A stretch of 64,000 nt of DNA from Terriglobia bacterium (GCA_028716525.1 JAQUPQ010000008.1:1-64000); one strand, 5' to 3'; shown: positions 1-64,000, numbered from the stretch's first letter. A program made the numbers and translations. The notes: a model not told the origin generated them from the letters alone.

Positions 1-656
1 TTGAATCCAAATCCCACCAGCATCAACGAAGCTCCCACCAAAACCAATCGCACGTCGACGCGGTCCGTCAGTACGGCACTCGCAATCTGCGGCAGGTGGG
101 TGCTCTGAGTGGCTCCGAAAATCAAAGCGATCCCGTACAGCAAAAACGCCGTGGCAAAGGAACCCAACAGGAAATACTTGAGGGCGGCTTCGTTCGACTT
201 GAGGTCCGTGCGGCGAAACCCTGCCAGGATGTAGGTCGAGATGGAGCTGATTTCCAGGCCGATGAAAATCATGATCAGCTCGTTGGCCCCGGACATGAAG
301 CACATGCCTACGGTCGCAAACAGCAGCAAGCTGAAGTACTCGCCAAAGTTGATCCCTTCGCGCACCAGGTATTCCCGCGAAGCCAGGATCGACAACGCCG
401 CGATGATCAAGAAAAGGAAATTGAAAAAGACCGCAAAAGAATCGACCACCACAATGCCGCCGAAGTATTCGCCTTCCGCACCGAGCAGCAGTACGTTTCC
501 CAATCCCGCCGCCAGCACGCCCACCAGCGCCAGGCTGGAGAGGCGGAGTTTGTGCTCCCGGGCGGTGAAGGGCTCAAAGATCATCACGGCAATTCCGAAG
601 AGCGCCAGAATCAACTCCGGAAGAATCGGCAAAATTTCAACGTGTGGCAGATTCAT
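1..656 (-). CDS. nuoN: NADH-quinone oxidoreductase subunit N (truncated by left window edge)
   Basis: Reverse-strand reading from ATG at 656 gives MNLPHVEILPILPELILALFGIAVMIFEPF..., a multi-TM NuoN-like sequence directly downstream of nuoM; absent from the ORF track because it runs off the edge. Confidence 0.9.
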   Translation of the reverse strand, partial: MNLPHVEILPILPELILALFGIAVMIFEPFTAREHKLRLSSLALVGVLAAGLGNVLLLGAEGEYFGGIVVVDSFAVFFNFLFLIIAALSILASREYLVREGINFGEYFSLLLFATVGMCFMSGANELIMIFIGLEISSISTYILAGFRRTDLKSNEAALKYFLLGSFATAFLLYGIALIFGATQSTHLPQIASAVLTDRVDVRLVLVGASLMLVGFGF

Positions 657-688
657 AAATTAGAATTCAAGCACTTCAAAAGCGACTC

Positions 689-2224
689 TCACTTTTGGAC
701 CATCATCACGATGGGGGGATTCAGAAGCCGCGAAACGCTGGCGTCCATTTTCCGCAGGAAAAACTGGGGGTAAATCCCCATCCACAGCGCCAACAAAATC
801 AGGGGGACGAGCACCCATTTCTCCCGGCCCGACAGATCGGGCAGCGATTTATTGGCCTCGTGTGTCACCTCACCCAACATGACGCGTTGGTACATCCACA
901 ACATGTAAACCGCACCCCACACCACTCCGGTCGCCGCCAGGGAGGTGTACAGTTTGGCCCTGGCGATCGAGGCGCCAAAGCCGCCGACCAGGATCAAAAA
1001 CTCTCCCACGAACCCATTGAGCAAGGGCAAGCCGATCGACGACAGCGTGATGATCATGAAACAGGTCGCCAGCCGCGGCATGGGCGTAGCCAGACCTCCG
1101 AATTCGGCAATCTCGCGCGTATGCCGGCGCTCATAAATCATCCCCACGATCAAAAACAACCCGCCCGTGGAGATGCCGTGATTCAACATTTGATAAATGG
1201 CGCCTTCCACGCCCTGCATGTTGAAAACGAAAATTCCCAGCACCACAAAACCCAGGTGACTGACAGAGGAATACGCCACCATACGTTTCAAATCGGGTTG
1301 CACCATGGCGACTAGGGCGCCGTATATAATTCCGATAATCGCCAACGTGATGATGAAGGGCGTGAAGGTCCGCGTGGCTTCAGGAAACAACTGCACGTTG
1401 AAACGCAGCAAACCATAGGTTCCCATTTTCAACAAAACACCGGCCAGCAAAACGGATCCGGCGGTGGGCGCTTCGGTGTGAGCGTCGGGCAACCAGGTGT
1501 GCAGCGGGAAGATAGGAACTTTGATGGCAAAGGAAGCGAAGAACGCCAGGAACAGCCAGTTTTGAATGTGAGGATCGATCCACAGCCGGTTGCTGGCGAT
1601 GTTGTTGAGCCATATCGGGAAATCGAAGGTGTAGACGCCGGTGGCGCGAGCATTGAGAAAATAGAGCGACAAGATGGCCACCAACATCAAGGCGGAACCC
1701 ACCGCGGTGTAAATAATAAACTTCACAGCGGCATAAATGCGGCGTCCGTGTCCCCAAATGCCGATCAGGAAGTACATCGGAACGAGCATGACTTCCCAGA
1801 ACACGTAAAAAAGAAACAGATCCAGCGACAGGAACACACCGATCATCCCGGCTTCCAGGAGCAGGATGAAAATGAAAAATTCCTTGACGCGTTTCTCGAT
1901 TCCCTTCCAGGAGGCCAGAATGGAAACCACCGTCAGGAAAGTCGCCAGGATGACCAGCCATAAGCTGATGCCGTCGACTCCCACGTGATATCGAATTCCG
2001 TAAGCGGGAATCCAGGCATGGTTTTCGGCAAACTGAAATCCCGACTGGCCGGAGGAAAAGCGGGCCACCAGATGGAGCGAGAAAACAAAAGTCAGCAGCC
2101 CGAACCCGAAAGCCGTGCGGCGCAGCGTCTCAGCCTTTTCCTTGTTGAGCAACGCCAGGACCAGCGCTCCCACCACGGGCGTCAGAATCAAGAGCGTCAA
2201 GATATATGAATTGAAAAATTCCAT
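689..2224 (-). CDS. nuoM: NADH-quinone oxidoreductase subunit M
   Basis: 511 aa antiporter-like subunit with the conserved LPDAHTEAPTAGSVLLAGVLLKMGTYGLLRF block. Confidence 0.97.
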   Translation of the reverse strand: MEFFNSYILTLLILTPVVGALVLALLNKEKAETLRRTAFGFGLLTFVFSLHLVARFSSGQSGFQFAENHAWIPAYGIRYHVGVDGISLWLVILATFLTVVSILASWKGIEKRVKEFFIFILLLEAGMIGVFLSLDLFLFYVFWEVMLVPMYFLIGIWGHGRRIYAAVKFIIYTAVGSALMLVAILSLYFLNARATGVYTFDFPIWLNNIASNRLWIDPHIQNWLFLAFFASFAIKVPIFPLHTWLPDAHTEAPTAGSVLLAGVLLKMGTYGLLRFNVQLFPEATRTFTPFIITLAIIGIIYGALVAMVQPDLKRMVAYSSVSHLGFVVLGIFVFNMQGVEGAIYQMLNHGISTGGLFLIVGMIYERRHTREIAEFGGLATPMPRLATCFMIITLSSIGLPLLNGFVGEFLILVGGFGASIARAKLYTSLAATGVVWGAVYMLWMYQRVMLGEVTHEANKSLPDLSGREKWVLVPLILLALWMGIYPQFFLRKMDASVSRLLNPPIVMMVQK

Positions 2225-2230
2225 GGCACC

Positions 2231-4192
<1,962 letters not shown>

Positions 4193-4207
4193 GAGTAATC
4201 TTCGTTC

Positions 4208-4510
4208 CTATAATTTCATTCGATCCGCTTCGTCCACATTCAGGGACTCGCGATTGCGGTACAACGCGACGATAATGGCCAGTCCCACGGCCGCCTCCGC
4301 GGCGGCGATGACCATCACAAAAAATACAAAAATCTGTCCGCTCAGGTTCTGAATGTACCGTGAGAAGGCCACGAACGTGAGGTTCACGGAATTCAGCATC
4401 AATTCAATGGACATGAACATGGTGATGACATTCCGCTTCATTACAAAGCCGATCACGCCGATGCTGAAGAGGATAGCGGCCAGAATCAAAAAATAATTCA
4501 ACGGGACCAT
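4208..4510 (-). CDS. nuoK: NADH-quinone oxidoreductase subunit K
   Basis: 100 aa; [36 protein letters not shown]. Confidence 0.96.
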
Positions 4511-4512
4511 GT

Positions 4513-5004
4513 TTATAATTCACGCTTCGTCAACACCACGGCGCCCAAAATGGCCACCAGGATGACGACGGAAATAAATTCAAAGGGAATCAAATACTCC
4601 GTAAACAGGAGGCGACCCACGGCTTCGGTGGTCCCCGCCAACGCCGAGGCCGGCCTCGCCGCCCCAACGCTGCGCTGCACCACCACCACAATCTCGGCCA
4701 ACAGAAGCAGGCCCAGGGGAACACCGCCGAACTTCAGGATCGTGCCGTAACGCGTCGTGTGTTCGGCCGCGTGCGGATTCAGCAACATAATGACAAACAC
4801 AAACAGCACCATGATGGCGCCGGCGTACACGATCACCTGGACGACCGCCAGGAACTCCGCGTGCAACATCACGTAAAACAACGACAGTGTCCCCATCACG
4901 ACAATCAGCGAAAGAGCGCTGTGAATGGGGTGCTTCTGCACCACCATGTTGATGGCTGCGCCCACCGCAATGATCGCCAGGATGAAAAACAAAACCAGTT
5001 CCAT
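4513..5004 (-). CDS. nuoJ: NADH-quinone oxidoreductase subunit J
   Basis: 163 aa; NuoJ-like TM protein with [24 protein letters not shown]. Confidence 0.95.
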
Positions 5005-5046
5005 ACGGTTTAGAAAACCTCGAAGCTTATTCCGACCCGGGCGCTT

Positions 5047-6090
5047 TTAACCCTTCCAAGCCACCACGAAGCTTGTGAGAATGACATTGGCGATCGCCAG
5101 AGGCATCAGGAATTTCCAGCCGAACGCCATCAATTGGTCATACCGGAAACGCGGCAAGGTTCCACGGGTCCAAATATAAAAAAACATGAAGGCAAACACC
5201 TTCGCCAAAAACCAAAACAGCGGCAGCAATCCCTGCAGCCACAGCGGCCCAAACGCGGGCCCATGCCAGCCGCCGAAAAACAATGTCGTGGCCAACGCCG
5301 ACACGGTGAGCATATTGGCGTACTCGGCCAGGAAGAACAATGCGAACTTCATGGAGCTGTATTCAGTGTGAAATCCCGCCACCAGCTCCGACTCCGCCTC
5401 CGGCAGGTCGAACGGCACGCGGTTGGTCTCGGCAATGGCGCTGACGAAATATGTGAAGAAGCTGATGAACAACGGCAGCACAAAAATATTCCACTTGGGT
5501 ATAAAACCGAACCACGTCCCGGATTGCAACTCCACAATCTTCTCCAGACTTAACGTTCCGGCAACGAGCAGGACACTGACCACCGACAACCCCAGCGAAA
5601 GCTCATAGCTGATCATCTGCGCCGACGAGCGCAGGGCGCCCATCAAGGAATATTTATTGTTCGACGCCCACCCTCCCAGCGCCACTCCGTATACCCCCAA
5701 CGAAGTAACGGCAAAAATAAAAAGAAGTCCGATATTCAAATCCGTAATCTGAAAACGTACGGCGTGCGAGCCAAAAAATCCCAGGCTGCCAAACGGAATG
5801 ACCGAAATCGACAACAGGGCGGGAATGAAGGCAATCGTCGGCGCCAGGATATAAATGAATTTCGACGCCTCGGTGGGGATAATATCTTCCTTGAAGATGA
5901 ACTTCAGGCCGTCCGCAATGGGTTGCAATAGCCCGTGCCAGCCGACGCGATGCGGCCCCCAGCGCACCTGCAGATGAGCCACCAACTTGCGTTCCAGCCA
6001 GGTGGAGTACGCCACGGCCCCCAGCATGGCCCCAATCACGACAATGCTCTTGATGGTGGTATTAATCAGGAAGACAGTCAAATCGCTCAT
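5047..6090 (-). CDS. nuoH: NADH-quinone oxidoreductase subunit H
   Basis: 347 aa; RWGPHRVGWHGLLQPIADGLKFIFKEDI and ETNRVPFDLPEAESELVAGFHTEYSSMKFALFFLAEYAN. Confidence 0.97.
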   Translation of the reverse strand: MSDLTVFLINTTIKSIVVIGAMLGAVAYSTWLERKLVAHLQVRWGPHRVGWHGLLQPIADGLKFIFKEDIIPTEASKFIYILAPTIAFIPALLSISVIPFGSLGFFGSHAVRFQITDLNIGLLFIFAVTSLGVYGVALGGWASNNKYSLMGALRSSAQMISYELSLGLSVVSVLLVAGTLSLEKIVELQSGTWFGFIPKWNIFVLPLFISFFTYFVSAIAETNRVPFDLPEAESELVAGFHTEYSSMKFALFFLAEYANMLTVSALATTLFFGGWHGPAFGPLWLQGLLPLFWFLAKVFAFMFFYIWTRGTLPRFRYDQLMAFGWKFLMPLAIANVILTSFVVAWKG

Positions 6091-6150
6091 GAATGATATT
6101 GATCGAATCTAAGACCAGCCTCAGAGGGACCGTGGTGCTTCGTCCCGGTC

Positions 6151-8463
6151 TTACATTTGATATTTCTCTACAAACGCTTCCTGCACCGCGGCCCGGGGCT
6201 GCAACTGCACCAAGGTTGGACTGTGCGAGGCCAGCGATCCCGACGCATACAGCGACCGGCTGGTGTTGGGGCGCATTGAAGCGGCCAGACGATGGAGTTC
6301 ACCGGCGTCGGGCCAAGCCTCCTTCCGGGCCGATAGCACTGTGCACGGAATCTCTCCTCGCATCAAGGAGCTCACCGACACTCCAGCATATCCGGGATGA
6401 AGCCGCGCAATCTCTTTGAGAACCTCCGTCCACGGAACATGCAACCAATCGAGAGCTCCACAGGCCCGCGCCAATTCGGTGAGGATGGCGAGATCCGGCC
6501 TGGCATCAAACAAGGGCAGCAGGGCGCGCTGGAGCCGTTGCACTTGGCCGCCGCAGTTGGTCATGGTTCCGGCTTTTTCGGCAAACGAAGCCGCCGGGAA
6601 AACGACATCGGCGAGCTTCGCGGTCTCCGTCAGGAACAAATCCGATACCACCAAAAGTTCCAGTTTCTTGAGCGCCGCCACCGCGTCGTTATCGACAGAT
6701 CGATCCGCAGGATTTGCCGACGGCTCGGCCGGATTGGCACCGAAAATCAACATGCCCTTCAATGTTCCCTCACCCATAGCTTTGAACATTTCCGGTTGGG
6801 AAAGTCCCTTGCGATTGGGCAACGTCCCATTCCAAGCCCGACCCAGCTGCTCCAGGGTGTGGGCATCGTGAACCGGCGCATAACCCGGCAACCAGAGTGG
6901 CGAAACTCCCATGTCCATGGCGCCTCGAGAGTTTGCAAAATCCGAAAGCGCCATCAAGCGCGGCGCGCCGGGAAGTGTCGTCGCCCATTCCACCAAATCA
7001 TTTACTGCGTTCCCGCGGATTTCGGCGCCAAAGAGAATGGCCAAATCCTCAGCGCCCCGCAGTTCCATTTCGAAATTCTTGAGAGCTTCGGGCGTCTCTC
7101 CTATTTCCGCGGCCGCTTGCTCCAGACTCTTCTCATGATGTGCCAGGAACGCAACCAGCTCAGCTTCCTTGCCCGCGGTCAAAAGAAGTGAACCCGCGGC
7201 CTTGCGAAGCAGCTTGATGCGTTTGGAATTGATGATAAAGACGCGAGCTCCCCGGCGTCGAACGGCAAATCGAATATTGAAAGCGACCAGGGGTTGCTGC
7301 GTGGTGGGGTCGTCGCCAATCACCAGAATATTCCTGGCCTCCTTGATCTGATCCACATTCAACAAGGCCTCGCGCCGGTCCCGCCGGGCCAGGGCCGCTT
7401 CCAAAGATGCATAATCACCGGTGCGGTGATGATCGATGTTGTTCGTTCCCACGATCAACCGCATGAATTTCTGGAGCAGATAATTCTCTTCGTTGGTCAA
7501 GCGCGGCGAGCCGAGAGCCCCGATGGAATCCGGGCCGCCGGCCTTTCGAATTTCGCCCAGCCGGTCGGCGACGAATTGAACGGCTTCACTCCAGGTGGCC
7601 GGTTCCAAGCGCTCCTGGCGGCGAACGAGCGGGGTCTTCAGGCGGTCCGAGCTCCCGACATAATCGAATCCGAAGCGGCCTTTGACGCACAAAAAATCTT
7701 CGTTCATGCCGGTGCGGTCACGGTTATTGGCCCGGATGATCGTGTTGTTGCGGACCGAAAGGGTGGTCTTACACCCGTTGGAACAATGGGTGCACACGGT
7801 GCCGTAGTATTTCAATTCCCAAGGCCGCGTCTTGTAGCGATACTCCTCGGAAGTGATGGCGCCGACCGGGCAGATGTCAATGCAATTGCCGCAATCCTCG
7901 CAATCGAGCGTATCGTGGCCGGTGCCGATAATGGTTTTTACTCCCCGGCCGATGGGCTCCAGGGCTTTGACATCCATGCCTTCGTCGCAGATGCGGACGC
8001 AGCGATAGCACAAAATGCAGCGCGGGGCGTCAAAGAAAATGATCGGAGAAACCTGTTCTTCCGGCTGATGCTCTTTTTCCTCGATGAAGCGGCTGGTGCC
8101 GGGGCCGTACTTGAAGGTCATGTCCTGCAGTTCACATTCGCCGCCTTTGTCGCACACCGGACAATCCAGCGGATGGTTCGTCAAAAGGAATTCCAACACC
8201 GCCCGGCGCGCTTCAATCACCGGCTTCGATTCCGTGCGAGCCACCATGCCGTGGGTGCACACCGTGGTGCAGGCCACTTGCAGTTTGGGGGTCTTTTCCA
8301 CTTCCACCAAACACATGCGGCAGGCCGCTTGCAGCGAGAGATCTTTGACGTAGCAGAAGGATGGGATGTGAATGCCGTTCTGCCGCGCCGCTTCAATCAA
8401 CAGCGTTCCGGCGGGAACCGTGATGACTTTATCATTGATGGTCAGTGTGACTGTTTCTGCCAT
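6151..8463 (-). CDS. nuoG: NADH-quinone oxidoreductase subunit G
   Basis: 770 aa; 2Fe-2S N-terminus, HPLDCPVCDKGGEC (N5), two CxxCxx(x)C ferredoxin-like blocks, molybdopterin-oxidoreductase-like C-terminal region. Confidence 0.96.
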   Translation of the reverse strand: MAETVTLTINDKVITVPAGTLLIEAARQNGIHIPSFCYVKDLSLQAACRMCLVEVEKTPKLQVACTTVCTHGMVARTESKPVIEARRAVLEFLLTNHPLDCPVCDKGGECELQDMTFKYGPGTSRFIEEKEHQPEEQVSPIIFFDAPRCILCYRCVRICDEGMDVKALEPIGRGVKTIIGTGHDTLDCEDCGNCIDICPVGAITSEEYRYKTRPWELKYYGTVCTHCSNGCKTTLSVRNNTIIRANNRDRTGMNEDFLCVKGRFGFDYVGSSDRLKTPLVRRQERLEPATWSEAVQFVADRLGEIRKAGGPDSIGALGSPRLTNEENYLLQKFMRLIVGTNNIDHHRTGDYASLEAALARRDRREALLNVDQIKEARNILVIGDDPTTQQPLVAFNIRFAVRRRGARVFIINSKRIKLLRKAAGSLLLTAGKEAELVAFLAHHEKSLEQAAAEIGETPEALKNFEMELRGAEDLAILFGAEIRGNAVNDLVEWATTLPGAPRLMALSDFANSRGAMDMGVSPLWLPGYAPVHDAHTLEQLGRAWNGTLPNRKGLSQPEMFKAMGEGTLKGMLIFGANPAEPSANPADRSVDNDAVAALKKLELLVVSDLFLTETAKLADVVFPAASFAEKAGTMTNCGGQVQRLQRALLPLFDARPDLAILTELARACGALDWLHVPWTEVLKEIARLHPGYAGVSVSSLMRGEIPCTVLSARKEAWPDAGELHRLAASMRPNTSRSLYASGSLASHSPTLVQLQPRAAVQEAFVEKYQM

Positions 8464-8482
8464 AGTTTAAATTTATTGCCCC

Positions 8483-8578
8483 GGTAGCCGGGATGCCCCG
8501 AGGGGTCCGGGGCATCCCGGAATCTCGGTATCTCTTCCCGTTTCCCGTGATGAGCGCTTTCGGCTCATCACGGCTACC
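8483..8578. repeat. Two-hairpin REP/BIME-like intergenic element between nuoEF and nuoG
   Basis: CCGGGATGCCCC-gaggggtcc... GGGGCATCCCGG hairpin followed by CCGTGATGAGC-gctttc-GCTCATCACGG-type hairpin; outer ends GGTAGCCGGGATG and CATCACGGCTACC are inverted repeats with one mismatch. Confidence 0.7.
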
Positions 8579-8582
8579 CAAG

Positions 8583-10418
8583 CTAGACAGCTACCAAATT
8601 CTTTTCCAGCGGGCAGGCGCCGAGTTTCAAGTGTTCCTCAAACTCTGAACGGAAATTTTTAATGGCGCTGATCACCGGCATGGCGGAGGCGTCGCCCAGT
8701 GGACAATGGGTGTGCCCCAAAATCTTCTTGGCGACGCTGTCGAGCAGATCGATATCTTCTTTCCGCCCGAAACCGTCGTGGTAGCGATTAAAAATCTTCC
8801 TCATCCACACCGTACCTTCGCGGCAGGGCACGCACCATCCGCAGGATTCATGGGCATAAAACCTGGTCAGCACCCTGGCCACGTTGACGATGCAGGTGGT
8901 TTCGTCCATCACGATCACGGCGCCCGAACCCAGCATCGATCCGGCTTTGGCGATGTCTTCGAACGTGAGCGGCGTGTCGATCTTGTCGGCCGTTAAAATG
9001 GGAGTGGACGAGCCGCCCGGGATAATGGCCTTCAACTGATGACCTTGGCGGACTCCGCCGGCAAAATCTTCGATCAGCGTCCGCAGCGTGGTGCCCATGG
9101 GAACCTCGTAGTTGCCGGGCCGTTCGACATGCCCGCTCACGGAAAAGAGGCGCGTGCCGCCGTTCTTTTCCGGCCCAAACTTGGCGTACCACTCGCCCCC
9201 GTTCTTAAGGATATGCGGGATGGCGGAAAGCGTTTCCACATTGTTCACCACCGTGGGGCAACCATAGAGGCCGACCACGGCCGGAAAGGGCGGTTTGATG
9301 CGGGGATATCCCCGCTTGCCTTCCAAAGATTCCAGCAAAGCGGTTTCTTCACCGCAGATGTAGGCGCCTGCGCCCGTATGCGTCGCCAACTCCAAATTCC
9401 AACCGCTGCCAAAAATATTCTTGCCCAAGAAACCCCGCGCATAAGCTTCCTCTACGGCTCGTGAAACGATGTTGAAGAGATAGCGATACTCGCCGCGGAT
9501 GTAGATATAAGCCTGATGGCACTCCAAGGCGCGTGCGGCGATGATCATACCTTCGATCAACTGATGCGGATCGTACTCCAGCAGCGGACGATCCTTGCAG
9601 GTTCCCGGCTCGCTTTCGTCGGCATTGCAGACCAGATACTTGGGTTTGGGCGATTGCCGCGGCACAAAGCCCCATTTCATGCCGGTGGAAAATCCCGCGC
9701 CGCCGCGCCCGCGCAGTCCCGATTTCTTGACTTCCTCGATGATCTGATCCGCGTTCATCGACTTCAGAACTTTTTCGGCGGTTTGATACCCTTCGCGGGC
9801 GAGAAAATTTTCAAGGGAGCGGGAATCCTTGGCCGCCATGCCGGCCGTCAAAAGGCGTGTGGCTCGTGGATGCTCTGCATCGTGGCGGCGACGCGGCGAA
9901 GATTCCATCTGTTCGCTGTCGGGGCTGGTGTCGGGCCCCTTGCGCCGGCCCAAATCCTCCAGAAGTTGATCGACCCGCTCCACCGTCAGGTTCTCATAGA
10001 AGTCGTAATTGACTTGCAGGGCCGGTGCGGTCGTGCAGGCACCCATGCATTCGACTTCTTCTATCGAAACAACTCCGTCGGCGCTGACTTGGCCGGGCTT
10101 CAAGCCGGTCTTCTCCTTGACCCGCTCCCAGATCTTGTCGGCGCCCCGCAGCATGCAGGAAATGTTGGTGCACACCTGAAGATGAAACTTACCGCGCGGT
10201 TTCTTGGTCAGCATGGAGTAGAACGAAATGACCTCTTCCACTTCCAGCGGGGTCAGATGCAAATACCGCGCCACGTAGTCGACGATTTCGCCGGTGAGCG
10301 GACCCTTTTCATCCTGCGCAAACAGAAGCATGGGGATAAGCGCGCTGCGCTTGGACGGATAGCGGCTCACCAACTTCGAAAATTTTTCTTCCGTTTGAGG
10401 CGAAAACATGAAACTCAA
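8583..10418 (-). CDS. nuoEF: NADH-quinone oxidoreductase, NuoE-NuoF fusion
   Basis: 611 aa single ORF: residues ~1-165 are NuoE-like (CTNISCMLRGAD, CMGACTTAPALQVNYDFYENLT); residues ~195-611 are NuoF-like (SGLRGRGGAGFSTGMKWGF, ESCGWCVPCREGTVWM); joined by a charged linker. Confidence 0.93.
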   Translation of the reverse strand: MSFMFSPQTEEKFSKLVSRYPSKRSALIPMLLFAQDEKGPLTGEIVDYVARYLHLTPLEVEEVISFYSMLTKKPRGKFHLQVCTNISCMLRGADKIWERVKEKTGLKPGQVSADGVVSIEEVECMGACTTAPALQVNYDFYENLTVERVDQLLEDLGRRKGPDTSPDSEQMESSPRRRHDAEHPRATRLLTAGMAAKDSRSLENFLAREGYQTAEKVLKSMNADQIIEEVKKSGLRGRGGAGFSTGMKWGFVPRQSPKPKYLVCNADESEPGTCKDRPLLEYDPHQLIEGMIIAARALECHQAYIYIRGEYRYLFNIVSRAVEEAYARGFLGKNIFGSGWNLELATHTGAGAYICGEETALLESLEGKRGYPRIKPPFPAVVGLYGCPTVVNNVETLSAIPHILKNGGEWYAKFGPEKNGGTRLFSVSGHVERPGNYEVPMGTTLRTLIEDFAGGVRQGHQLKAIIPGGSSTPILTADKIDTPLTFEDIAKAGSMLGSGAVIVMDETTCIVNVARVLTRFYAHESCGWCVPCREGTVWMRKIFNRYHDGFGRKEDIDLLDSVAKKILGHTHCPLGDASAMPVISAIKNFRSEFEEHLKLGACPLEKNLVAV

Positions 10419-10435
10419 ATTTTTCTTCTCTCCAC

Positions 10436-11662
10436 TTAACGATCCACTTCTCCCAGGACGATGTCGATCGATCCGATGGCGGCCACCACATCCGCCACCA
10501 GCCGTCCCTCACACATTTTTGCAAGAGCCTGAAGGTTCACGAACGAGGGGCCGCGGATGTGAAAGCGGAAGGGTTTGGGCCCGCCGTCGCTGACCAGGTA
10601 GTAACCCAACTCCCCCTTGGGATTCTCAATGGCAAAATACACTTCCCCGACCGGCGGATGGATACCCTCGGTGATGATCTTGTAGTGATGAATGAGCGTT
10701 TCCATTTCGGTCTTCATCTTGTTTCGATCGGGCAAAACATACTTCGGGCAATCCGCACGGATTGGACCTTCCGGCATGCCGTCAATGGCCTGCTGAACAA
10801 TCCTGGTGGACTCCCGTAATTCCTGAACGCGGCACAGGTAACGCGCGTAGACGTCGCCCTCCGTTCGCACCGGAACCTGAAAGTCGAATTTCTCGTAGCC
10901 GCAATAGGGCTCTCTCTTCCGAATGTCGTAATCCACACCGCTCGCGCGCAGCGATGGGCCGCTCAATCCGATCCCGATGGCATCCTCGGCGCTGATTTGA
11001 GCCACGCCCTTGGTGCGCCCTTTCCAGATGGGGTTCTTGGTGAGCAGGCCTTCGTATTCATTCACACGGTCCGGAAATTCCTGTATGAATTTTTGAACGC
11101 GCGGGATGAAATCTTTGGGCACTTCGTTGGGCAATCCTCCCACCCGAAAGTAACTGGTCGTCAAACGGCCGCCGCACACCATCTCAAAAAAATTGAGAAT
11201 CTGCTCGCGCTCCCGGAAGCAATACAGGAAGACCGTCATGGCGCCGAGATCCAAGGCATGAGTTCCCAACCACACCAGATGGCTGGCGATGCGATTCAAT
11301 TCCACGATCAGCACTCGCAGGAATTGCGCCCGCGGAGGAATCTCGTTTTGGAGGCCGCACAACTTTTCGACGGCCATGATGTAGCCGAGATTGTTCGACA
11401 TGGGCGCCAAGTAATCTGTGCGATCGGTGATGGGCAGGACCTGAGCATAGGTCTTCGATTCCGCCAGCTTTTCCATGCCGGTATGCAGGTAGCCGATGTC
11501 CGGACGGGCTTTCACCACCGTCTCACCGTCCAACTCCAACACCACTCGGAGCACGCCGTGGGTCGAAGGATGTTGTGGACCCATGCTTAAAACCATCGTC
11601 TCGGACTTCCCGGCGATGGATTCCACCTGCTCCGATTCCAAATTAAAGCGTGTCGATTCCAT
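10436..11662 (-). CDS. nuoD: NADH-quinone oxidoreductase subunit D
   Basis: 408 aa; MGPQHPSTHGVLRVVLELDGE, DIGYLHTGMEKLAE, C-terminal ATFGSIDIVLGEVDR-type ending (AAIGSIDIVLGEVDR). Confidence 0.97.
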   Translation of the reverse strand: MESTRFNLESEQVESIAGKSETMVLSMGPQHPSTHGVLRVVLELDGETVVKARPDIGYLHTGMEKLAESKTYAQVLPITDRTDYLAPMSNNLGYIMAVEKLCGLQNEIPPRAQFLRVLIVELNRIASHLVWLGTHALDLGAMTVFLYCFREREQILNFFEMVCGGRLTTSYFRVGGLPNEVPKDFIPRVQKFIQEFPDRVNEYEGLLTKNPIWKGRTKGVAQISAEDAIGIGLSGPSLRASGVDYDIRKREPYCGYEKFDFQVPVRTEGDVYARYLCRVQELRESTRIVQQAIDGMPEGPIRADCPKYVLPDRNKMKTEMETLIHHYKIITEGIHPPVGEVYFAIENPKGELGYYLVSDGGPKPFRFHIRGPSFVNLQALAKMCEGRLVADVVAAIGSIDIVLGEVDR

Positions 11663-11723
11663 AAAACATCAATTCACTTCTCAGGCGCGGTAAACGGCCT
11701 TCCGTGAGGCTTCCCGGCGGCTC

Positions 11724-12266
11724 TCAATCGCTCAAGGTGCTGTACCAGCCGCGCTTGGTCGGGGCCTTCGGTGACGGCACCGTTTCTTCATATCCAAACA
11801 AGGGATAGTCTTTTCGCAGAGGGTACCCATTCCAGTCTTCCGGACAAAGAATTCGCCGGAGATCCGGATGGCCCTCGAAATGGATGCCGAACAGGTCAAA
11901 CACTTCCCGCTCCAGCCAATCCGCGGTCGCCCATACGGAAGTGACGCTGGGGATTTGAGGATCCTCTTCGGGAAGCCGGCACTTCAATCGAATTCGCCGG
12001 GCCCGGGAAAGAGATAAGAGGTGATAATTCACTTCAAAGCGCGGCGTCTCCGGAAGGCGGTCCACTCCGGCCACATCGGCAAGAAAATTGAACTGAAGGG
12101 CCTCCTCCTCAACCGCGAAACGGCACACATCCAGCAGCGATTCGCGATCCACCAGCAGCGTTGTTTCACCTTGAAAATAAACAACGCCCGGGATGGCCTC
12201 ACCGAAGCGGCCTACAAACCGCAGGACATCGGCATCCTGTTCCAGCTCTTTTGGAATGCTTGTCAT
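11724..12266 (-). CDS. nuoC: NADH-quinone oxidoreductase subunit C
   Basis: 180 aa; WLEREVFDLFGIHFEGHPDLRRILCPEDWNGYPLRKDYPLFGYE. Confidence 0.95.
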   Translation of the reverse strand: MTSIPKELEQDADVLRFVGRFGEAIPGVVYFQGETTLLVDRESLLDVCRFAVEEEALQFNFLADVAGVDRLPETPRFEVNYHLLSLSRARRIRLKCRLPEEDPQIPSVTSVWATADWLEREVFDLFGIHFEGHPDLRRILCPEDWNGYPLRKDYPLFGYEETVPSPKAPTKRGWYSTLSD

Positions 12267-12368
12267 GATTCAAACCCGCAAGTGTAAACCTTCACAAATG
12301 TGAAGAAATCTATTAAGGCCACATAACCAGGGAACGGTGCATTCCAACAACATGTCGCGCCGGGGCTG

Positions 12369-12731
12369 TCAGTTCTTGTTCCAATCGAGCGCTCCCTTCT
12401 TCCAGATGTAGACGTAACCGGCCAGAACCACCAGGATGAAGGTCAACATCTCGAAAAAGCCGAAAAACAAAAGCTCCCGATAGATGACCGCCCAAGGATA
12501 GAGGAATACCACTTCGACATCGAACAAAATGAACAGCATGGCGACGAGATAGAACTTGACGGGGAAACGCTCGTGGGCCCCACCCGTGGGGCGAACCCCG
12601 CACTCGTAGGGCATGAGTTTCTCGGGTGTGGGTTTGTGCTTACCCACGAGGTAGGAGAGTGCAATGATTGCAAAACCTACGAGGGAAACCAGGATGAGTT
12701 GAACCAGAATGGGCAGATAACTTCGCAGCAT
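12369..12731 (-). CDS. nuoA: NADH-quinone oxidoreductase subunit A
   Basis: ORF opens at 12848; likely start is the Met at 12731 (MLRSYLPILVQLILVSLVGF); conserved YECGVRPTGGAHERFPVKFYLVAMLFILFDVEVVFLYPWAV. Confidence 0.94.
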   Translation of the reverse strand: MLRSYLPILVQLILVSLVGFAIIALSYLVGKHKPTPEKLMPYECGVRPTGGAHERFPVKFYLVAMLFILFDVEVVFLYPWAVIYRELLFFGFFEMLTFILVVLAGYVYIWKKGALDWNKN

Positions 12732-12870
12732 ATCGGAGTCAAACGCAAAATGCGGCCAAGCGTGGCCAAAACACAGACTATACGTTTGCCCTTCAAGAGG
12801 TGTCAAGTTTTTATTGGCCGGAGGGCCCGTAAATATCGGTATAATCATGTGATTCTGGCACGCTCAAGTT

Positions 12871-13494
12871 TTGCGGCCTTTGAACTCCATGATCACCGGC
12901 CTGAACAGCACCGTCCAATTTGGCGACAACAAATATCACGTGCAGACGGAAGACTGCGGCGTCGACAATCCCGTCCTGATCTCCACCATCTACCTGGGCG
13001 GCGAGGTTTTGGGGAAGAAGAAAAGCTCTTACCAGCTGTTTTTGAATTCCCCCACTTTCAGTCCCCAAGCCCTCCGGAAGATGATTGAAGACCAACACTA
13101 CGGCATTGTGCGGGCTATCCGCTCGGGTCGGGTCACAGAGCGTTATCAGCAACACAAGAAAACGCCCCCTCGTGAATCCGCCGCCAATCCTCATGTGGAG
13201 CTTCTGAGCGACGTCCTGGAAGGCGCCATGCCGCCGGGCGCCCATGAAATGCGGATCCGCATCGTGGAAACCGCGCAAACCTCGCCTATCGCCAACATCG
13301 AAGTTTCCGTTGAAATCTTCGGTAGCGGAATTCCGCCCCAACGGTTGCAGGGCAGAACGGACGCCGACGGCTACTTGAACTTGCGGCTGGAGATCCCCAA
13401 GTCCCACCGCATCGCCGCGGCCATGCTGTTCCGGGTCGATCACCCCCAAGCCGGCCAAGAGTTGAAGGTCTTGGTCGTCAAATCTCCTTCGTGA
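12871..13494 (+). CDS. Hypothetical two-part protein (N-terminal FGDNKYHVQTED module, C-terminal beta-sandwich/Ig-like region)
   Basis: 207 aa ORF on an otherwise unoccupied strand segment; possible internal start at 12889 (MITGLNSTVQFGDNKYHVQTED). Confidence 0.7.
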   Translation: MRPLNSMITGLNSTVQFGDNKYHVQTEDCGVDNPVLISTIYLGGEVLGKKKSSYQLFLNSPTFSPQALRKMIEDQHYGIVRAIRSGRVTERYQQHKKTPPRESAANPHVELLSDVLEGAMPPGAHEMRIRIVETAQTSPIANIEVSVEIFGSGIPPQRLQGRTDADGYLNLRLEIPKSHRIAAAMLFRVDHPQAGQELKVLVVKSPS

Positions 13495-13574
13495 GGGGAG
13501 AAAAGAGGGGCGTGCGGGGACGCCGGGCAAATTTTGATTGCCCCCTTCACCGGGTCGGTCTAAATTGAAAAGAT

Positions 13575-13778
13575 ATGATTGAAGTCACGTTGAACGGCGA
13601 AAAAACCCAAGTTCCCGAAAACCTCTCGCTCGCCGGACTCATATCCCATCTGAAACTTCCCGCCGAGCGCATCGCCATCGAACACAATCTTGAAATTGTG
13701 CGTCGCAAGAATTGGCCCTCCATCCGGGTCCAGCCCGGCGACCGCATTGAAGTCGTGCATTTTGTTGGCGGCGGTTGA
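13575..13778 (+). CDS. thiS: Sulfur carrier protein ThiS
   Basis: 67 aa ubiquitin-like protein, MIEVTLNGE... PGDRIEVVHFVGGG with C-terminal Gly-Gly. Confidence 0.88.
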   Translation: MIEVTLNGEKTQVPENLSLAGLISHLKLPAERIAIEHNLEIVRRKNWPSIRVQPGDRIEVVHFVGGG

Positions 13779-13929
13779 TCCCATGAGATGAATCGGCACC
13801 CTCGATTCCAATCCGCAATCCTTCTTTCCACCCCCGAACGCTCCTATCAACCAATTTTAGATGGAGTGAATCTAACTCCTCAGATGAAGAAAGGTATGTT
13901 CTACCGGAATTTGAACCGGGAGAAAAAGG

Positions 13930-14874
13930 GTGTGTTCAATGAAATTCATGAGGTCAGATGTATCCAACAGGAAAGCATGGTCTTGGATCTCGGCGGGATT
14001 GCTTGTAATCGCGCTGGCGGTGTTGCCTCTGTCCGCCAAAGTCACGAATCGCGAAGTCACGCTCAACGTCATGCTGCAGGGTGCTAAGTCTTTGCCGCCC
14101 TTGCAGGCGTCCAATTTTGTGGTAACGGATAACGGACAGCTTCAAAACGTCGAAGTGGTGGCGGGCCCGTCCAACCCAACGCCGTTGTATGTGGCCGTAG
14201 CACTCGAGAATGGCGTTGCCGCCAGCGCCAACAATCAGCTCGGCAATCTCAAACAATTCATTATGGCGTTGCCGCAAGGCACGAACGTCCTGGTGGCGAA
14301 GATTGATCGCAACCATGCCACGGTCACGGTTCCTTTTACGACGGACCGCAGTCGCACCGCCCGGGCTGTTTCAATTCTCGCCGACGTTCCGTCGGAGGTG
14401 CCTCTGAACACGTTTGTTTCAGTTTCCGAACTCCTGAATAATTTCAAGGGACTGGAAGGACGCAAAGAGCTGGTTCTGATCGGTTCCGGCTTCGATATTC
14501 TCCAGGACGAACTGACTCCTACAAACAACAGCGATCTGCAGCAAGCAGAAAACAAAGCCCGCGACTTGAATGTGGCGGTGCACACGATCTGGATTCCCTC
14601 AGCGGCGGGGCGCTCTCCGCGGCTGGACCTGAGCGGCGCATCCAACATGCAGGATGTGGCCACAGCCACCGGCGGGCTGTCGTTCTGGAACGTGGATCGC
14701 CGCGTGGTCTTGAACCTGGAGACCTGGCTCGACACCTTGCGGGCGGCATTCAATCAACAATATGTTTTGCGATTTTCGCCCGATCTCGCCCCGGGGCAGC
14801 GGCATCGCATCAAGGTTCAACTTCGGGACGTTCAGGAATCCAAGCTCATCAAGGTCAATTTCCCAAAACGGTGA
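13930..14874 (+). CDS. VWFA-related domain protein (Acidobacteria-type)
   Basis: 314 aa with signal-like N-terminus; NFVVTDNGQLQNVEVV..., GRKELVLIGSGFDIL and the overall pattern of VWFA-related secreted proteins. Confidence 0.75.
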   Translation: MCSMKFMRSDVSNRKAWSWISAGLLVIALAVLPLSAKVTNREVTLNVMLQGAKSLPPLQASNFVVTDNGQLQNVEVVAGPSNPTPLYVAVALENGVAASANNQLGNLKQFIMALPQGTNVLVAKIDRNHATVTVPFTTDRSRTARAVSILADVPSEVPLNTFVSVSELLNNFKGLEGRKELVLIGSGFDILQDELTPTNNSDLQQAENKARDLNVAVHTIWIPSAAGRSPRLDLSGASNMQDVATATGGLSFWNVDRRVVLNLETWLDTLRAAFNQQYVLRFSPDLAPGQRHRIKVQLRDVQESKLIKVNFPKR

Positions 14875-14940
14875 AAGACAACGCCGCGGGTCAAAAACAA
14901 GTTTTTGGAGTGCTCCGCCTGGACATGCCGAAACCAAAGG

Positions 14941-15060
14941 AACTTCATGAGGAAGCCAGGAAACGAGGAAGCAAGACATTGATCCGGCGCTTCACCCCGA
15001 GGAGCCTTTCCTTGAAACTCATGGCTTTCAACCTCATGGCTTCGTGGCTTCCTTATAAGG
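14941..15060. repeat. Gene-less copy of the GxxExxY-flanking repeat words
   Basis: TTCATGAGGAAGCCAGGAAACGAGGAAGC on the left, CTCATGGCTTTCAACCTCATGGCTTCGTGGCTTCCTTATAAGG on the right; inverted relative to each other and related to the flanks at 39.79 and 40.20 kb. Confidence 0.6.
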
Positions 15061-15246
15061 ATCCTTTCAAATTCCTTGCCAGCCTCGGCGCAAATCTCGC
15101 CGATAAGCGACTCCTTTCCGACAGCTGATTTTGCTTCGAAAGCGCAGCTTGTCGGCATTCCAAAATCGGTTGCCTCGGGTCAAAGGGCTGTGCTAGCCTT
15201 GAATAGCAACCTGAAGGACAATCCGAACCCCACCGGAGGTTCCGCC

Positions 15247-15489
15247 ATGGCTGAAGCGACTGCCACGGAAGTCATCAAAGAACGATTAATGCGGGATAGC
15301 GCGGATTTCCGCCGCTTGGCGCAAATCCATACCCGCTATTCCGAAGCTTTGGAGAAACTGGTCCACAAGGGTTATCTCACTGAACAAGAAAAAGTTGAGG
15401 AAGTGAATCTAAAGAAGATGAAGTTGCAGTTGAAGGACCAGATGGAATTATTGATTCAGAAACACCGTCAGCCCACTAATGCCAATTAG
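15247..15489 (+). CDS. DUF465 (YdcH-like) small protein
   Basis: 80 aa coiled-coil MAEATATEVIKERLMRDSADFRRLAQIHTRYSEALEKLVHKGYLTEQEKVEEVNLKKMKLQLKDQMELLI. Confidence 0.8.
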   Translation: MAEATATEVIKERLMRDSADFRRLAQIHTRYSEALEKLVHKGYLTEQEKVEEVNLKKMKLQLKDQMELLIQKHRQPTNAN

Positions 15490-15578
15490 AGCACGGGGCA
15501 GGAGGGAACGCGGGGTCACCGCCGTTTCTTCATCGACGATTGGGGTCGAGTCGCACTCCTAAATTTTTGGTTTCTTCC

Positions 15579-15606
15579 TCGGGGGTCAAGCACCCCCGAT
15601 TTTTTT
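15579..15606 (+). terminator. Rho-independent terminator
   Basis: TCGGGGGT-caagc-ACCCCCGA followed by a run of T. Confidence 0.85.
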
Positions 15607-15635
15607 AGCCGTTCGTTTTTCTGATCCGATTCTTC

Positions 15636-16262
15636 ATGAAAATCGCCAAAGACGCCTTCGTGTTTGTCATTCCTCTGCTCGTCGTCGTTGCGGGCCTGTG
15701 GTTTGTCGGGTTGAGGGTACCCGCGTTGGTGTTTTTGTTGATCACGCTTTTCATCCTTTATTTCTTCCGCGATCCCGAACGCCGCATCCCGGACGATCCG
15801 CTGCTCGTCGTCTCCCCCGCGGATGGAAAAGTAATGGAGGTCGAGCCGGCCCAAGTGAACGGCGTTTCCCATACCCGGGTGGGTATCTTCCTTTCGGTGT
15901 TTGATGTGCATATCAACCGTGCGCCCATTGCCGGCGTGGTGAAGTCCCGCCATTATCAAAAGGGGAAATTCGAGGCGGCTTACAGTAAATCGGCGTCGCT
16001 GAACAACGAGCAGAACCGGCTGGTCATCGCCGGGAAGGAAGCCGTCGTCGAAGTGGTTCAAATTGCCGGTTTGATTGCGCGTCGCATCGTGTGTTACAAG
16101 AAGGAAGGCGAAGCGGTCAGCCGCGGAGAGCGCATCGGATTAATCCGCTTCGGCTCCAAGACCGACTGCCTGTTTCCGACCGACGCGGAGGTGCTGGTCC
16201 GAAAGGGCGACCGCGTTCGAGGCGCGGCTTCTCCAATTGCGCGTTTGCGGCCTCACGCGTGA
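15636..16262 (+). CDS. psd: Phosphatidylserine decarboxylase (short archaeal/bacterial type)
   Basis: 208 aa; YFFRDPERRIP, VSPADGKV, FLSVFDVHINRAPIAG, cleavage-type motif IRFGSKTD. Confidence 0.92.
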   Translation: MKIAKDAFVFVIPLLVVVAGLWFVGLRVPALVFLLITLFILYFFRDPERRIPDDPLLVVSPADGKVMEVEPAQVNGVSHTRVGIFLSVFDVHINRAPIAGVVKSRHYQKGKFEAAYSKSASLNNEQNRLVIAGKEAVVEVVQIAGLIARRIVCYKKEGEAVSRGERIGLIRFGSKTDCLFPTDAEVLVRKGDRVRGAASPIARLRPHA

Positions 16263-16279
16263 ACGTTGAGGGTAGGCTT

Positions 16280-17134
16280 ATGGATCGAGAAAATCATGAA
16301 CACCGTTCCAACCGCAGCAAACGCCTGCGCCGCGGTATCTACGTGCTCCCCAGTCTCTTCACCACCGCCAACATTTTTTGCGGTTTCTACGCCATCATCA
16401 ATTCTATGAAGGGCGACTTCGATTTGGCCGCCCTGGCCATCGGATTCGCCATTTTGTTTGATGGACTGGATGGGCGCATTGCGCGGCTGACCCATTCCAC
16501 CAGCGCGTTCGGTTTGGAATTCGACTCCCTGGCCGACGTCATCACCTTCGGCATTGCGCCCGCGGTTCTGGCGTACATGTGGGGGATTCGTCCCGTGGCC
16601 CCGGTCGAGGGCTCGCACATCGCCAAGAACCTCCAGCAGATCGGCTGGGTCGTGGCCTTCGCCTACTTGATTTGCGGCGCGGCGCGATTAGCGCGATTCA
16701 ATATTCAAAGTCTTACACCGGTGCACCCCGCCGGCTTGCCTCAGAAAAAACACTTCGTCGGAATGCCCATTCCCGCGGCCGCAGGCTTTATCGCGGCGGT
16801 GGTGCATTTCGTTTGGGGCGCCTTCAAATTCAACACTCTCACCGAATGGCAACTGAGCGCGACCTGGATTGTCATTTTGGCGATTCTGGCGTTTTTGATG
16901 GTTTCGACGCTCCGGTATCCCAGCTTCAAAGATCTGGATCTGAGAAACCGCAAGCCTTTTGTCTCGGTGATTGGAATCGGCCTGCTCATTGCCGCCATCT
17001 ATTATTATTCCGAATACGTGCTTCTGATTCTGGCGACGATTTACGCCTTCTCAGGACTCTTCACAAAGGTGATCAATTGGATTCGGCCGCATCCCCATCT
17101 GCCCGAGCCCAGCACGCACCCGGAAACGCATTGA
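16280..17134 (+). CDS. pssA: CDP-diacylglycerol--serine O-phosphatidyltransferase
   Basis: ORF opens at 16091; likely start MDRENHEH at 16280; LPSLFTTANIFCGFYAII and CDP-alcohol phosphotransferase-like DGLDGRIARLTHSTSAFGLEFDSLADVITFG. Confidence 0.93.
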   Translation: MDRENHEHRSNRSKRLRRGIYVLPSLFTTANIFCGFYAIINSMKGDFDLAALAIGFAILFDGLDGRIARLTHSTSAFGLEFDSLADVITFGIAPAVLAYMWGIRPVAPVEGSHIAKNLQQIGWVVAFAYLICGAARLARFNIQSLTPVHPAGLPQKKHFVGMPIPAAAGFIAAVVHFVWGAFKFNTLTEWQLSATWIVILAILAFLMVSTLRYPSFKDLDLRNRKPFVSVIGIGLLIAAIYYYSEYVLLILATIYAFSGLFTKVINWIRPHPHLPEPSTHPETH

Positions 17135-17153
17135 CTTTGATCTTCGGGAGTTT

Positions 17154-18137
17154 ATGACCGCCACGGATGCCCTACGAACCGGCTTTCGGATGGCCCGGCG
17201 TTACTCACGCATTGGAGCCATCGAAACCATTTGGCGAACCGCGTACATTATTTTAATTGTTTTGTTTCTCGCGATCGCCTTTACGTTCCTGGCCAAAGAC
17301 GTCACTCTGTCCAATCTTCAAATCCAGGCCCTGCGCTCTCGCAATCCCTTCTGGATTTCCTTGACCCTTCAACATCTGCTTGACGAATACGGCACGGAAA
17401 TTCGCAACCTCAGCCTGGCGGTGGTGGCCTTTTCGCTGGCGCTATGGTGGATTTTCGCCTCGCTGTTCCGCGCCGGAATTTTCAGCCTGTTGGCGCGGGC
17501 ATTTGAAGCGGAAAAAGACACCACCCCCTCCGGGGATTGGGATCAGCACTTGGGATCCGACGTGCGTCGATTTTTCGGACGAATGGGCGGGCTGAATGCC
17601 TTATACTTGCTGTTCACGTGTCTCGTTTTCATCTTAAGCATTGCGGTCTTTGAGGCCGCGGGACAATTGGGAAGCCTGGCCGGAGAAACACTGGGGCCGC
17701 TGGTGGCCATGTTCTGCCTGGTGGTCGGGTGGACCCTGTTGTTTCTGATTTGGGCCATTCTTGATCTGGCCACCGACATGGGCCAAATCGCCATCACGTT
17801 TGAAGGCCGCGGTCTTTGGGATGCGATCCGGAGAACCGCCGCGGTCATTCAAAGCCGCCTCGGGGCTGTCATCGGCATCGGACTGGCGATCTTTTTCCTG
17901 CGGCTTATTCTGATGGTGATTTTCGGGGTCGTAAATATGATGACGAATTTTATGTTTGGAAGAATATGGGCGCCTTTGGTGATCCCCTCGACCGTCCTCC
18001 TGTGGTTTGTCCAAAGCGTGTTGCTGTACTACCTCTACATCGTTAATTCCGCCGGCTACGCCTGTTTGTTTGAATCGGAGGAGAAGACCTCAACCTCTCC
18101 TCTTCCGGTTCCGGGAAAGATCCTCTATGAACATTGA
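17154..18137 (+). CDS. Hypothetical polytopic membrane protein
   Basis: 327 aa with about six predicted TM stretches; no specific family recognised. Confidence 0.75.
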   Translation: MTATDALRTGFRMARRYSRIGAIETIWRTAYIILIVLFLAIAFTFLAKDVTLSNLQIQALRSRNPFWISLTLQHLLDEYGTEIRNLSLAVVAFSLALWWIFASLFRAGIFSLLARAFEAEKDTTPSGDWDQHLGSDVRRFFGRMGGLNALYLLFTCLVFILSIAVFEAAGQLGSLAGETLGPLVAMFCLVVGWTLLFLIWAILDLATDMGQIAITFEGRGLWDAIRRTAAVIQSRLGAVIGIGLAIFFLRLILMVIFGVVNMMTNFMFGRIWAPLVIPSTVLLWFVQSVLLYYLYIVNSAGYACLFESEEKTSTSPLPVPGKILYEH

Positions 18138-19386
18138 TTTGCGACTGCTGTTCTCAGACGACGCGGAGGTGATGCGCGAGAATGCCATCCGCGCCATGTC
18201 CAAGTTCGCGCTGAAGAAGGGAATCATTTCCTTTTCCGGCGGCATGCCGAATCCGGAAACGTTTCCCATCGAGGCCATCTCCCGCTTCGCCCAGGAAATC
18301 CTGCAGGAGGAAGGCGCCAACGCGTTGCAATATGGCCTGACACTCGGGCACACCAAACTCATCGAAGCTTTGTGCAAATTCATGGAGCGCCGGCAGGTGT
18401 TCGGCGTGGCTCCCGAGAATATTATTATTACCAACGGCTCCGCCCAAGGCATTGATTTGGTCGGCCGGCTGTTTCTCAACCCCGGCGACGCGGTGCTGTT
18501 TGAATTGCCGAGCTATATCGGCGCCATTCTTTCTTATGCCAACTTCCGCGCCACCCTGGTGGGCGTGGCATGCGATGAACACGGTGTCTCCCTGGAAGAT
18601 TTGAAGAACAAGATCCGCGGCCTGCGCCACGAGGGAAAACCCATCAAACTGATGTACACCATCCCCAACTTCCAGAATCCCTCGGGGGTGACGTTACAGT
18701 GGGAGCGCCGACAACCGCTGCTCGATATTCTGGCCGACGAGGGGGTACTGCTCGTCGAAGACGATCCTTACGGAGAAATCTATTTTCAAGGCGTCGATCC
18801 GGCCTCGCTGATTCCCATCAAGGCGTTTGACAAGGACCATAACGTGATCTACCTGGGAACGTTTTCCAAGCTGTTGGCGGCCGGGCTGCGCGGCGCCTGG
18901 GCCGTGGCCCATCCCGACATTATCCGGAAAATGGAGCTGGCCAAACAGGTGGGAGATATTTGCGGCAGCTCGCTGGATCAACGCATCATTTATCGCTGCC
19001 TGCGCGATAATCTCATCGATCGCCATGTGCCGGTGATTCGGAAGTTTTATGAAGCCCGATGCCAGGCCATGTTGGCGGCCCTGGAAAAACATTTTCCGGA
19101 GGGAACTCGTTGGAATCGCCCCCGGGGTGGTTTGTTCGTGCTGGTGACATTGCCGGAGGGCATGGACAGCGAGGCGCTTCTCAAGATGGCCTTGGATGAG
19201 TACAATGTTTCATTCGTGAGCGGCAAACCCTTTTTCGTGGACGGCCAGGGCGCCAACACGATTCGATTGGCGTATTCTAAGGAAACTGCAGGCAATATCG
19301 AGGAAGGCATCCGCCGCCTCGGAGAGTTGATCAAGAAACATCTGTGCACACCGCATCCGCCCCTAAAACCCGCCGCCGCCCGGTAA
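18127..19386 (+). CDS. PLP-dependent aminotransferase, 2-aminoadipate/class I-II type
   Basis: ORF opens at 18007; likely start [19 protein letters not shown] at 18127; [43 protein letters not shown] (PLP Lys). Confidence 0.9.
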
Positions 19387-19460
19387 AATCGGCGGCTCCA
19401 TCGACGCCGACCCCTCGCGTGTCCGGTTCCAGTCCTGCTTCCGGCTCGGCCAGGCAGGAA

Positions 19461-21047
19461 ATGATTTTGATTCTCGATTTCGGCGCGCAATACACGCAGC
19501 TGATTGCCCGGCGCATCCGGGAACTGAAGGTGTATTGCGAAATCGTTCCCTGCACCATTCCCTTTGAAAAAGCCATGGAGTTTTCTCCCCAAGGCATTGT
19601 CCTTTCCGGAGGGCCGGATTCCGTCTTGGAAGCCGATTCCCTGCGCTGCGATCCCCGCTTCTTTTCCCCGGCTTACGAATCGGCCCGCGGAAAAGCGCCT
19701 GTGCTGGGAATTTGTTACGGCTTGCAGCTCATGGCGCACGAGCTGAAAGGGGAGGTTGGAAAATCGGAGCGGCGGGAATACGGCCGCGCCACACTCGAAA
19801 TCTCTTCGTCCAGTCCCCTCTTCAAGAACGTTCAAAAACGCTCCACCGCCTGGATGAGTCATGGGGATCACATCGCCTTGCCCCCGCCGGGATTCAAGAC
19901 CACGGCCATTTCCGGAAACATTATCGCCGCGGCTGAACATCCCGATCACCATTTGTACGGCGTGCAATTCCATCCCGAGGTGGCACACACGGAGCAGGGT
20001 CGAAAAATTCTGGAGAACTTCGCCTATGGCATCTGCGGCTGCCACGGAACCTGGACGCCGGGGCGATTTATCGAAGAAACCATCGCTCGCGTTCGCGAAC
20101 GAGCCGGCTCCGCCCACGTGATTTGCGCCCTGAGCGGTGGCGTGGATTCCGCGGTCGCGGCCACTTTGGTGCACCGCGCGGTGGGAGATCGCCTCACCTG
20201 CTTTTTCGTCAACAACGGGGTGCTGCGCAAAAACGAATTTCAAAAAGTGCTCCAGCGCTTGAAACAAATTCCCACCGGAGCGCATCACGTCAAGCCCATG
20301 GAGGTGGTGGGCATCGACGCGGCGGAAACATTCCTTTCCAAACTCCAAGGCGTGGTGGACCCGGAGCAAAAACGAAAAATCATAGGCCGTGAGTTCATCG
20401 CATCGTTCGAACAGGCGGCCCGGCGATGGGCAAAAGGACATCCTGGCCAACCGGCCATCGAATACCTGGTTCAGGGCACACTTTACCCCGACGTGATTGA
20501 GTCCGTGTCGGTGAAAGGACGCTCCGCCACCATCAAGACCCATCACAATGTCGGCGGGCTTCCGGAAAAAATGCATTTGAAACTGATCGAACCGCTGCGG
20601 GAATTATTCAAGGATGAAGTTCGGAGGGTGGGGCGCGAACTGGGTTTGCCGGAAGAAATTCTGGTGAGGCAACCGTTTCCGGGACCCGGCCTGGCCGTCC
20701 GGATTCTCGGTGAAGTGTCAGCGGAGCGGGTGCGCTTGCTTCAGGAGGCCGATGAAATCGTGGTGGACGAAATCAAGCGCGCCGGATTGTACGATAAGAT
20801 TTGGCAGTCGTTTGCGGTGCTCTTGCCGGTGCAGTCGGTGGGTGTCATGGGTGACGCCCGGACCTATGAAAATGCCATCGCGGTGCGGGCGGTTCAGTCC
20901 CTCGATGGCATGACCGCCGATTGGGTGCGATTACCCTATGACTTGCTGGAACGCATCTCTTCGCGCCTCGTGAATGAAGTGAAAGGCGTCAACCGCGTCG
21001 TTTTTGACATCTCCTCAAAACCTCCTTCGACCATTGAGTGGGAATAG
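19461..21047 (+). CDS. guaA: GMP synthase (glutamine-hydrolysing)
   Basis: [21 protein letters not shown], class I amidotransferase [12 protein letters not shown]-PPase [15 protein letters not shown]-terminal PPSTIEWE; in-frame ORF extends to 19344. Confidence 0.96.
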
Positions 21048-21740
21048 CTGCGCTGCGCTCTTCCATGCACGATTTCCTTTCCACCCGAAGAGATCCTCCT
21101 AAAAAATCGTTGAGAGTTTTTATCGGAATTTTGGGGGTTCGTTTCTTGTTGAACAGACGGTATTGAATTGCCCCAAAAAATTCAAGGGCTCGTCTATGTG
21201 GCGTTAGCGTTAGCTAACTGGACAAAGCGAGTCTGAATAACAAACTCAGGAATGAAACTCACGCAAATAAGGCTCTGACACTATCTTCCTGTCCAGTCTT
21301 TTCCAAAATCAGAAGAAAATTGAGGTCCGGGATATGGATTCTTGGAGAAGACGTTTCGCTCATATTACCTGACTCTTTCGTAACCCCTTGGATCAAAAGA
21401 CCAACAATCCGGGCCAAGATGGAATCGGCTGTTGGCAAGATAATTGCCTGCAATAGAGGCATAAAGCGAAGGTAGTGACCGTCGCTCAAATCGAGAACTA
21501 CACTTCGCGGGTTGCTTTAAGACTTCGGGTTGCGAAACTTTTGCTGTCAACTCGCGCACATTGAGGCTTAGGGGAAAGAAGCACTTCTCCTTCCTTTCTT
21601 TTCTTCTTTCGAACATTCCAGGACGGCGTATCAACCCAGGGTCTTAAGGGGGCACACCGGACCGCTCGGGTTTTGTTCGAACCTTCAGCTCCGGACTCAC
21701 GAAGTCCAATTCATGAAAATTCCACGGAGGTTCATCCGTT

Positions 21741-24700
21741 ATGCAATCTAATTCCAAGAACAATTACATGAAGTTCCTTCCGCTGTACGGGTCAATCGTT
21801 TTGGGAATGTTGATATTGGGATGGATGCTTAACCCGCTGCCAATGTCCGCCCAGACGATATACGGCTCCATCAGCGGTGTTGTTTATGATCAAGCTCACG
21901 CCGTGATTCCCGGCGCCAAGGTGGTGGTGAAAAACATCGAGACCGGAATAACGCGTGAAACCACCAGCAGCGACATTGGATTTTACATTGTGGGCTCTCT
22001 TCCCTCGGGGCACTACTCGGTGGAAGCTTCTGCTTCCAGCTTTGGATCTGTTCTCAGAGAGAACATCTCGGTGACTGTGGCACAGGCAACCACTGTCGAT
22101 TTCACCTTACAGCCATCCAAAGTAACGACCACGGTCACAGTAACCGAAGAGGGTGTTTTGATCGACACCGTCAAGAGCCAAATCAGCAAGACTGCCAATG
22201 ATCAGCAAATCCTGGAACTGCCGGGCCGGAATACCTTGAACGGATTGGCCTTGTTACAGCCAGGCGCTGCACCCAACCAGAATGGCCGGCCAGGATCGGG
22301 TTTTGTTGTCAACGGAGGGCGAAGCCGCTCCAACAACTTCACAATTGACGGGGCCAATAATAACGACGAGAGTCTTTCCACCCCGCGCCAAAACCTTCCG
22401 CCGGAGGCCATTCAGGAATTCCAATTGGTCACCAACAATTTTTCGGCGGAATATGGTCGCAATTCCGGGTCTTATGTAAATGTGATCACTCGTTCCGGAA
22501 CCAACGGCTTGCATGGCACCTTCCAGTGGACGTGGCAGGGAAATGGTCTGAATTCCCTCACGACGGCGCAGCAAAGAACCTTCAATTCCGCCAAAGCGTC
22601 GGGACTTTCGGATTATGCGGCCTTGCACCGGGCCCGCGGCGTCTACGTTGATAATCTGGGAGGCATCGCCGTCGGTGGACCTATTAAAAAAGATCATACT
22701 TTCTTCTTTACCAGCTACGACCGCGAGTGGTATCGCGCTTCTTCGGCCCCAACGTCCGTGGCCATTTCTCCCCAAGGACTCGCCAATTTGCAAGCGGCGA
22801 ACAGTTATTTCGCACCGGGGGCACTGTCCTTTCTGACCAGCACTTTCCCGGCCGCCAATGATCCGACATCCCGCGGACAGATTAATATTTCGACTCCCGG
22901 GGGCACGGTGGCCGTTCCGCTGACGCAATTCAACCGGGCCATCAATGGCGCCCTGCCTTACTACAACAGCTTCTATCGATGGCTCATGAAAATTGACACA
23001 CGTCTCAGCAGCAGGGACAATTTCTCTGGTCGTTATCTGCTGGTCAATTCCTTGGATCCGGGATCTCCCACCGGTATTCCCGGAAACGAGGTGGGACAAA
23101 CGCTCCGCGACCAATCCATTACCTTGAACGAAGTTCATCTTTTTAATACCAGCACCGTCAATGAATTTCGTTTCACCTACTCGCGGCGCAACATCCAGTT
23201 CCCGCAGAATTTGCCGCCTTATGTCTCCGTTGGGGGCTTCAATTCCGTAGGAAACATCAATTATCCACAGTTCCGGGTCGACAACGCTTATGAGTTCATG
23301 GACAACCTCTCCAAGACGCATGGTCGGCACACATTCAAAGCCGGCATTAACATCATGCGTTATCAGCTCAATTCCTTTTTTGCCCCCAATCTTTTGGGCG
23401 CTTTGTCGTACGGGTCCATGGCCGATTTTCTGTTTGACCGGAATGCCAGTTTCCAACAGTACGCGGGGGATGCTTTCGTTCCAGCCCGGACTACGGAGTT
23501 AGGTACGTTCTTCCAGGATGACTTCAGGTTCCGTCCCAATCTCGTACTCAACTTGGGAGTGCGCTATGAGTATACCGGGGCACCATTCGGGTATTTTTCC
23601 AATGCGAAGCCTGATATTAACAACTTTGCACCGCGAGTAGGATTCGCTTGGACGCCGCACTTCGAATCCGGGCCGCTGGGTTGGTTGGCTGGCAAGGATC
23701 AACTCGTGATTCGTGGCGGGTACGCCATTTCTTACGATCAGGTATTCCAGAATATCCTGCTCAACGTTGCAAGGAACTATCCTCGAGGCGTCAACATTGC
23801 AATCACCAACATTTCCGGGCAGCGACTCTATGTTCCCGCCAATCGACCGGCTCCGCCGTCTCCGTCGGACTATGTCCGTTTGGGAGGCAATCCCGATTTG
23901 CTCCCGCTCCGCCTTTTCTCGCCCAACCAGCGGATTGCCCAACCTTACGGACAACAATTCTCCTTCGGGATGGAGCGGCAGTTCGCTCATAACTTTGTGT
24001 TCAGGTCCTTCTACATCGGGTCCCGCGGGGTCAAGTTGGTCCGAGAGGCCGAAACCAATATCGGCTTCTTGGCTGCAGCGGTAACTGCCAATCCGTCTTT
24101 TTACGCCGGGATCCTGCCCAGCCTGACTTATTTCACGGACCCAGTGACGGGACAAAAGGAATACCGGATGATGCCTTCGAAGGGCTCGATTGTGGTGGGC
24201 AATCCTCTGGCTCAATCGACCTACCATTCCATGCAACTGACGGTAGAAAAGAGATTCAGCCGCGGACTTCAATTTCAAGCCAACTACACATGGAGTTCAT
24301 TCATCAACGACAGCGATGATGTCCTGGGTGGACAAACAAACTCCACGCTGCCTGCCAATCCCTTGAACTTCCATCAGGATCGGGGCCGTTCCGGATTTGA
24401 TACTCCACAGCGCTTCGTTTTGAATTACGTGTACCAGTTACCGGGCTTTGGAATCCAGAATTCAGTTCTCAGCCGGATTGTCGGTGGATGGGAAATTTCC
24501 GGAGTGACCACCTTCTCGTCGGGAACACCCTTCTCCATTTTGAATGCTTACAATGCATTGGGGATTCTCCCAGGCGCTGTGAGCACGGTCGAAGGGTCTC
24601 AACGAGCCACCATCAACCTCTCGGGGACCTACCCCAATCCGTCGACCACTGGTTCCACCAACGCATTTTATGCTGCGAATCCGGCGAACTCCGGAATTAA

Positions 24701-24962
24701 TGGGAATTCGGGTCGCAACATTGAGCGCACTGGGGGGATCAATAACTTCGACGTCGCTTTGGTCAAGAACACGAAGACCTTTGGTGAACATCAATCTGTC
24801 CAGTTCCGATGGGAACTCTTTAACCTTTTCAATCATCGGAACTTTACTATCATTCCCTCCAGCACCGTGAGCAGCGCAACCAACACACTCACATTCCTGA
24901 ATCTTGGACAAACCAATGTGAGCGGACGCTCCATGCTGTTCACTCTGCGCTATCAGTTCTAA
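21741..24962 (+). CDS. Oar-like TonB-dependent receptor with carboxypeptidase-regulatory N-terminal domain
   Basis: 1073 aa; SISGVVYDQAHAVIPGAKVVVKNIETG, plug-like NNFTIDGANNNDES, terminal SMLFTLRYQF. Confidence 0.92.
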   Translation: MQSNSKNNYMKFLPLYGSIVLGMLILGWMLNPLPMSAQTIYGSISGVVYDQAHAVIPGAKVVVKNIETGITRETTSSDIGFYIVGSLPSGHYSVEASASSFGSVLRENISVTVAQATTVDFTLQPSKVTTTVTVTEEGVLIDTVKSQISKTANDQQILELPGRNTLNGLALLQPGAAPNQNGRPGSGFVVNGGRSRSNNFTIDGANNNDESLSTPRQNLPPEAIQEFQLVTNNFSAEYGRNSGSYVNVITRSGTNGLHGTFQWTWQGNGLNSLTTAQQRTFNSAKASGLSDYAALHRARGVYVDNLGGIAVGGPIKKDHTFFFTSYDREWYRASSAPTSVAISPQGLANLQAANSYFAPGALSFLTSTFPAANDPTSRGQINISTPGGTVAVPLTQFNRAINGALPYYNSFYRWLMKIDTRLSSRDNFSGRYLLVNSLDPGSPTGIPGNEVGQTLRDQSITLNEVHLFNTSTVNEFRFTYSRRNIQFPQNLPPYVSVGGFNSVGNINYPQFRVDNAYEFMDNLSKTHGRHTFKAGINIMRYQLNSFFAPNLLGALSYGSMADFLFDRNASFQQYAGDAFVPARTTELGTFFQDDFRFRPNLVLNLGVRYEYTGAPFGYFSNAKPDINNFAPRVGFAWTPHFESGPLGWLAGKDQLVIRGGYAISYDQVFQNILLNVARNYPRGVNIAITNISGQRLYVPANRPAPPSPSDYVRLGGNPDLLPLRLFSPNQRIAQPYGQQFSFGMERQFAHNFVFRSFYIGSRGVKLVREAETNIGFLAAAVTANPSFYAGILPSLTYFTDPVTGQKEYRMMPSKGSIVVGNPLAQSTYHSMQLTVEKRFSRGLQFQANYTWSSFINDSDDVLGGQTNSTLPANPLNFHQDRGRSGFDTPQRFVLNYVYQLPGFGIQNSVLSRIVGGWEISGVTTFSSGTPFSILNAYNALGILPGAVSTVEGSQRATINLSGTYPNPSTTGSTNAFYAANPANSGINGNSGRNIERTGGINNFDVALVKNTKTFGEHQSVQFRWELFNLFNHRNFTIIPSSTVSSATNTLTFLNLGQTNVSGRSMLFTLRYQF

Positions 24963-24983
24963 ACCCCTTAGTTCAATTCTTCG

Positions 24984-25015
24984 GCCGCCATGCGATTTCG
25001 CATGGCGGCTTTTTT
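24984..25015 (+). terminator. Rho-independent terminator
   Basis: GCCGCCATGCG-attt-CGCATGGCGGC followed by TTTTTT. Confidence 0.92.
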
Positions 25016-25085
25016 GTGCTCTCCCGCGGGACCCTCTTCGTTGAACACCCTTTCAGCATGAAATGTTTGTTGACCTGTCTTCAAC

Positions 25086-25404
25086 GGGTAGTGACTCACT
25101 TTGTTCACCCGTATGAGCGAATGCGCCGCAGAGCGGCGCCATGAGGTAGCATGGGGTGGGGGGCTTGGACTTCATCAAGCCCCCCACCCCATGGGAAAAT
25201 CGGCAACAAATCACGCTAATCCTGCCGCCCTGATCAGGGCGGTCGGAGGCGGCTTAATAGCGTGACGGGGGCAACGCTGGTCCTTGGGTCGCGGGCTCCG
25301 ATGAAACTGGAGCCCTTGATCCCCCGCGGGGGACTATCCAATTATGCCGCTCCGCGGCAAAAGGTGGCTCTGCCGTCGAAAAAACCTCAAATTGAGTCAC
25401 TACC
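25086..25404. repeat. MITE-like element with 13-bp terminal inverted repeats and an internal perfect 18-bp hairpin
   Basis: GGGTAGTGACTCA at 25086-25098 and its exact complement TGAGTCACTACCC at 25392-25404; CATGGGGTGGGGGGCTTG / CAAGCCCCCCACCCCATG hairpin at 25150-25193. Confidence 0.7.
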
Positions 25405-25612
25405 CTTCAACGTGGACACAGGCAGGAACGGAGGAGTCTGTGCTAGAATCATAAGTTCATCGGTAGCGCAGCTTCGGAAAGACATTCACTGCGATTCCGT
25501 AAGATCCAAACCTCCGGCAAAAATCTGATCGGGCCTTTGATCCAGCATGTATTTCCTTAATCCTTGCTCTCAAACTCAAAATTCTCAGGATTTCTCAATG
25601 TGTGAGGTTTAT

Positions 25613-27739
25613 ATGAAAAGGTTACTCCTTTTAGCCGTGGTTGTTTTCCTCGCGTCTGCCGCAGCGATGCCGGCCGCGCAGCGCGCGTTTACGATTGAAG
25701 ATCTTTATCGGGTGCAAACCGTCTCGGACGTGCACATCTCACCCGACGGCCAGTGGGCGGTTTTTGTAGTGGCCACCACCGATCTTCCCAAGGCCAAACG
25801 CAATACCCACGTGTGGATGATCGGGACCGATGGTAAAAATCTGCGTCAGCTGACTCAGAGTGAAAAAAGCGAATCGGCTCCGCGCTTCTCGCCGGATGGA
25901 AAGTGGATTTCTTTCATCAGCGGCCGCGACGGAAAGGATAATCTCTATCTCCTTCCGGTGAATGGGGGTGAGGCCAAACAACTCACTCATCTCTCCACCG
26001 GCGTCGCCGATCCGCTGTGGGCCCCCGACAGCTCCGCCCTTGCTTTTTCAACGGACGTCTATCCCGAATGCGGAGCCGACGACGCCTGCAACGAGAAGAT
26101 CGCCGATACCTGGCATGAGGGTCCGCTCAAGGCCCACCTGGCGAATCATCTTCTGTACCGGCATTGGACCCAATGGAAAGACGGCACACGCACACACATT
26201 TTTCTAGCGCGGGTCGCAACCGGCGAGGTTCAGGATCTCACACCGGGAGACTTTGACTCGCCGGTGTTCCAACTGGGCGGGCCGCTGGAGTACGACTTTT
26301 CTCCCGATGGAAAAGAGTTCGTGTATCAATCCAATCACGACCCCGATCCGGAATCGTCTACCAACAGCGATCTGTGGATGATTTCTCTCTCCGACACGAC
26401 TCCTCATCCGCGTAATCTGACGGCCTCCAATCCTGCCTACGACGGCAGCCCCCAATTCTCTCCCGACGGCAAGTACATCGCCTACCGAATGCAGAAACAG
26501 CCTCGCTATGAGTCCGACCTGTTTCGATTGGCCATTTATGATCGTGCGGCGGGAACGTCTACCGTGCTGACGGAGACGTTTCGCAACTGGATCGACAGTT
26601 TCCGGTGGGCCGATGACTCCAAATCCATATACTTCTCCGCCGATGTGGAGGGTCTGGTGCCGCTCTATCGCTTGGACCTTTCGACCAAAGCCATAACGCC
26701 TGCTCTTTCCGACAAAACCATCGATGATTTTGAGTTGGTGCCGGGCGACAAGCATCTTCTGTACATCAAGCGATCCGTGGGTGAGCCGAGCGAACTTTAC
26801 AGTGCAGCTCTGGAAAACGGCAAAGCTTTCGATCTGACCCCGCTGACCCATTTCAATTCCGAGTTGCGGCAGGAAGTCGACATCCGTCCCGCGGAAACGA
26901 TGTGGGTGGAGGGCTCTGGCGGCGTAAAAATCCAAGTTTTCATCGTGAAGCCTCACGACTTCAACCCCCGAAAAAAATATCCGCTCATTCTCAACGTCCA
27001 TGGCGGACCGCAGTCGCAGTGGGAGGATTCCTTCCGCGGCGATTGGCAGGTCTATCCCGGCGCCGGATACATCGTGGCGTTTGCGAACCCACATGGATCG
27101 ACGGGATTCGGACAAGATTTCACCGCCGAGATTTCCGGGGATTACGGCGGCTTCGTTTTCTCTGATTTGATGAAAGTGACCGACGCTCTGGAAAAGCTGC
27201 CCTATGTGGATGCCAACAGTATGGGCGCCATGGGCTGGTCCTTCGGCGGATACATGATGGATTGGTTCGAAGGACACACCGACCGCTTCAAAGCCATTGC
27301 CTCCATGATGGGCTTGTTTGACTTGCCGGCGTTCTACGGCGCCACAGAAGAGTTGTGGTTCCCCGAGTGGGATTTGAAAGGGCGTCCCTGGAATTCCGAG
27401 CTGTATGAGAAATGGTCGCCGTCCAGCGCGGTGAAGAATTTCAAGACTCCGTGCCTGGTGATCTCCGGCGAGCGTGATTTTCGGGTTCCGTACACCCAAT
27501 CATTGGAATTCTTCACGGCCTTGCAAAAGATGAATGTTCCTTCCCGGCTCATCATCTACTCCAACGCCGGACACTGGCCCAGCTGGTACGAGATGGCGTT
27601 GTACTACACCGCGCACCTGGAATGGTTCCATCAGTATCTGGGCGGAGGGGTTCCGCCGTGGACCTCGGAACAATTCTTGCGCAATGCGGTGTTTGATACC
27701 AAGACCGGCAAGCGGGCCGGAGAAAAGCTTACCAAATAA
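25613..27739 (+). CDS. S9 family (prolyl oligopeptidase-type) peptidase
   Basis: ORF opens at 25547; signal-peptide start MKRLLLLAVVVFLASAAAMP at 25613; beta-propeller repeats, catalytic GWSFGGYM, C-terminal GERDFRVPYTQ and AGHWP. Confidence 0.93.
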   Translation: MKRLLLLAVVVFLASAAAMPAAQRAFTIEDLYRVQTVSDVHISPDGQWAVFVVATTDLPKAKRNTHVWMIGTDGKNLRQLTQSEKSESAPRFSPDGKWISFISGRDGKDNLYLLPVNGGEAKQLTHLSTGVADPLWAPDSSALAFSTDVYPECGADDACNEKIADTWHEGPLKAHLANHLLYRHWTQWKDGTRTHIFLARVATGEVQDLTPGDFDSPVFQLGGPLEYDFSPDGKEFVYQSNHDPDPESSTNSDLWMISLSDTTPHPRNLTASNPAYDGSPQFSPDGKYIAYRMQKQPRYESDLFRLAIYDRAAGTSTVLTETFRNWIDSFRWADDSKSIYFSADVEGLVPLYRLDLSTKAITPALSDKTIDDFELVPGDKHLLYIKRSVGEPSELYSAALENGKAFDLTPLTHFNSELRQEVDIRPAETMWVEGSGGVKIQVFIVKPHDFNPRKKYPLILNVHGGPQSQWEDSFRGDWQVYPGAGYIVAFANPHGSTGFGQDFTAEISGDYGGFVFSDLMKVTDALEKLPYVDANSMGAMGWSFGGYMMDWFEGHTDRFKAIASMMGLFDLPAFYGATEELWFPEWDLKGRPWNSELYEKWSPSSAVKNFKTPCLVISGERDFRVPYTQSLEFFTALQKMNVPSRLIIYSNAGHWPSWYEMALYYTAHLEWFHQYLGGGVPPWTSEQFLRNAVFDTKTGKRAGEKLTK

Positions 27740-27780
27740 GGAGCTTTGTCTCCGCGACACCGCCCCATCACCAATAAAAA

Positions 27781-27822
27781 GGGCGTCCCGATTTCGCGGG
27801 ACGCCCATGATTTTTTCTGACG
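27781..27822. terminator. Terminator between convergent genes
   Basis: GGGCGTCCCG-atttc-GCGGGACGCCC then ATGATTTTTT; both flanking genes converge here. Confidence 0.75.
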
Positions 27823-27833
27823 ACCCCAAAAAA

Positions 27834-30800
27834 TCAGAAGAGGATCTTCAACTGCACGCGCATGCTGCGGGTACCACCGCTGAGGTAGTCTGAATTCAAG
27901 AAGCGCTGCGCGAATCCGGGACTAGCGACCGTGGTTCCCACCACGCTGGCGCTGGGCACGCCAGTGTACTGCGGATGGTTGAAGATGTTGAAGGTTTCCA
28001 GTCGGAACTCCAGCTTCTTGCTCTCGGTAATCTTGAACGTCTTCAGAATGTCCATGTCAAAATTGGCCACCCCTTTGGCGAACAAGGTGTTTCGTCCCAC
28101 CGTGGAAGCATTCGGGAGCCCGAGACCTTGGATAAAATGCACTTGATTGGGCGTGACGCAGGTGCTGGTATCCGGATTCTGCCATCCCGTGGCGCATGTG
28201 GAGGTGCCGACACTGATGGCGCGAGTGTTGAGTGGAGCGCCAGGATTGCTGATGTCCGGGCGATCGTTGGAGATTCCGTCGTTATTTCGGTCATACCCGT
28301 TCGATACCGTGAACGGCGCCCCGGTTTGGAACGTGCTGATTCCTGTAATGCTCCATCCACCCAGCACCTGATTCAAAATGCGCATTTTCGGACCCGGGAT
28401 ATCCCACACATACATTAAGACCAATCGCTGATTGCGGCTGTAATCGCTTAAACCTCGATCTATCTGCAAGCCCCCCAGGCTGATGGGAACAGAAGTGTAG
28501 GAGGACGGTGAATTGGACCCCGTGAACACCTCGCTGGTGCTGTCGATGGACCGCGCCCAACTATAGGCCGCGTTCAACTGAAAATTGTTCGCGAACCTTC
28601 GGTCCACACGCACCTGCAAGCCATGATAGATCATGTTCCCTTCACTCGCGCGAATGCGTCGAATGCCGAAAGCCGGGAAAACCCGAGTCCCGTCCAGCTT
28701 CCGGTAGTTCAAATCCTCGCTCGTGAATTGTTTATGGCTCGCCGTGCCCACATAGGACACATCCAGCAGGATCTTCTGAGGCAACTCGCGCTGCAAGCCA
28801 AACGACCAGCGCTCGGTGTAAGGATTGCGGATGTTGGGATCAAACACGCTGGTTTGGGAATCCAGCAGTGTTACCACTCGAGGCGTGGTCGGCAAGGTCG
28901 CAAAGAAATTGGATGATCCGCGTCCAGTGCCGGCTCCGGAGAATGTCGTGTTCACGCTGTTCGGTGCATCCGCCATGATGTTGGACAACAAGTTGTTAAA
29001 AAATCCTTCATAGGTGACCTGGTAGCCACCGCGCCATACGGTTTTCCCGTCCCCAAAGAGCTTCCTCAGGAATCCACCTTCAAACGTTGGCGACCACGCC
29101 ACACCGAAGGCCGGTGCGAAGTTGTTATTGTCCCCGTTCACCTTGTTGGGCACGAGGAACAATGACGGATCGAATCCCGCGAACGCCGGATAGGTGAAGA
29201 TATTGGCGGGGGTTCCATAATTTTCGTAGCGCACACCGAAAACGATGGACAATGACGGCCTGGCTTTCCAAGTGTCTTGGAAGAAGTACGATTGCCGGAA
29301 CTGGTTGGGATGATAAACCGAATCACCGAAGTTCCGGTTGCTGGAGCCGGACGGACCGCTGAAATCGTCCAAGAAGTTGGAAAAGGCTGAATACTGTTGG
29401 TTGGTGCCCGTGGAATTCCGGTAGCTCAACGAGCCGCGGTCGTTAAAGGGCGGACGTTGGCCGGCGAGTTGTCGCAAAAACTCCAAACCATACCGGAAGG
29501 TGTGACGACCAATCACCTTCGACTGGGTGTTTTGGAACAACCAGTTGTTCGCCCGGCGATACTGCGGGATGTTGGTCGCAATACCCGGGGCGCTCACGTT
29601 GGAAATTCCGATCGCCGGCAACGTGGTGGCATTTGGTGCCCCGCTGGTATTAATGAACCACCCAAAGCCGATGCGGCCATAAGAAAACCGAAATTCATTG
29701 GTCCAGGTGGGGCTGAAGATGTACGTGTCGGTGAACAGGAAATTCTGATCGCGCCCTTTGAAATCGTCAGTAAATCCCGGGAAATAGAAATCACTGGTCG
29801 TCGAGGTGCTGGTGTCGTAAATATACCGGAACGACAACCGGTGAGCGTCCGTCAGGATGTGATCCAATCGGAACATCCACTGCGGTGAGTTGCTCGGTGC
29901 CGCCATGGGAAAATACACGGTCCCGAAGTTGACGGATCCTCGATCAATACCCGAGACGGGATCCTTTCCCAGCGAAACCGCGAACGGTTGTGCCAACCCA
30001 CGCAAACTCCCCAGAGCATTCAAGTAAAGAGCCAGCCGTGGATTATTGGGGTAGAGGGACTGCAGTTTCGTCACCGCGTCGGCCGTAGGAAGCACATTTG
30101 AATAATTCTGGGTGGATCGGTACAGGTCGTTCTGGTAAGCGCCGAAGAAGAACGTCTTGTTCTTGATGATGGGCCCCCCAAAGGTGAAACCGTAGACGTT
30201 CTCGGTATAGACGTCCTTCTTGAGATTGTTATTCAACTTGCGGGTATTCGACAGGGAGTCAAAAACCTCCGAGAGGAAGAGCCAATGCACCGTGCCGTGA
30301 AACTGATTGGTGCCGGACTTCGTGATTACATTGAACACCCCACCCCCGGACCGCCCGAATTCGGTGCCAAAATTGCTGGTTTGCGCAGAAAACTCCTGCA
30401 CCGCATCGGTGATGTTGAAGGCCTGAGCGGGACCTCCTACGGAGATGTCGTTGTTGTCCGTGCCGTCCAGCATGTAGTTATTGCCCCGGGGACGCTGCCC
30501 GTTAACGGCAAATTGTGTCGATGATCCTCCATTGCCGAACGTGGAGCTACCCGAAGCCAAGACGACGCCGGGTAGCGTACGGGCCAGCGCAATGGGGTTG
30601 AGTGAAGAAATGGGCAGCTTCACTACATCCACGGGATTGAAACTGCCGCCGCGGATGGGAGCATCTTTAGTCAACAACTCATCCGCGCTGGCATTCACTT
30701 CAACAACGGTTTCGCCGCCGCCCGCTTGCAACGTGACGTCAATCGTCAATGTTCGGGCCGCTTCAACTCCGATGTTTTCAGTCACAAAAGTCTTAAACCC

Positions 30801-31073
30801 CTGAACCATTACTTTCAAGCTATACCGGCCCAAATCGACGGCATCAAACCGGTAGATTCCTACGTTGTTGCTCGTGCTCGTTCGAAGCACGCCCGTTTGA
30901 ATGTTCTTCAGTTCGACGTTGGCTGCGGGAATGACGGCGCCCGAAGCATCGTAGACGGTACCGGAAACAGTTCCGCGACTCGTTTGAGCGAGGATGGGTC
31001 CGGTCAGGAACAAGGCCATCACGAATAAGAGCAGCACAGCCCCTATGCGGAATGTAGAGCATCTTGGAATCAT
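27834..31073 (-). CDS. Oar-like TonB-dependent receptor with carboxypeptidase-regulatory N-terminal domain
   Basis: 1079 aa; TVSGTVYDASGAVIPAANVELKNIQTG, NNYMLDGTDNNDISVGG, C-terminal RSMRVQLKILF. Confidence 0.92.
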   Translation of the reverse strand: MIPRCSTFRIGAVLLLFVMALFLTGPILAQTSRGTVSGTVYDASGAVIPAANVELKNIQTGVLRTSTSNNVGIYRFDAVDLGRYSLKVMVQGFKTFVTENIGVEAARTLTIDVTLQAGGGETVVEVNASADELLTKDAPIRGGSFNPVDVVKLPISSLNPIALARTLPGVVLASGSSTFGNGGSSTQFAVNGQRPRGNNYMLDGTDNNDISVGGPAQAFNITDAVQEFSAQTSNFGTEFGRSGGGVFNVITKSGTNQFHGTVHWLFLSEVFDSLSNTRKLNNNLKKDVYTENVYGFTFGGPIIKNKTFFFGAYQNDLYRSTQNYSNVLPTADAVTKLQSLYPNNPRLALYLNALGSLRGLAQPFAVSLGKDPVSGIDRGSVNFGTVYFPMAAPSNSPQWMFRLDHILTDAHRLSFRYIYDTSTSTTSDFYFPGFTDDFKGRDQNFLFTDTYIFSPTWTNEFRFSYGRIGFGWFINTSGAPNATTLPAIGISNVSAPGIATNIPQYRRANNWLFQNTQSKVIGRHTFRYGLEFLRQLAGQRPPFNDRGSLSYRNSTGTNQQYSAFSNFLDDFSGPSGSSNRNFGDSVYHPNQFRQSYFFQDTWKARPSLSIVFGVRYENYGTPANIFTYPAFAGFDPSLFLVPNKVNGDNNNFAPAFGVAWSPTFEGGFLRKLFGDGKTVWRGGYQVTYEGFFNNLLSNIMADAPNSVNTTFSGAGTGRGSSNFFATLPTTPRVVTLLDSQTSVFDPNIRNPYTERWSFGLQRELPQKILLDVSYVGTASHKQFTSEDLNYRKLDGTRVFPAFGIRRIRASEGNMIYHGLQVRVDRRFANNFQLNAAYSWARSIDSTSEVFTGSNSPSSYTSVPISLGGLQIDRGLSDYSRNQRLVLMYVWDIPGPKMRILNQVLGGWSITGISTFQTGAPFTVSNGYDRNNDGISNDRPDISNPGAPLNTRAISVGTSTCATGWQNPDTSTCVTPNQVHFIQGLGLPNASTVGRNTLFAKGVANFDMDILKTFKITESKKLEFRLETFNIFNHPQYTGVPSASVVGTTVASPGFAQRFLNSDYLSGGTRSMRVQLKILF

Positions 31074-31670
31074 AGTGTTTCTCTCCTTATGAAATCTCTG
31101 TCAAATGATGATGCTTTCCCAATGAACACACTGATTTCCACACAAGGCCCGGATCAAATAAGGCTACAGAGGTTCTTTGACCCACTCTTCCAAGTGCTGC
31201 AGCCGACTTTGATCTGAACGCTAACCTCAGGAGCAGCGTCCGGCAGACTGAATGCCCGCCTGTCTTTTACGCCACACCGCGGAAAACGCTCGTTCGATTG
31301 TTCTAAGGAAAAACCAGGTAGATCAGATTATTGAAGCTTGGATTTGGCTTTGCAGCTTAAAACTCAATGAACAGAAATGCTTCCTGTTCTTGTAGGCGGT
31401 TCACTATTTGCTGAAAAACAAAGCCCCCAACAAAATGCATGCCACTGTCCCAAGCAACTCTTCTGCCATTCACAGAGAATCATTTCGCAATGACTCTTCA
31501 ATAGGTTGGAATCTCATAGCGGTAATGCGGGAGGACTGCTTTATGGAATTTCGTAGAAACTACATCTTTCGTCTACGGAAATCAATACATGAGGATTACG
31601 TTCAGGTGTGATTATGTCATCCGTTGGTATATCGGACCGGTCTGGTCCGGTTTGTTTGATTGAGCTACTC

Positions 31671-31879
31671 TTTTCTCGCAGCTGTTGCTCATGCCCCGAT
31701 GTATCGGGGCACCCAAGGGCATGAAAATAGAATCAAGCACTCGAAGCGACCGTTTTCTGGTCCCTGCAAGGGACATCTTCAATAGCCCAGTCCCCCGCGG
31801 GGGACTGGACTGACAATCTTGCGGACCGACAAGATCGCCAAGCCCCGGCAGGGGCGACAGAAACCTATTTTCGAGGCAG
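31671..31879 (-). repeat. Palindrome-mosaic repeat, copy 1
   Basis: Reverse complement closely matches 61855-62062, including AATAGCCCAGTCCCCCGCGGGGGACTGG, GTCCCTGCAAGGGACATCTTC and CCCCGATgtATCGGGG. Confidence 0.8.
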
Positions 31880-31902
31880 CTCACTCTTAGCCATCGACAT
31901 AG

Positions 31903-31928
31903 AAAAGCCCCCCGGAATTCGAGGGGCC
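31903..31928 (-). terminator. Terminator downstream of the M16 peptidase pair
   Basis: On the minus strand: GCCCCtcgaattccgGGGGGC followed by TTTTC. Confidence 0.6.
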
Positions 31929-31977
31929 TAAACTAAGGTTGGTTTATAGGATTGTCGAAGCCGATTGGCTTCCTATC

Positions 31978-33522
31978 CTATCGCTCGAACAGCCCGCTGG
32001 CGGGCACGATCTGAAGCTTCTCCGGGTTTATGTTTAGTTTCAAATTTACGAGAGTCTGATCGTCCTTCAAGACGTCGTCCGACACCGTCGCCGCATACTT
32101 GATGGGTGAAGGTTTGTTTTCCGCGATCGCTGCTTTCAACCCCTCCCCATCTTTGGCCACGATGGCGACATCAAAATTCTTGTCTTGAAGATGTTTCTTG
32201 ATGGCGCGGTTGACGTCCTCCACCGTCAAGGCCTTCAGCTCCTGTTGCACCCGGTCCGGATAGTACGGGATGCCGTAAAAATGCGAATCCAACAGGGTCC
32301 CCAAGCGGCGCGAAAGCGTCTGGTTCCAAAGCTTTGAATAGTTCACCAGAAAGGTTCGCTGCGCTTCAAACTGATCTTGGGTCAGACCGTCGCGAACCAG
32401 TTTTTGAACCTGGTAGAGGGCGGCTCTCAGTGCGAAATGGGCGTTCTGAGGTTCCACCGGCCGGATCCAAACGCTGAAGAATTGTTGACGTCGTGCAATA
32501 TTGGGAACAGGAAAAGTCGATCCGCCGTCCTGAATAAAATTCTCGATGTAGGCATAATCGCCGTAGTTCAATCCGCGCAAACCGCGGATGTAATTAAAGA
32601 GGACGCCGTTCTGCGTGCGGTGTTCGCCCAAATAAGATGCGGCCACCAAGAGGGCGTAAAAATCTTTGTCGCTGCGCGTGACATCGATGGGGCATCCGAA
32701 CGAGATCGCCGTGGCGCGGTTTTCCTTCGTGACCACATGGATTTGCAAATCCTGGATAGGCGCCGGCTTGGGCAGAACGACCGCGGGGACCTTTCCCGCG
32801 GGGAGCTTCGCGAAATCGGCCCCCATCGTTTTCACAAAGTCGGTGGTGTAACCACCGGCAATTCCCAACGTCATATTTTCCCGTGTATAGACTTTCCGGT
32901 AATAGGCCTTCACATCCTCCAGCGTGATGGACTTCAAGCCCTCCACGGTTCCTTCCACGGGATGTCCATAAGGATGATGGGCATACAACATCGCTTCCAG
33001 AGTGTGTTTGCCCAGTTCTTCGTCGTCGTTTCCGCGCAAGGAATTTTGCAGGTAATTCACCAGCACATCCTTATTCCTTTTGAAATCGCTTTCATCAAAT
33101 CGCGGTCGCAGCAGCAGGGCCGAAAAAATCCTGTAGAAGTTTTGCAGGTTATCTTTATGAATATTTGCGGAAAAGACCGTCACTTCCTTGTCAAACTGGG
33201 AATCGATGGAAGCCGCCCAGGGATACAGCGCATCGACGACCTGTTTGTAGGTCATCTCCTTAGAACCGCCCTCACCGATCATCAACGCCGTCAGGGCGTT
33301 CAAACCTTCCTTGCCTTTCGGATCGTTGATGGAGCCGGCGTGAACCAGAATGCGAAAGGAAATGATCGGAGAATTGGGACTGGACAACTCGACAATCTTC
33401 AAGGCTTTCACGGCGGGGGGCACCGATGGTGTCGTCGATTTCTTCGCGGTCGGCTGCGCTAAGGAGCGATCTCCCAGGAGGAGTAATAATAAGATTGTGA
33501 CTGCCCATAAAGGATATTTCAT
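31978..33522 (-). CDS. M16 family peptidase-like protein lacking the HxxEH motif (putative non-catalytic partner)
   Basis: 514 aa secreted M16 fold: ILVHAGSINDPKGKEGLNALTALMIGEGG with no HxxEH; C-terminal GLRGLNYGDYAY. Confidence 0.88.
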   Translation of the reverse strand: MKYPLWAVTILLLLLLGDRSLAQPTAKKSTTPSVPPAVKALKIVELSSPNSPIISFRILVHAGSINDPKGKEGLNALTALMIGEGGSKEMTYKQVVDALYPWAASIDSQFDKEVTVFSANIHKDNLQNFYRIFSALLLRPRFDESDFKRNKDVLVNYLQNSLRGNDDEELGKHTLEAMLYAHHPYGHPVEGTVEGLKSITLEDVKAYYRKVYTRENMTLGIAGGYTTDFVKTMGADFAKLPAGKVPAVVLPKPAPIQDLQIHVVTKENRATAISFGCPIDVTRSDKDFYALLVAASYLGEHRTQNGVLFNYIRGLRGLNYGDYAYIENFIQDGGSTFPVPNIARRQQFFSVWIRPVEPQNAHFALRAALYQVQKLVRDGLTQDQFEAQRTFLVNYSKLWNQTLSRRLGTLLDSHFYGIPYYPDRVQQELKALTVEDVNRAIKKHLQDKNFDVAIVAKDGEGLKAAIAENKPSPIKYAATVSDDVLKDDQTLVNLKLNINPEKLQIVPASGLFER

Positions 33523-34895
33523 CGCGCACCTCCTGTCGACAAGGTGATCTGGGTTTGGTTTTCAGGTTTGAAATAACGCTTCGCGACCTCCTGAAGTTTT
33601 TGCGGTGTCACCTGCTCATACATTGCAAAATACTGATCCATCGACGCCGGGTCGGCGGTCAGTTCGGCATAGCTCGTGAGTTGACGGGCAATTGCCGACG
33701 GCGTATTCAGCCCCATGAGAAAAGAATATTTCAAAAATGACCGCGCCCGATTCAACTGCGCTTCTGAAAACAGTTGCGTTTGCGCCGATTGCAGTGCGTC
33801 TTCGATATCTTTTTGAACCGCCGCCTGATCCGCCGGTTTCTTGATGCGCGTTTGGATGGTAAACAGGTAAGGGTCTCGGTGCTTGCCCCAACCGCCTCCC
33901 AAGAAATCAACTTGCTGGTTTTCAATCACCAACTTTTGGTACAGGGGCGAGGTCTCCGAAACAACGAGTTGAGAAAGCAGGTCCAGAGCGGGGCCATCCA
34001 AATTGTCGGTGCTGAATGCCGGCACGTGATAAGCCAGCACCAGATACGGCAACGTGCGGTTCTTCCACTCGACATGGCCCTGGCGCGGGCTGGTTTGCGG
34101 CGGCTCCACCGTCTTCTGCAATTGGTAAGTGCCACGCTTCCAGTTGCCATAATACTTTTTGACCATCGCCAAAGTGGAGTCGGACTGAACATCGCCCACA
34201 ATGATCAACACGCAATTCTCAGGACGGTACCAACGATCGAAGAACTTCAAGCTGTATTCGTATTGGTTAGGCATGTCCTGAATGTCGGCCAGAAAGCCCA
34301 TGGTGGTGTGTTTGTAAGTGTGCGTGGTGTAGGCCGTATCGCGGAGCTTCTCGAACAACGATTGAAAAGGAATGGAATTGTTCTTGTTGTACTCCCCCAA
34401 TATGGAACCCGCTTCGGTGCGAAACGCCGGTTCCGAATACTTCAGATTTTGAAATCGATCCGATTCCAAATCCATGATGGTGTCCAACGCCGAGGCGCTG
34501 GCGTTAATGTAGTAAGTGGTGAAATCATCGGTGGTCGAGGCATTGGTATCCGCTCCGATGGCCTTCAGCATGTCGTTGTATTTGTCTTCCGGATATTTCT
34601 CGGTTCCCCGGAACATCATGTGCTCGAAGAAGTGCGCAAATCCGGAATGCCCGGGTTCGACTTCATTGCGCGATCCGGTTCGCACCACGGTGTAATAAGC
34701 CACTACACCGGGGCTGTCAAAAGGGACAATTAAAACGGTCAGGCCGTTGTCCAAAACAGTTTTATGAACCGTGTAAGGAAAAACGCCTGCACCTGAAACC
34801 GAGCCGACCAGGGTCAGCAACAGCCCCAAGGCCGTAACGACGCCCAGCCATGATGAAATTTCGCTGGGGTGAGTTATGAATTTGAATGGATTCAT
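33519..34895 (-). CDS. M16 family zinc metallopeptidase
   Basis: 458 aa; HSGFAHFFEHMMFRGTEKYPED (HxxEH); overlaps the next gene by ATGA. Confidence 0.92.
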   Translation of the reverse strand: MNPFKFITHPSEISSWLGVVTALGLLLTLVGSVSGAGVFPYTVHKTVLDNGLTVLIVPFDSPGVVAYYTVVRTGSRNEVEPGHSGFAHFFEHMMFRGTEKYPEDKYNDMLKAIGADTNASTTDDFTTYYINASASALDTIMDLESDRFQNLKYSEPAFRTEAGSILGEYNKNNSIPFQSLFEKLRDTAYTTHTYKHTTMGFLADIQDMPNQYEYSLKFFDRWYRPENCVLIIVGDVQSDSTLAMVKKYYGNWKRGTYQLQKTVEPPQTSPRQGHVEWKNRTLPYLVLAYHVPAFSTDNLDGPALDLLSQLVVSETSPLYQKLVIENQQVDFLGGGWGKHRDPYLFTIQTRIKKPADQAAVQKDIEDALQSAQTQLFSEAQLNRARSFLKYSFLMGLNTPSAIARQLTSYAELTADPASMDQYFAMYEQVTPQKLQEVAKRYFKPENQTQITLSTGGAR

Positions 34896-35232
34896 CAGAA
34901 ACCTCCGGCAATGAGTTTAAGAAGGAGAAACAGCCCGCTGGCTGCGACCAATGATTTTCAAAGTCTACCACAGAGGTTGAGCCCCGGACACATACTCCAT
35001 ACCTCTAGCCTTTCAATCGGGTTTCGTCCACTGTGTGCTCCGCGGCGGTTCCAGGCGCGCTGACCGCCACGTAGAGCCATTACTTTCGACCCTTTGGGCT
35101 TTTACGCGTGACGGGGTGATGTTAGAATCACGCGACCATCTGAGGATTCCAGGGTTTCTACCGGCATTGTTTTCAGGCCTCAGTGGGCGTGTCGGGCAGG
35201 TGGTTGAGCAGACAATTGATCCGAGGTTTGGG

Positions 35233-36381
35233 ATGTCTCGAGCACGATTTGTAATCAAGAACGGATTGCGAAACAAGCGGCGGACCCTGCTCACGATTCT
35301 GAGCATCGCTTTTTCGCTTCTCCTCCTGACATTGATGATTTCGGTTTACCGGGGTTTCTACATCGACCAGGGCACGGCCGATTCCGCCTTGCGATTGATC
35401 ACCCGGCATCGCGTCTCTCTGACCTTCTTCCTGCCTTCTTCCTACGAGCAAAAAATCCGGGCGATTCCCGGGGTCGTGGATGCCGTCCCCATGGAATGGT
35501 TCGGAGGCATTTATAAAGATGACCGCCCGGAGAATTTTTTTGCGCAAATGGCCGTCAATCCTGAAGAACTTTTCAGTGTTTATAAGGATTGGAAAATTCC
35601 TCCGGACCAGCTGCAGGCCTGGATTCGAGATCGGGCCGGCGCAGTTGTCGACCGCAAGCTCGCCGACAAACACAGATGGAAGCTCGGCGATCGTCTGACC
35701 CTCCAGGGAACCATCTTTCCGGTGAATCCCGAACTGACGATCCGGGGCATCTATGAAACACCTGTGACCGCCGACCAAGGCCTTTACTTTAACTGGACGT
35801 ACGTGGAAGAGGCCGTGCGCTGGGCCAAAGGTCAGACCGGACTGTTTGCCATACTGGTCGATTCGCCCGAGTCTGTAGCCCGCATTGCCGCGGCCATCGA
35901 CGACGAATTTCGAAATGCTCCGGAACCCACCAAGACCGAGAGCGAAAAAGCCTTTCAGCTGGATTTCGTTTCGATGCTCGGCAATGTAAAGGCTTTCATT
36001 CTGAGTATCACTCTGGCTGTGGTCTTCGCCATTCTGTTGGTGTCCGCCAATACCATGGCCATGTCCATCCGGGAACGGACCCGCGAAGTGGCGCTGCTCA
36101 AGACGTTGGGATTCACACCGACGGGAATCTTGACGCTCTTTGTAGCCGAAGCCGTGGCGCTGGCGCTGGTCGGCGGGGTCCTGGGGGTTTTGGCGGCCAA
36201 AGGCCTGGCCAAATTTGTGGCCAACTCTCCGGCGCAAATGCTGGCCGATTTGACCATCACCTTCCCCACGATCCTGGTCGCGTTGCTGGTGGCGGTTCTG
36301 GTGGGACTGCTCAGCGCCATTCTCCCGGCCTACCGCGCGTCACGACTGAACATTGTGGATGGCTTGAGGCACATTGGGTAA
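35233..36381 (+). CDS. ABC transporter permease, FtsX/MacB type
   Basis: ORF opens at 35035; likely start MSRARFVIKNGLRNKRRTLLTILSIAFS at 35233; C-terminal FtsX block RTREVALLKTLGFTPTGIL. Confidence 0.88.
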   Translation: MSRARFVIKNGLRNKRRTLLTILSIAFSLLLLTLMISVYRGFYIDQGTADSALRLITRHRVSLTFFLPSSYEQKIRAIPGVVDAVPMEWFGGIYKDDRPENFFAQMAVNPEELFSVYKDWKIPPDQLQAWIRDRAGAVVDRKLADKHRWKLGDRLTLQGTIFPVNPELTIRGIYETPVTADQGLYFNWTYVEEAVRWAKGQTGLFAILVDSPESVARIAAAIDDEFRNAPEPTKTESEKAFQLDFVSMLGNVKAFILSITLAVVFAILLVSANTMAMSIRERTREVALLKTLGFTPTGILTLFVAEAVALALVGGVLGVLAAKGLAKFVANSPAQMLADLTITFPTILVALLVAVLVGLLSAILPAYRASRLNIVDGLRHIG

Positions 36382-36448
36382 AAAACCTTTTGCACATGAG
36401 ACTTGTAACCGCGCGAATTGAATCTGATTTTGGGAAACAGAGCGGAAA

Positions 36449-37615
36449 TTGATTATGGCTGTCCCCATCATTTATAACATCCGCAATCTTCGCCTGCGTC
36501 CCGGCGCGACGGTAATGACCGTTCTCGGCGTGGCCTTGACCGTCAGCATTGCCATTTTCATCATGGCGTTGTTGAGCGGTCTACAGCAGGCCTTCGTGAC
36601 CAGTGGTGATCCTCTAAACGTGCTGGTCTTGCGCAAAGGTGCGGATGCCGAGCTGTTGAGCGTTATCGGCCGGGATGCTTTCGATATTATGAAGTTTTTG
36701 CCGGGCGTCGCGCGAGACGATCAAGGCGAGCCGTTGGCTTCGGGCGAGATGTTTGTGGCCATCGTGTTGCCGCGGCTCGACGGCACGGGGGAGGTCAACG
36801 TCAGCGTCCGCGGATTGACCCTCACCGGACTGAAGCTCCATCCCAAGGTAAGACTGGCGGAAGGCCGATGGTTCTCTCCCGGACTGCGCGAAATCGTGGT
36901 CAGTCGTTCCATCCGAAAACGCTTTGCTCACGCCAATCCGGGAGACACGGTGCAGTTTGGCAAGGGGCCTTGGACGGTGGTGGGTGTTTTCGATGCCGCC
37001 GGAACAGCCCATGAATCGGAAATTTGGGCGGACGTCAATCAGATGGCGACGGACTTCGATCGCTCGATCTTCTCCTCGGTGCTGCTGCACGCCACCGACA
37101 AAATCGCCGCTGATGCTTTGACGCACCGCGTGAACGACGATCAACGCCTCAAACTTCAAGGCATGCTGGAGACTGATTATTACGCGCGGCAGACACGCTC
37201 CGGCGCGCCGCTGCAATTTGTGGGAACCCTCGTGGCCATCATCATGGCAATCGGCTCCTGCTTTGCGGCCATGAACACCATGTACGCCGCCGTGGCCTAT
37301 CGGTCCCGCGAAATTGCGACGTTACGCGTGCTGGGCTTTTCGCGTCCCAGCGTCTTGACTTCTTTTGTTCTGGAATCCCTGTTGATCGCGCTTCTCGGCG
37401 GCGCCCTCGCCGTGGCGTTGATGCTGCCGTTCCGCGATCTCACGACCGGAACGTCCAACATCGTCACGTTTACGGAGGTGGTGTTCCAAATCCGCATGAC
37501 GGCCGGAGTTATGATCGCCGCCATGGGGTTTGCAGCCGCTCTGGGTTTGTTCGGTGGATTGGCCCCCGCTTGGCACGCTGCTCGGTCAAATATTCTGAAC
37601 TCCTTGCGCGATTGA
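36449..37615 (+). CDS. ABC transporter permease, FtsX/MacB type
   Basis: 388 aa; AYRSREIATLRVLGFSRPSVLTSFVLESLLIALLGG. Confidence 0.9.
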   Translation: MIMAVPIIYNIRNLRLRPGATVMTVLGVALTVSIAIFIMALLSGLQQAFVTSGDPLNVLVLRKGADAELLSVIGRDAFDIMKFLPGVARDDQGEPLASGEMFVAIVLPRLDGTGEVNVSVRGLTLTGLKLHPKVRLAEGRWFSPGLREIVVSRSIRKRFAHANPGDTVQFGKGPWTVVGVFDAAGTAHESEIWADVNQMATDFDRSIFSSVLLHATDKIAADALTHRVNDDQRLKLQGMLETDYYARQTRSGAPLQFVGTLVAIIMAIGSCFAAMNTMYAAVAYRSREIATLRVLGFSRPSVLTSFVLESLLIALLGGALAVALMLPFRDLTTGTSNIVTFTEVVFQIRMTAGVMIAAMGFAAALGLFGGLAPAWHAARSNILNSLRD

Positions 37616-37702
37616 CCAGTTGCCCGCAAGAGATCGTGGAAGGCACTCCTAAATCAAAATGGAAACGACATTTATCCCCTACTTTCATCTTTTTGAATTC
37701 TT

Positions 37703-39064
37703 ATGACCGAATCGAATAAATTTTCCGAACTCAAAAATCTCAAGATCGACCGATCGGCGGGTTCCTCACAACCACCCCGATGGACTTCTCGATGGATTCT
37801 GACCGGAGTCATTCTCTTGGTGGTTCTGGGCCTGGCCATCACGGCGTTTCGCCTCTTCTCATCACCCGGGGCCGAGGTGGAAGTGGCGCGAGCCGTGGCC
37901 GACAGTTCTTCTTCAGAACCCGTGGTCTTGAACGCCGCCGGATACATCGTCGCGCACCATAAAATCAACGTGAACTCCAAAGTCACTGGCCGCATTGCCT
38001 GGATCGGGGTTGAAAAGGGCGACCATGTCAAGCAGGGCCAGGTCCTGGTCAAGTTGGAAGATCAGGAATTCAAAGCCCAGGTGGACCAGTCCCGCGGCGC
38101 CATGGACGCGGCGACGGCCCATCTCAAGGCATTGGAAACGGGATCGCGGCCCCAGGAGATCGATCAGGCGCGGCACAATTTGGAGCAGGCGCGCGCCAAT
38201 CTGGTCGACGCCAAACTTACTCTCGACCGCACCCGAGGGCTCGCGGGCGAAGGCATCTTTACAAAACAACAACTCGATGACGCCGTGGCGCGATACGACG
38301 CCGCCCAACAGCAGGTTCAAGCTTTGGAAAAAGCCTACGAGTTGGTGCATATCGGCCCGCGGCGCGAAGACATCGACCAGGCCCGCGGCGAGTATGTGCA
38401 GGCCAAAGGGCAATTCGATTACGCCAAAACGCTGCTGGAGGCCACGGAGATTCGCGCCCCGGTTAGCGGTACGATCTTGGAACGAACGGCGGAAAAAGGG
38501 GAATTGGTCACGGCCCAATTTGCCAGTGGCGCGGAAGGTGGACCCCGGGGATCGGTGGTGACCTTGGCCGATCTCGAGGACTTGCAGGTGGAACTCGACA
38601 TCAGCCAGGACGATTTTTCCAAACTCACTCCCAAACAGCAGGGCGTGGTTACGACCGACGCTTATCCCGATCGCAAATACGACGGCATCATCGACGAGAT
38701 TTCTCCGGAAGCCAATCGCCAGAAGGCCACGGTCCAGGTCAAAGTGAAAATACTCCGCCCCGACGATTACCTCCGGCCTGAAATGAACGCCAAGGTCGCA
38801 TTCCTGGCCGACGCTCCGACTACCAAAAATGCCGCCACTTCGGAAGTGATTGTCCCGACAGCCGCCGTGCGGGATTTTGAGGGCCGCAAAACGGTATTTA
38901 TTGCCTTTCAGGGCCGGGCAACGGCGCGCCCGGTTCGCGTTATCGGCCCGCGTTCCCGTGGAGTAGCCGTGGAAGGACTTACGGGTGGTGAAGACGTGGT
39001 TGTCAACGGACCCGCCGGCCTCAAGGACGGCGATAAAATTCAGGTGAAAGGACCCAAGAACTAA
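37703..39064 (+). CDS. HlyD/RND-type periplasmic adaptor subunit
   Basis: 453 aa; N-terminal TM, lipoyl-like halves, coiled coil, beta-barrel [23 protein letters not shown]. Confidence 0.92.
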
Positions 39065-39780
39065 TGACCGCGGTAATGGAACCTCCCCACGCCACTTCGT
39101 CCGGTAAGAACATTGTGCAAGCGCGTGAAGTCACCCGGATTTTCAAACGCGACAGTTTTGAAGTGCTGGCCCTGGATCGAGCCACCCTCGATATCGCCGA
39201 AGGAGAATTTCTGGCGTTGATGGGTCCCTCCGGTTCCGGGAAGACTACGCTGCTGAATTTGATCGCGGCCATCGACCACCCCACGTCGGGTGAATTGCTG
39301 GTGCGCGGCGAGAATGCTTTTCTACACAGCGACAAGGAAATTGCCCGCTGGCGGAATGAACATATCGGCTACGTGTTTCAGACCTTCAATCTGATTCCGG
39401 TTCTGACGGCCTTTGAAAATGTGGAATTGCCTTTGCTGCTCACCCACCTTTCCAAAGCGGAACGAAAAGAGCATGTTTTGACGGCCCTCAAATTGGTCGG
39501 CCTGGAAGATCGTGTGGATCATTTGCCCAAGCAGCTTTCGGGCGGACAGGAACAACGCGTGGCCATCGCTCGAGCCCTCGTCACAGATCCGACACTCATT
39601 CTCGCCGACGAACCGACGGGCGATCTCGACAGTCATTCTGCTTCCGAGGTGTTGGAGATCCTCAAACGCCTCAATCATGATTTCCACAAGACCATCGTCA
39701 TGGTCACACACGATCCCCATGCCGCCTCTTTTGCTCACACCATTCGACATCTGGAAAAGGGCCAACTGCTGCCGGTGTAA
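39064..39780 (+). CDS. ABC transporter ATP-binding protein (MacB/LolD type)
   Basis: 238 aa; Walker [10 protein letters not shown], signature [15 protein letters not shown], Walker [13 protein letters not shown]; start overlaps adaptor stop (TAATG). Confidence 0.95.
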
Positions 39781-39785
39781 CCAAA

Positions 39786-40232
39786 TCTTATAAGGAAGCC
39801 AGGAATACAGGAGGACTCAAAACCTTAAAGCAATGACGCGTTTGACTTCTAATGTTTTCTTGGCGAAGTTCAAGATGAGGCCATGCTTCTTCCCCAATGC
39901 CTTCAAGTACGACCGCACTATTGCAAAGTGTATGTCTTCAATCCCTTTGATAGCCTTCAGCTCCACGACGATAGTGTCGTCCACCAACAGATCGATCCGA
40001 TGGACACCCACCTCCACCATCGAATATTGAATCGCCACTTCAATTTGTCGGCCAACCCGCAAACCGCGCTTCCTGAGTTCCAAAACCAACGCATTTTCAT
40101 AAATTGATTCGATGAAACCCGGCCCCAACTCCCTGTGAACCTCAATCGCACCTGCGATGATCTTATCCGTCAATTCTTCAAACTCCAGAGTCATCTAAAG
40201 CCTCCTAGCTTCATGGGTTCCTTATTCCAAAG
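39786..40232. mobile_element. Inverted-repeat-flanked GxxExxY cassette
   Basis: Left flank TCTTATAAGGAAGCCAGGAATACAGGAGG; right flank CCTCCTAGCTTCATGGGTTCCTTATTCC, complementary with mismatches; encloses the GxxExxY ORF. Confidence 0.5.
39817..40194 (-). CDS. GxxExxY family protein
   Basis: 125 aa; GAIEVHRELGPGFIESIYENALVLELRKRGL, typical GxxExxY signature. Confidence 0.9.
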   Translation of the reverse strand: MTLEFEELTDKIIAGAIEVHRELGPGFIESIYENALVLELRKRGLRVGRQIEVAIQYSMVEVGVHRIDLLVDDTIVVELKAIKGIEDIHFAIVRSYLKALGKKHGLILNFAKKTLEVKRVIALRF

Positions 40233-40247
40233 TTCTTGTTTGCATCA

Positions 40248-40946
40248 TTACATCAAATTCTTCTCCGCAAAGCTGAAGTAATCGTTGCCGCCGATGATGA
40301 TGTGATCGAGCACCACGACGTCGACGAGCTTGCAGGCCTGCTGAAGGTCTGTCGTTAACCGCTGATCCTCGCGGCTGGGCTCCGGATTTCCTGAGGGATG
40401 ATTGTGAACAGCTATAAGCGCAGAAGAAGAAAGCGCCAGAGCGCGCTTGACCACTTCGCGCGGGTAAACGGATGCCGAGTCGATGGTCCCGCTAAACAAT
40501 TCTTCGATTTTGAGGATACGATGCTTGGTGTTGAGGAAGACGATGGAAAAAACTTCGCGGTCCAGATCGCGAAATTTGGCCGCCAACAGGCCCACAACAT
40601 CGCGGGAGCATTCGATGAACGATTCGTGTTCCACCTTTTCTCGAAGCTGTCTTTGGCTGAGTTCGCCGATGGCGCGCAGCGTGGCGATCTTGGCCGGTCC
40701 GAGTCCCCTCACCTTGCGCAGCTCTTCATCGCTCGCTTTGAAGAGCCCTCGCAAACCGCCGAATTCCTGAAGCAGCTTGCGGGAAAAATCAACCACGTTC
40801 ATGCCTCGAACACCGACCCGCAGAAAGATGGCCACCAGCTCCGCATCGCTCAACGCCGCCGGGCCTTGTGCTAACAATCGCTCCCGAGGTTGCTCGCTGC
40901 TGGGCCAGTAGCGCACCCATCGTTCAGACACTCTTTGAGCAGTCAT
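40248..40946 (-). CDS. radC: RadC family JAB-domain protein
   Basis: 232 aa; GPAALSDAELVAIFLRVGVRG, SALIAVHNHPSGNPEPSREDQ, VVVLDHIIIGGNDYFSFAE. Confidence 0.94.
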   Translation of the reverse strand: MTAQRVSERWVRYWPSSEQPRERLLAQGPAALSDAELVAIFLRVGVRGMNVVDFSRKLLQEFGGLRGLFKASDEELRKVRGLGPAKIATLRAIGELSQRQLREKVEHESFIECSRDVVGLLAAKFRDLDREVFSIVFLNTKHRILKIEELFSGTIDSASVYPREVVKRALALSSSALIAVHNHPSGNPEPSREDQRLTTDLQQACKLVDVVVLDHIIIGGNDYFSFAEKNLM

Positions 40947-41061
40947 GGCTCTATGCGGGGGAAGATTTACAGAGAAGACTAATTCAGGCGGGCTTGAATT
41001 TCAAGCTGAAGCTTCTAAGACAAAAGAACCGTAATTTGTTAAAACCCAGCGAGTCTTGGTC

Positions 41062-42357
41062 TTAGTGCTGCACGTACACTCGATACACGCGCGGACTGAG
41101 GGCACACAAAATCTCATAAGAGATCGTGCCCAAATATGACGCCCAATCTTCGGCGGTCATCACTTGGGAGCCGCTCCGGCCCAGCAGAACCACTTCATCG
41201 CCCACGTGCACATCGGGAATCTCGGTGACGTCCGCCAAAATGAGGTCCATCGACACGCGTCCCACCAAGGGCGCTCGTCGACCACGGATCAAAACGCACA
41301 TGGGCTCGGGCCGCGCGTTCTGACGGGAATAAGGTTTCACATTGGCAAAAGAAAGGCGGCGATTAACTCCATCCGCATAGCCGATCGGAAGTGTTGCAAT
41401 AACGCCAGGACGCCTCATCCGGTAAGTACCGTTATAACCTAACGGCGAATTCCGCGGCACACGCTTCAGGTGCAGCACCCGGGTTTTGAGCGACAAGGCG
41501 GGCGCTGTTCCCATGGGTTTAATGCCACGACTGCGGAATTCATAACCGTACAAAGCGATGCCGGCGCGCACCATGTCCCATCTCAGGGTGGAGTGGAATG
41601 AAGCTCCAGCACTGTTGGCGACGTGCCGCAATGGAACTTCCACTCCCGCGTCCTCGAAGGTGGTGAGTACCCGGAGAAAGAGATCCTCTTGCGCCCGGTT
41701 GGAAGGCGCCTCGATCTGTTCGGCCGAAGAAAGGTGCGTGAAAATGCCTTCCAGGCGAAGGTTTTTCCATCGTCGCTCGGCCCACCGGCGAGCCAGTTTC
41801 TCCGACTCCTCGCATGAGAACCCCATGCGATTCATTCCGGTATCAAATTTCAAATGGACTTTAACGGGTTTTTGAGGTGTGCCGGCCCGATTGAGCGCCT
41901 CGAGATGGGGCACGGAACTGGCTGTAATCCGCGCATTGATTTCGACGGCAGCCCGGGCTTGGGCGGGGAAAAATGTTCCCAGCACCAAAATGTTTCTCTT
42001 CAAACCGGCGTCGCGAAGCGCGGCAGCCTCCTCCAGGGTGGCCACCCCGAACCATTCCACACCGCAGGACGCCAAGAATTTCGAAACAGGGACGGCCCCG
42101 TGGCCGTAAGCATCCGCTTTGACCACCGCCATGACATGGCAACGCTTTCCGACGCGCCTTTGGATGGCCTGGAAATTCTTCCCTATCTGGGGCAGGGATA
42201 TTTCAGCCCAGGTAGGGCGAGACTCCGAAGGTCGTGGGTTCCAAGCGGACAGTTTCACAGGCCCAATGGTAACATGAAGACAACCGGCGCTTGAATGAAA
42301 GCCGGCCCTCCTGGAAGCCGCTAACTCTTGGCTCCTTCTCTCACTCCAACACTTCAA
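41062..42357 (-). CDS. alr: Alanine racemase
   Basis: 431 aa ORF (start uncertain); AVVKADAYGHGAVPVS (PLP Lys), LKFDTGMNRMGF, C-terminal GRVSMDLILADVTEIPDVHVGDEVVLLG. Confidence 0.93.
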   Translation of the reverse strand: MKCWSERRSQELAASRRAGFHSSAGCLHVTIGPVKLSAWNPRPSESRPTWAEISLPQIGKNFQAIQRRVGKRCHVMAVVKADAYGHGAVPVSKFLASCGVEWFGVATLEEAAALRDAGLKRNILVLGTFFPAQARAAVEINARITASSVPHLEALNRAGTPQKPVKVHLKFDTGMNRMGFSCEESEKLARRWAERRWKNLRLEGIFTHLSSAEQIEAPSNRAQEDLFLRVLTTFEDAGVEVPLRHVANSAGASFHSTLRWDMVRAGIALYGYEFRSRGIKPMGTAPALSLKTRVLHLKRVPRNSPLGYNGTYRMRRPGVIATLPIGYADGVNRRLSFANVKPYSRQNARPEPMCVLIRGRRAPLVGRVSMDLILADVTEIPDVHVGDEVVLLGRSGSQVMTAEDWASYLGTISYEILCALSPRVYRVYVQH

Positions 42358-42530
42358 CTTCAGCGGAGTTCGCTTTTAATTCGCATCAAGGTGCCCAAAT
42401 TGACTTCGACTTATCGCTGTGTGATAATTCTGCGTTGACCCGACACCACTGGCGACACTCAAGTACGCAGGCGCATCCAACCAGAAGTCACGTGTTGGAC
42501 GAACAGGTAAAGACTGGAGAATGAGGAATC

Positions 42531-44618
42531 ATGCGTTCCAAGCACGATAGGAGTCCATGGCGCCGAATGCTTATCACGGCGCTGATGTTAACTGTAGCCG
42601 GTGGTTTGATTCTCGGCAGTGAGAAAGACAAGTCCAAAACCGCAAATTCATCGACGGTTTCTGCGTCGTCTGCAGAAGTGACACCCGACCGCGGTCAGAG
42701 CTATTACCACTACATGCTCGGGCACACGCTGGAGGAGCAGGGCAAGGTTCATGAGGCCATCGAGGAATACAAGCTGGCCATCAAATACGATCCCACTTCT
42801 TCGTTTTTGAGTTCCGAGCTGGCGGCCGCTTACGCGCGCAACAGCTCCATCAAAGACGCCGTGACGGCAGCCGAAGAGGCCGTCAAGAAAGACCCCAACA
42901 ATCTCGATGCCCATCGTTTGCTGGGAAATGTGTACCGCTCCCTCATCGGCGACACCGACGAACCGGTGGCCGGCTCGGAATCGATGCTCAACAAGGCCTT
43001 GGACCAATATTTGGCCATCACTCGCATCGAGCCGACCTCGACGGACGATCTGCTGATCCTGGGCCAACTATACCGGCGCGCCAACAAGAACACTGAAGCC
43101 CTCAACACCTTCAAACACTGTCTGGAGCTGGAGCCCGATTCTGAAGGCTGTCTCACCAATCTGGCTTTCTTGTACACCGATCTTTCCGACAACGATCAAG
43201 CCATTGCCTTGCTGGAAAAAAATCTGCCCAAGAAGGTGGATTCAGCGCAGCTCTATGTCGCCATGGGGTATGCGTATCAGCGATCGAAGAATTACAAGAG
43301 GGCCATTGAACTGTATCGTAAAGCCATTCAACTCGATCACAGCAACCTCAACGTGAATCGCAGTCTGGCCGAGTCGCTCCTGCAGGACGGACAGCTCAAG
43401 GCGTCGCTCGACGAATACAAAGCCATCGTTGAAACCGACAAAAGCGATGCCGATTCCTACCTTCGCATCGGTCAGATTTATCGGCGTATGGGGAATTATG
43501 ACGCGGCTTTGCAGAACTTCTTAAGCGCGCAGCTCCTGCGTCCGGATTCGCTCGACGTCACCTACAACCTGGCGCTGCTGTACGAAGAGCAGGAAAAATA
43601 TGATGAAGCCCTGGCCAAGCTGAACGATCTTTTGAAAATCACGGAGAAGAAAAACGGGACCTACACCGCTTCGGAGCTCAATAACCGCGGGGTTTTCGTG
43701 GAACGAGTCGGGATGGTGTATCGAAAGATGGAAAAGGTTCCCGAGGCCATCAAAGCGTTCGAACAACTTCGGGATCTCGACAAAGATCACGCCGTGGAGG
43801 CGGAAGGTTTAATCATCGACACCTATCGCGAAACCCGCGATTTCGACAAAGCCTTGGCCGAAGTGACCGTCGCCATCGAAAAGTTTCCGGATAAGCGGCG
43901 CTTCAAATTGCAACAGGCCGACGTCATGGACGACAAGGGGGATTACAACGGCGCCATGGCAGCGCTTCAAAAACTGTTGGCCAACAACAAGGACGACCGC
44001 GAGGTCTACCTGTCGATGGCTCAGATTCAGCAGAAAGAAAAACATTTTTCCGAGGCGGAGAAAAGCATCCTGGCGGCCCAGCCGTTCGCCGCCAATGATG
44101 ACCAGCGCGAAGGCGTCCTGTTCTTCCTGGGCGCCATTTATGAACGCCAGAAAAAATATGACCTGGCGGAAACCACGTTCCACCAAACCTTGAAAATGGA
44201 TCCTCAGAACGCCGCCGCTCTGAACTATCTCGGCTACATGTTGGCCGATCGGGGCGTTCGCGTGGAAGAGGGATTGAAATACATTCAGCAGGCTGTGGAT
44301 CTGGAGCCCACCAACGGAGCCTATCTCGACAGTCTGGGATGGGCCTATTACAAACTCAAGAAATACGATCAGGCGGAAACCAATTTATTGAAGGCCATTG
44401 AGAAGCTTCCCAAAGATCCCACGATTCACGATCATCTGGGAGATGTGTATCTGGCCACGGACCGCTTGAAACAGGCGGCGGCGGAATACGAGAAGTCGCT
44501 GCGCTGGTATAACAGCAGTCCGGAGCAAGCCAGCAATGTCGATCCCGCGGATATGGACAAAGTGCAGAAGAAGTTGGATGAGTTGAAGGCCCGACTGGCG
44601 CAGAATGTCAACAAGTAG
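42531..44618 (+). CDS. TPR-repeat secreted protein
   Basis: 695 aa; signal-like N-terminus and many tandem TPR motifs (e.g. AALNYLGYMLADRGVRVEEGLKYIQQAVDLEPTNGAYLDSLGWAYYKLKKYDQA). Confidence 0.9.
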   Translation: MRSKHDRSPWRRMLITALMLTVAGGLILGSEKDKSKTANSSTVSASSAEVTPDRGQSYYHYMLGHTLEEQGKVHEAIEEYKLAIKYDPTSSFLSSELAAAYARNSSIKDAVTAAEEAVKKDPNNLDAHRLLGNVYRSLIGDTDEPVAGSESMLNKALDQYLAITRIEPTSTDDLLILGQLYRRANKNTEALNTFKHCLELEPDSEGCLTNLAFLYTDLSDNDQAIALLEKNLPKKVDSAQLYVAMGYAYQRSKNYKRAIELYRKAIQLDHSNLNVNRSLAESLLQDGQLKASLDEYKAIVETDKSDADSYLRIGQIYRRMGNYDAALQNFLSAQLLRPDSLDVTYNLALLYEEQEKYDEALAKLNDLLKITEKKNGTYTASELNNRGVFVERVGMVYRKMEKVPEAIKAFEQLRDLDKDHAVEAEGLIIDTYRETRDFDKALAEVTVAIEKFPDKRRFKLQQADVMDDKGDYNGAMAALQKLLANNKDDREVYLSMAQIQQKEKHFSEAEKSILAAQPFAANDDQREGVLFFLGAIYERQKKYDLAETTFHQTLKMDPQNAAALNYLGYMLADRGVRVEEGLKYIQQAVDLEPTNGAYLDSLGWAYYKLKKYDQAETNLLKAIEKLPKDPTIHDHLGDVYLATDRLKQAAAEYEKSLRWYNSSPEQASNVDPADMDKVQKKLDELKARLAQNVNK

Positions 44619-45537
44619 ACGCCCGCTTGAATCCTCAGTTCTCGCCTGCTCTTTTGCCAAAGTCAATCTGGGTTTGAAGATCGTGGGCCGTCGCCGCGAC
44701 GGTTACCACGATATTCAGACCCTCTTTCAAACCGTCACTCTCCACGACCGCCTCAGGTTTGCCCGTTTGCGGACCGGCAAGATCGACTTCACGTGCAACG
44801 ATCCTCGGGTCCCGCGAAATTCCGAGAATCTAATCGTCCGGGCCGCTCAGTTGTTTCGAAAAGAGACCGGTCTCCGGGCCGGTGTGGCCATCCATTTGGA
44901 GAAACGCATCCCCTTGGGGGCGGGGTTGGGCGGAGGAAGCAGCAACGCCGCAGTCACCCTGCTGGCGCTGGAACGGTTATTTGGCCGGAGGATGGGCGAT
45001 CTTCGGCGGCTGCGGCTGGCCCGGTCATTGGGCGCCGACGTTCCCTTCTTTCTATGTGGGGGTCGCGCCCTGGGATTCGGCCGGGGGGATGAGGTTGTAT
45101 CTTTGCCCGACGGACGTCTCGCCACGCTGCTTCTGGCCTGTCCGGACCTCCCTATTTCGACCGCCCATGCCTATCGCTGGGCAAGTTTGGGGTTGACAAA
45201 AGTCCGCCGCGCCAATAACATGGCTCGTTTTCGTTTACGGTTCTTTGAAAAAGAGAGTGTGTTCACTTTGTTTGAGAACGATTTCGAACGCGTCCTGTTT
45301 GCGCGGTACCCGTTGCTGCGACGCTTGAAACGCCGCTTGTTGTCGGCCGGGGCCACAGAGGCCCAAATGACCGGCAGCGGTTCGGCGGTGTTTGGGGTGT
45401 TTTCATCGGTCCAGGCAGCGCGGTCTGCGGAAGCCCGGTTGCGTTCGTCCCCAAGCTTGCCCGCGCTTCAGACCTTTGTGGTTCGAAGTCTTCCAAGGTC
45501 GCATTACGCGAAAAGAATATTGACCGCCTTCGAGTGA
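44605..45537 (+). CDS. ispE: 4-diphosphocytidyl-2-C-methyl-D-erythritol kinase
   Basis: 310 aa; AKVNLGLKIVGRRRDGYHDIQTLFQ, IPLGAGLGGGSSNAAVTLLAL, MTGSGSAVFGVF. Confidence 0.95.
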   Translation: MSTSRRPLESSVLACSFAKVNLGLKIVGRRRDGYHDIQTLFQTVTLHDRLRFARLRTGKIDFTCNDPRVPRNSENLIVRAAQLFRKETGLRAGVAIHLEKRIPLGAGLGGGSSNAAVTLLALERLFGRRMGDLRRLRLARSLGADVPFFLCGGRALGFGRGDEVVSLPDGRLATLLLACPDLPISTAHAYRWASLGLTKVRRANNMARFRLRFFEKESVFTLFENDFERVLFARYPLLRRLKRRLLSAGATEAQMTGSGSAVFGVFSSVQAARSAEARLRSSPSLPALQTFVVRSLPRSHYAKRILTAFE

Positions 45538-45619
45538 TCACGATTCGCTCCCGCGCGAGGCGTCACGTTGGGCGGGATCGAAGGCCGGTGGACCCGATCA
45601 TTCCCGGCGGACGGTTCAC

Positions 45620-45694
45620 TCGGGGGTCGTCTAACCGGTAGGACACCAGCCTTTGGAGCTGTGAATCGGGGTTCGATTCCCTGCCCCCGAGCCA
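45620..45694 (+). tRNA. tRNA-Gln (anticodon TTG)
   Basis: 75 nt cloverleaf: acceptor TCGGGGG / CCCCCGA, anticodon loop CTTTGGA (anticodon TTG), T-loop GTTCGATTC, encoded CCA. Confidence 0.93.
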
Positions 45695-45719
45695 AAACTC
45701 AACGGAGTTGAAACGGCGC

Positions 45720-46664
45720 ATGTACGACGCCATCAAGATTTTCACCGGCAACGCCAATCCCAAGCTGGCGGCCGAAATTGCCAAGTATTTGAAGCATCCG
45801 CTGGGCCAGTGTTCGTTGACGCGCTTCCCGGATGGAGAAATCAATTTTCAGATTCTCGAAAATGTCCGGGGCGCCGACGTTTTCATCATCCAGCCCACCT
45901 GCCGACCGGTGGATTCCAATCTGATGGAATTGCTGATCATGCTGGATGCCTTCAAGCGATCGTCGGCGCGGCGCATTACGGCGGTGCTTCCGTATTACGG
46001 ATACGCGCGGCAGGACCGCAAAGACCGTCCGCGGGTGCCGATCTCGGCCAAGCTGGTCGCAGATCTGCTGACCTCGGCCGGCGCCGATCGCATTCTCACC
46101 ATGGATCTGCATGCCCCGCAGATTCAAGGATTCTTTCGCATTCCGGTGGATCACTTGTACGCCGGGCCGGTGATTGTGAAGTACTTCCGGAGAATGAGAA
46201 TCCCGAATCTGATGGTGGTTTCGCCGGACGCAGGCGGCGTAGAGCGGGCGCGTTCCTTCGCCAAGCGTTTGGAATGCGACCTCGCTATAGTCGACAAACG
46301 CCGCGAAAAGGGGCAGGAAGCGGAAGTCCTGAATGTGATCGGAGAGGTGGAGGGCCGCAACGCCCTGATCGTCGACGATCTCATCGACACGGCCGGCACG
46401 CTGGTGCGCGTGGCCACCGCGCTCCGCAAGAATGGGGTCCGCAAAGTTCTGGCGTGCTGCACGCACGCGGTGTTTTCGCGCGATGCCCTGGCGCGCATCG
46501 AGAGCTCGCCGATTGAGAAAGTCGTGGTGACGAATTCCGTACCCACCAACTCCATCGAGCACTCGAAGAAGATTACCTGTTTGACCATCGGCCCGCTGCT
46601 GGGCGAAGGTATTCGGTCGATCCACAAGGAAACATCGATCAGCCGGCTGTTTGACAAACGGTAG
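45720..46664 (+). CDS. prs: Ribose-phosphate pyrophosphokinase
   Basis: MYDAIKIFTGNANPKLAAEIAKYL, YYGYARQDRKDRPRVPISAKLVADLL, VVSPDAGGVERAR, LIVDDLIDTAGTL. Confidence 0.96.
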   Translation: MYDAIKIFTGNANPKLAAEIAKYLKHPLGQCSLTRFPDGEINFQILENVRGADVFIIQPTCRPVDSNLMELLIMLDAFKRSSARRITAVLPYYGYARQDRKDRPRVPISAKLVADLLTSAGADRILTMDLHAPQIQGFFRIPVDHLYAGPVIVKYFRRMRIPNLMVVSPDAGGVERARSFAKRLECDLAIVDKRREKGQEAEVLNVIGEVEGRNALIVDDLIDTAGTLVRVATALRKNGVRKVLACCTHAVFSRDALARIESSPIEKVVVTNSVPTNSIEHSKKITCLTIGPLLGEGIRSIHKETSISRLFDKR

Positions 46665-46764
46665 AGCGGTAGGATTCGAGGTTCGGGTCCGCGCTATTTG
46701 AAAATTGATCTGCCCAGTTTGTAACCATGATAGTCCCGCCAGGCGGGATGAAAGTAGGTAAACC

Positions 46765-47463
46765 ATGACCGCGTCATTTAATGTCAAAGCACAAATCCGC
46801 AGCCAGAGAGGAACCCGCGCCGCGCGGCGTCTTCGCCGCGAGGGCTTGATTCCCGCCGTTTTGTACGGCGCCTCCAAAGAAACGCTGTCGCTCGTCGTCA
46901 ATCCCAAAGAAATCACCACCATCCTGAATTCCCCGACCGGTTACAACAGCATCTTTACACTGGAAGTCGAGGGGCATCCCAAGCAAAACGTCCTGATCAA
47001 GGACTGGACCTTTGAGCCGGTGCGATCGACCCTGCTGCACGCTGATTTCTTTCGCATCGCGATGGATAAACCCATCGATGTGAAAGTGCCGGTCCGCACC
47101 GTCGGCGAAGCCAAGGGCGTCAAGCTGGAAGGCGGCATTCTCGAGATCGTCTTGCGAGAGATTGAAATATCGTGTCTGCCCTCCGATATTCCGGATCACA
47201 TCCCGGTGGATGTGTCCGAGTTGACCTTTGGAAAAAATATTCGTGTCGGCGACCTGCAGGTCGACTCCAGGGTAAAAATTATTTCCGACCCGGGTTTGAC
47301 CGTGGCCCACATCACCACGGTGAAGGAAGAGAAAGTCGCCGAAGTGGTTGTAGAAGGCGCTGTACCCGAAGCTCCGGCCGAACCGGAAGTCATCAAGAAG
47401 GGCAAGACGGTGGAGGAAGGCGAAGAAGCCGAGGCCGCGCCGGAGAAGGCCGAGAAGAAGTAG
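46765..47463 (+). CDS. rplY: 50S ribosomal protein L25 (CTC-type, acidic C-terminal extension)
   Basis: 232 aa; RGTRAARRLRREGLIPAVLYGASKETLSLVV, C-terminal Glu/Ala-rich tail. Confidence 0.94.
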   Translation: MTASFNVKAQIRSQRGTRAARRLRREGLIPAVLYGASKETLSLVVNPKEITTILNSPTGYNSIFTLEVEGHPKQNVLIKDWTFEPVRSTLLHADFFRIAMDKPIDVKVPVRTVGEAKGVKLEGGILEIVLREIEISCLPSDIPDHIPVDVSELTFGKNIRVGDLQVDSRVKIISDPGLTVAHITTVKEEKVAEVVVEGAVPEAPAEPEVIKKGKTVEEGEEAEAAPEKAEKK

Positions 47464-47514
47464 CCGCGAGCTGGCGACTGGACGCCGTCGCGTCCGTCGC
47501 CGGGGACACATCGC

Positions 47515-48120
47515 ATGCGTATTGTTGTGGGTTTGGGAAATCCCGGGGAACGATTTGCCGCCACACCGCACAACCTGGGATTTCTGGTGGTGGACAAGCT
47601 GGCCGACCGATTGGGTATCGAGATTCGGCGGCCGGAATCCCAGTCGCTGGTCGGGCGGGGACGCTGCGGCGAATGGGATGTGGTTGTGGCCAAGCCGCAG
47701 ACGTTCATGAATCTGAGCGGTCAAGCGGTGCAGAAATTGTTGGCCCAGCACCAGGCTTCACCCGAGGAAGTGATCGTGGTCGTGGACGATCTGGATCTTC
47801 CCTGGGGGCGCATGCGGATTCGCGAACGCGGCAACGCGGGAACTCACAACGGAATGCGCTCCGTCGTCGGCGCTGTGGGAACCGATTTCGCGCGCCTGCG
47901 GATGGGCATCGCTCCGGAGCACGCGGTTTCAGACCCGGCAGCCTTTGTGCTGGCGCCGTTTGAAAAAATGCAGCGGCAGGGTTTGGAGGAGTTTGTGGAC
48001 CGGGGCGCTCAGGCCCTTTTCGTTGTGCTGTCGGAGGGCACCCGGGCCGCCATGAATCAGTTCAACGCCGCCCCCGAAGCGGAATCGGAAATCGATTCGC
48101 GGGACGGAACGACGCAGTAA
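47515..48120 (+). CDS. pth: Peptidyl-tRNA hydrolase
   Basis: 201 aa; MRIVVGLGNPGERFAATPHNLGFLVVD, KPQTFMNLSGQAV, RGNAGTHNGMRSV. Confidence 0.96.
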   Translation: MRIVVGLGNPGERFAATPHNLGFLVVDKLADRLGIEIRRPESQSLVGRGRCGEWDVVVAKPQTFMNLSGQAVQKLLAQHQASPEEVIVVVDDLDLPWGRMRIRERGNAGTHNGMRSVVGAVGTDFARLRMGIAPEHAVSDPAAFVLAPFEKMQRQGLEEFVDRGAQALFVVLSEGTRAAMNQFNAAPEAESEIDSRDGTTQ

Positions 48121-48160
48121 GAAGGATTTTGAGTGTAGTTTTGCAACAAGGAGAGCATTT

Positions 48161-48607
48161 GTGGACCGACTCTATGAAATCATGTTCATCGTCAACCCGA
48201 CCGTATCTGAAGAAGAGGTCGACAAGTTGATCACCCAGTTTGAAACCACCGTCACTTCCACCCACGGAGAAGTCCAGAAAGTCGACAAGATGGGCAAACG
48301 GCGCCTGGCGTATCGTGTGGGCAAGTTTTCGGAAGGCTTCTACGTCCTCTTCACGGTCAAAAGCGGCGGTGAAACCATCAAGGAATTTGAGCGCCGTCTG
48401 CGCGTCACCGATGCGGTCATCAAGTATCTGACCGTCCGGGTGGACGAAGATCTAAAGCGGCTGGAGAAGATGAAGGCCAAGCGAGCGGCGCGCGCTGCCC
48501 GCAAACCCAAACCGGCGCCCAAGGTCGAAGAGGCTGCCGCACCTGAAACGGCTCCGGAGACGCCGCCCCAAACGCCGCCTGAGGGTGCACCGCCCAACGC
48601 CGGGTGA
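48161..48607 (+). CDS. rpsF: 30S ribosomal protein S6
   Basis: 148 aa; MDRLYEIMFIVNPTVSEEEVDKLI, GKRRLAYRVGKFSEGFYVLF; Pro/Ala-rich tail. Confidence 0.95.
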   Translation: MDRLYEIMFIVNPTVSEEEVDKLITQFETTVTSTHGEVQKVDKMGKRRLAYRVGKFSEGFYVLFTVKSGGETIKEFERRLRVTDAVIKYLTVRVDEDLKRLEKMKAKRAARAARKPKPAPKVEEAAAPETAPETPPQTPPEGAPPNAG

Positions 48608-48668
48608 GAAGGATTTTGTTTGACGCCGGCCGAGACAGAGTGCCGGCCAAATCGGGAAGGAGTTCAGC

Positions 48669-48971
48669 ATGGAAGTACGAAAATCAAGTGGACCGCCACG
48701 ATCGGGACCGCGTCCCGGTGGCCGGCCGTCTGGCCCAGGGCGGGGACCCCGCCGGGATTTTGTGCGACGTCGCCGCGTCTGCAAGTTTTGCGTCGAGAAG
48801 ATCGACTACATCGATTACAAAGACGCGCGCATCCTGATGCAGTTCATCCCGGAGCGGGGCAAAGTCATGCCGAGACGGCTCTCGGGCGTGTGCTCACGGC
48901 ATCAACGACGCCTCATGGAAGCGGTCAAACGGGCGCGCAACATCGCCTTGATTCCGTTTACCACGGAATGA
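48669..48971 (+). CDS. rpsR: 30S ribosomal protein S18
   Basis: 100 aa; [45 protein letters not shown]; Gly/Pro/Arg-rich N-terminus. Confidence 0.95.
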
Positions 48972-49097
48972 TTGCAGCGGCGCTCGGGAGAATTGAAAGT
49001 CCGACTTTCGCCGGACCGGCCGCATGTCGAGGCGCAGCCGGTTTGAAATCCAGCGGCGCGATCGGAGCCATGCCGGCGGAACATTAAGGAGAACGTT

Positions 49098-49553
49098 ATG
49101 GAAATTATCTTGAAGGAAACCATCGAGAAGCTCGGGACTCAGGGCCAGGTCGTGCGTGTCGCCGCCGGCTACGCCCGCAACTATTTGTTTCCCCGAAAAC
49201 TGGCGATTCCAGCCACTCCCGCGAACATGAAGCTGATCGACCAGATCAAAGCGGTCGCTTTGAAGAAAGAAGCCGCCGATCGCACTCAAGCGGAGGGCTT
49301 GGCCGGATTGTTGGCGCAATTGACCGTCACCGTGGCGCGCAAGGTCGGCGAGAACGATGTGCTTTATGGCTCCGTGACGGCCATGGATATTGCCGAGGAT
49401 TTGAAACGGCAAGGTTACGAACTGGACAAACGGAAAATTCACCTGGAGGAACCTCTCAAAACCCTGGGAGAGTACTCCGTCCCCATCAAGCTCCACCACG
49501 ATGTGACCGCGCAAGTCAAAGTTCAGGTGGTCGCCGAAGCCTCGGCTTCGTAA
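49098..49553 (+). CDS. rplI: 50S ribosomal protein L9
   Basis: 151 aa; MEIILKETIEKLGTQGQVVRVAAGYARNYLFPRKLA. Confidence 0.96.
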   Translation: MEIILKETIEKLGTQGQVVRVAAGYARNYLFPRKLAIPATPANMKLIDQIKAVALKKEAADRTQAEGLAGLLAQLTVTVARKVGENDVLYGSVTAMDIAEDLKRQGYELDKRKIHLEEPLKTLGEYSVPIKLHHDVTAQVKVQVVAEASAS

Positions 49554-49576
49554 CGGATTCAAAGCTTCATCCTCAG

Positions 49577-49606
49577 GGCGATTCCTCTCGGGGAATTGCC
49601 TTTTTT
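49577..49606 (+). terminator. Rho-independent terminator after rplI
   Basis: GGCGATTCC-tctcgg-GGAATTGCC followed by TTTTTT. Confidence 0.8.
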
Positions 49607-49909
49607 GTTTGTGGGTTTCCCTGGCCGGACCCCGCCGGATGGAAAGCTTCATTCGGCCCGCATTCCATCGGCTTTTTCCCGGCGCCTGTGATGTTCCTGT
49701 GGATGGTTTGTGGAAGTCCAATGCGCGGACGGATTGGAATGTCAAGAGGATAGTGATTCGTGAAGGAAATTGTTTTTGTCGAATTGTGTTGAGGAAAACA
49801 TTTTTCAGAATTAACGTGATAAGGTTTCGATCCAGTTGATTTTCAACTCTGCGAAATCCTAGAATAACCCTTCAGCAGATCACGGCGCGACGTTTGGAAG
49901 CGTGGGCTC

Positions 49910-51244
49910 ATGGCGACTGAAATCTCCTCCCTTAAGGGATTGCCTTATAACGAAGACGCGGAACGCTCCATCCTGGGCGCCATCCTGATCGACAATAATG
50001 CCTACAACACGGCCGTTCAGATCGTCAAGCGCGACGACTTTTACCTGGAAAGCCATCGCCGCATCTTCGATTCCATCCTGGATTTGGGTGAAGCCAATCA
50101 GTCAGTCGACCTGGTCACGCTGGCCGAGCGGCTTTCGCGCCGCGGCGATCTCGAGAGTATTGGAGGGGCGGCGTATCTCTCGGCGCTGACGGATGGGCTG
50201 CCGCGCTCCACCAACGTGGAGTATTACGCCCGCATCGTCAAAGAGAAGTCCTTGCTGCGCAAAATGATCAATGTCTCCAACGGGGTTATTCAGCAATGCA
50301 TGGAGGGAGACGGCGACGCCGAGGTGTTGCTGGATCGCGCGGAGAACAGCTTCTTCCAACTCGCTGAAGACCGTGTGCGCGTGGGTTTTTATCACATCCA
50401 GCAGGTGTTCAACGAAAGCCTGCATTCACTCAGCGAATTTCAGGAGCGGCGCCGCCAAGTCACCGGCGTCAAAAGCGGCTATGACGACCTGGATCGCTTG
50501 ATCTCCGGTCTCCAGCCCTCCGAGCTGATCATTTTGGCGGCCCGGCCTTCCATGGGAAAAACCGCGCTGGCGTTAAACATCGCCGAACATGTGGCCCTGC
50601 ATCAAAACAAGACGGTCGGTATTTTCAGTTTGGAAATGTCGCGCGAAGCCGTGCTGCTGCGCATTCTGAGTTCGGTGGCGGACGTGGATGCTTCACGCGT
50701 GCGAAGCGGCTTCTTCGACAAGACGGAGCAAAACAAACTGGCCAATGGTCTCGACCGCCTCGTGGAGGCCCCGCTGTTCATCGACGACACACCCAACCTC
50801 AGTATTCTGGAGATGCGCGCCAAGGCACGACGCTTGCAGCGCGAGCATGGCCTGGCGTTGTTGATCGTCGATTACTTGCAATTGATGAGCGGCCATGGAC
50901 GGTTCGAGAACCGCGTCCAGGAAGTGTCTTCGATTACGCGAGGGCTCAAAGCCCTGGCCAAAGAACTCAACATACCTGTTCTGGCCCTGTCTCAGCTTTC
51001 CCGCGCCCCGGAACAGGAACGTACCGATCACCGTCCCCAACTCTCGCACTTGCGCGAATCGGGATCCATCGAGCAGGACGCTGATGTGGTGATGTTTATC
51101 TTTCGGGAGAGTTACTACAAGCGCGACCAGCCGGACAACCGCCAGGCGGAGCTGATTATCGCCAAACAGCGCAACGGGCCCGTCGGAAACGTCAATCTGG
51201 TTTTCATGTGGGAGAAGACGCGCTTCGAATCGATGGAAGTGTAA
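49910..51244 (+). CDS. dnaB: Replicative DNA helicase DnaB
   Basis: 444 aa; LPYNEDAERSILGAIL, Walker A AARPSMGKTALALNIAEHVAL, LSHLRESGSIEQDADVVMFIFR. Confidence 0.96.
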   Translation: MATEISSLKGLPYNEDAERSILGAILIDNNAYNTAVQIVKRDDFYLESHRRIFDSILDLGEANQSVDLVTLAERLSRRGDLESIGGAAYLSALTDGLPRSTNVEYYARIVKEKSLLRKMINVSNGVIQQCMEGDGDAEVLLDRAENSFFQLAEDRVRVGFYHIQQVFNESLHSLSEFQERRRQVTGVKSGYDDLDRLISGLQPSELIILAARPSMGKTALALNIAEHVALHQNKTVGIFSLEMSREAVLLRILSSVADVDASRVRSGFFDKTEQNKLANGLDRLVEAPLFIDDTPNLSILEMRAKARRLQREHGLALLIVDYLQLMSGHGRFENRVQEVSSITRGLKALAKELNIPVLALSQLSRAPEQERTDHRPQLSHLRESGSIEQDADVVMFIFRESYYKRDQPDNRQAELIIAKQRNGPVGNVNLVFMWEKTRFESMEV

Positions 51245-51316
51245 GAAGGGGGACCGCCACCCCGCATCCGGGAAACCGGACAACTCCCATACCCGATGTC
51301 AGTCCCCAGGTGAAAT

Positions 51317-51562
51317 TTACTGTGCCGTAGCGCCCAGGCTCTGCTTCAACGCGGCAATCAGGTCGCCTGCCTGAAAGCCTTTTTGACGCGCCGTGTCCTC
51401 AATGGATTGACTCGCCCCGCAGCATACATCCACGTTGAATCGATAGAAGATCGGTAGGGAGTCCGGATGACTCCGAAGAATCTCATTGATGGTTGAGGAC
51501 CCCGTAATTTCTTCCGCCATGGTTTGCTCCCTTTTCTCCCACTCCGCTTTCAGTGGGAACAT
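51317..51562 (-). CDS. Stand-alone ScdA_N/DUF542-type protein (RIC N-terminal-like)
   Basis: 81 aa; INEILRSHPDSLPIFYRFNVDVCCGASQSIEDTARQKG, the CCG-containing ScdA_N pattern without a hemerythrin domain; likely start MAEEITG. Confidence 0.82.
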   Translation of the reverse strand: MFPLKAEWEKREQTMAEEITGSSTINEILRSHPDSLPIFYRFNVDVCCGASQSIEDTARQKGFQAGDLIAALKQSLGATAQ

Positions 51563-51909
51563 GTGCCGGCGCCAGCCGGTGCCGGAATGATCGTAGCCAG
51601 AATATTGATCGATTCGTTCTCCGCAGCCCGCATGCCATGAATCTCCAGCGGCTCGAAAAACATCAAATCGTCTTTGCTGACGCTGTATTCTTCTTCTCCC
51701 TTGCGAATGAACCCGGCGCCGTCAACCACGTGCATAACGACGCAGGCATTCGCCTTGTGAGGTTCCACCGCCTGACCCGCGTTGAGATTGAACAGCACCA
51801 CACGACAAGGGGTGCAGTCGTGCAGCAATCGTGCCGTGTAGCCGTCGGGACGAAAGTCCTGTGCCGATTTCCAGTTTGTTTTGCTCATTAGCGCATCCTT
51901 CCTTTCCAA
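51550..51909 (-). CDS. Cupin-domain protein
   Basis: 119 aa; double-stranded beta-helix pattern LFNLNAGQAVEPHKANACVVMHVVDGAGFIRKGEEEYSVSKDDLMFFEPLEIHGMRA. Confidence 0.85.
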   Translation of the reverse strand: MERKDALMSKTNWKSAQDFRPDGYTARLLHDCTPCRVVLFNLNAGQAVEPHKANACVVMHVVDGAGFIRKGEEEYSVSKDDLMFFEPLEIHGMRAAENESINILATIIPAPAGAGTCSH

Positions 51910-51921
51910 AAATCTTTTCCC

Positions 51922-53739
51922 TCATGCCGCCGATTGGCTCGCCAACATGTCGCGCACCTTGTTCAGTGTGCTCACCAACAAGCGGGCATCGAGATTCTTT
52001 ATCCGGGCCGCTTGCTCGACCGTAACGGCATGAGCCATGGTTTTTCTCAAAACCGGATTCCGAAGTTGATCGAAACCAAAATTCAAGAACACATCCAGGG
52101 TGGCGGGGTAACTGGCCAATACCTGCGCCACGGTCCAGGAAGCACTAATGGGGCCCGCCATTTTCTTTTCGACCGCCGCCCGTACATCCGCCCTGCCTTG
52201 AATCGTGGCCACCAGGTTGTACGCGAACAGGCACAGGCCGATTAATTCGAAATAGCCTGAGGTTCCCGCGACCAGGAACATCGATTTTCCAAACGGCACC
52301 GTCAGCGCTTGAAATGCGACGCGCAGCAAATTTCCTGCGGTCATGAATACGAAAGCGGCATTCAGCAACCGGGTGCTGTAGATGCGATGTCCCGTGAAGA
52401 CCGGCACGATGCGGTTGGAATAACCCATGATCATCATGGTGATGAATCCCACGGTCAGGGCGTGCCGATAGGCCCCCATCAACGCATGGGCCACCACTTG
52501 CCCCGTCATGAATTGATAAATCGAAAAACTGAAAATCATGACGGTCGCAGCCGCCAGCCAGGCATAGGATTGATAAACAAATTTCTCGTAATCGCGCGGC
52601 AGCGGAGTGCCGCTGAGATCCACTGTTGATTTCCCAAAAATGTGGAGATTGTAGATGAACCCGACAATGGCCAGAAGTTCCACGCTTGCCGAAGCCAGCA
52701 GCAAGCCCCGTGCCCAGGGAGTCGCCGCCTGGTGCATCATCAAATCGGCCGCCATGCGAGCCATCAAAGCCGCGTTCCATGAGCCAAACACCCAACGATC
52801 CAGGGTGTTATTGGGGGATTTCTTTCCCATGAACACGCCCACGGTCCTGCGGCCGATCCCGAAAATGAACATTGTGATGAATCCATCGAGCTGAAGGTGG
52901 CGCAACGACCAGTTCAAGGCCTCTGGAATGGAGTTGGAATTCTGCGCCGCCATCGTCATCACAATTCCGACATTGGCCAGTCCCATGAGAAGGAACCAGG
53001 TCGATCCGGCCATCAAGTATTTTTCGAAACCCTCGTTGGATTGGGGCGAGGACTGCAGTGTTTTGAGGATAATCAAAACGAATAGACCGATGGCCACCAA
53101 CTCCAACAGCGCGGAGGTGATCACGATTCCCGCAATGTGAGTGTTCCCCGCCATCAGGGGTTGAAAAATTCCCCGCAGCAGCACCCCGGCAGCCATTAGA
53201 ACAAACGACGTTTCCGCAAAAAATTCATTCCACAGTTTTGTGGCTTTCATCCGCGGAACCACGTGATAGGCCACGCCCATGATAAATAACGAAACCCAGC
53301 CGAAAATCTGCACGTGTCCGTGGGCTTGGTTGGAGGGATCCAGCCACTTGGGAAAATCGCGGTGAATGGCAATGAGGGTGAGATTGATGACGCCCCACAC
53401 CACGCCGCCGGTCAAGGTGAAGGCCAGGGCGGCAAAGATGAATCGTTTATACAGCGGTATTTCTTGAGGCCCTTGCGCTGAAGCTTCCTTTTGCAGCGGT
53501 TCAGTCCGGATGAACTCCTTGACTTCCGAAATCAAGGTTTGGGGATTGATGTTGTGAACCACGGCAAACCATTGCAGCGGCTCGTCGGGCCCGCGCTCTC
53601 CGCCGCAGCCCATAAGCCCGTAACGAGTGAACAGCTCCACGGTTTGAGGAAAGGCGGCAATAATGGCGCGAATGTTGGTGTTCGAGCCGATCGCATCCAC
53701 CGTCAAAACTTCATTTTCTTTCGCGAGCGATGTGCTCAT
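51922..53739 (-). CDS. NnrS-like polytopic membrane protein with DUF1858-type domains at both ends
   Basis: 605 aa; N-terminal FPQTVELFTRYGLMGCGGERGPDEPLQ, ~12 TM core with NQAHGHVQIFGWVSLFIMGVAYHVVPR, C-terminal YPATLDVFLNFGFDQLRNPVLRKTMAHAVTVEQAARIKNLD. Confidence 0.8.
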   Translation of the reverse strand: MSTSLAKENEVLTVDAIGSNTNIRAIIAAFPQTVELFTRYGLMGCGGERGPDEPLQWFAVVHNINPQTLISEVKEFIRTEPLQKEASAQGPQEIPLYKRFIFAALAFTLTGGVVWGVINLTLIAIHRDFPKWLDPSNQAHGHVQIFGWVSLFIMGVAYHVVPRMKATKLWNEFFAETSFVLMAAGVLLRGIFQPLMAGNTHIAGIVITSALLELVAIGLFVLIILKTLQSSPQSNEGFEKYLMAGSTWFLLMGLANVGIVMTMAAQNSNSIPEALNWSLRHLQLDGFITMFIFGIGRRTVGVFMGKKSPNNTLDRWVFGSWNAALMARMAADLMMHQAATPWARGLLLASASVELLAIVGFIYNLHIFGKSTVDLSGTPLPRDYEKFVYQSYAWLAAATVMIFSFSIYQFMTGQVVAHALMGAYRHALTVGFITMMIMGYSNRIVPVFTGHRIYSTRLLNAAFVFMTAGNLLRVAFQALTVPFGKSMFLVAGTSGYFELIGLCLFAYNLVATIQGRADVRAAVEKKMAGPISASWTVAQVLASYPATLDVFLNFGFDQLRNPVLRKTMAHAVTVEQAARIKNLDARLLVSTLNKVRDMLASQSAA

Positions 53740-53775
53740 ATCCTTCTCCTGAGAAGATCCTCAATTCACAGGAAA

Positions 53776-53781
53776 AGGATA
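53776..53781 (-). promoter_or_regulatory. Putative -10 element of the NnrS-like operon
   Basis: TATCCT on the minus strand, 23 nt downstream of the TGAC-N4-GTCA box; 4/6 match to TATAAT. Confidence 0.5.
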
Positions 53782-53804
53782 TCCCTGGACCTTTTTGGGG
53801 GCCA

Positions 53805-53816
53805 TGACTTATGTCA
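53805..53816 (-). promoter_or_regulatory. FNR/DNR-like palindromic box
   Basis: TGACataaGTCA (minus strand), about 66-77 nt upstream of the NnrS-like start codon. Confidence 0.6.
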
Positions 53817-53823
53817 CGAGAAG

Positions 53824-53896
53824 AAGTTGGGGACAGACACCTTCAGTCCAAGAATCCCTCGATTCTTTCAAAAACTGGTGTCTGTCCCCGGAGTGG
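53824..53896. repeat. Palindromic repeat copy A (GGGGACAGACACC family)
   Basis: GGGGACAGACACC ... GGTGTCTGTCCCC perfect 13-bp arms; near-identical to 54111-54183. Confidence 0.9.
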
Positions 53897-54158
53897 CATC
53901 GCGCTCTCGGCGGTGGCCTATCCGAAGGATCACAACATCATGGCCCAAGAGCGCGAAGATGACTCGGTAGTCCCCCACCCGAAATTTCCTCAGCCCGGCA
54001 AACGGCCCTCTCAGAAGCGGATACTTCTCGGCGTTCTTTGACAATTCTGCTTCAATGCGATCCAGCACGCGACGGGCTTCGCCCCTGGACAGCTTCTTAA
54101 GGTCGCGGAAAAGTTGGGGACAGACACCTTCAGTCCAAGAATCCCTCGATTCTTTCAT
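53868..54158 (-). pseudogene. RelE/ParE-type toxin fragment embedded between two palindromic repeats
   Basis: Core FRDLKKLSRGEARRVLDRIEAELSKNAEKYPLLRGPFAGLRKFRVGDYRVIFALLGHDVVILRIGHRRE is RelE-like; N- and C-terminal residues come from the flanking repeats; no adjacent antitoxin ORF. Confidence 0.7.
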
Positions 54159-54183
54159 AGATTGGTGTCTGTCCCCGGAGTGG
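54111..54183. repeat. Palindromic repeat copy B (GGGGACAGACACC family)
   Basis: GGGGACAGACACC ... GGTGTCTGTCCCC; direct repeat of copy A, differing mainly in the loop-proximal segment (aaaaact vs tagatt). Confidence 0.9.
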
Positions 54184-54349
54184 TAGGTCGGAACTGAATC
54201 ATCCCCCAGCTTCCGTTGGGGGAATTAGCGCCGCTCACCCTTTAGCGTCAATTTCTCTTCGGTTGATGCGTATGCGCAAGGCGGGATCCGAGCTACCAGA
54301 AATCAGCGCAATAGAAGTCGGTGGAAATGAGAGCAACGGCGTGATGAGC

Positions 54350-55042
54350 CTATTTCTTGAGCCCGGAGGCGATTTCTTTGAGTTCAGGGAGAGAATGAAC
54401 GGTGATGTGTCGGCCGTCGGTGGAAATTAGTTTTTCATCCTGAAAACGGCCGAGCGTGCGCGACACCAGTTCACGGACTGTACCCAACTGGGCGGCAATC
54501 TCCTGCTGAGAATACGCCAGTTCAAACTCGACCCCGGCGCCGGTTTTACGACCTTTGCCTTCCGCCAACGTGACCAGCCGCCGAGCCAAGCGTTGACTGA
54601 CTTCTTTCAATGATAATTCCTCCACCAACATGACCATTCTCCGCAAACGCATGCTGAGGGAGCGGATGACCGCCATGGCGATTTCGGGATGTTGTCGCAG
54701 GGTGGCATCGAAATCGCGCCGTGAAATGAAGAGCAGCTCCGCCTCGTCGACGCATTGCGCGGCCGCCGGATACTTTCCTCCGTCAAACAGCGGCAGCTCC
54801 GCGACCGGCGTTCCCGGCAATTGCATGTCCAGGGATTGTTCGCGTCCGCTCGCAGAGCACTTCAAAATCCTCACGGCGCCCCGCACCACCACAAACAAAC
54901 CTTTGCATTCGTCGCCCTCTGCAAACAGGAATTCGCCTTTGCCGTAGGTTTTCTCAACCGCGTGCTGAGCCAGCGCCGCAATTTCAGTCTCGCCCAGCTC
55001 GTGAAAGAAGGGAACGCGTTTTAAGAGTGCGGTTTTATCCAT
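54350..55042 (-). CDS. Crp/Fnr family transcriptional regulator (DNR-like, no N-terminal Fe-S cysteines)
   Basis: 230 aa from MDKTALLKRVPFFHEL; cNMP-binding fold, HTH SQQEIAAQLGTVRELVSRTLGRFQDEKLI with ExxSR recognition-helix pattern. Confidence 0.92.
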   Translation of the reverse strand: MDKTALLKRVPFFHELGETEIAALAQHAVEKTYGKGEFLFAEGDECKGLFVVVRGAVRILKCSASGREQSLDMQLPGTPVAELPLFDGGKYPAAAQCVDEAELLFISRRDFDATLRQHPEIAMAVIRSLSMRLRRMVMLVEELSLKEVSQRLARRLVTLAEGKGRKTGAGVEFELAYSQQEIAAQLGTVRELVSRTLGRFQDEKLISTDGRHITVHSLPELKEIASGLKK

Positions 55043-55178
55043 GGAACTCTCCTTCCTGCACACCGACAAATATGATTTGTGGAACCTTTTGTCTCGTTTA
55101 GTTTATCTAATTCAAGGGGGATGTTCAAAGGGCAGCTCTTGGCAATATGGATGGGTCCTGGTCGAAATGCCTGAAGAA

Positions 55179-55320
55179 CTCACCGCGGAGACGCCGAGAT
55201 GCGCAGAGGCCATAAAGGTCAGAGCACGAGAACGAGTTCATTCCAAAATCTGGCGGAGACTTTTTAAGTAATTATTTCATTTCAGCGCAACCTCTGCGAA
55301 CTTTGCGTCTCTGCGGTGAG
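55179..55320. repeat. Gene-less inverted-repeat element
   Basis: CTCACCGCGGAGACGCCGAGATGCGCAGAGG (55179-55209) versus CCTCTGCGAACTTTGCGTCTCTGCGGTGAG (55291-55320), imperfect complementary arms of ~30 bp. Confidence 0.75.
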
Positions 55321-55344
55321 CATATCTTCACTCCTCCGAATTTG

Positions 55345-55356
55345 TGACAAAAGTCA
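55345..55356 (+). promoter_or_regulatory. FNR/DNR-like palindromic box
   Basis: TGACaaaaGTCA, 22 nt upstream of TATAAT. Confidence 0.65.
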
Positions 55357-55378
55357 TCTAGCCGCTGGTTGGAGGAAT

Positions 55379-55384
55379 TATAAT
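55379..55384 (+). promoter_or_regulatory. Putative -10 element of the YwiC-like gene
   Basis: TATAAT 22 nt downstream of the TGAC-N4-GTCA box. Confidence 0.65.
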
Positions 55385-55407
55385 CGCACCGCATGAGTTC
55401 GTACTGA

Positions 55408-56247
55408 ATGAACGTTTTTGAGGAATCCGAAGAACCCCTCATGACACTCAAGCACATGCTTCCGAAAGAGCACGGCACTTGGGCCATGCTGTTGGCGCCC
55501 TGGATAGTGGGTTGTGGAGTAGCCCGGCGTTTCGATCACGCCGCTCTGCTCTCGCTGGCGGCCATTCTGATGTTCTTTCTGGCGCAGAATCAGATGATGA
55601 ACTGGATGCGGCTGCATTTTGCCAACCAACCGGATTCCAACGCTCTCCGGCGAACCGAGCTTTTGCTGCTGGTGTTTGGCTTGATCGGAATTCTGATTGT
55701 TTCGCCCCTGTGGGTGGTCGACAAACTGCACGGGCTGATTTATTTCGCGCTCCTGGCGTTGCTTCTGACCGCCGCTGCCCTCTTCCTGGTTCAAAAAAAG
55801 AAGGACCGCTCGATCGCCGGGCAGATTCTGGCGGCCGCCGGGCTGTCGTTGAGCGCGCCGTTGGCTTACTACTCCACTTCACGCACTCTTGACCACAACG
55901 CGGGGATTCTGTGGCTGGTGAATTTCCTCTTCTTTTTGGGCGGGGTGTTTTACGTTCAGATGAAGATTGATGCCCTGGCACGAAGAAAATCCTTCCAACG
56001 CTTGTCCGACAGGTTCCGATTTGCCGCTGGGACGTTGGTGATGGACTCACTTCTTGTTCTGGTGGCCTTCGGATCCCTGCGATGGAGCTCTTTCTCCGGC
56101 TGGGCCACTTTGGCATTCGCGCCCACAGCCATTCAGGCGATCGCCGGAACAATCCGTCTCGACCACCCCGCTGTTTTGAAACGTGTCGGAATCATCTCCA
56201 CGATTCATTCCATCCTTTTTGTCGCCCTTTTCATCATCTTGGCTTGA
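55408..56247 (+). CDS. YwiC-like membrane protein
   Basis: 279 aa; MLPKEHGTWAMLLAPWIVGCG N-terminal motif and ~8 TM segments; alternative start at 55441. Confidence 0.85.
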   Translation: MNVFEESEEPLMTLKHMLPKEHGTWAMLLAPWIVGCGVARRFDHAALLSLAAILMFFLAQNQMMNWMRLHFANQPDSNALRRTELLLLVFGLIGILIVSPLWVVDKLHGLIYFALLALLLTAAALFLVQKKKDRSIAGQILAAAGLSLSAPLAYYSTSRTLDHNAGILWLVNFLFFLGGVFYVQMKIDALARRKSFQRLSDRFRFAAGTLVMDSLLVLVAFGSLRWSSFSGWATLAFAPTAIQAIAGTIRLDHPAVLKRVGIISTIHSILFVALFIILA

Positions 56248-56350
56248 AAATCAGAAGGCCCTTCAATCCAACTCTTCCCCAAGAACACAAAGACACACTT
56301 TCAGAAAACCGCGGTGCGCTGTACTGGCTCTATTTTTCAAACCCGGCTCT

Positions 56351-56836
56351 TCAGGATCCAAAATCCAGTTGTGTGATTTTGATGAGGGGGTGTTGATGAT
56401 TCCAGTCTTCTGAAATCCGTTCAAATCCGACGGCAAAATCTCGAACTTCATTGGGTTTTAGTGAGGCTTTGTGGACATCGACCACCTGTTTGGAGTCCAC
56501 CAAGATGCGCTGGCCGTTCACATCCAGAAAAGTAAACGTGAGCGCCAGCACGGTGACCGGGCGACCGGTGTGATTGGCTACTTGCCCGTTCACATACGTC
56601 ACATGGTTCCCAATGATGTTCTTGGCGGTGTTGATATAAATATCGCTGACTTCGATTTGTGATGAAAACTCCCGGGCCTGATCTTGCATGCGGCGCTCAG
56701 CGGCCGCCCGATACCGCTCCATCACCATATGAATGACGTAGCCCACCGTACTGATCAGAATCGCGACAATGAGAATACTGGCCAGGATGCGCTTTAATCC
56801 GCCCGGTGACGGTTTCTGGACATTTTCTTCAAGCAT
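56351..56836 (-). CDS. Single-TM protein with FxLYD/DUF2393-like domain
   Basis: 161 aa; N-terminal TM, then beta-rich VTYVNGQVANHTGRPVTVLALTFTFLDVNGQRI. Confidence 0.65.
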   Translation of the reverse strand: MLEENVQKPSPGGLKRILASILIVAILISTVGYVIHMVMERYRAAAERRMQDQAREFSSQIEVSDIYINTAKNIIGNHVTYVNGQVANHTGRPVTVLALTFTFLDVNGQRILVDSKQVVDVHKASLKPNEVRDFAVGFERISEDWNHQHPLIKITQLDFGS

Positions 56837-56953
56837 AGAATTTTATGGAAGCGGTTTTCGCGAAAGGTTCGTTTAAAGCCTCATCCCGTTGTTTCTACAG
56901 GCAAATTGTAATTCATTTCAATGGGAAGTGAAACGGTTGCCCGGCCGAAGGCA

Positions 56954-58333
56954 TCAACTTCCGCTGACCATCATCTTTGAAATCTTCAGGCTGGGTGAAG
57001 AGATTTCGTCGCGAAATTCCAAGTCGTTGGCCACGGCCACAATCGACCGCAATATCTCAACCAGGTTTCCCGCGATGGTCACTTCCTCAAAGGGAAACGT
57101 CAAACGTCCGTTTTCAATCCACTGTCCGGAGGCGCCGCGGGAATAATCTCCTGTGACCACGTTGACGCCGAACCCGATCAGGTCCGTCACATAGACCCCG
57201 CGTTCAACAGACTCAATCAGTTCCCCCGGAGCTTGTGTGCCGGGCTTCAAATAAAAATTGGTCGGCCCGATCCGGGGGGAGCCGGCAATCTCGCGTGTGG
57301 AATTCCCGGTGGTGCGCAGCCCCAACTTCCTTGCGGCATAACAATTCAAAAGGTAATTCCTCAACACACCCCGTTCGATAACGGGAGTCGTCTGCGACGG
57401 AACGCCTTCTCCATCAAAAGGCACCGTTCCTAATCCGCCCGGTAATCGGCCGTCGTCAACGATGGTGACGCATTCAGAAGCGACCGGGTTCCCTAATTTC
57501 CCAACCAGAAAGGAGGCCTGGCGATAAATGGCGCTTCCCGAAACCGCATCAACCAGATTTTCCAAGAGTGTTTGCGCGGTCATGGGATCGAAAATGACAG
57601 GCACTTCACAGGTGGGGATCTTGCGCGCGCCGAGACGACGCAAGGTACGCTGGGCCGCCTTGGTTCCCACTACCTGAGGCGATTCCAGCTTCCGATAGTC
57701 GATGGATTTGCTGTACCAACCGTCCCGTTGCATTAATGTCCGCCCCTGTGCGTCCTTTTCCTCCGCCACCGGAACGGTTTCCAAAGAACAGTTGGTGTTG
57801 CGATATTCCCCGGTAAAACCGTTGGAATTGGTCAGGATAACGCGCCCCACCGAGCTTCGAAACGACGAGCCGTCGGAGTTGATGATGCGCGGGTCATAAT
57901 CTAATGCAAACTTCTCCGACTCTTTGGCCCAACGGATCTTGGTTTCGGCCTCCAGGCGTGCCACGGAATCACTGAACATATGGAGGCCGTTTTCACGGAC
58001 GAGAGAACCGCTCTCTTCAGGCAAACCCGCGCAGTCATCCGCCGAAGTGACGCGGGCCATGGTCACGGTGTCCTCAACCAAGCGTTTCACGCTGGCCGCA
58101 GAAAGATCTGACGTGTGCGCCGTGGCGGTTTGAAGACCGGCTCCGTCTCGCGCCCGGAAGAGCACGCGCAGCCCCAAACCTTTGGAGCCGGAGTCCTTCA
58201 GCGTTTCGATTTCCTGCCGACGGACGGTGACCAGAAAATCATTGGCTTCGACGAGAAAACAATCGGCCGCTGCGGCGCCTTGTTGAATGGCCGCGGCGAC
58301 TATTTCCTGAGCAAGTTGTTTTAATTCGGACAT
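56954..58333 (-). CDS. pmbA: TldD/PmbA family protein, TldE-like
   Basis: 459 aa; lacks HExxxH, has GLGLRVLFRARDGAG, STREIAGSPRIGPTNFYLKPG, VTGDYSRGASGQWIENGRL. Confidence 0.9.
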   Translation of the reverse strand: MSELKQLAQEIVAAAIQQGAAAADCFLVEANDFLVTVRRQEIETLKDSGSKGLGLRVLFRARDGAGLQTATAHTSDLSAASVKRLVEDTVTMARVTSADDCAGLPEESGSLVRENGLHMFSDSVARLEAETKIRWAKESEKFALDYDPRIINSDGSSFRSSVGRVILTNSNGFTGEYRNTNCSLETVPVAEEKDAQGRTLMQRDGWYSKSIDYRKLESPQVVGTKAAQRTLRRLGARKIPTCEVPVIFDPMTAQTLLENLVDAVSGSAIYRQASFLVGKLGNPVASECVTIVDDGRLPGGLGTVPFDGEGVPSQTTPVIERGVLRNYLLNCYAARKLGLRTTGNSTREIAGSPRIGPTNFYLKPGTQAPGELIESVERGVYVTDLIGFGVNVVTGDYSRGASGQWIENGRLTFPFEEVTIAGNLVEILRSIVAVANDLEFRDEISSPSLKISKMMVSGS

Positions 58334-58341
58334 GGTAAGAA

Positions 58342-58637
58342 GAGGGGTCAGGGAAAGCTGTCAGTGATCAGCTCTCAGCCATCAGCTTTCAGAATACAGC
58401 TTTAAGCCCCAAGCCATAAGCTGGAAGCAATCAAGAAAGTCATTTGGAGTATCAATTCTCATTCGGGGCAAATTGACTTTCTGCGTGATTCCGTTAATGA
58501 GAGCTATTTGATTTTGTTTCTCTTTTCGATCGCTTAGGGCTTGTAGCTTAAGGCTTATGGCCGGCTCCTTTTTTCTGAAAGCTGAGAGCTGAAACCTGAC
58601 AGCTGATTACTTTTCCTGACACCTGATACCTGACCCC
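58342..58637. repeat. Degenerate-heptamer inverted repeat in the tldD-pmbA spacer
   Basis: Left arm AGCTGTCAGTGATCAGCTCTCAGCCATCAGCTTTCAG...AAGCCATAAGC; right arm GCTTAAGGCTTATGGCC...CTGAAAGCTGAGAGCTGAAACCTGACAGCT. Confidence 0.75.
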
Positions 58638-58646
58638 TGACACCTG

Positions 58647-60080
58647 TTACCCCTGCGTTCCCCCTACGGTAATCTCACTCACCTTAATTGTCGGCAAGCC
58701 CACGCCGACGGGAACCGACTGCCCGTCTTTTCCGCAGATGCCGATGCCTTCGTCCAATTTCAAATCATTTCCCACGGCGACCACTTTTGTCAAAACATCC
58801 GGCCCATTCCCGATCAACGAAGCGCCCCGAACCGGCGCTGTAATCTTTCCGTTCTCGATCAGATATGCTTCAGACGCGCTGAAGACGAACTTGCCATTGG
58901 TAATATCCACTTGCCCGCCCCCGAATTGCACGGCGTACAACCCGTGTTTCACAGACCGAATAATTTCATCGGGGGAAGAAGCTCCCGGCATCATAAAGGT
59001 ATTGGTCATTCGAGGAATGGGCAAATGGGTGTAATCTTCGCGGCGGCCGTTTCCCGTCGGCTCCATTTTCATCAGATCCGCGCTCAAGCGGTCCTGCATA
59101 TAGCCGCGCAAAATTCCGTTTTCGATCAGGATCGTTTGCTGTGTCGGGGTGCCTTCGTCGTCGACGTTCAGGGAGCCGCGGCGGGAAGGAATAGTGCCGT
59201 CATCGACCACGGTGCAAATATCGGAGGCCACGCGTTGCCCCAAGCGGCCGCTGAAAGCGGAAATCTTCTTGCGATTGAAGTCGGCTTCCAGGCCGTGACC
59301 AATGGCCTCATGAAGAAGGATGCCGGGCCAGCCCGGCGCCAGCACCACCTCCATCGTTCCTGCAGGGCAATCGATGGCGCCCAGTTGAACAATGGCCTGA
59401 CGTGCGGCTTCTCGGGCAAAGTAGGAGGGCGGATGCACCTGTTCGAAAAATTCCATGCCGACGCGTCCGCCGCCGCCATAGATGCCGTCGGCGCGGCGGC
59501 CGTTCTCCTGGGCGATGCAGAACACCGTCAAGCGGGAAAGCGGCTGATCGTCGGAAGCCACATGACCGCGCGAGTTGGCAATCAAAACCAATTTTTGTTC
59601 ATCGGCGTAGGCAACCACGACGTGCTGGATGCGGGAATCCCAAGCGCGGGCGCTGTGGTCGGCTTCTCGAACCAGCGCGATTTTGCGATCGATGTCGACC
59701 TCCACCGTGGGATGCACCACCGGATAGAGATTATGTCCGGCGACCGACCCTGAAATTCCCACCGAGGCGTTCTTGCCGGCTTGAGTGGCAATGTAGGCGG
59801 CGGAATGCGCGGCTTTTTCGATCTTCGATCGCGACAGGTCGTCGGAATAGGCGTATCCCGTTTTTTCTCCGGAGACCACGCGCACACCCACCCCCACGGA
59901 AATGCCGCGAGTCGCTGTCTTCACGATGGATTCTTCGAGGTGGACGGAGGAGGTCGTGCGGTATTCAAAGTAAAGATCCGCATAATCGCCCCCCCGCGCG
60001 AGTGCCACGCCCAGGAAATGAGCCAGATCCTGCTCGGTGATTCCAAATTGAGTGTTAAAAAATTGTTTGGCGTCCATCAA
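58647..60080 (-). CDS. tldD: TldD family metalloprotease
   Basis: 477 aa; zinc motif LLHEAIGHGLEADF (HExxxH), SSVHLEESIVKTATRGISVGVGVRVV. Confidence 0.93.
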   Translation of the reverse strand: MMDAKQFFNTQFGITEQDLAHFLGVALARGGDYADLYFEYRTTSSVHLEESIVKTATRGISVGVGVRVVSGEKTGYAYSDDLSRSKIEKAAHSAAYIATQAGKNASVGISGSVAGHNLYPVVHPTVEVDIDRKIALVREADHSARAWDSRIQHVVVAYADEQKLVLIANSRGHVASDDQPLSRLTVFCIAQENGRRADGIYGGGGRVGMEFFEQVHPPSYFAREAARQAIVQLGAIDCPAGTMEVVLAPGWPGILLHEAIGHGLEADFNRKKISAFSGRLGQRVASDICTVVDDGTIPSRRGSLNVDDEGTPTQQTILIENGILRGYMQDRLSADLMKMEPTGNGRREDYTHLPIPRMTNTFMMPGASSPDEIIRSVKHGLYAVQFGGGQVDITNGKFVFSASEAYLIENGKITAPVRGASLIGNGPDVLTKVVAVGNDLKLDEGIGICGKDGQSVPVGVGLPTIKVSEITVGGTQG

Positions 60081-60295
60081 ATAAAGAAGGGTGGTGGTGC
60101 GTCAGGGGTGTTTAGGTGAAACACGTCGCCGTCTTCCCCAACGTTTCCATCCCATGGTGTTCCCACCTTGAAGATCCACATCCCGACCAAGGTTGGATGC
60201 GTCTCTCACCCGAAACGCTGCTGTGGCGCCCGTTGCACGCGCAACGGCGCGATGAAAAAAGTATCGTACCGTAAAAGGGCTGTCAGCCCGTGGGT

Positions 60296-60550
60296 TTAAG
60301 CGGCCTGAGCGGCCGTCGCTTGAACTGCTTTCAGAAATTCCTTGGTGACATCCCGGTATTCAAACTTGAAATCCGTCCGCCAGGTTGTTTTGAAACGCGT
60401 TTCGTATTCGTTCTGCAATCGCTCAATATCGACAAAAATGTTTTCAGACCGATTCATGCAAAAATAATGATCGGTGGCGTTGGTTTTTCGATCCGTCACT
60501 GTCACCAGATAAATTTCATTCACAATCATGGCGGTCTCCCCAAAAAACAT
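60296..60550 (-). CDS. Hypothetical protein
   Basis: 84 aa ORF with plausible amino-acid composition; no family recognised. Confidence 0.5.
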   Translation of the reverse strand: MFFGETAMIVNEIYLVTVTDRKTNATDHYFCMNRSENIFVDIERLQNEYETRFKTTWRTDFKFEYRDVTKEFLKAVQATAAQAA

Positions 60551-60826
60551 CAGTGGTGCATATTCACAGGCCGCACCCGGCCGGCTTCCCGCTGGAGGCT
60601 ATATGAACCCACAGAAAGCACTTCAGAATAACATAAATGCCTAGCCTTGAAAACATCCCCCGGACGGTCGTTGAGACACATTCCTAGGAGTAATCCCATG
60701 GAATCCGCCTTCGATAGACCTTGAAAAGCGTTAAGCGAGCCGTTATTCTGAGCCGCGCAATCCTGACGAACCGGTTCCTCTGATGAACCTCCAGGCTTGC
60801 GAGAATTATCGAGGAGACGACATTCT

Positions 60827-61711
60827 ATGAAATTTCCACGACTGAGAAATCATCTTCTGATCGGCGTGCTGGCGGGACTGGTGCTGTTTACCACAACCTT
60901 GGCCGCCATGGATCCGGCACAAGAAGCCGCCATCAAGAGGAAGGTCGAACGCTATCTGACACGCTATTTCAATCTGGCGCCTCAGGAATCAGTGATGGTC
61001 GATCAGGTCTGGTCGGTCGAAAATCCGCCCATGTGGGGATTGGCTGTGACGCGCGTTCAAGCCGGAAAGACCACCTCCGATGTGTACATGCTTTCGAAAG
61101 ACATGAAGCAGTTGTCACTCGGTCGGGTGCTCGATTTTTCGAGAGACCTGGACGCCGAAAACCTGGCCAAGATCAACCTGAAAGATACCCCGGCGCGCGG
61201 ACCTGAAAATGCCGCCGTCACGTTGATTGAATTCTGCGACTTGCAATGCCCTGATTGCAAAGGGATGGTGGATAATCTGAATGCTGTTCTTCCCGGTTAC
61301 GAGGGCAAAGTCAGGGTGCTGTTCAAGAATTATCCCTTGATCAGCAAACATCCCTGGTCGGAACCGGCGGCCCTCGTGGCTCGATGCGCCTATCAACAAA
61401 ATCCCGCAGCCTTTTGGAACTACTATGACTTTTATTACAGCCAGCAGCAAAGCATCACTTCGGCCAACCTGCGCGAGAGGTCGCTGGAAGTGGGAAAACA
61501 GACGGGACTCGATGTGGATCAGTTGACCCGCTGTTTCGATTCCAAAGCCAGCTTGCCGGCCGTGCAATCGGATGTGTTTGAGGCGCTGAAGTTAGGCGTC
61601 AAAGGAACGCCCACGCTGCTGATCAACGGGCGGTTTGTATTTAACGAGGACATGACGCAGAAGGATTATCGAAAACTGATCGACGAAGCGTTGGCCTCAA
61701 GCAAGCAGTGA
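60827..61711 (+). CDS. DsbA-family thioredoxin-like protein
   Basis: ORF opens at 60797; signal-like MKFPRLRNHLLIGVLAGLVLF; FCDLQCPDCKGM active site, GVKGTPTLLINGRF cis-Pro region. Confidence 0.9.
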   Translation: MKFPRLRNHLLIGVLAGLVLFTTTLAAMDPAQEAAIKRKVERYLTRYFNLAPQESVMVDQVWSVENPPMWGLAVTRVQAGKTTSDVYMLSKDMKQLSLGRVLDFSRDLDAENLAKINLKDTPARGPENAAVTLIEFCDLQCPDCKGMVDNLNAVLPGYEGKVRVLFKNYPLISKHPWSEPAALVARCAYQQNPAAFWNYYDFYYSQQQSITSANLRERSLEVGKQTGLDVDQLTRCFDSKASLPAVQSDVFEALKLGVKGTPTLLINGRFVFNEDMTQKDYRKLIDEALASSKQ

Positions 61712-61854
61712 GGTCTCCTACTCTTTGGGCGGGATCCTGCTTCGAACAATCTTCCTTAAGTTCGAGATTATCAACGAGGAATCCGATCCCTTCACAATAC
61801 CGGTGAATCTCGAGAGTGAAAAACCGTCTTCTCTTGAACTAACTTATTCCCTGC

Positions 61855-62062
61855 TTCGAAAATGGGGGCTCTCTGTCGCCCCTGACGGGGCTGGGCGACC
61901 TTATCGATCCGCAAGATTGTCAGCCCAGTCCCCCGCGGGGGACTGGGCTATTGAAGATGTCCCTTGCAGGGACCAGAAAACGGTCACTTCAAGTGCTGGA
62001 GTTCATTTTCATGCCCTTGGGTGCCCCGATCTATCGGGGCATGAAGAACTGCCTCGAAAATA
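61855..62062 (+). repeat. Palindrome-mosaic repeat, copy 2
   Basis: High similarity to reverse complement of 31671-31879; bounded by CGAAAATGG and CGAAAATAG; stem CCCCGATctATCGGGG. Confidence 0.8.
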
Positions 62063-62075
62063 GCTTTGGTAGCGC

Positions 62076-62575
62076 CGGCAGTTCTTTATGCCGGCGATTC
62101 TCTGTCGCTCGAGTAGCGCTCGCCCCGATGCATCGGGCAGGGCTGTTCTTCAAGTTTCTGTCGCCCGCCAAGGCGGGCTGGGCGATGAGAACCCACACCC
62201 TACCCCACCCTTGCTCTCCGCCTACGGCGGACGAGCGGCGCGTGGGGCTACCTGAGCAAAGGTCGTTTGGGTAGCTCAGCCGAGTCCCGATTCGTCGGGA
62301 CGAAGGCTGCGGTGTTTGCAAACCGAAATTCAAAATTCGTCCTGCACCGCATGATCTCCGCATCGCGATGGGAAATGCCCCGCCCTGCGGGCGGGCTACC
62401 CTCAAACCGGCCATCCGGGCCTAACCGAATCGGGCCTCATTATTTTCATGATCCCGGGTACCCCGATCCATCGGGGCATGAAGAACTGCTCCGAAAATAG
62501 TCCCGGAGGGACGGCGTTCAGTAGCCCGGGGCGTGAGCCCCGGGAAAGGGCGCGTTTTAACAACGGAGCCCCAAA
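62076..62575. repeat. Cluster of short palindromes (continuation of the mosaic)
   Basis: About ten hairpins including CCCGATgcATCGGG, CCGCCtaCGGCGG, GTCCCGAttcgTCGGGAC, CCCGCCCtGCGGGCGGG, CCCCGATccATCGGGG, CCCGGGGCgtgaGCCCCGGG, GCCCCaaaGGGGC. Confidence 0.75.
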
Positions 62576-62881
62576 GGGGCGAAAGAGAAATTGGGCACAA
62601 ACATTTTACCGCTCAATCCTCTGCGGAGTCGGTATGGAGTGGTACCCGTGCCTATTTTTCGGGATGCTCCCCGGCCTAGGCGGACGGAACATCGGGTGGG
62701 GCTATCCGCCAGAAAGCCGGCGGACCGGCCTTCACAAGCCTAAGTCGCACACTTTGTGCAATTTTCATGTCCTTAGGCGCGACCACAGCGCATGATGGAT
62801 CGGCCCGAAAATTGCCGAACGATTTTCTGCACGATCTCAGCGTCTCTGCGGTGAACGGCCATCCCGGCAAACGCTACACTT

Positions 62882-64000
62882 TCACGCGCCCGCCCCAAAC
62901 TCAATTCCGCGTTTTTCTTTGCCCAACGCGATGACCACGACGCACACCAGGAAAACCACCAGGGCGGTGGTGGCCATGGCGTTGGCATAGTTCATGCGCT
63001 TGGCAAAGACCGCCTCAAGGTAGGCCACGCTGCCCGCAATCAATACGCCGCACTGGTAAGCAAAACCGGGAAGAAAACCCCGAACATTATCGGGCGACAG
63101 CTCCGTGATGTGAGCCGGAATGACCCCCCAGGCGCCTTGCACCATAAACTGAATGCTGAACGCGCCCAGCATCAGGAGCGCCGTCGTGGGCGAATAAACC
63201 CACAGGGGAATCAGCAATACCGCCAACAGGAGCGAAATGATCATTCCACGGCGCCGCCCGAAGCGATCCGAGAACAATCCCACCGTGATGCCTCCGATGA
63301 GCGCGCCTATGTTGGCAATGATGGAAATGATGGCCGTCATTTGCGGAGTAAATCCGCGCTGCACCTTCAGAAATGTCGGATACATGTCCTGCGTCCCGTG
63401 CGACACAAAATTCATCATGGCCATCAAGGCCACCAGATAGAAAAACAGCCGGCGATGTCCTTCGGCCACACGCCACGTCACGTCCGCCATAAAAAGAATG
63501 ACCAGGGCTACGACAAAGATGGCGCCCGTTCGGAGAAGGGTGAAATTAAATCCACCTGCGAGGCCTCCCAAAGCACTCATCAACGGCCGATAGAAGATCT
63601 GCACCATGACTGCCAGCGCCGCGCCGAGCAGGTAGTACTTGAGATGCTTTCGAACTCCAATTCCTAAGGCGCTCCAATCCTTGCGGCGAGAACGTTCCCA
63701 TACCTCCGACTCCTTGACCCGACGCCGGATAAACCAAGCCAGCAGGGCCGGCAACCCGCCGATGAAAAACATGGGGCGCCATCCCAAATGGGGGAATACG
63801 AAAAAGTAGGCGCACGAGGCCATGAGATACCCTACGGCGTAACCTTCTTGAAGAACTCCGGAAAGAATTCCCCGCCATCGCGGTGGCACAGCTTCCATCG
63901 CCAGCGACGCGCCCACCCCCCACTCCCCGCCCATCCCGATTCCGAAAAGCGCCCGCAGGATGATGAAGGTGGTGTAATTCGGCGCCAGTCCGGAAGCCAC
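62882..64000 (-). CDS. MFS transporter (carboxylate/lactate-permease-like), truncated at right edge
   Basis: 372 aa visible; RALFGIGMGGEWGVGASLAMEAVPPRWRG, GLFSDRFGRRRGMIISLLLAVL. Confidence 0.9.
   Translation of the reverse strand: MASGLAPNYTTFIILRALFGIGMGGEWGVGASLAMEAVPPRWRGILSGVLQEGYAVGYLMASCAYFFVFPHLGWRPMFFIGGLPALLAWFIRRRVKESEVWERSRRKDWSALGIGVRKHLKYYLLGAALAVMVQIFYRPLMSALGGLAGGFNFTLLRTGAIFVVALVILFMADVTWRVAEGHRRLFFYLVALMAMMNFVSHGTQDMYPTFLKVQRGFTPQMTAIISIIANIGALIGGITVGLFSDRFGRRRGMIISLLLAVLLIPLWVYSPTTALLMLGAFSIQFMVQGAWGVIPAHITELSPDNVRGFLPGFAYQCGVLIAGSVAYLEAVFAKRMNYANAMATTALVVFLVCVVVIALGKEKRGIEFGAGA

Follow-up and report, generated by a model that had tools for sequence, protein, structure and literature searches.

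A candidate Crp/Fnr-family regulon of NnrS, ScdA_N and YwiC genes in Acidobacteriota

The window analysed here is a stretch of 64,000 nucleotides from a Terriglobia bacterium (GCA_028716525.1, JAQUPQ010000008.1:1-64000), numbered from its first letter. Positions 51317 to 56247 hold a minus-strand trio of genes, a Crp/Fnr-family regulator and a divergent YwiC-like gene, together with the following predicted elements:

51317..51520, minus strand: stand-alone ScdA_N domain protein, 67 aa, with a DxCCG motif (Pfam, E 9e-8)
51550..51888, minus strand: small cupin, 112 aa (Pfam AraC_binding/Cupin_2)
51922..53739, minus strand: DUF1858-NnrS-DUF1858 membrane protein, 605 aa (Pfam; relatives in f4, one family of this class, are about 33% identical and have upstream boxes)
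53776..53781, minus strand: -10 hexamer TATCCT, starting +30 from the box centre, which puts the box at -41.5 (family-wide +30 spacing)
53805..53816, minus strand: predicted regulator box of the NnrS operon, TGACATAAGTCA as the minus-strand reading (exact match to a conserved motif)
53829..53889, no strand assigned: REP-like palindrome, copy 1, GGGGACAGACACC...GGTGTCTGTCCCC, outside the regulon (repeat comparison)
53868..54158, minus strand: ParE-like toxin gene with no visible antitoxin, outside the regulon (Pfam ParE_toxin, 44 bits; flanking repeats)
54116..54176, no strand assigned: REP-like palindrome, copy 2, outside the regulon (repeat comparison)
54350..55042, minus strand: Crp/Fnr-family regulator with an RExxSR recognition helix, GTVRELVSR (Pfam cNMP_binding and HTH_Crp_2; orthologues; invariant helix)
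55345..55356, plus strand: predicted regulator box of the YwiC promoter, TGACAAAAGTCA (exact match; boxes beside the regulator in two family members, G001 and G002)
55379..55384, plus strand: -10 hexamer TATAAT, starting +29 from the box centre, which puts the box at -40.5 (sequence)
55408..56247, plus strand: YwiC-like membrane protein, 279 aa, with a possible alternative start at 55441 (Pfam YwiC; neighbour of regulator and box elsewhere)

All the genes that the first-pass annotation named are present, as their coordinates and Pfam matches confirm. Its two perfect TGAC-N4-GTCA palindromes also lie where it placed them, at 53805-53816 (TGACTTATGTCA) and 55345-55356, with the -10-like hexamers at a fixed spacing; a third exact copy in the window, at 37800, is GC-cored. 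The trio had been described as having a 12-nt gap and then an overlap, an arrangement that needs distal start codons. Using the ATGs preceded by Shine-Dalgarno-like sequences (GGAAAGGA before the ATG at 51888 for the cupin, GGGAG before the ATG at 51520 for ScdA_N), we instead obtain 33 and 29 nt for the two gaps.

The NnrS and YwiC matches exceed their Pfam cut-offs (41.2 bits against 28, and 67.4 bits against 25), and DUF1858 is found twice in the NnrS protein. ScdA_N scores 32.1 bits, just below its cut-off of 32.5, and RIC models also match it weakly; its D31, C33 and C34 are invariant against RIC, and the CC motif is kept. A search for relatives of the cupin beside NnrS or the regulator yielded only weak ones, at three other regulator loci, and the structural matches of the cupin are remote and TM1459-like. 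We treat it as an unconfirmed passenger, an operon member by position.

The regulator belongs to the Crp/Fnr superfamily, with a cNMP_binding-type beta roll and an HTH_Crp_2 domain (70.5 and 66.3 bits). A protein search recovered orthologues of 37-78% identity across much of the class, and nearly all of the 80 named regulator loci are labelled Acidobacteria or Terriglobia. All 81 sequences compared carry the recognition helix GTVRELVSR unchanged, a count biased by the fact that these were gathered partly with a peptide pattern spanning the helix; an unbiased protein search finds it in nearly all the closer orthologues and, slightly altered, in the most distant. The FNR-type [4Fe-4S] cysteine cluster is absent from the 81 sequences, in which the sole near-invariant cysteine shared by the window protein is C46 (79/81). 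The alignment likewise lacks the Arg-Ser of the CRP cAMP pocket, and invariant Pro-Ala (P92, A93) occupies its place. C46 and H118, the latter conserved in 80/81, could matter for sensing.

An exact box lies within 400 nt of the regulator at 43 of 78 loci, against 0.65 expected from local shuffling, so that the palindrome is clearly above chance; the other 35 have no exact box nearby. With one mismatch allowed the figures are 66 against 20.4 expected, an excess that hints at degenerate sites. The same motif emerges when it is not assumed: in a de novo scan of all 256 four-base half-sites with spacers of 0-12, applied to 400 nt on either side of the regulator at 75 non-redundant loci, TGAC-N4-GTCA ranked first among 3,328 palindromes, occurring at 41 loci, with the runner-up at 16.

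Alignment of 39 non-redundant boxes yields GTGACAWAAGTCATCGGC, in which position -7 is G in 38 cases and the column counts reveal TAnnnT at +30 to +35. Downstream of the regulator, TAnnnT starts exactly +30 from the centre in 32 of 38 non-redundant boxes, while other offsets have a mean of 0.03 and never more than one box. If the hexamer is taken as -12 to -7, the box centre falls at -41.5, which is the class II activator position. With start sites predicted in this way, the regulator-associated promoters have class II geometry, a site at -41.5 with a -10 present. The NnrS promoter matches it exactly and the YwiC promoter is one base shorter, which bears out the first-pass annotation's guess of a class II placement near -40.5: that value applies to YwiC, and -41.5 to the family as a whole. 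The helix also suits the site. Rodionov and colleagues (PMC1274295) linked two residues of the Crp/Fnr helix to bases of the half-site, R180 to G3 and E181 to A6; the regulator has R190-E191 at these places, in agreement with the near-universal G at -7.

The gene most often found after the box at regulator loci encodes RIC, in which ScdA_N is joined to hemerythrin (67.6 and 79.1 bits for the two domains in one fused example); NnrS, single-domain hemerythrin and YwiC also occur there. YwiC adjoins the regulator and box at other loci too, including some from other families. In G001 a box with a -10 facing YwiC separates that gene from the regulator; G002 likewise carries this box and -10 next to its regulator, on a contig that ends before the gene. 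The f4 DUF1858-NnrS orthologues have one or two boxes upstream. One relative of this type (G020) has a box followed by a stand-alone ScdA_N gene and then NnrS, while genes for a DUF2249 protein and a single-domain hemerythrin are divergent, with a second box. Outside the class, one genome of the phylum has the order regulator, box (-10 at +30), hemerythrin-like gene and YwiC-like gene, these genes being named by eye from the sequence. The box is thus conserved upstream of orthologues of NnrS (f4), RIC (across the class), YwiC (own family and others) and hemerythrin (own family).

Within the 4.2 Mb genome of the window, we used the reversed pattern as a chance control. The exact box occurs 86 times against 23 for the control, or 25 against 3 if the core is NWWN, and the majority of the matches examined are intragenic. 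A composite search for TAnnnT 22-25 nt downstream of the box, with RTCA allowed, returned 17 sites against 3 control matches. Four of the 17 are AT-cored, intergenic and face a gene start: those of NnrS, YwiC, a stand-alone hemerythrin (C42:21563) and the Fe-S carrier ApbC/Mrp (C53:9901). The -10 hexamer starts at +29 for YwiC and +30 for the other three. In G001 and G002, the orthologue of this hemerythrin (47-48% identical) also has a box, with TAAGAT at about +30. Matches at C1:92248, C19:19840, C19:60105 and C23:47950, and the GC-cored ones examined, are mostly intragenic and were set aside. The BioY/ferredoxin box at C25:21632 has no -10 at +30 toward BioY; it was not counted as a promoter because its TAnnnT faces the opposite way, toward a gene end. 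The C53 site is doubtful on its ABC-transporter side, where the -10 place reads CAAACT. In the stretches examined, no exact box lies upstream of the second NnrS paralogue (C19:1958) or of the second and third hemerythrins (C42:30425, C5:134921).

The boxes, their spacing and conservation, their co-localisation with the regulator and the matching helix can all be read from the compared sequences, and we infer from them that the regulator binds and activates. The proposal that the local regulator governs both units gains strong support from this comparison, since the box is conserved at its orthologues and its RExxSR helix, the only one among the six clear Crp/Fnr proteins of the genome, fits the site; binding itself is predicted. 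We consider it highly probable that the locus forms the core of a regulon conserved in Acidobacteriota, in which a Crp/Fnr class II activator controls NnrS, a split RIC, YwiC and probably ApbC/Mrp, with NO as the most likely trigger. The activator, without an FNR cysteine cluster or a CRP cAMP pocket, would bind GTGAC-N4-GTCAY boxes whose centres at -41.5 (-40.5 for YwiC) occupy the -35 region. There it would touch RNA polymerase in class II mode at promoters with a TAnnnT -10 at a fixed distance. It would thereby switch on NnrS, YwiC and the stand-alone ScdA_N, as well as a separate box-controlled di-iron hemerythrin, with the ApbC/Mrp Fe-S carrier as a probable further target. The trigger would most likely be NO or nitrosative damage, possibly plus low oxygen; a response to NO or low oxygen is what we infer from gene content and target identity only.

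The nature of the signal is where an alternative carries most weight. The regulon may be real and answer to oxygen limitation or general redox state, with RIC, NnrS, hemerythrin and YwiC as microaerobic genes and NO protection secondary. In relatives, boxes also stand before TIGR04053 radical SAM genes, a gene for a NapH-like ferredoxin protein and a multiheme cytochrome/QrcB-like molybdopterin operon; the respiratory genes among these would be compatible with oxygen or redox state as the signal, and the near-invariant C46 could serve as a redox switch. The regulator, however, has no FNR cysteine cluster, and the most frequent targets, RIC and NnrS, form the classical NO-response core of the NsrR, DNR and NnrR regulons (PMC1274295). 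We lean away from a primary oxygen or redox signal while regarding it as a substantial possibility.

We regard it as very unlikely that the boxes are bound by another of the genome's Crp/Fnr proteins, with the adjacent gene a neighbour by position alone. The genome encodes six clear Crp/Fnr proteins, and the RETVTR helices of two of them might bind TGTGA-type sites too; the RExxSR helix, however, occurs in the local protein only, and the box adjoins orthologues of that protein across many families and also outside the class, elsewhere in the phylum. Chance palindromes, for which the 86 genomic copies and their mostly intragenic placement might speak, are an extremely improbable source of the window boxes in view of their position, their -10 spacing and their conservation at orthologues.

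The stand-alone ScdA_N raises a question of its own. It is the single ScdA_N match in the genome, which has three hemerythrins elsewhere; the box-preceded one keeps the di-iron ligands H60, E64, H90, H126 and E130. No fused RIC was found in this genome, where separate genes encode the two domains, both under a box; because the genome is 96% complete, a fused RIC might have been missed. Their placement under the same box suggests that the stand-alone ScdA_N and the separate hemerythrin may act together in trans. In G001 and G002, neither NnrS nor ScdA_N was matched, though both have the regulator and hemerythrin (and G001 also YwiC). The trio may therefore be a later acquisition rather than part of a split RIC, and separate acquisition of ScdA_N and hemerythrin is equally possible as joint action.

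The first-pass annotation had called the regulator DNR-like. The target set fits: like DNR of Pseudomonas and beta-proteobacteria, this Crp/Fnr-family protein has NO-type targets (dnrN/RIC, nnrS), and DNR is among the closest solved structures by PDB profile scores. The likeness is one of targets and profile scores. DNR sites are FNR-like, and no nir, nor or nos target was seen near the acidobacterial regulator. HcpR of Desulfovibrio, Geobacter and Desulfuromonas is also a Crp/Fnr regulator without Fe-S cysteines; its sites are TGTGA-N6-TCACA or TTGAC-N4-GTCAA, and it controls, among others, genes for ferredoxin and hemerythrin and, rarely, for RIC (PMC1274295). The acidobacterial motif, in contrast, is a hybrid that combines the G at -7 of the CRP-like form with the inner C/G of the TTGAC form, and hcp is not among the genes noticed at the regulator loci inspected. 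The targets of NnrR in alpha-proteobacteria likewise comprise a DUF1858 gene and an nnrS that is divergent from it or adjacent to it, whereas its motif is TTGcg-N4-cgCAA (PMC6710368, PMC1274295). The di-iron proteins RIC/YtfE/ScdA (PMC9268430) share the ScdA_N CC motif and the hemerythrin di-iron ligands, both of which stand under boxes here; the domains are on separate proteins in the window's genome and fused in most relatives.

Our literature search found no description of an NO-type regulon in Acidobacteriota, and nothing relevant on YwiC with fnr or on ScdA with NnrS. This is apparently an undescribed regulon of the known DNR/HcpR type with a hybrid motif, and the recurrence of regulator, site and spacing beyond this soil acidobacterium, in many related species, looks like a real stress circuit. 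A wider reading is quite conceivable, though we lean slightly against it: a phylum-wide, undescribed Crp/Fnr clade with a hybrid CRP/HcpR motif would be the main activator against NO and Fe-S damage in Acidobacteriota, the split RIC of this lineage would be co-induced and act in trans, and YwiC would join the NO response as a newcomer. NO and low oxygen are everyday conditions in soils, where Acidobacteriota are plentiful. The box with TAnnnT at +30 is a sharply defined promoter, which makes the regulon predictable in any acidobacterial genome. YwiC, for which our search found no described function, gains a physiological context, and the separate ScdA_N and hemerythrin offer a natural test of whether the RIC domains function on separate chains.

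The ParE-like toxin gene lies between the two REP-like palindromes (53829-54176), and these elements, absent from the first-pass annotation, separate the regulator from the NnrS box. The toxin gene is probably an insertion between them.

The Crp/Fnr-family regulator of the window (54350-55042, minus strand) carries two near-invariant residues, C46, which is a cysteine in 79 of the 81 family sequences, and H118, a histidine in 80 of them; both are possible sensing residues.

The genes found at the TGAC-N4-GTCA boxes of relatives are arranged in several ways. At G020:C306 (L031 / L236), from another family of class Terriglobia (f4), ScdA_N and DUF1858-NnrS genes are divergent from a hemerythrin gene and DUF2249, and each side has its own box. 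In a genome from another class of the phylum (G172:C65, L321), a single operon comprises the regulator, a box, a hemerythrin-like gene and a YwiC-like gene. Since a box with a TAnnnT hexamer also precedes genes for a multiheme cytochrome and a QrcB-like molybdopterin protein at G041:C25:150872 (L290), the f4 regulon is suggested to include respiratory genes. We also observed that TIGR04053 radical SAM/SPASM genes, kin of the enzymes of heme b and heme d1 synthesis, adjoin regulator orthologues or boxes at three loci (L291, L195 and L197).

Across the boxes of 39 loci, a T-rich stretch lies 5' of the box, at -20 to -17 from its centre; two of its columns have T in 23-24 of the 39, and the alpha subunit of the polymerase may make contact there. 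Some promoters have paired boxes spaced by ~20 to 150 nt (L033, L034, L035, L163 and L197), which may represent tandem or divergent control.

Two further features belong to the window's own genome:

L061 4001-4012 (G000:C53:9901): composite box promoter preceding an ApbC/Mrp Fe-S carrier gene
53829-54176 (span): two REP-like palindromes of ~61 bp each, with GGGGACAGACACC ends, flanking a ParE-like toxin gene

At the first, an ABC transporter is divergent from the carrier gene. The second, which looks like an insertion, separates the regulator from the NnrS box, with 12 bp between it and the latter; no antitoxin is visible for the toxin gene.
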